Below are positions 1-19,989 of a stretch of DNA of 19,989 bases, one piece after another; within the stretch, counting starts at the first letter, position 1; every line of letters begins with the position of its first letter. Made by a program: the position numbers and the translations under genes. Source of the stretch: Nostoc sp. GT001 (GTDB lineage Bacteria > Cyanobacteriota > Cyanobacteriia > Cyanobacteriales > Nostocaceae); contig NZ_JAUDRJ010000003.1 of assembly GCF_030382115.1 (NCBI RefSeq), positions 4,975,376-4,995,364 on the forward strand, in the 5' to 3' direction. A model generated the notes under the pieces. The model searched no databases, was not told the DNA's origin, and was given only the letters and a program-made list of their open reading frames with translations.

Positions 1-90
1 CCCTTGTCTCCCCCCTCTTCCTTGTCTACCTTGTCTCTTCTCCATGCCCAATGCCCATTACACGGTGATACTACCAGAAAATAAAACTGC
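1..90. repeat. low-complexity intergenic repeat with CTTGTCT units
   Basis: This pyrimidine-rich stretch carries three copies of CTTGTCT (about 4-10, 22-28 and 31-37) followed by the near-repeat ATGCCCAATGCCCA. Such strings are familiar from Nostoc-type intergenic DNA. It continues beyond the left edge, so its extent is unknown. It lies directly upstream of the first gene, and no clear promoter or strong ribosome-binding site is visible in it. Confidence 0.45.
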
Positions 91-3000
91 ATGGAACTGA
101 AAAATCACTGGTTGGCTGCAAATAAAGTTGCTTTACCACGACTACTACAGTGGGTGAATCTCCGACCAGAGGAGAGCGAACGAACCCAGATAATGTTTCT
201 TTTTTACACAATTGTCTGTGTAGGATTGCGGTGGGCAGAAGACAGTACGGTGGCGCTGTTTTTGGATGAATATGGAACTCACCTGCTGCCGTGGATGTAT
301 ATTGCTAGTGCGGTAATGAGTGCCGGACTGGTTTTTTTATACTCTTGGCTGCAAAAGATTTTTCCCTTACGTCGGGTAATTGTGGCGATCGCACCTTGCA
401 TGTTGATGCCATTAGTTTTATTAGTTGTATTACGTTGGGGATATCATTTTTCCTACCTGGCTGTGATTTCGGCATTTCTGCTGCGGCTGTGGGTAGATGC
501 ACTTTATGTGGTCAATGACCTTAACACTTCTATTGTCGCCAACCAAATATTTAATATTCGGGAGATTAAACGGACTTACCCACTGGTGAGTAGTGGTCTT
601 TTGGTAGCAGATGTGATCAGTGGCTTTAGTTTGCCTTGGCTAGTGCAATACACCACGCTGAATAAGATCATCCTCATCGCCTGTATTGTGATTTTATTAG
701 GATCGGCGATTCTATTCTATTTAACTCATCACTATCGAGCAGCTTTCCCTGAAACCCCACAAAGACTAGTTCCCGAACAACAAGCTTCACGGGAGCGTTT
801 CATTAAAAGCCCGCTGAAGCGGTACGTCTGGCAGTTGTTTGCTTTTGTGGGACTGTTGCAAGTTATTGGCTTGTTAATAGATTTTCAGTATCTGCGCGAA
901 CTCCAATCCAATTTGAGCGACCGAGAACTTGCGAGCTTTTTGGGTCTGTTTGGGGGGATGTTGGGACTGTGTGAGTTGTTGTTGCAGTGGTTTTTTTCCA
1001 GCCGACTCATCGAACGGATGGGGGTATTTTTCACTGCGACGCTTTTACCAATTACCGTCGGCTTTTCACTTCCAGGAGTGCTGGTATTGCTGCATTTAAT
1101 TCCAGCCATGCAATCGCAAAGCTTTTTCTGGGGTTTGATAATTGTCAAATTCTTTGATGAACTTCTGCGCTACACCTTTGTCATGAGTAGCGGCCCCATC
1201 CTGTACCAACCGATTCCAGAGGGAATTCGCAGCCGGATGCAGACTTTATCTGGTGGAACCGCCGAAGCGATCGCCACAGGTTTGACAGGAGTGCTAATTT
1301 TTGCAACTATCTTGTTTTGTGGGCGGTTTGTACCCGAACCACTACAAAGATGGGTGTTGGTAGCAGAAACCATGCTGATAACTGGCACTTGTTTAACAGT
1401 AGTTTGGGAATTGCGATCGCGCTATGTGGAACTGTTAGTCTTGAGTGTGGCGCGGGGTCACTTGAGTGCAAGCAATGTCGGCTTACGTTTTTTCAAACAG
1501 GGAGTAGTCAAAGCTTTAGCAGAAAAAGGCAGTGAGGCTGATAAACGCTCTTGTATTGAACTTTTAGCCCAAATTGACTCCCAAGGCGCGGCGGAAGTTT
1601 TAGCCCCGCTACTAGTGAAGTTAACCCCAGATTTGCAGCGCCAAAGTTTGGAAGTGATGCTGATGGGAGGTGTAAATCCGGTTTATTTAGCCGCCATCCG
1701 TCCTTTATTAGAAGAATCCCAAGAAACTAACCCCGAAGTTTTTGCCTTAGCGCTGCGCTACGTTTGGCTGGCTGAACCAAATCCCAATTTAAGCCTTTTA
1801 GAAGGATATTTACACCCGCGCCAAAACTCACTCATCCGCGCTACTGCCGCCGCTTTAGTCTTACGCCAGGGAACGCCGATGCAAAAGGTAGCAGCTACTC
1901 AAACCATGCGCCGGATGCTGACTCATAAGCAAGAACGGGAACGGGTGAATGGAGTTAGAGCGCTGAGAGAAGCAGTTTATTTGCAGGCGTTGCGGATTCA
2001 TATCCCGAATTTATTACAAGATGAGTCCTTACGGGTGCGCTGTGCCGTATTAGAAATGATTTCAGCCACCCATTTAGAAGAGTACTATTCGGCACTGATT
2101 GCAGCACTTTATTACAAATCAACGCGCAGCACAGCCATGTCAGCCCTAGTGCGACTAGAAAATGAAGCTTTAGAAATGCTGTTGCGGTTGGCAACCAATA
2201 TTTACAAACCAGAAGTAGTGCGGATGTATGCTTGGCGTACCATTGCTCAAGTCGGTACCCAGCAAGCATTAGAGACTTTATGGGAAAACTTGGAAATATC
2301 CTGGGGTACTACTAGGGATCATATTCTCCGCAGCTTACTAAAAATTCACAAACAACCAGGAATTAAAGGTTTAGTAGATCGATTTTATGAAAGTCGGGTA
2401 GAAAATTTAATTAAGCAGGAATTAAAATTTTTAGGTGAAATTTACGCCGCATACATTGACTTGCAAACACTAGACCAAAAAGAAAATTATCAATCCAATC
2501 AAAGGATTGTGATTGTCTCGGAATTACTGCAACGCGCCCTTCTAGAATTGGAATTGGATGTCAAAGAGCGGCTGCTACTGCTATTGAAACTGCTTTATTC
2601 GCCAGAAAAGATGCAGGCAGCAGCATTTAATCTGCGATCGCTCTCAGTGGTAAACTTAGCGCGGGGCTTAGAAATATTAGAGCATACTGTCACTTTGTCT
2701 TCAAAATCTTTATTGCTGAATATTTTAGATAACCGACCACAGGCAGAAAAATTACAATATCTTGTCGAAGCCAAGATCGTAGAATATGAGAATATGATAG
2801 TTAGCGATCGCCTCCACAGATTGCTGATGTTGGGTAATTTCCTTTCTGACTGGTGTCTAGCTTGCTGTTTTCATTATGCTCAAGTTACACGCATCCGACT
2901 GACCAGTTCTGAGATATTAGTGAGTTTGCGTCATCCCACCGGCTTTGTCAGAGAAGCTGCGATCGCATATTTAAATATGGTTTCACATCGCGTTCTCCTG

Positions 3001-3096
3001 CAAATCCTCCCCCAGCTACAAAAAGATCCACATCCTTTGGTAGTTGCTCAAGTTAAAGAGTTACTCGAAAAATACCAATTCCAAAAGTACAATTGA
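91..3096 (+). CDS. MFS/ATP-ADP-translocase-like membrane protein fused to HEAT repeats
   Basis: The product is a 1001-residue two-part protein. Residues about 30-450 are strongly hydrophobic, with roughly a dozen membrane segments and charged loops, resembling the nucleotide-transporter (NTT)/major-facilitator type of carrier. From about residue 475 to the end it is soluble and helical, with repeated helix pairs (for example around 485-510, 610-660 and 955-1000) typical of HEAT/PBS-lyase-like repeats. The likely location is the inner or thylakoid membrane, with the HEAT region on the cytoplasmic side as a protein-binding scaffold. The substrate cannot be read from sequence; nucleotide exchange is only a family-level possibility. 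The ATG start has a weak upstream ribosome-binding site. Five HIP1 sites and one near the 3' end lie inside the gene, so it looks native. Confidence 0.8.
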   Translation: MELKNHWLAANKVALPRLLQWVNLRPEESERTQIMFLFYTIVCVGLRWAEDSTVALFLDEYGTHLLPWMYIASAVMSAGLVFLYSWLQKIFPLRRVIVAIAPCMLMPLVLLVVLRWGYHFSYLAVISAFLLRLWVDALYVVNDLNTSIVANQIFNIREIKRTYPLVSSGLLVADVISGFSLPWLVQYTTLNKIILIACIVILLGSAILFYLTHHYRAAFPETPQRLVPEQQASRERFIKSPLKRYVWQLFAFVGLLQVIGLLIDFQYLRELQSNLSDRELASFLGLFGGMLGLCELLLQWFFSSRLIERMGVFFTATLLPITVGFSLPGVLVLLHLIPAMQSQSFFWGLIIVKFFDELLRYTFVMSSGPILYQPIPEGIRSRMQTLSGGTAEAIATGLTGVLIFATILFCGRFVPEPLQRWVLVAETMLITGTCLTVVWELRSRYVELLVLSVARGHLSASNVGLRFFKQGVVKALAEKGSEADKRSCIELLAQIDSQGAAEVLAPLLVKLTPDLQRQSLEVMLMGGVNPVYLAAIRPLLEESQETNPEVFALALRYVWLAEPNPNLSLLEGYLHPRQNSLIRATAAALVLRQGTPMQKVAATQTMRRMLTHKQERERVNGVRALREAVYLQALRIHIPNLLQDESLRVRCAVLEMISATHLEEYYSALIAALYYKSTRSTAMSALVRLENEALEMLLRLATNIYKPEVVRMYAWRTIAQVGTQQALETLWENLEISWGTTRDHILRSLLKIHKQPGIKGLVDRFYESRVENLIKQELKFLGEIYAAYIDLQTLDQKENYQSNQRIVIVSELLQRALLELELDVKERLLLLLKLLYSPEKMQAAAFNLRSLSVVNLARGLEILEHTVTLSSKSLLLNILDNRPQAEKLQYLVEAKIVEYENMIVSDRLHRLLMLGNFLSDWCLACCFHYAQVTRIRLTSSEILVSLRHPTGFVREAAIAYLNMVSHRVLLQILPQLQKDPHPLVVAQVKELLEKYQFQKYN

Positions 3097-3248
3097 TATT
3101 ACTTATAAGTGCAACATAGTAAAAATAACTTTGTAGTTAAAAATAACGCAAAGGTTCATATTAGCTTTGTTCTGCCATCTTCAACTAGGCATAAATCAAA
3201 ATAATCACAAGGTTAATTTCTTGGCTACTAATAAACCTAATTGCTCAC

Positions 3249-3278
3249 AAGTGCTAACACTTTCTGGTAACAATTGTT
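3249..3278. promoter_or_regulatory. small inverted repeats upstream of the stress protein gene
   Basis: The 230-bp gap between the HEAT fusion and the stress-protein gene contains AAGTG-CTAA-CACTT (3249-3262) and the perfect 10-bp palindrome AACAATTGTT (3269-3278), about 50 bp before the start codon. The direct repeat AAAAATAAC also occurs at 3121-3129 and 3139-3147. An operator or promoter role is inferred only from position. No convincing -35/-10 pair or additional gene is visible in the gap. Confidence 0.25.
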
Positions 3279-3326
3279 TGTAATACTCTAAACAAATCAA
3301 TTACCAGCAAAAGCTTGGGAGGCAAA

Positions 3327-3863
3327 ATGGCTTCTGGTCAAATTCAACACGCTATTGGCATATTTCGTAATCGCAAAATTGCACTACAGGCGCTCGACGA
3401 ACTGAGAAGTAGTGGCTTTTCGATGAATAAAATTTCTGTAATCACTAAAAAACCCAAGCTCAATGAGCAACTTGACAGTTCCGACACGAGTGAAAGTAAT
3501 ATTGCTCCTGCTGAAGGTGCTAGGGCGGGTGGATTAGCAGGCGCTACGGCGGGAGGTTTACTTACCTTAGTTGCGGGTTTGGGTATTTTGCTTATTCCTG
3601 GTTTTGGCCCAGCGCTAGCAGCAGAGTCTGTTTTAGCCACCCTGTTAGGAAGTGGAGCTAGCGCAGCTGCTGGCGGTCTGATTGGCGCACTACGAGGTTG
3701 GTTTCTTCCTGAAGAAGTTGCCCAACTCTACAATGACCGAGTATTCCAAGGTGATTATTTAGTGACGATAGAAAGTACAGAAGACGATATCCGTCAAGCT
3801 GAATCTATTCTTAGGCGTTGGGGTATTCAGGAATGGCGAGTTTTTGACATTCCCAACAGTTGA
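3327..3863 (+). CDS. general stress protein 17M (YflT)-like protein with glycine-rich hydrophobic core
   Basis: The product has 178 residues. The N-terminal 45 residues (GIFRNR...ALDELRSSGFSMNKISVITK) match the alternating strand-helix pattern of the general stress protein 17M/YflT-like domain. Residues about 65-120 form a Gly/Ala-rich hydrophobic stretch resembling a glycine-zipper membrane hairpin. The C-terminal 45 residues (GDYLVTIESTEDD...AESILRRWG) form a second alpha/beta unit that resembles the first. The start was placed at the ATG because GGGAGG sits 5 bases upstream; an in-frame TTG at 3315 would put that ribosome-binding site inside the gene. The gene stands alone between hairpin-rich gaps. 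The molecular role is unknown; a stress function is inferred from the family name only. Confidence 0.7.
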   Translation: MASGQIQHAIGIFRNRKIALQALDELRSSGFSMNKISVITKKPKLNEQLDSSDTSESNIAPAEGARAGGLAGATAGGLLTLVAGLGILLIPGFGPALAAESVLATLLGSGASAAAGGLIGALRGWFLPEEVAQLYNDRVFQGDYLVTIESTEDDIRQAESILRRWGIQEWRVFDIPNS

Positions 3864-3880
3864 AATCATAGGACTTTAAA

Positions 3881-3928
3881 TGAGTAATGAGTAATGAGTG
3901 GATGAGAAATGGGTATTTACTCATTACT
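3881..3928. repeat. heptamer tandem repeat with inverted copy (STRR-like hairpin)
   Basis: Two exact TGAGTAA heptamers (3881-3887 and 3888-3894), plus a degenerate third, are followed by an inverted copy. The arms AGTAATGAGTAA (3883-3894) and TTACTCATTACT (3917-3928) are perfectly complementary over 12 bp around a 22-base spacer. This is the same repeat family as at 7194-7267. It follows the stress-protein stop and could act as a weak transcript-end hairpin, although no T-tract follows. Confidence 0.6.
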
Positions 3929-4022
3929 TATTATTCCAGAATCACCGACCCTTCTTTCTCGGTGAGTATGTCAATCCTCTGCTAACTTGTAAAGTAAGTG
4001 GAAGAGAGCATAAAGAGAATTA

Positions 4023-4700
4023 ATGTACGTACTAATTGGTGGAGCTGGCTTAGTAGGCTTAAGTTTAGCGCAAAAACTGGTAGAACTAGGACATACTGTT
4101 GCCGTAATTGACATTGACCCTATTGCTTGTCGCTACGCCCGCGAACAAGTAGGAGCAATGGCTTTTGAAGGCAGTGCTGTGAGTACAGAAGTATTATTAG
4201 AAGCGGGGATTCGCAAAGCCGGTTCCTTGGCAGCAGTTCTGAGAAGTGATGCCTTAAACTTGGCAATGGTAACTCTTGCTAAACACTACGGCGTCACCCA
4301 TATTTTGAGTCGGATGCGCCACCCCGATTTTGCCGAACCGCTGCGGATAGCTGGAGCTAACCATATTATCAGTACTGTTGAACTATCAGTTTCAACAATG
4401 GTGAATGCCATTGAGTATCCGCAAGTAGAATCAATGATGCATTTTGAGCAGGGACAGATTGAGGTTCTGAAACTTTCCATCCCCAACAATTGCTATGTTG
4501 CTGGTCGTAGTGTTGCCGAAATTGCTCAAGATCCCCAATTCCCCACTGGTTCGCTAATTATTGGCTATCAATCTCATCCCCACGAAGATTTGATGATTCC
4601 TAACGGCAGTACAATACTGGAACCTCATTCAACTGTGCTGATTGTGACTAAACCAAGATGCTTACATCAAGTCATTGATTTTATTGAACAAAGATGTTGA
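4023..4700 (+). CDS. TrkA-type NAD-binding/RCK potassium-channel regulatory protein
   Basis: The product has 225 residues. A Rossmann nucleotide-binding fold starts at once: GGAGLVG at residues 6-12, with acidic residues after strand 2 (VIDIDP) that would contact the ribose. The first about 135 residues form the TrkA-N (RCK_N) domain. Residues about 145-220 (EVLKLSIPNNCYVAGRSVAEI...IPNGSTILEPHSTVLIVT) match the TrkA-C (RCK_C) ligand-binding domain. Such peripheral cytoplasmic subunits gate Trk/Ktr potassium transporters or channels. No membrane partner is adjacent, so it probably acts in trans. Its neighbours downstream include two Na+/H+ antiporters, which fits monovalent-cation homeostasis. 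The ATG start is preceded by an AAAGAGA stretch. Confidence 0.85.
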   Translation: MYVLIGGAGLVGLSLAQKLVELGHTVAVIDIDPIACRYAREQVGAMAFEGSAVSTEVLLEAGIRKAGSLAAVLRSDALNLAMVTLAKHYGVTHILSRMRHPDFAEPLRIAGANHIISTVELSVSTMVNAIEYPQVESMMHFEQGQIEVLKLSIPNNCYVAGRSVAEIAQDPQFPTGSLIIGYQSHPHEDLMIPNGSTILEPHSTVLIVTKPRCLHQVIDFIEQRC

Positions 4701-4708
4701 GCGTAGTT

Positions 4709-4734
4709 CCTACCTAAATTGTTTATTAGGTAGG
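4709..4734. terminator. 9-bp stem hairpin after the TrkA-like gene
   Basis: CCTACCTAA (4709-4717) and TTAGGTAGG (4726-4734) form a perfect 9-bp stem with an 8-base loop, starting 8 bases past the TrkA-like stop codon and ending 35 bases before the next gene. There is no poly-T run, so it may be an RNA-stabilising or attenuating hairpin rather than a standard intrinsic terminator. Confidence 0.4.
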
Positions 4735-4768
4735 GTTAGCTACACATATAAAAAATTGGTGAGTTTTG

Positions 4769-5323
4769 ATGAAGCTGTATAGATATATTTATTTAGCGAT
4801 CGCTGTTATTATTCTTGCATCTTGTGAATCAACACCCAAGTCACAACCCAATGCCATTCCAGCAACCCCATTGCAAAAAACAGTGACGTTGGATAAGAAT
4901 TTTAAGATAGCAAGCGGTCAAACTGTTTATGTTCCTGTCTACTCTCATATCTATCATCACAATCGCCAAGAGATTTTTGAGTTAGCAGCTACGCTTAGTA
5001 TTCGGAATACAGATTTGACCAATCCGATGATTATTACTTCTGTACGTTACTACAACTCAGAAGGGAAACTAATTAAGCAGTATTTGGAGCGCCCTATTCA
5101 ACTTGATGCCCTAGCTTCGACAGATTTTTTTATCAATAGAAATGACACCAGTGGAGGTTTAGGCGCAAACTTCATTGTCGAGTGGGTAGCCCAAACAGAA
5201 ATATCCGAACCGATAGTGGAGGCAGTCATGATTGGTACTGACTTTCAGCAAGGAATTTCTTTTATCAGTCCTGGTAGAGTGATTAAAAGTCAAAATAACT
5301 ATAAGCGATCGCCTTTAAAATAG
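4769..5323 (+). CDS. DUF3124-family lipoprotein
   Basis: The product has 184 residues. A short basic N-terminus and a hydrophobic stretch end in the lipobox L-A-S-C, so Cys19 would be lipidated and the protein anchored facing the periplasm. The mature part contains motifs I associate with the DUF3124 family: a beta-rich region around VYVPVYSHIYH, LSIRNTD, and ITSVRYY followed by an Ala/Thr-rich strand. The function of the family is unknown. ATG at 4769 is preferred over the overlapping TTG at 4766 because GGTGAG at 4758-4763 is well spaced and ATG is the stronger codon. It lies 68 bp after the TrkA-like gene with a hairpin between them, so cotranscription is uncertain. Confidence 0.75.
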   Translation: MKLYRYIYLAIAVIILASCESTPKSQPNAIPATPLQKTVTLDKNFKIASGQTVYVPVYSHIYHHNRQEIFELAATLSIRNTDLTNPMIITSVRYYNSEGKLIKQYLERPIQLDALASTDFFINRNDTSGGLGANFIVEWVAQTEISEPIVEAVMIGTDFQQGISFISPGRVIKSQNNYKRSPLK

Positions 5324-5403
5324 AATTTTTCAAAAGCTAATTTATCGAACAGAATTCAGGAGTCAGCACTCAGTATGGTAAAGGGGACTTGTGTGATGCG
5401 GCG

Positions 5404-5443
5404 CTATCGGGAATCGCAGAATAGGGGAGTTGATAGCCGATAG
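5404..5443. promoter_or_regulatory. inverted repeat in the gap upstream of phosphoglucomutase
   Basis: The 196-bp gap before phosphoglucomutase holds CTATCGG (5404-5410) and its inverse CCGATAG (5437-5443), separated by 26 bases. A Nostoc-style repeat string (GAATTCAGGAGTCAGCACTCAG-like, about 5351-5372) and a run of T residues near 5463 are also present. Regulatory function is a guess from position; no gene is visible here. Confidence 0.2.
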
Positions 5444-5447
5444 GTAG

Positions 5448-7154
<1,707 letters not shown>

Positions 7155-7193
7155 CACTTTGTTAATACCAACTTGAAGAAAGAATCCCACAAA

Positions 7194-7267
7194 TGAGTAA
7201 TGAGTAATAAGTAATGAGTAATAAGTAATGAGTAATGAGTAAAAACTTCTTACTTCTTACTCATTAC
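7194..7267. repeat. heptamer tandem repeat, seven units, with inverted arm
   Basis: Seven consecutive 7-base units alternate TGAGTAA and TAAGTAA (7194-7242), without interruption. An inverted copy TTACTCATTAC (7257-7267) pairs exactly with GTAATGAGTAA (7232-7242) around a 14-base loop. This is a short tandemly repeated repetitive (STRR) element of the kind known from heterocyst-forming cyanobacteria. It lies between the convergent phosphoglucomutase and antiporter genes, where the hairpin could help end transcripts from both sides. Confidence 0.75.
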
Positions 7268-7317
7268 TTCTCCCCGGCACATGCGCAGGCTTTAAGAGGT
7301 GTGCTGAGAAATCCGGG

Positions 7318-8871
7318 TTAATCATCTTCTAATTTCAGTAATTGTTCATCGAGAATTTGTATCCGTCCGCGCACAATTTCTTCTGAAAGAATTCGCTTCC
7401 GCATTGCCTCATTGAGCGCTCCTTTTTCTGCCAGCAGTAAACGTCGGCGAATAGCCTCAAGTTTACTGCTCTTGCCACTTCTAGCTTCCACCTCATCAGG
7501 GCGACGATTATATAATTCCCGCAGTGTCTTTTCTGCACTCGCAATTCGTACCTGATAAGCTGAACGCATCTCTTCATAAACGGCTTTTGGTAATACCCCT
7601 GATTTTAACAGGCTATCTAATTCATCTTGTGCCGCCTTACCCGTCATCAACTGGGCTTGCAACTCTTCAACCTGTTGTTGAACTTCAGAAAATTTAGATA
7701 ACTTTAAGCGTTTTACCACCCAAGGCAAACTTAAACCCTGTCCCACTAACGAAACCAGCACACAGCCGAAGACTATAGCGATCAGGACTTCTCGCCCTGG
7801 TAATGTAGTGGGTAAACTCAATGCCAGAGCCATTGAGAGTGAACCTTTGATGTTGCCTAAAAACAGTAAATGTTGCCAGCGCAGCGGAATTGGGCGGTCA
7901 ATCCAACGAACTACTGCTAGCAGTGGATACACCGTAAGAACTCGCCCGATTTGATAAGCCAAAACTGCAAGTAGAATTGCAGGTAAAGTTTTCCAGAGCG
8001 TTACCAAATTTATTTCTACACCAATCAACAGAAAAATAAAGGTGTTGACAGTAAAACTGGCATATTCCCAGAAACTCAACAAGGTAATGCGGCTAGAGGC
8101 AGAAGTATTGCGAGAAAGCCCAAAATTCCCAAAAATTAATCCAGCGACAACTACGGCCACAGGACCTGATACACCGAGAAATTGCCCAACCTGAAAAGTT
8201 CCTAATGCAACTGCGACTGTCAGCAAAAGACTGCTAAGAGCATCATCTAAACGGGCGAATACAGGTATACTCAAGTAGCCCAAGACCAACCCCACAACGC
8301 AGCCTCCTAGAGAGATAAATAGCAGTTGTTGGATTCCCTCTATAAATGTGAGTGAGCCTGTTGAATATACTTGCACAATCAAGTTGAAGGAAACTAGGGC
8401 AGCGGCATCATTGAATAGGGTTTCCCCTTCAACGATGGTGGAAAGCCGCGAGGGTACTGGTATATCCTTAAATACAGCAATCATGGAAACAGTATCAGTG
8501 TTTGCCAGAATTACTCCGACAAATAACGCAGGTATCCAACTCAGTCCCAGCCCAAATTTCAACAGGAGGGCAATAATCGCACTGGAAATCACAGCCCCTG
8601 GCCCAGCTAGTAGGGCAATTGGTTTAAAGGTGCTGCGTAGGCGGCTAACATCTGTATTAATACCAGCTTCAAAGATGAGAATTGGCAAGAAAAGATTTAA
8701 AACAAGGGTTGGATTTAAACCAATCCGACGAGACAATAACTCAGTGATGGGCAAACCTGCTAATACTAAACCCGTAACATAAGGGATTCCCAACCGTCGG
8801 GATAGCAAAGCTACTCCTGTGGCAAGCAGCAAGAGGATAATTGAAACTTTGACTAATTCAGTAACATCCAC
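7318..8871 (-). CDS. CPA1-family Na+/H+ antiporter (NhaP type)
   Basis: The product has 517 residues. Residues about 5-395 form roughly a dozen membrane segments. The CPA1 ion-binding signature GETLFND is at 149-155, with Asn154-Asp155 as the expected transport pair, and ANTDTVS at 123-129 corresponds to the conserved ATDPV-type helix break. From about residue 400 on it is soluble, charged and helical, a probable cytoplasmic regulatory coiled coil. It would exchange Na+ (or K+) for H+ across the plasma or thylakoid membrane. The GTG start is the only initiation codon between the upstream in-frame stop and MDVTEL. It follows the DUF389 gene by 63 bp on the same strand, so they probably share a transcript. 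It is only distantly similar to the second antiporter here, so it is not a recent duplicate. Confidence 0.9.
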   Translation of the reverse strand: MDVTELVKVSIILLLLATGVALLSRRLGIPYVTGLVLAGLPITELLSRRIGLNPTLVLNLFLPILIFEAGINTDVSRLRSTFKPIALLAGPGAVISSAIIALLLKFGLGLSWIPALFVGVILANTDTVSMIAVFKDIPVPSRLSTIVEGETLFNDAAALVSFNLIVQVYSTGSLTFIEGIQQLLFISLGGCVVGLVLGYLSIPVFARLDDALSSLLLTVAVALGTFQVGQFLGVSGPVAVVVAGLIFGNFGLSRNTSASSRITLLSFWEYASFTVNTFIFLLIGVEINLVTLWKTLPAILLAVLAYQIGRVLTVYPLLAVVRWIDRPIPLRWQHLLFLGNIKGSLSMALALSLPTTLPGREVLIAIVFGCVLVSLVGQGLSLPWVVKRLKLSKFSEVQQQVEELQAQLMTGKAAQDELDSLLKSGVLPKAVYEEMRSAYQVRIASAEKTLRELYNRRPDEVEARSGKSSKLEAIRRRLLLAEKGALNEAMRKRILSEEIVRGRIQILDEQLLKLEDD

Positions 8872-8934
8872 ATTAGAAAAGCTATTTTAACTTTGCTGAT
8901 AGATTCTCTCTTCATTCATACCAAATTAGCAAGT

Positions 8935-9936
8935 TCAGGGTGTGGTTTCAGAACTTCTAATTTCCTCCACTTGACCAACTTCAAAAATTAGGGTGAATGG
9001 TTGCCCCATCTCTCGTTTGATAAATGCTTCTAATAATTCTACTTGCCGAGGTGTGACAGGTTCTCTTGCTCGGACGCTCAAACGCACTTCTGGGGGATTT
9101 GTCAACCAATTGGTATTACTGTTAAGCAACTGCAAGCGGCCAAAGGTGACAGTTCGATTCAATAATGCCCGTCGTAAGCTGGTTTCTAGTTGTGCTTGTC
9201 GTACAAGTCGGGCAAAGCTGACTCCCAAGGGAATTAGTAGAATAGCTGTCAAAGCCATAGTCCAAATTAGGGGTTGACGGGCCCGCGCCATTGAAGTGTA
9301 ACCTGCTACTAAGAATGTCACCATACAGGAGAGGGCAATACCTAATAAGTTGGTGAGATAAAGTAGAGTTGCCCCCAAACTGAGTGACCAATTTCCTTGT
9401 GCCAAGCCTAAACCAATGACACAAATGGGGGGCATGAGGGCAACAGCGATCGCAGTTCCTGCTAAACTAGTAGATATTTTCGTTTCAATTTTCGCGTAGC
9501 CACTAATACCACCAGCTGCTACAGCAATTCCCAAATCTAACAATGTTGGTCTAGATCGAGCCAGTACTTCGCCACCATAACTCGGCAATCCCACCAGCAA
9601 GCCCAGAGTAAAAGCGATCGCTACCGCTAACATAGTGCCTACTGCTACAGCAATTATCCCCTTGCGAAACAAAGTAATATCTGCTTGCAAAGCACCAAAA
9701 GCTAACCCACGAATCGGCAACATCAGGGGGGCAATAATCATTGCACCGATAATCACGGCCGCACTGTTGGATAATAAACCCAAAGTTGCGATCGCACAAG
9801 AGCTAATAATTAAAATTATGTAAGCTGAATCTAGAGTCGATTCAGCCAGCAAGTCGGTTTGTAGCTGTTGTAGTTGTTCCGGCTGCGAACCCCGGCGGCG
9901 GAAATTTTTAAACCGGTCTCGAATGTTATTACCCAA
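8935..9936 (-). CDS. DUF389 (TIGR00341-type) integral membrane protein
   Basis: The product has 333 residues. Residues about 35-240 contain several membrane helices with the hallmarks of the DUF389 family: STLDSAYIILIISSCAIATLGL, SAAVIIGAMIIAPLM, and the later ALMPPICVIGLGLAQGN. The C-terminal about 90 residues form a small soluble alpha/beta domain (VRLSVRAREPVTPRQVELLEAFI...). The family has no settled biochemical role. The TTG start is supported by GGAGG about 7 bases upstream. It is the first gene of a minus-strand pair with the antiporter, which suggests a link to ion or envelope stress, and it is divergent from the second antiporter. Three HIP1 sites lie inside the gene. Confidence 0.85.
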   Translation of the reverse strand: MGNNIRDRFKNFRRRGSQPEQLQQLQTDLLAESTLDSAYIILIISSCAIATLGLLSNSAAVIIGAMIIAPLMLPIRGLAFGALQADITLFRKGIIAVAVGTMLAVAIAFTLGLLVGLPSYGGEVLARSRPTLLDLGIAVAAGGISGYAKIETKISTSLAGTAIAVALMPPICVIGLGLAQGNWSLSLGATLLYLTNLLGIALSCMVTFLVAGYTSMARARQPLIWTMALTAILLIPLGVSFARLVRQAQLETSLRRALLNRTVTFGRLQLLNSNTNWLTNPPEVRLSVRAREPVTPRQVELLEAFIKREMGQPFTLIFEVGQVEEIRSSETTP

Positions 9937-10048
9937 GACCTTCCTCCTAAATGTTCGGTTAACTGTAAAATCTTCTTTCTCTGTTAATTAAAGTCTTACA
10001 TTGAACTAGTGTCATCTGAAAATAGTCATGTTGAAGTCCACCAGACGT

Positions 10049-10079
10049 ACAGAATTCACGGCTTTATTTTGAATTCTGT
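10049..10079. promoter_or_regulatory. perfect 10-bp inverted repeat upstream of the second antiporter
   Basis: ACAGAATTCA (10049-10058) and TGAATTCTGT (10070-10079) are exact inverse copies separated by 11 bases. The repeat ends 8 bases before the annotated ATG, where a ribosome-binding site would be expected and none is seen. It lies within the 151-bp divergent region shared with the DUF389 gene. It could be an operator for a dimeric regulator or an mRNA hairpin controlling translation. If translation instead begins at the in-frame ATG 10115, it would simply be a leader hairpin. Confidence 0.4.
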
Positions 10080-10087
10080 TTCGATAA

Positions 10088-11680
10088 ATGCAAAATTATA
10101 CCAGGAATTTACTTATGGTACTTGAATCAGCGATCGCCGAGGAAGTCATTACAAATAATCTCAAGCAATTTCTGTTGGTACTTTCGGTGTCTCTAGGCGT
10201 GGCGACACTACCGCAGATATTTAGCTGGTTTCGCAATATACCTTACACCTTACTATTGGTGATTGTCGGGTTAGGTTTGGCCTTTGTCGATGTCCGTTTA
10301 GTAACCCTTTCCCCCGAATTAATTTTGTTCATTTTCTTACCACCGCTACTATTTGAAGCCGCATGGAATTTGAAATGGGCGGAACTGAAGCGAGATTTAG
10401 TGCCAATTTGCCTGTATGCAGTGTTCGGGGTGTTAATTGCGATCGCCGGGGTAGCGATCGCTCTCAATCAACTCGTTGGTATTTCCCTAACTACAGCTTT
10501 ACTCATTGCAGCCAGTCTATCTGCAACTGACCCTGTTTCTGTCACCGCTTTGTTTCGCCAACTCGGCGTAGGTAGTCGTCTTACCACCTTAATGGAAGGC
10601 GAAAGCTTGTTTAATGATGGTATGGCTGTAGTTGCCTTTGGTTTTTTGGTAGCCTTATCTTTGGGAACTGTAGAATTGGAATTCCAGCCAATTTTATTAC
10701 AGTTATTTACAGTTGTTGGCATTGGTATAGGGGTGGGAGCTTTTATCGGATTTGGTATTTCCTACCTTACCCAGCGTTTCGATTTGCCTTTAGTGGAACA
10801 ATCCTTAACTTTAGTTTCCGCCTACGGCACTTACCTAATTGTCGAAGACTTAGGCGGTTCTGGAGTAATTGGAGTTGTCACCACAGGTTTGATTTTAGGC
10901 AACTTTGGCTCTCGTATCGGCATGAATCCCCGCACCCGGATTATTGTCTCCGAGTTTTGGGAATTTCTGGCATTCTTTGTTAATTCAATTGTCTTTCTGC
11001 TAATTGGCGACCAAATACGCTTTGCTAGTTTAGGCGAAAACCTGCAAATCATAATGGTGACAGTCGCAGCAATGATTGTAATGCGGGCAGTTGGTATTTA
11101 CATTCTCAGCAAATTGAGTACTAGCATCACCAAATCGGACATTTCTTTACCAGAACAAACTATCCTCTGGTGGGGTGGGTTACGCGGTTCCGTCTCCATT
11201 GCCCTGGCATTGAGTGTATCGACGACACTGCCAGAGCGAGAAAAAATCATTGCAACAGTATTTGGAGTAGTTTTATTTACTCTGCTTGTTCAGGGATTGA
11301 CCATCAAACCTTTGCTGGAAAAACTCAATTTGCTTGGTGATGCACCCTTGCGCGAGCAATATTTAGAATTCGTTGCCCGTCATGTTGCCTTAGAACGCGT
11401 TTTAGAACACCTCCAGGCAGATCAACGCCCCGGTATTGACCCAGAATTTCGCCGTTATCAAGAGACACTAATCAAAGGTGAACTTGTAGATCTACGGATG
11501 GAAATTGACAAATTACAGGGTGAATATCCGAATCTTCAGAGCTTTACAACAGAACAATTTCGAGGAGAACTGTTGGCAATTGAGGCAGATACTTATGCAG
11601 AATTTGTCAAATCTGGTCGGTTAAATAAAGAATTAGCATCTATGCTTGAGGATGTTTTGCAAGATAATAAATCTCAATAA
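10088..11680 (+). CDS. CPA1-family Na+/H+ antiporter (second copy)
   Basis: The product has 530 residues. Residues about 25-425 carry the multi-helix antiporter core, with ATDPV at 146-150 and the signature GESLFNDGMAVVAF starting at 171; Asn176-Asp177 is the expected ion-binding pair. The C-terminal about 105 residues are charged and helical and probably cytoplasmic. The conserved motifs match the NhaP/NHE branch more closely than those of the minus-strand antiporter do. The ATG at 10088 has no visible Shine-Dalgarno site and sits beside a strong inverted repeat; ATG 10115 is a possible alternative start. Transcription runs into the bidirectional terminator at 11734-11776. Three HIP1 sites lie in its first 400 bp. 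Confidence 0.9.
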   Translation: MQNYTRNLLMVLESAIAEEVITNNLKQFLLVLSVSLGVATLPQIFSWFRNIPYTLLLVIVGLGLAFVDVRLVTLSPELILFIFLPPLLFEAAWNLKWAELKRDLVPICLYAVFGVLIAIAGVAIALNQLVGISLTTALLIAASLSATDPVSVTALFRQLGVGSRLTTLMEGESLFNDGMAVVAFGFLVALSLGTVELEFQPILLQLFTVVGIGIGVGAFIGFGISYLTQRFDLPLVEQSLTLVSAYGTYLIVEDLGGSGVIGVVTTGLILGNFGSRIGMNPRTRIIVSEFWEFLAFFVNSIVFLLIGDQIRFASLGENLQIIMVTVAAMIVMRAVGIYILSKLSTSITKSDISLPEQTILWWGGLRGSVSIALALSVSTTLPEREKIIATVFGVVLFTLLVQGLTIKPLLEKLNLLGDAPLREQYLEFVARHVALERVLEHLQADQRPGIDPEFRRYQETLIKGELVDLRMEIDKLQGEYPNLQSFTTEQFRGELLAIEADTYAEFVKSGRLNKELASMLEDVLQDNKSQ

Positions 11681-11733
11681 AATTGAATTTTTATCGATCG
11701 TAATAAGGGCTTATTTGTTAAGTCTGCAAAAAA

Positions 11734-11776
11734 AAAGCCGGGTTTTTTCGCTATCAAGCCTAAAAAACCCAGCTTT
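11734..11776. terminator. bidirectional intrinsic terminator
   Basis: The 15-base arms AAAGCCGGGTTTTTT (11734-11748) and AAAAAACCCAGCTTT (11762-11776) pair with one C/A mismatch around a 13-base loop. T-rich sequence follows on the plus strand (CTTTTATATTTTT), and an A-run precedes it, giving a U-tract for the minus strand. It separates the convergent second antiporter and the last gene of the minus-strand cluster, and should end transcripts from both. Confidence 0.88.
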
Positions 11777-11787
11777 CTTTTATATTT

Positions 11788-12840
11788 TTACTCGAACCCG
11801 GTAACTCCCGGAATTTCAAGGACAAAATCTGCCCCATATACAGATGCAGGAGTCTGGAATCCTACCTTAACTTCGCCTTGAATCACCCGTTTGCTCACTG
11901 CTACAGCCGCTAATGCCGTAAAATCGTATGCTTCCGGTCCTAAGAGCTTTGCAGTTACTTGTTGACCAGTTTCATCCTCAGCAATACCAATTACTCGAAC
12001 TTGCCCCTTGGCTCGTTCTGCCGCCGTTAGCCCAGTGGGTAGAGTTTTAATTAGACTTGCTAAAGCACTTTGGAATAAAGACGAGTTAAATAACCATCCC
12101 AAATACTGGCTCAACTCCATCAGGAAGCGCACAGGATTAGGGAATACGGTATAAACCTCAATATTGGGAATACCCGTAGTTTGGAACGCAGTGATAATAT
12201 CAGCACGCCAAGGGTTTGTTACCGCTGTCACCGGGCCATAACCAAAATCAACCTTACGTCTTTTCGATGCTGGAGCAGATGGGATGAGCTTACCTGCTTC
12301 TCGAACTACCCCGATATGATGTAAAGTTGGCAGTACTGTATTTGCAGTTCCCTGAGATACACCGCCTACTGTTTCATAGATTAAAATCAGTCGCGTTGCA
12401 GCTGCTAACTTCTGTTTGAGGTAAGCAGCTACACAATCAGTAGGGACAACTCCAAATCCCACACCAGGGAGAAGCATTATCCCTGCACTTTTAGCCTCAG
12501 CATCTCGTGCTTGTAGCGCCTGAAATTCAGGTACTTCGCCAGCTATGTCTAAATAGTGAGTTTTAGTTTGGAGGCAAGCATCGACAAGTGGCTTTGAGGT
12601 TTTGGAGAAAGGCCCAGAGCAGTTGATGACAGCAATTATATCCTCAAGAGAGCGAGCGAGCGATCGCGGCTCATTTAAGCCAAAAACCCGAAAGTCCAAA
12701 CTTAATTCATTGGCTACAGCTGCTAGTGAATTTTGATTGCGTCCAGCTAAAATTAATTCCAGTCCGTTATTTTTAGCAGATTCAGCAATGAGTTTTCCAG
12801 CATAGCCAGTTGCACCATACAATAACACCCTTGATGTCAT
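11788..12840 (-). CDS. saccharopine dehydrogenase-like NAD(P)-dependent oxidoreductase
   Basis: The product has 350 residues. The Rossmann dinucleotide-binding motif GATGYAGK is at residues 9-16, followed by LILAGRN at the cofactor 2'-phosphate position (the Arg suggests NADPH) and VINCSGPF and DIAGE motifs typical of the saccharopine dehydrogenase NADP-binding family. This family also includes the mycobacterial trans-acting enoyl reductases of lipid synthesis. True lysine-pathway activity is unlikely here: the protein is short and sits in a lipid-oxidation gene set. A role reducing an oxidised lipid intermediate is an inference. It is the last gene of the minus-strand cluster, 13 bp after the ABM-fold gene, with GGTGAT as a plausible ribosome-binding site. 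It holds the last HIP1 site (12660) before the HIP1-free right end. Confidence 0.82.
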   Translation of the reverse strand: MTSRVLLYGATGYAGKLIAESAKNNGLELILAGRNQNSLAAVANELSLDFRVFGLNEPRSLARSLEDIIAVINCSGPFSKTSKPLVDACLQTKTHYLDIAGEVPEFQALQARDAEAKSAGIMLLPGVGFGVVPTDCVAAYLKQKLAAATRLILIYETVGGVSQGTANTVLPTLHHIGVVREAGKLIPSAPASKRRKVDFGYGPVTAVTNPWRADIITAFQTTGIPNIEVYTVFPNPVRFLMELSQYLGWLFNSSLFQSALASLIKTLPTGLTAAERAKGQVRVIGIAEDETGQQVTAKLLGPEAYDFTALAAVAVSKRVIQGEVKVGFQTPASVYGADFVLEIPGVTGFE

Positions 12841-12853
12841 TAATTATCACCAG

Positions 12854-13162
12854 CTAGGAGTTGTTCGCAATCTGCTGCCATAACCTGACTTCAGGTGGTT
12901 CAACTAAAAATTGTCCTGATTTTTCCCCTAAAGCTTTAATATACGGCTGCTCTAAGTGTTGAGCCAAAATTTCTTGGCTGACCCAGTTTTCATGTAACAG
13001 AAACAAAGATGGGTCATCAACAGATTGGTGCAAATCGTAATTAATACAACCTTCTTCTGCAAGAGTGAGAGCTATTACAGGTTGAAATTCCTGCTTAAAA
13101 TTGTCTTCCAAACCTGGCTTTACTTTTAGTCGAGCGGTGACAGTTACTTTCTGATTTGACAT
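12854..13162 (-). CDS. antibiotic biosynthesis monooxygenase (ABM/YgiN)-fold protein
   Basis: The product has 102 residues, the normal length for a single ABM domain. The ferredoxin-like pattern is clear: VTVTARLKVKPG for strand 1, EEGCINYDLHQSVDDPSLFLLHENW as the core signature, and SQEILAQHLEQPYIKAL for the final helix. Members act as cofactor-free monooxygenases on quinols or polyketides, or as heme-degrading enzymes, and are usually dimeric and cytoplasmic. Here it lies 29 bp after the lipoxygenase stop and 13 bp before the next gene, so it could handle a reactive lipid or quinone product of the pathway. The ATG start has GAGG 7 bases upstream. Confidence 0.85.
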   Translation of the reverse strand: MSNQKVTVTARLKVKPGLEDNFKQEFQPVIALTLAEEGCINYDLHQSVDDPSLFLLHENWVSQEILAQHLEQPYIKALGEKSGQFLVEPPEVRLWQQIANNS

Positions 13163-13191
13163 TGTGGTTCCTCTTTTTTACTAAAACTAAT

Positions 13192-14832
13192 TCAAGTATT
13201 AATGCTGTTAATAATTTCCGAAGGCTTGAAGTAGTTATAAGGTATGGGACGAGTCTGATTTCTAATGTCTATTTGCCGTTCTATTTCATGTAAATTCTGT
13301 TGAAATTGCACCACAATTTCCTGCGCCAATGGGTCGGCAAACTCCTCATCATAAAAACCCAATTTATCATAGTGGTACGATGTTAAAATCTCAGTCCACA
13401 TCACCTGGTCGGCAGCTTGTTTAAAGGGAGGAAGTATCTTCATAATAGTTTCCAAGTCTACACCCTTAGTTTCTGGAATTGGGTGGTAGGCTGCATAGGG
13501 CATATTGGGTACAAAGGCCATATATTCGTACTGAGAAAAATTTAAAGCAGAGTGTAGAGGAGCGCAAGTGAATACTACCACACTGATGATTTCAATCAGT
13601 TGTTCTAGAGTCTCAATCTTGGCTGGCATTCCCTTGACTCTACCACCATCTTGAGCCACTAATTCTCTAGCCCAATTTTGCAACTCATAGTCATCAATGA
13701 TATCTTGTGAGGTTTTGTAATAGAGTTGCAAGTATTCAGCCACAAACTTTTCGACAGCATTCCAAATTAATATGCCATCGTCCCGGAAAGGAAAGTGCGG
13801 TAAAATTTCTGGGTCATCCGTTCGCCGACTTTTTATTAACCGAGGGAAAGTAAACTTTTCCACACTCCATTCTTCATAAACCTTCGCCACAAACCCAAGA
13901 GACTCCGCCAATGAACCTGCCATAAACTCATCAACCGGGCCTCCAGGTTGTAAAAACTGAGTGCGCCCCAAATCGTTATCAAATAGCATAAAACGGAAGT
14001 GGGGTTTTAACAGTAAAGCGATGGGATGATTTTCTGCTAGTTGCCGCGCAGTGACAATTGCAAACGGAGCCATAACTGCATGGGTATAGGCGAAATGACT
14101 ACCCAATTCTTGATGGTTGCCATCAGCAATTTGAACGCAGGTTTTTGCCAAAAACCAATCTAAATGGGGGTCATCTGGTGTATAAATTACGCTTTTTGCA
14201 CCAGAATCATGATTAATCTGGATGGCAACAGGTACTAGAGAACCACCATTAGGACTATCATTACTTTGCCAATAAAATAGAGCTTGTGGCTTGGGAAGGT
14301 ACTTTTTAACATTCTCATAGACACCACCTTTAATATCAGATAACAAAGGATAATCTAAGAAATACAGCTTGCCTTCCTTAAGTGCCTTTTCCAAAGTAAG
14401 TTCTGTACCTGCTACCTTCTGAAAATGGGAATCAGTTACAGCAAAACTATCAGGTAATACATCAATTTTTTGGATAGCTAATGGGTTCGCTCCAGAGAGT
14501 CGTTGTTCCGCAAAACAAGAGTCTGTTTTGTAATTTTTTATGACATCGGGTTTTTGTAGTAGTGACAAAAGTTCTTCATATTCTTCCAATTCATCTAATG
14601 GGTCTAAGAAATTTCTGGCTTTGGCAGCTAGCATATTTGGTACAAGACTTGCCATACTTGCCAAACGTTTAGCAGTATATTCCGCCGAGAATATTTCTTT
14701 ATGAGGAACTTTATCAATGACTGGTAGAGGAGCTAGATAATCGTAATTAAATTTGTACTCTTCTCGATTTTTATCTAGCCAATTGATTCGGACATTAACA
14801 TCAGGATCTTTTTGTGGTAAATATGGTTTCAC
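13192..14832 (-). CDS. lipoxygenase
   Basis: This non-heme iron dioxygenase family inserts O2 into polyunsaturated fatty acids. With GTG 14832 as start the product is 546 residues, the catalytic domain alone without the PLAT/beta-barrel domain of plant and animal enzymes. GTG 14832 is chosen because GGAG lies 6 bases upstream; the TTG at 14844 would overlap that site. Iron ligands are visible: His246 and His251 (SHFAYTHAVMAPF), His427 and Asn431 (LHSALNFSQY). The RLSGANP motif near residue 112 is the usual substrate-channel landmark. The C-terminal residue, normally Ile donating its carboxylate to iron, is Thr (INSINT). There is no signal peptide, so it is cytoplasmic or peripheral. It sits between the di-heme cytochrome genes and the ABM gene. 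Regiospecificity cannot be read from sequence. Confidence 0.93.
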   Translation of the reverse strand: MKPYLPQKDPDVNVRINWLDKNREEYKFNYDYLAPLPVIDKVPHKEIFSAEYTAKRLASMASLVPNMLAAKARNFLDPLDELEEYEELLSLLQKPDVIKNYKTDSCFAEQRLSGANPLAIQKIDVLPDSFAVTDSHFQKVAGTELTLEKALKEGKLYFLDYPLLSDIKGGVYENVKKYLPKPQALFYWQSNDSPNGGSLVPVAIQINHDSGAKSVIYTPDDPHLDWFLAKTCVQIADGNHQELGSHFAYTHAVMAPFAIVTARQLAENHPIALLLKPHFRFMLFDNDLGRTQFLQPGGPVDEFMAGSLAESLGFVAKVYEEWSVEKFTFPRLIKSRRTDDPEILPHFPFRDDGILIWNAVEKFVAEYLQLYYKTSQDIIDDYELQNWARELVAQDGGRVKGMPAKIETLEQLIEIISVVVFTCAPLHSALNFSQYEYMAFVPNMPYAAYHPIPETKGVDLETIMKILPPFKQAADQVMWTEILTSYHYDKLGFYDEEFADPLAQEIVVQFQQNLHEIERQIDIRNQTRPIPYNYFKPSEIINSINT

Positions 14833-14924
14833 GATTATCTCCAATTCGGGTTTTTAGCGTTTGGTAGTAAATGATTAACGTCAAAAAGTTACTAAATTAC
14901 GTCAGGATATAGCAACAACTTGAA

Positions 14925-15674
14925 TTACAGAGTTTTCAGATACTCAATCAGAGCTTTTTTCTTTTCATCAGATAAATCAGTGCCATAAATATGTCCCTGA
15001 TTTGAATTAGCAGTTACCGTCGTATCGTATTTAAAACCTATAGCTTTGGCTTCATCTCCCTCAGTAATAAAGCCGACTTTTTTCGGATCGTAGACATCAT
15101 ATCCCCGATAAAAAACTTGAGGACGATTCTCTGGTTTCTCGAACAAATCTTGTAGAGATGGAACTGAACCATTATGTAAATATGGCGCTCTTAACCATAA
15201 TCCATCTAGAGAAACAGATACATACCCATTAGTTTTACGTAAGTTCTTAAAGTCCCAAGGGTAGCCATCACCAAAATGATTGTAAGTATCCGCTCCTTCT
15301 TGCGTCCACATATCTAACCGATGGCGGTCAGTTCCCACTTCTTCCACAGGGATAACAGTACCCGTTCTTTCACCACCAAAAGCGTGGCAAGATGCACAAG
15401 TATTAGCAAAAATTTGACTTCCTTTTGCAGCCACTTGCTCATCAATCGCAAATGGATATTTAGGAGGTGGTAGTTCTTGAATAAAATCTTCTACTCGTTG
15501 TAAATCTGCTACAGGAAGTGATTTTTTGGTTGCACCGTCACCAATTGCTCCAGTTTGAACAGTTTCTGTTAGTGAAGTTTCTAACCCATCCCAATGAAGT
15601 GCAAACCCTTTGTGCATCTTTTGATTCCAAAGAGACATCATATCAGAGTTGCCAATAGTGTTATCTTTGGGCAA
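14925..15674 (-). CDS. C-terminal fragment of the frameshifted di-heme cytochrome
   Basis: This is the open frame downstream of the frameshift. It starts with a TTG that has no ribosome-binding site and is an internal Leu in the paralogue, so independent translation is doubtful. It carries heme site CASCHAFGG, the ELPPPKYPF linker, the EEVGTDRHRLDMW segment and the conserved LHNGSVPSLQDLFEKPENRP region. The fragment has 249 residues and its end matches the end of the intact paralogue. The last residues lie 92 bp before the lipoxygenase start. Confidence 0.6.
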   Translation of the reverse strand: MPKDNTIGNSDMMSLWNQKMHKGFALHWDGLETSLTETVQTGAIGDGATKKSLPVADLQRVEDFIQELPPPKYPFAIDEQVAAKGSQIFANTCASCHAFGGERTGTVIPVEEVGTDRHRLDMWTQEGADTYNHFGDGYPWDFKNLRKTNGYVSVSLDGLWLRAPYLHNGSVPSLQDLFEKPENRPQVFYRGYDVYDPKKVGFITEGDEAKAIGFKYDTTVTANSNQGHIYGTDLSDEKKKALIEYLKTL

Positions 15675-15676
15675 CT

Positions 15677-16357
15677 TTAAAGTATTGAATTTAACTGGAT
15701 TAAAAGGGTCAATTCGACCAGGCCCCAGTTAGGACGAGAATCTGTCCAACTATAGTCTTCTTTTTGTTGCAGCAGTGCTTTCTTAGTTTGAGGAATTAGC
15801 ACATAGCGATAAAGTAAATTTTCTAACCATGAAAGGTTGTAATTATATTTGATTTCGTCAAGGATATAATCTGCTGTAAATCTGGCATCACCAGCAGTTG
15901 AACTCAAAAATCGTAAATAGCCTTGCGAATCAAACTTATTAGCAGGAGCAGCAGCTACAATTGTGGGTTTATCTTTCTCTGTTTTTCTATAGGTAGCAGT
16001 ATGGCAAACAGCGCAAGTTATACCGACACGAGGGAAGCCAATAGTTTTTTTCGTAAACCCAACTGGCATTTCTTTACCCTCTTCCCATGTGATTCCCAAG
16101 GAAGTATAACCACCTGGCCCTGGTAATTTATCAGGGAATATTCTTGGTAGTACCAGCCAAATCCAATAGGGAACACCTTGCGCTTCTTCTGTGCCAATAG
16201 AACCATATTTAAAGTGTTCTTCAGGCGATTCATAATATGTGGGAACCTCTCGAAAAAGGTTGTACCATCCCACATACCCAACTACACCAGCTAAAAGGAT
16301 CACAATTAAAACAATGCTTGTGATTACCCTACCTATTTTATTTTTGAGTATTGTCAT
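15677..16357 (-). CDS. N-terminal fragment of the frameshifted di-heme cytochrome
   Basis: This is the open frame upstream of the frameshift. It encodes a membrane anchor, the FKYGSIGTEEAQGVPYWIW segment shared with the paralogue, heme site CAVCH and the region up to SRPNWG. It then leaves the homologous frame and ends after 14 unrelated residues. It would lack the second heme and is unlikely to be active alone. It follows the small membrane-protein gene by about 90 bp. Confidence 0.6.
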   Translation of the reverse strand: MTILKNKIGRVITSIVLIVILLAGVVGYVGWYNLFREVPTYYESPEEHFKYGSIGTEEAQGVPYWIWLVLPRIFPDKLPGPGGYTSLGITWEEGKEMPVGFTKKTIGFPRVGITCAVCHTATYRKTEKDKPTIVAAAPANKFDSQGYLRFLSSTAGDARFTADYILDEIKYNYNLSWLENLLYRYVLIPQTKKALLQQKEDYSWTDSRPNWGLVELTLLIQLNSIL

Positions 16358-16446
16358 GGCACTCTTTTGCTCCTTTGCAGAAGAATCTGTTTGTAGTGCA
16401 GGCAATATACCTACACTAGACTAGGGATAAAATTAGAAGAATTGCT

Positions 16447-16857
16447 TCACTGGAATTGCAGCGATTGCATTTTGCTACGCATCGCTAAGGTCAGAAGAAT
16501 TAGTTCCGCTAATCCAAAAAACAGGTCTACAAAGGCAATGGATAAAAATCCTTTATCTTGTCCAAAGAAAAGTACTGCACAAATGAAAAATGTTGATCCA
16601 AAAGCTCTTGAAGGAAATATTGATATCCAGGCAGTTGCCTGATATCGATACGGGTCAAGTGCCCCAGGAATATAAAATGCACTAATAATAAACAACAGCA
16701 TTCCCGCAGCACGAACCCAGATAATTGGCTCTGGTATATGCATTTTAAGGAACGTCAACATTAGTTCTGGAAAGAAGCAAGAGGGAATGACAAAAAGCAT
16801 ATTAACAATAATGCCAACCCAAGTAACGCGACTAAACCATTTAGCGTAATTATTCAT
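16447..16857 (-). CDS. four-helix integral membrane protein of unknown function
   Basis: The product has 136 residues and I do not recognise a named family with certainty. Hydrophobic segments are visible at about 10-28, 44-62, 84-99 and 103-125, joined by short loops, with basic residues near both ends (MNNYAKWFSR and AMRSKMQ), suggesting a four-helix bundle. No Cys pairs or heme motifs are present. The gene sits between the two di-heme cytochrome genes. It begins 12 bp after the intact one, whose stop codon (TAAAAGGAT) abuts its own AAGGAT ribosome-binding site, so translation is probably coupled. That suggests a membrane partner, perhaps anchoring the cytochromes or passing electrons or lipid to them, but no function can be assigned. 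Confidence 0.75.
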   Translation of the reverse strand: MNNYAKWFSRVTWVGIIVNMLFVIPSCFFPELMLTFLKMHIPEPIIWVRAAGMLLFIISAFYIPGALDPYRYQATAWISIFPSRAFGSTFFICAVLFFGQDKGFLSIAFVDLFFGLAELILLTLAMRSKMQSLQFQ

Positions 16858-16869
16858 TTTTTTATCCTT

Positions 16870-18336
16870 TTAAAGCTTTTTCATGTACTCAACTAGTGCA
16901 TCTTTATCTTCTGTAGGAAGATCGGTTCCATATAAATGACCACTGTTACTATTTCCAGGTTTTGTGGTATCGAACTTAAAGTATTGCTTACCGTTTTCTA
17001 CACCGACATCAGATACAAAACCAACTTTTGCTCTGTCAATCACATCGTAGCCACGATAGAATTCTTTAGGTCTATTTTCTGGTGTTTCTAGTAAATCCCG
17101 TAAGGTGGGGACTGAGCCATTGTGCAAATAAGGGCCACGTAACCAAACACCATCAAGGGGCATATTTGCATAGCCATTAGTCTTGCGGAAATTCTTAAAG
17201 CGCCACGGATACCCTGTATACAGAGTATTTTGGTTAGACATCGTTTTGTAGGTATATGAGTCGAGACGATGAGGGTCTGTACCAATTTCTTGAATTGGGA
17301 CAACTTTGCCTGTATATGCACCACCAAAAGCGTGACAACTAGCACAATTGCTTTCAAAAAGCTGTTCTCCCTTCGCTGCTATAGTTTCGTTAACTTCGTA
17401 GGGATATTTTGGTGGTGGTAGTTCCCAAAGCCAATCAGCAACTCTTTGAATTCGAGGTAAATCGATTGTTGTGGGTGTGACTCCAGCGCCTAAAGCTGCA
17501 CTCTTATTTCGTTCATCAACAGAAGTATTATTACCATCCCAATGTAACTGCAATCCCTCACGGGGCTTTTGATTCCAAACTGAAGGGAAATCAGAAGTCC
17601 CAATCAGTTCATCCTCACGCAATTTATCCATTGGGAAATGAAATTGAATTGCTTTATAAGGATTAAAAGTATCTACTCTTCCTGGCCCCCAATCTGGTTG
17701 TTTTTCAACGAAATTAAGTCGAGATGCCTGATTAATTAGTGCATCTCTAGTTTGAGGAATTGCAATGAAGCGATAAAGTAATTTTTCAATGGGATTAAGA
17801 CCACCACTGATTTTTTCAATTTCTGGCAACATTCGGTTAGCAGTAAAGCGCTCATCTACACCAACTGCTGATAAGAATTTGATATATCCCTGCAAATTAA
17901 CTACATTAGCAGGCATTGTTGTGATGACTTGATGTTCACTATTAGGGGTATTTCGCAGCGTTCCTGTATGACATACAGCACAATTCAACCCAACTCTATC
18001 GATAAAGATTCTTCGTTGCGAAAAACCTATAGGCAAATCTTTATCAGGTTCTTTGATAAATCCCAAAGAAGTATAACCTTTTCCAGGTAATTTATCTGAG
18101 AATAATTCTGGTAAAACTTTCCAAATCCAGTAAGGGATGCCATTGATGGGTTCGCTGCCGATTGAACCATATTTAAAGTGGTTTTCAATATCAGCATAAT
18201 CCACTGGGGAGTTGGACAAAACAGGCCACAGGAAAAATACTGCTACTGCTACAATACCTACAATCACAACCCAAATCCGTTTAAAGAGTCCCTTGATTGA
18301 GGTTGGAAGTAGAGTAGGGTTTGTTTGTTCAGTCAT
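16870..18336 (-). CDS. membrane-anchored di-heme c-type cytochrome, RoxA/MauG-like (possible lipid dioxygenase or diol synthase)
   Basis: The product has 488 residues. One hydrophobic segment at 20-40 is probably an uncleaved anchor, with the rest in the periplasm or thylakoid lumen. Covalent heme sites are CAVCH at 119-123 and CASCH at 331-335. The C-terminal motif GVWLRGPYLHNGSVPTLRDLL (from 396) is characteristic of bacterial di-heme peroxidase/MauG/RoxA proteins. The spacing of about 210 residues between hemes, long N-terminal part and the GIPYWIW segment (66-72) look closer to RoxA rubber oxygenase-type and Pseudomonas 10S-dioxygenase/diol synthase-type proteins than to classical cytochrome c peroxidase. 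This placement is from memory. The ATG has GGGGAG 6 bases upstream. It is the second gene of the cluster, 66 bp after the ene-reductase gene, and a paralogue of the frameshifted gene downstream. Confidence 0.85.
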   Translation of the reverse strand: MTEQTNPTLLPTSIKGLFKRIWVVIVGIVAVAVFFLWPVLSNSPVDYADIENHFKYGSIGSEPINGIPYWIWKVLPELFSDKLPGKGYTSLGFIKEPDKDLPIGFSQRRIFIDRVGLNCAVCHTGTLRNTPNSEHQVITTMPANVVNLQGYIKFLSAVGVDERFTANRMLPEIEKISGGLNPIEKLLYRFIAIPQTRDALINQASRLNFVEKQPDWGPGRVDTFNPYKAIQFHFPMDKLREDELIGTSDFPSVWNQKPREGLQLHWDGNNTSVDERNKSAALGAGVTPTTIDLPRIQRVADWLWELPPPKYPYEVNETIAAKGEQLFESNCASCHAFGGAYTGKVVPIQEIGTDPHRLDSYTYKTMSNQNTLYTGYPWRFKNFRKTNGYANMPLDGVWLRGPYLHNGSVPTLRDLLETPENRPKEFYRGYDVIDRAKVGFVSDVGVENGKQYFKFDTTKPGNSNSGHLYGTDLPTEDKDALVEYMKKL

Positions 18337-18402
18337 GAAACACTCCCCATTTTGTCGAGATTATTTATAAGCGAAATTGTCGATGTGATCCGCATCGCTT
18401 TT

Positions 18403-19797
18403 TTATCTAGATAAATTTGCAAACTGAGTTTCATGAAAGACTGACATTACTTCTTCCATCATCTCTTCATAGCTATTGAAGCGATCCTGCTCGTAACAAC
18501 CCAAGGGATTTTCAATTACATTCAGCAGACATTTATTGCAATAAGTACAGGGTTTATCTGCCAGGTCTTTACCTGCTTGAAAAGATTTAACTAGGTCATT
18601 ATTAGCAATTAAGGTACGAGCCATTGTGACGCCATCACAATACTGATCATTAATTGCCTGACGAATATAAGAAGCTTGCTGTAAACCACCTGTACATAAT
18701 ACAGGAATATTAACGTGCTTTTTAATTTCTCTGGAATCTAGTAAGTTTCTGCCTTGGTTCTCTATTAGTAGCTGTTTAATTTTCGGGTCTTTTACATCAT
18801 CACCGCTAAATGCTTGAGGAGGCAATTGCTTTTTCACACGATTCCATAAAAAATTGAAAAGTGGATGAAAAAATGCTTTGCGAAATAAAATGTAGTTGCG
18901 TGTGGTTTCGACACCACTTGACAACATGGCATCATAAGTTCTAGTAATTACATCAAAATTAAAATCACCAATGGGATTGAGCGGGTGAGGAAATAAGCTA
19001 CCAGTTGACACATGGACCGCATCAGCCCCAGCTTCTTCTGCCCATTGACAAACTTGGATAGAATCTTCTATGGTATTACCTGGTTTTTCCCAAAAGGTGA
19101 CGGCGTTGTTATAGTCAACGGCACTAATTTTGAATTGCAGATGAAAGTCGTTGCCTACTTCTTTGCGGATTGCTCTAATTACATCTAGCAAAAACCGCGC
19201 TCGATTCTCTAATGAACCACCATATTCATCTTGACGGTCGTTAATTCCAGAACTGAGAAATTGATTAAAAAGATATCCATTAGCACTGTGCAATTCTACT
19301 CCATCCAAACCTGCTTCACGGGCACGTCTAGCACCATCGGCGAAGTATTGGATTGTTTCTTTAATCTCTGTTAGTGTCATCGCTTGACACAAAAAGCCGT
19401 GGAATGGCTCAGTTTGGCTAGTGGAACTTAAGGCTTTTTTTCCTAAGTTTTCTACACCACCAATATCTTGCTGTCGCCCTGAATGACTTAATTGCAAAAT
19501 AAATTTACAGTCATATTCGTGGACTCTTTCTCCTACTTTTCGCCAAAAGGGAATGCGCTCATCACAGTTAATGGTGGCGTAATTGGGCATAATTCTTCCC
19601 CGGATGGCGACTGGAACAAAGGAACTAATAATCGCTCCTACACCACCACGAGCAAACTTTTCTTCCCAGTTGATTCGGGCTTGAGTTCCTGAACCATCAT
19701 AGTTATCCCATCTTCCAGAAATACTTGAGCGAAATATCCGATTTTTTACTGTGAGATTACGGAATCTCAATGGTTCAAAGATAATATCGTTTTCCAT
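18403..19797 (-). CDS. Old Yellow Enzyme-family NADH:flavin oxidoreductase with C-terminal cysteine cluster
   Basis: The product has 464 residues and an FMN-binding TIM-barrel fold. FEPLRFRNLTVKNRI opens the barrel. ILQLSHSGRQ (100-109) and GVELHSANGYLFNQFLS (166-182) contain the substrate-binding pair His170/Asn173 and the proton donor Tyr175, the same arrangement as yeast OYE1. EYGGSLENRARF follows. A region at about 285-355 with hydrophobic FRKAFFHPLFNFLW has no place in the standard barrel. Near the end CTYC-NK-C-(10)-C (417-434) resembles the 4Fe-4S site of 2,4-dienoyl-CoA reductase but with shorter spacing. The C-terminal FAD/NAD domains of that family are absent. ATG 19797 was chosen over TTG 19830. 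First gene of the cluster; likely reduces an activated double bond of an oxidised lipid. Confidence 0.9.
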   Translation of the reverse strand: MENDIIFEPLRFRNLTVKNRIFRSSISGRWDNYDGSGTQARINWEEKFARGGVGAIISSFVPVAIRGRIMPNYATINCDERIPFWRKVGERVHEYDCKFILQLSHSGRQQDIGGVENLGKKALSSTSQTEPFHGFLCQAMTLTEIKETIQYFADGARRAREAGLDGVELHSANGYLFNQFLSSGINDRQDEYGGSLENRARFLLDVIRAIRKEVGNDFHLQFKISAVDYNNAVTFWEKPGNTIEDSIQVCQWAEEAGADAVHVSTGSLFPHPLNPIGDFNFDVITRTYDAMLSSGVETTRNYILFRKAFFHPLFNFLWNRVKKQLPPQAFSGDDVKDPKIKQLLIENQGRNLLDSREIKKHVNIPVLCTGGLQQASYIRQAINDQYCDGVTMARTLIANNDLVKSFQAGKDLADKPCTYCNKCLLNVIENPLGCYEQDRFNSYEEMMEEVMSVFHETQFANLSR

Positions 19798-19858
19798 GTG
19801 TTTCTCTGGCTTTATATATTGTTTCGGCAATAAAATTAGAAGTCAAAATTATTCGTAG

Positions 19859-19902
19859 CACTAACAGTCTCGCCAGAGAACTATTATTTCTAGTGTCTCT
19901 GG
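19859..19902. promoter_or_regulatory. inverted repeats upstream of the ene-reductase operon
   Basis: Nested inverted sequences lie 60-105 bp before the operon's first start codon: CCAGAGA (19873-19879) with TCTCTGG (19896-19902), and CACTA (19859-19863) with TAGTG (19891-19895). They sit in the gap between the minus-strand operon and a possible divergent plus-strand gene, the expected place for an operator. The arms are not coaxial as one hairpin, so the binding form is unclear and the call is weak. Confidence 0.25.
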
Positions 19903-19947
19903 GAAGGCAAGTTTTTATGTCTACAAATCTACAGTGGAGGTTTTCGG

Positions 19948-19989
19948 ATGGGAGCGCTAAGTATTAAGTTTTTGTTACTTAAATTTACT
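19948..19989 (+). CDS. possible start of a divergent gene, cut by the window edge
   Basis: An ATG preceded by GGAGG (19936-19940) at 7-base spacing opens a frame MGALSIKFLLLKFT that is still open at the window end. Only 14 codons are visible, so no product can be named and the frame may be chance. An overlapping ATG at 19917 gives a closed 16-codon frame and is less likely. If real, this gene is divergent from the oxylipin-type operon and could encode a regulator or partner. Confidence 0.3.
   Translation, partial: MGALSIKFLLLKFT

Follow-up and report, generated by a model that had tools for sequence, protein, structure and literature searches.

The physiological roles of bacterial lipoxygenases and of RoxA-like di-heme proteins are, to our knowledge, mostly unknown. 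Among the described systems, the oleate-diol synthase operon of Pseudomonas aeruginosa, PA2078-PA2077, encodes two FadCcp di-heme proteins of 634 and 624 aa (PMC4496055). The cyanobacterial lipoxygenase CspLOX2 forms 11R-HPODE as its main product, and its Ala300Gly variant gives more 9R-HPODE, as reported in the CspLOX2 paper, while the plant jasmonate route uses a 13S-hydroperoxide (PMC5437038). Here we compare these systems with a locus of Nostoc sp. GT001 lying in a stretch of 19,989 nucleotides that was analysed at its full length and is called the window below.

The initial annotation had placed in this window seven minus-strand genes with gaps of 12 to 92 bp, ending at one strong terminator. 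Coordinates and gaps (66, 12, 89, 92, 29 and 13 bp along the run) were confirmed, as was the terminator, a hairpin followed by a T tract (11781-11729, minus strand) with a folding energy of -27.6 kcal/mol and a z of -5.7, equalled by 0 of 200 shuffles. The hairpin is absent from the listing of the consensus terminator scan, probably because the loop limit of that scan is 8. The seven-gene set proves to be a real unit but extends past the window by three genes: together they form an island of ten genes and 13.6 kb (C3:4987053-5000647 in its own genome), the run being its larger half, located between radC and a cation/proton antiporter gene (10088-11680, plus strand; PF00999) that borders the site and lies outside the pathway. 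The other three genes, which lie divergently just beyond the window, encode DH3 (the third of the di-heme proteins), a hydrolase of lipase-like type and an SDR reductase. We use the term core for the OYE-family reductase (OYE), the di-heme A and B pair, the four-helix protein and DH3.

Di-heme protein A (18336-16870, minus strand; 488 aa) has a predicted single N-terminal membrane helix followed by a c-type di-heme domain with the motifs CAVCH, CASCH and PYLHNGSVP; it matches the RoxA-like domain PF21419 and scores 192 bits against NF040606, above the cut-off of 150. The di-heme B locus (16357-14925, minus strand) is frameshifted in this assembly by a one-base deletion relative to all seven relatives aligned, in which the frame is uninterrupted. 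Its N-terminal part (16357-15677, minus strand) holds the first heme motif, CAVCH, and its C-terminal part (15674-14925, minus strand) holds the second, CASCH, as well as PYLHNGSVP, and matches both PF21419 and NF040606 (162 bits, cut-off 150). The two-heme proteins of the initial annotation are thus upheld in family and motifs, the profile match, two CXXCH motifs and PYLHNGSVP that mark the NF040606/RoxA-like family all being found, with the correction that the second gene is split. Going by the published description and motifs, the pair resembles PA2077/PA2078 in having two related di-heme proteins per operon, each with two CXXCH motifs and PY[FL]HNGSVP (PMC4496055). The Pseudomonas parallel drawn earlier stands for the architecture but not for size: di-heme A is shorter, with 488 aa including its predicted membrane anchor as against the 624-634 aa described for the Pseudomonas proteins, and the haem motifs are 212 residues apart in the Nostoc protein and 245 in PA2077. 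Unlike PA2078-PA2077, the Nostoc pair is accompanied by OYE, the four-helix protein, DH3 and exchangeable partners. By fold comparison the closest fold of di-heme A is that of the latex oxygenase RoxA, with which it has the PF21419 domain in common. In contrast to RoxA, however, di-heme A is shorter, paired, predicted to be membrane-anchored and set in a context of lipid genes, and no score of the di-heme proteins exceeds 75.5 bits, against family cut-offs of 900-1000 bits for RoxA, RoxB and RoxC. An N-terminal hydrophobic stretch is present in A, B and DH3, and together with the haem motifs these stretches suggest that all three may be exported to the periplasm.

The lipoxygenase (LOX; 14832-13192, minus strand, GTG start) is a mini-LOX of 546 aa without a PLAT domain that scores 212 bits against PF00305 (cut-off 23.6). 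The iron ligands noted in the initial annotation are all there, three His and one Asn (H246, H251, H427 and N431), and the LOX clade has a support of 100/100. The closest solved structure is Cyanothece CspLOX2 (5med/5mef, 437 bits; PDB 5MED), likewise a mini-LOX from a cyanobacterium, with which it shares length class and iron site. The active site is unusual in that Ala300, Ile296 and Leu304 of CspLOX2 correspond to Gly289 (the Coffa site), Asp285 and Phe293, and that the C-terminal residue is Thr546. The canonical C-terminal Ile of PF00305 is absent from 15 of 15 operon-type LOX loci, all of which have Thr; among 15 non-operon LOX loci chosen out of 48 genomes the residue is Ile in 12, Met in 2 and Leu in 1. 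The C-terminal iron ligand of lipoxygenases is the carboxylate, so that activity would still be possible with Thr546; other family members also depart from Ile. From the Gly at its Coffa site, the enzyme is predicted to form R products. Both LOX and OYE were checked for an N-terminal hydrophobic signal and have none.

The OYE-family flavin reductase (19797-18403, minus strand; 464 aa) scores 219 bits against PF00724 with the active-site pair H170/N173, and the ABM-domain protein (13162-12854, minus strand; 102 aa) scores 65.5 bits against PF03992 (cut-off 23.1), so that the OYE active site and ABM signature seen earlier are both borne out. OYE additionally has a conserved C-x2-C-x2-C-x10-C cluster, likely an Fe-S site; all 19 aligned rows retain its His and four Cys, with Asn or His at the other active-site position, and its best PDB relatives are NADPH dehydrogenase and 2,4-dienoyl-CoA reductase. 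The saccharopine-dehydrogenase-like NAD(P) protein (12840-11788, minus strand; 350 aa) scores 47.2 bits against PF03435 and has no PDB sequence relatives at E <= 0.001. The four-helix membrane protein (16857-16447, minus strand; 136 aa) belongs to no known family, with no Pfam match above cut-off and no PHROGs family; its model (pLDDT 92) consists of four long helices and matches no PDB fold at E <= 0.001. The DoxX family was rejected as a label for this protein, no DoxX Pfam match being found at E <= 0.1.

Co-occurrence in other genomes had been put forward initially as a check on the candidate operon, and all seven genes are found in the same order on 9 of 11 relatives' contigs, the remaining two (L006, L011) being cut by contig ends; their co-occurrence is beyond chance. 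Full-length di-heme A is present in 23 of 53 Nostoc genomes, and DH3 in those same 23 and in 0 of the other 30. LOX accompanies the core in 13 of the 23, always adjoining di-heme B (in G518 the cluster lies scattered across several contigs). It is missing from 10, with a GMC oxidoreductase in its stead in 7 of these; in G483 it is reduced to a remnant. Three Nostoc genomes have an island-free site with antiporter-radC distances of 129, 29 and 23 bp. A homologue of the plant and cyanobacterial fatty-acid alpha-dioxygenase (alpha-DOX) occupies the same chromosomal site in four other Nostoc genomes: all four genomes retrieved in which the site spans about 8 kb hold alpha-DOX, a 303-aa protein, GMC and patatin. 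The copy in G526 scores 416 bits to plant fatty-acid alpha-DOX, and a search at E <= 1e-40 found no alpha-dioxygenase in the window's own genome. Comparison of these sequences establishes the make-up, limits and conservation of the island and shows that other cassettes can take its place at this site.

The best explanation, which we hold to be probable, is a ten-gene lipid-oxygenation island making a strain-specific oxylipin. A role in lipid oxygenation is likely because lipase or patatin and alpha-DOX genes adjoin the same core elsewhere and an alpha-DOX set occupies the same site; the sequence of the steps and the end product are guesswork. Acyl chains would be freed by the lipase-like protein, and oxygen inserted by secreted DH3 and, in the LOX version, by the R-type lipoxygenase. 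The membrane-anchored RoxA-like A and B, with the four-helix protein, could oxygenate or convert the (hydro)peroxide at the membrane's outer face, and OYE, SDR, ABM and saccharopine-dehydrogenase-like proteins may carry out cytoplasmic reduction or rearrangement of carbonyl products, with an oxylipin particular to the strain as the outcome. The LOX-less cores in 10 of 23 Nostoc genomes mean that the core does not merely follow on from LOX, and since the c-type haem domains should be periplasmic and LOX and OYE have no N-terminal signal, products would need to cross the membrane. This gene set is described nowhere in the literature searched, whose coverage leaves out most subscription papers. 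Against the explanation stand the varying composition of the core between genomes, the breadth of the GMC and patatin families and the frameshift of one di-heme gene in the window's own genome.

OYE enzymes reduce enals, the NF040606 family whose cut-off the di-heme proteins exceed is named di-heme cytochrome c peroxidase, and catalase-annotated genes adjoin more distant di-heme relatives, with Pfam scores below cut-off; all this would fit a clean-up of lipid peroxides in which di-heme peroxidases reduce lipid hydroperoxides with membrane electrons, OYE removes reactive enals and LOX is minor or regulatory, a reading that we judge unlikely. If the enzymes instead oxidised a different hydrophobic compound (polyisoprenoid, carotenoid, sterol or hopanoid), as RoxA does with rubber, this would agree with the closest fold and with the RoxA-type profiles among the matches, and GMC oxidases take many alcohols, sterols among them. 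The LOX, alpha-DOX and patatin partners, however, indicate acyl chains, and the di-heme scores fall far below the RoxA, RoxB and RoxC cut-offs, leaving this reading quite improbable.

The initial annotation had combined LOX/OYE with di-heme chemistry, and the lipid-oxygenation theme of that proposal holds. Its jasmonate-like branch, from a 13-LOX product through an allene oxide and a cyclopentenone to reduction by OYE, is not supported and appears very improbable even though one putative operon holds both LOX and OYE. No P450 or catalase-like protein was recognised in the island, all ten of its proteins being without a match to the allene oxide synthase kinds PF00067 (P450) and PF00199 (catalase-like), and OYE accompanies the core even in the LOX-less clusters. 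The R products expected from the Coffa-site Gly also differ from the plant 13S-hydroperoxide (PMC5437038).

Starting again from a lipid-oxygenation island with a strain-specific oxylipin, we may tentatively go further. The antiporter/radC site could be a place where whole oxylipin pathways are exchanged (di-heme/LOX, di-heme/GMC, alpha-DOX/GMC/patatin, or none), so that close relatives would differ chemically in their oxidised-lipid signals or toxins, much as with swapped surface-antigen loci, and the core could be a new membrane lipid-oxygenase complex that Nostoc shares with root-nodule bacteria; we regard this as possible, with the balance somewhat against it. With a lipid-oxygenation role of the island, bacterial lipoxygenases and RoxA-like di-heme proteins would gain a defined pathway context. 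A natural experiment would then be available in related Nostoc strains, whose common site holds one of three different lipid-oxygenase sets or nothing, and bacterial use of oxylipins would become directly testable through strain comparison and single-island deletion.

Outside Nostoc, the core is found again, together with GMC and patatin, on plasmids of Rhizobium. Plasmid pRL11 has the gene order OYE, A, four-helix, B, DH3, GMC, patatin; the same set recurs in L109 and L111 and, minus patatin, in L108 (regions inspected in the plasmid collection were 7 of 65 di-heme-match records and 2 of 7 LOX-match records). The core lies opposite alpha-DOX in three cyanobacteria (G054, G084 and G160), with P450 and SDR additionally in the latter two, and an alpha-DOX homologue is found at a divergent position beside the core in Qingshengfaniella also. 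DH3 is present in 11 genomes of an order-level sample (n=195) and is accompanied by di-heme A in 9 (Fisher p 1e-9, with no correction for relatedness), and 4 of 17 core genomes in this sample lack both DH3 and alpha-DOX. Di-heme B was not found in the cores of G120, G135, G187 and G018, nor the four-helix protein in those of G054, G031 and G101, the last two lying near contig ends; patatin-like matches in G187 and G120 score below the Pfam cut-off. G018 has the four-helix protein fused to di-heme A in one 628-aa ORF.

As the initial annotation had proposed, seven genes lie on the minus strand of the window between 19797 and 11788, spaced 12-92 bp apart and closed by a strong hairpin terminator. 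In this 7.9-Mb Nostoc-type genome (G000:C3:4975376-4995364) they encode an OYE protein (PF00724), the RoxA-like di-heme protein A (PF21419, NF040606), a 136-aa protein without a family match, a second di-heme protein, B (window 16357-14925, frameshifted), a lipoxygenase (LOX; PF00305), an ABM protein (PF03992) and a saccharopine-dehydrogenase-like protein (PF03435). A public-genome search returned Nostoc or Nostocales records as the closest relatives of the LOX, and the expected conservation beyond this genome was indeed found: all seven genes keep their order in nine of 11 relatives, the other two ending at contig ends.

The set extends beyond the window edge: upstream of the OYE gene and about 0.7 kb from it, divergent genes lie on the opposite strand. 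These encode a third di-heme protein, DH3 (669 aa, with an N-terminal hydrophobic stretch and the motifs CAICH and CASCH), beside it a lipase-like alpha/beta hydrolase and then an SDR, after which follows radC. The other border is an antiporter gene ending at window position 11680. In three other Nostoc genomes (G552, G539 and G527) this antiporter gene and radC are immediate neighbours, their reading frames 129, 29 and 23 bp apart, and the ten genes therefore form one island of 13.6 kb. Beside the island are a second antiporter gene (window 7318-8871; PF00999) and a gene (window 8935-9936) whose orthologue at L157:3735-4766 matches DUF389; one or both were seen in 15 of 22 Nostoc loci (L146-L167).

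Among 53 Nostoc genomes, 15 carry the antiporter gene and radC within 18 kb on one contig; in some of the others the two are far apart or on different contigs. The LOX island occupies this site in G000, G531 and G521, and a di-heme island of another type in G517, G530 and G553, of which G553 alone has a GMC oxidoreductase (GMC) and has a broken antiporter gene. G552, G539 and G527 have nothing in between, G526, G528, G414 and G533 a different four-gene set, and G537 and G547 an unassigned stretch of 2 to 3 kb; one of the two loci of this last type (L164:2545-4170 and L166) holds a 542-aa protein without a Pfam family. The four-gene set consists of an animal-type haem peroxidase, an unassigned 303-aa protein, a GMC and a patatin. 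In the G526 copy, on which the Pfam and PDB comparisons were made, the best solved relative of the peroxidase is a plant fatty-acid alpha-dioxygenase (416 bits). Occupation of this one site by an unrelated set for fatty-acid oxygenation leads us to argue for a role of the island in lipid oxygenation, and we regard it as the strongest evidence for that role. An island devoted to peroxide clean-up appears unlikely to us, and one that attacks another hydrophobic substrate rather more so.

Alongside the observed content, order, limits and replacement of the island, knowledge of the protein families allows us to sketch how lipid oxygenation might proceed. The lipase-like protein would free acyl chains, into which DH3 and LOX would insert O2, as alpha-dioxygenase would in their place elsewhere; the product would be acted on at the membrane by the anchored di-heme pair A/B, and flavin and NAD(P) enzymes would carry out the final steps. 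In the Pseudomonas di-heme pair, as described in PMC4496055, one protein yields a hydroperoxide and the other a diol, and di-heme A and B perhaps share this two-step division of labour. We consider a lipid-oxygenation (oxylipin) pathway along these general lines reasonably probable, any particular product far less so. All families of the island are already known except that of the 136-aa protein, which we call the four-helix protein. The literature searched yielded no description of the five-gene core (OYE, di-heme A, four-helix protein, di-heme B and DH3), of its exchangeable oxygenase partners or of the exchange site. A COX-like 10S-dioxygenase in tandem with a catalase-related lyase is known from Nostoc.

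Full-length di-heme A is present in 23 of the 53 Nostoc genomes, with further matches truncated in G558 and distant in G539. DH3 occurs in the same 23 and in none of the remaining 30; in G550 it is another broken member of the cluster, in two overlapping pieces (G550:C127:43568-45579). The operon-type LOX was found in 13 Nostoc genomes, adjoining di-heme B every time, and 14 others have a LOX 52-55% identical and no full-length di-heme A. In the other ten core-bearing genomes the cluster lacks a LOX; A adjoins B there, followed by a four-helix relative of 426 aa or shorter. Seven of these ten cores include a GMC, in one case in two pieces, and one of the three without it (L154) stops at a contig end.

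The frameshifted di-heme B of G000 has one base fewer than 7/7 aligned relatives and is the only stop-interrupted match among the 23 genomes with full-length di-heme A; the gene is split across contigs in G518, and other Nostoc genomes have intact copies. The frameshift may be genuine or may stem from the assembly. The cluster of G483 is one that has lost its LOX: only its last 61 residues are left, alongside full-length copies of OYE, di-heme A, di-heme B and DH3. At the LOX position (L101:6734-8973) are this remnant, part of a reductase gene and a 360-aa protein that has no family, and the four-helix gene there is also in two frames. G000 itself has two more LOX-like genes, one split into two frames at a distance of about 94 kb (C3:4893121-4894783; L076) and one whose open frame spans 633 aa (C3:3551305).

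Outside Nostoc the core is met with other partners. Plasmid pRL11 of Rhizobium johnstonii carries, in this order, OYE, di-heme A, the four-helix protein, di-heme B, a 929-aa protein, GMC and patatin (as annotated), the 929-aa protein being a DH3 relative (28.7% over 849 columns, E 1e-93). The same order is found in Rhizobium sp. WYJ-E13, S. fredii CCBAU 45436 and Sinorhizobium sp. B11, the last with no patatin adjoining the set. Opposite the core lie an SDR, a P450 and an alpha-dioxygenase in the Moorena-like G084 and G160, an alpha-dioxygenase in G054, and DH3 in G121, G027, G120, G135 and G187, the last four with patatin-like proteins beside the core (two tested, Pfam scores below cut-off). 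DH3 and GMC stand beside the core in G096, GMC in G024 and G018, and in G186, of another family, LOX, DH3 and patatin are grouped with it. Some cores are incomplete: di-heme B was not found in G120, G135, G187 and G018, nor the four-helix protein in G054, G031 and G101. The four-helix protein and di-heme A form a single 628-aa reading frame in G018 (L140:8795-10681), which suggests contact between the two; a 1149-aa fusion of GMC and alpha/beta hydrolase adjoins it.

Co-occurrence was counted in 195 genomes of the order, by tests that ignore relatedness. Di-heme A is present in 17 and DH3 in 11, with both in nine (p 1e-9); four of the 14 genomes with alpha-dioxygenase (p 0.02) and nine of the 48 with a LOX of any kind (p 0.008) have di-heme A. 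DH3 and alpha-dioxygenase were together in 0/195 at the thresholds used, and within the 17 genomes that have di-heme A the two exclude each other (nine and four; p 0.03).

More distant di-heme relatives are found on plasmids. The NGR234 symbiotic plasmid pNGR234a (L142:8016-14936) carries in a row a di-heme fragment and catalase-annotated, unassigned, di-heme and patatin-like genes, the catalase-annotated and patatin-like ones scoring below the Pfam cut-off. On Paracoccus yeei pYEE4 (L143:6026-10502) a RoxA-like di-heme gene is followed by a small catalase-annotated gene, again below the cut-off, and a cyclooxygenase-like haem peroxidase gene (207 bits to COX-2), possibly an oxylipin set of another kind.
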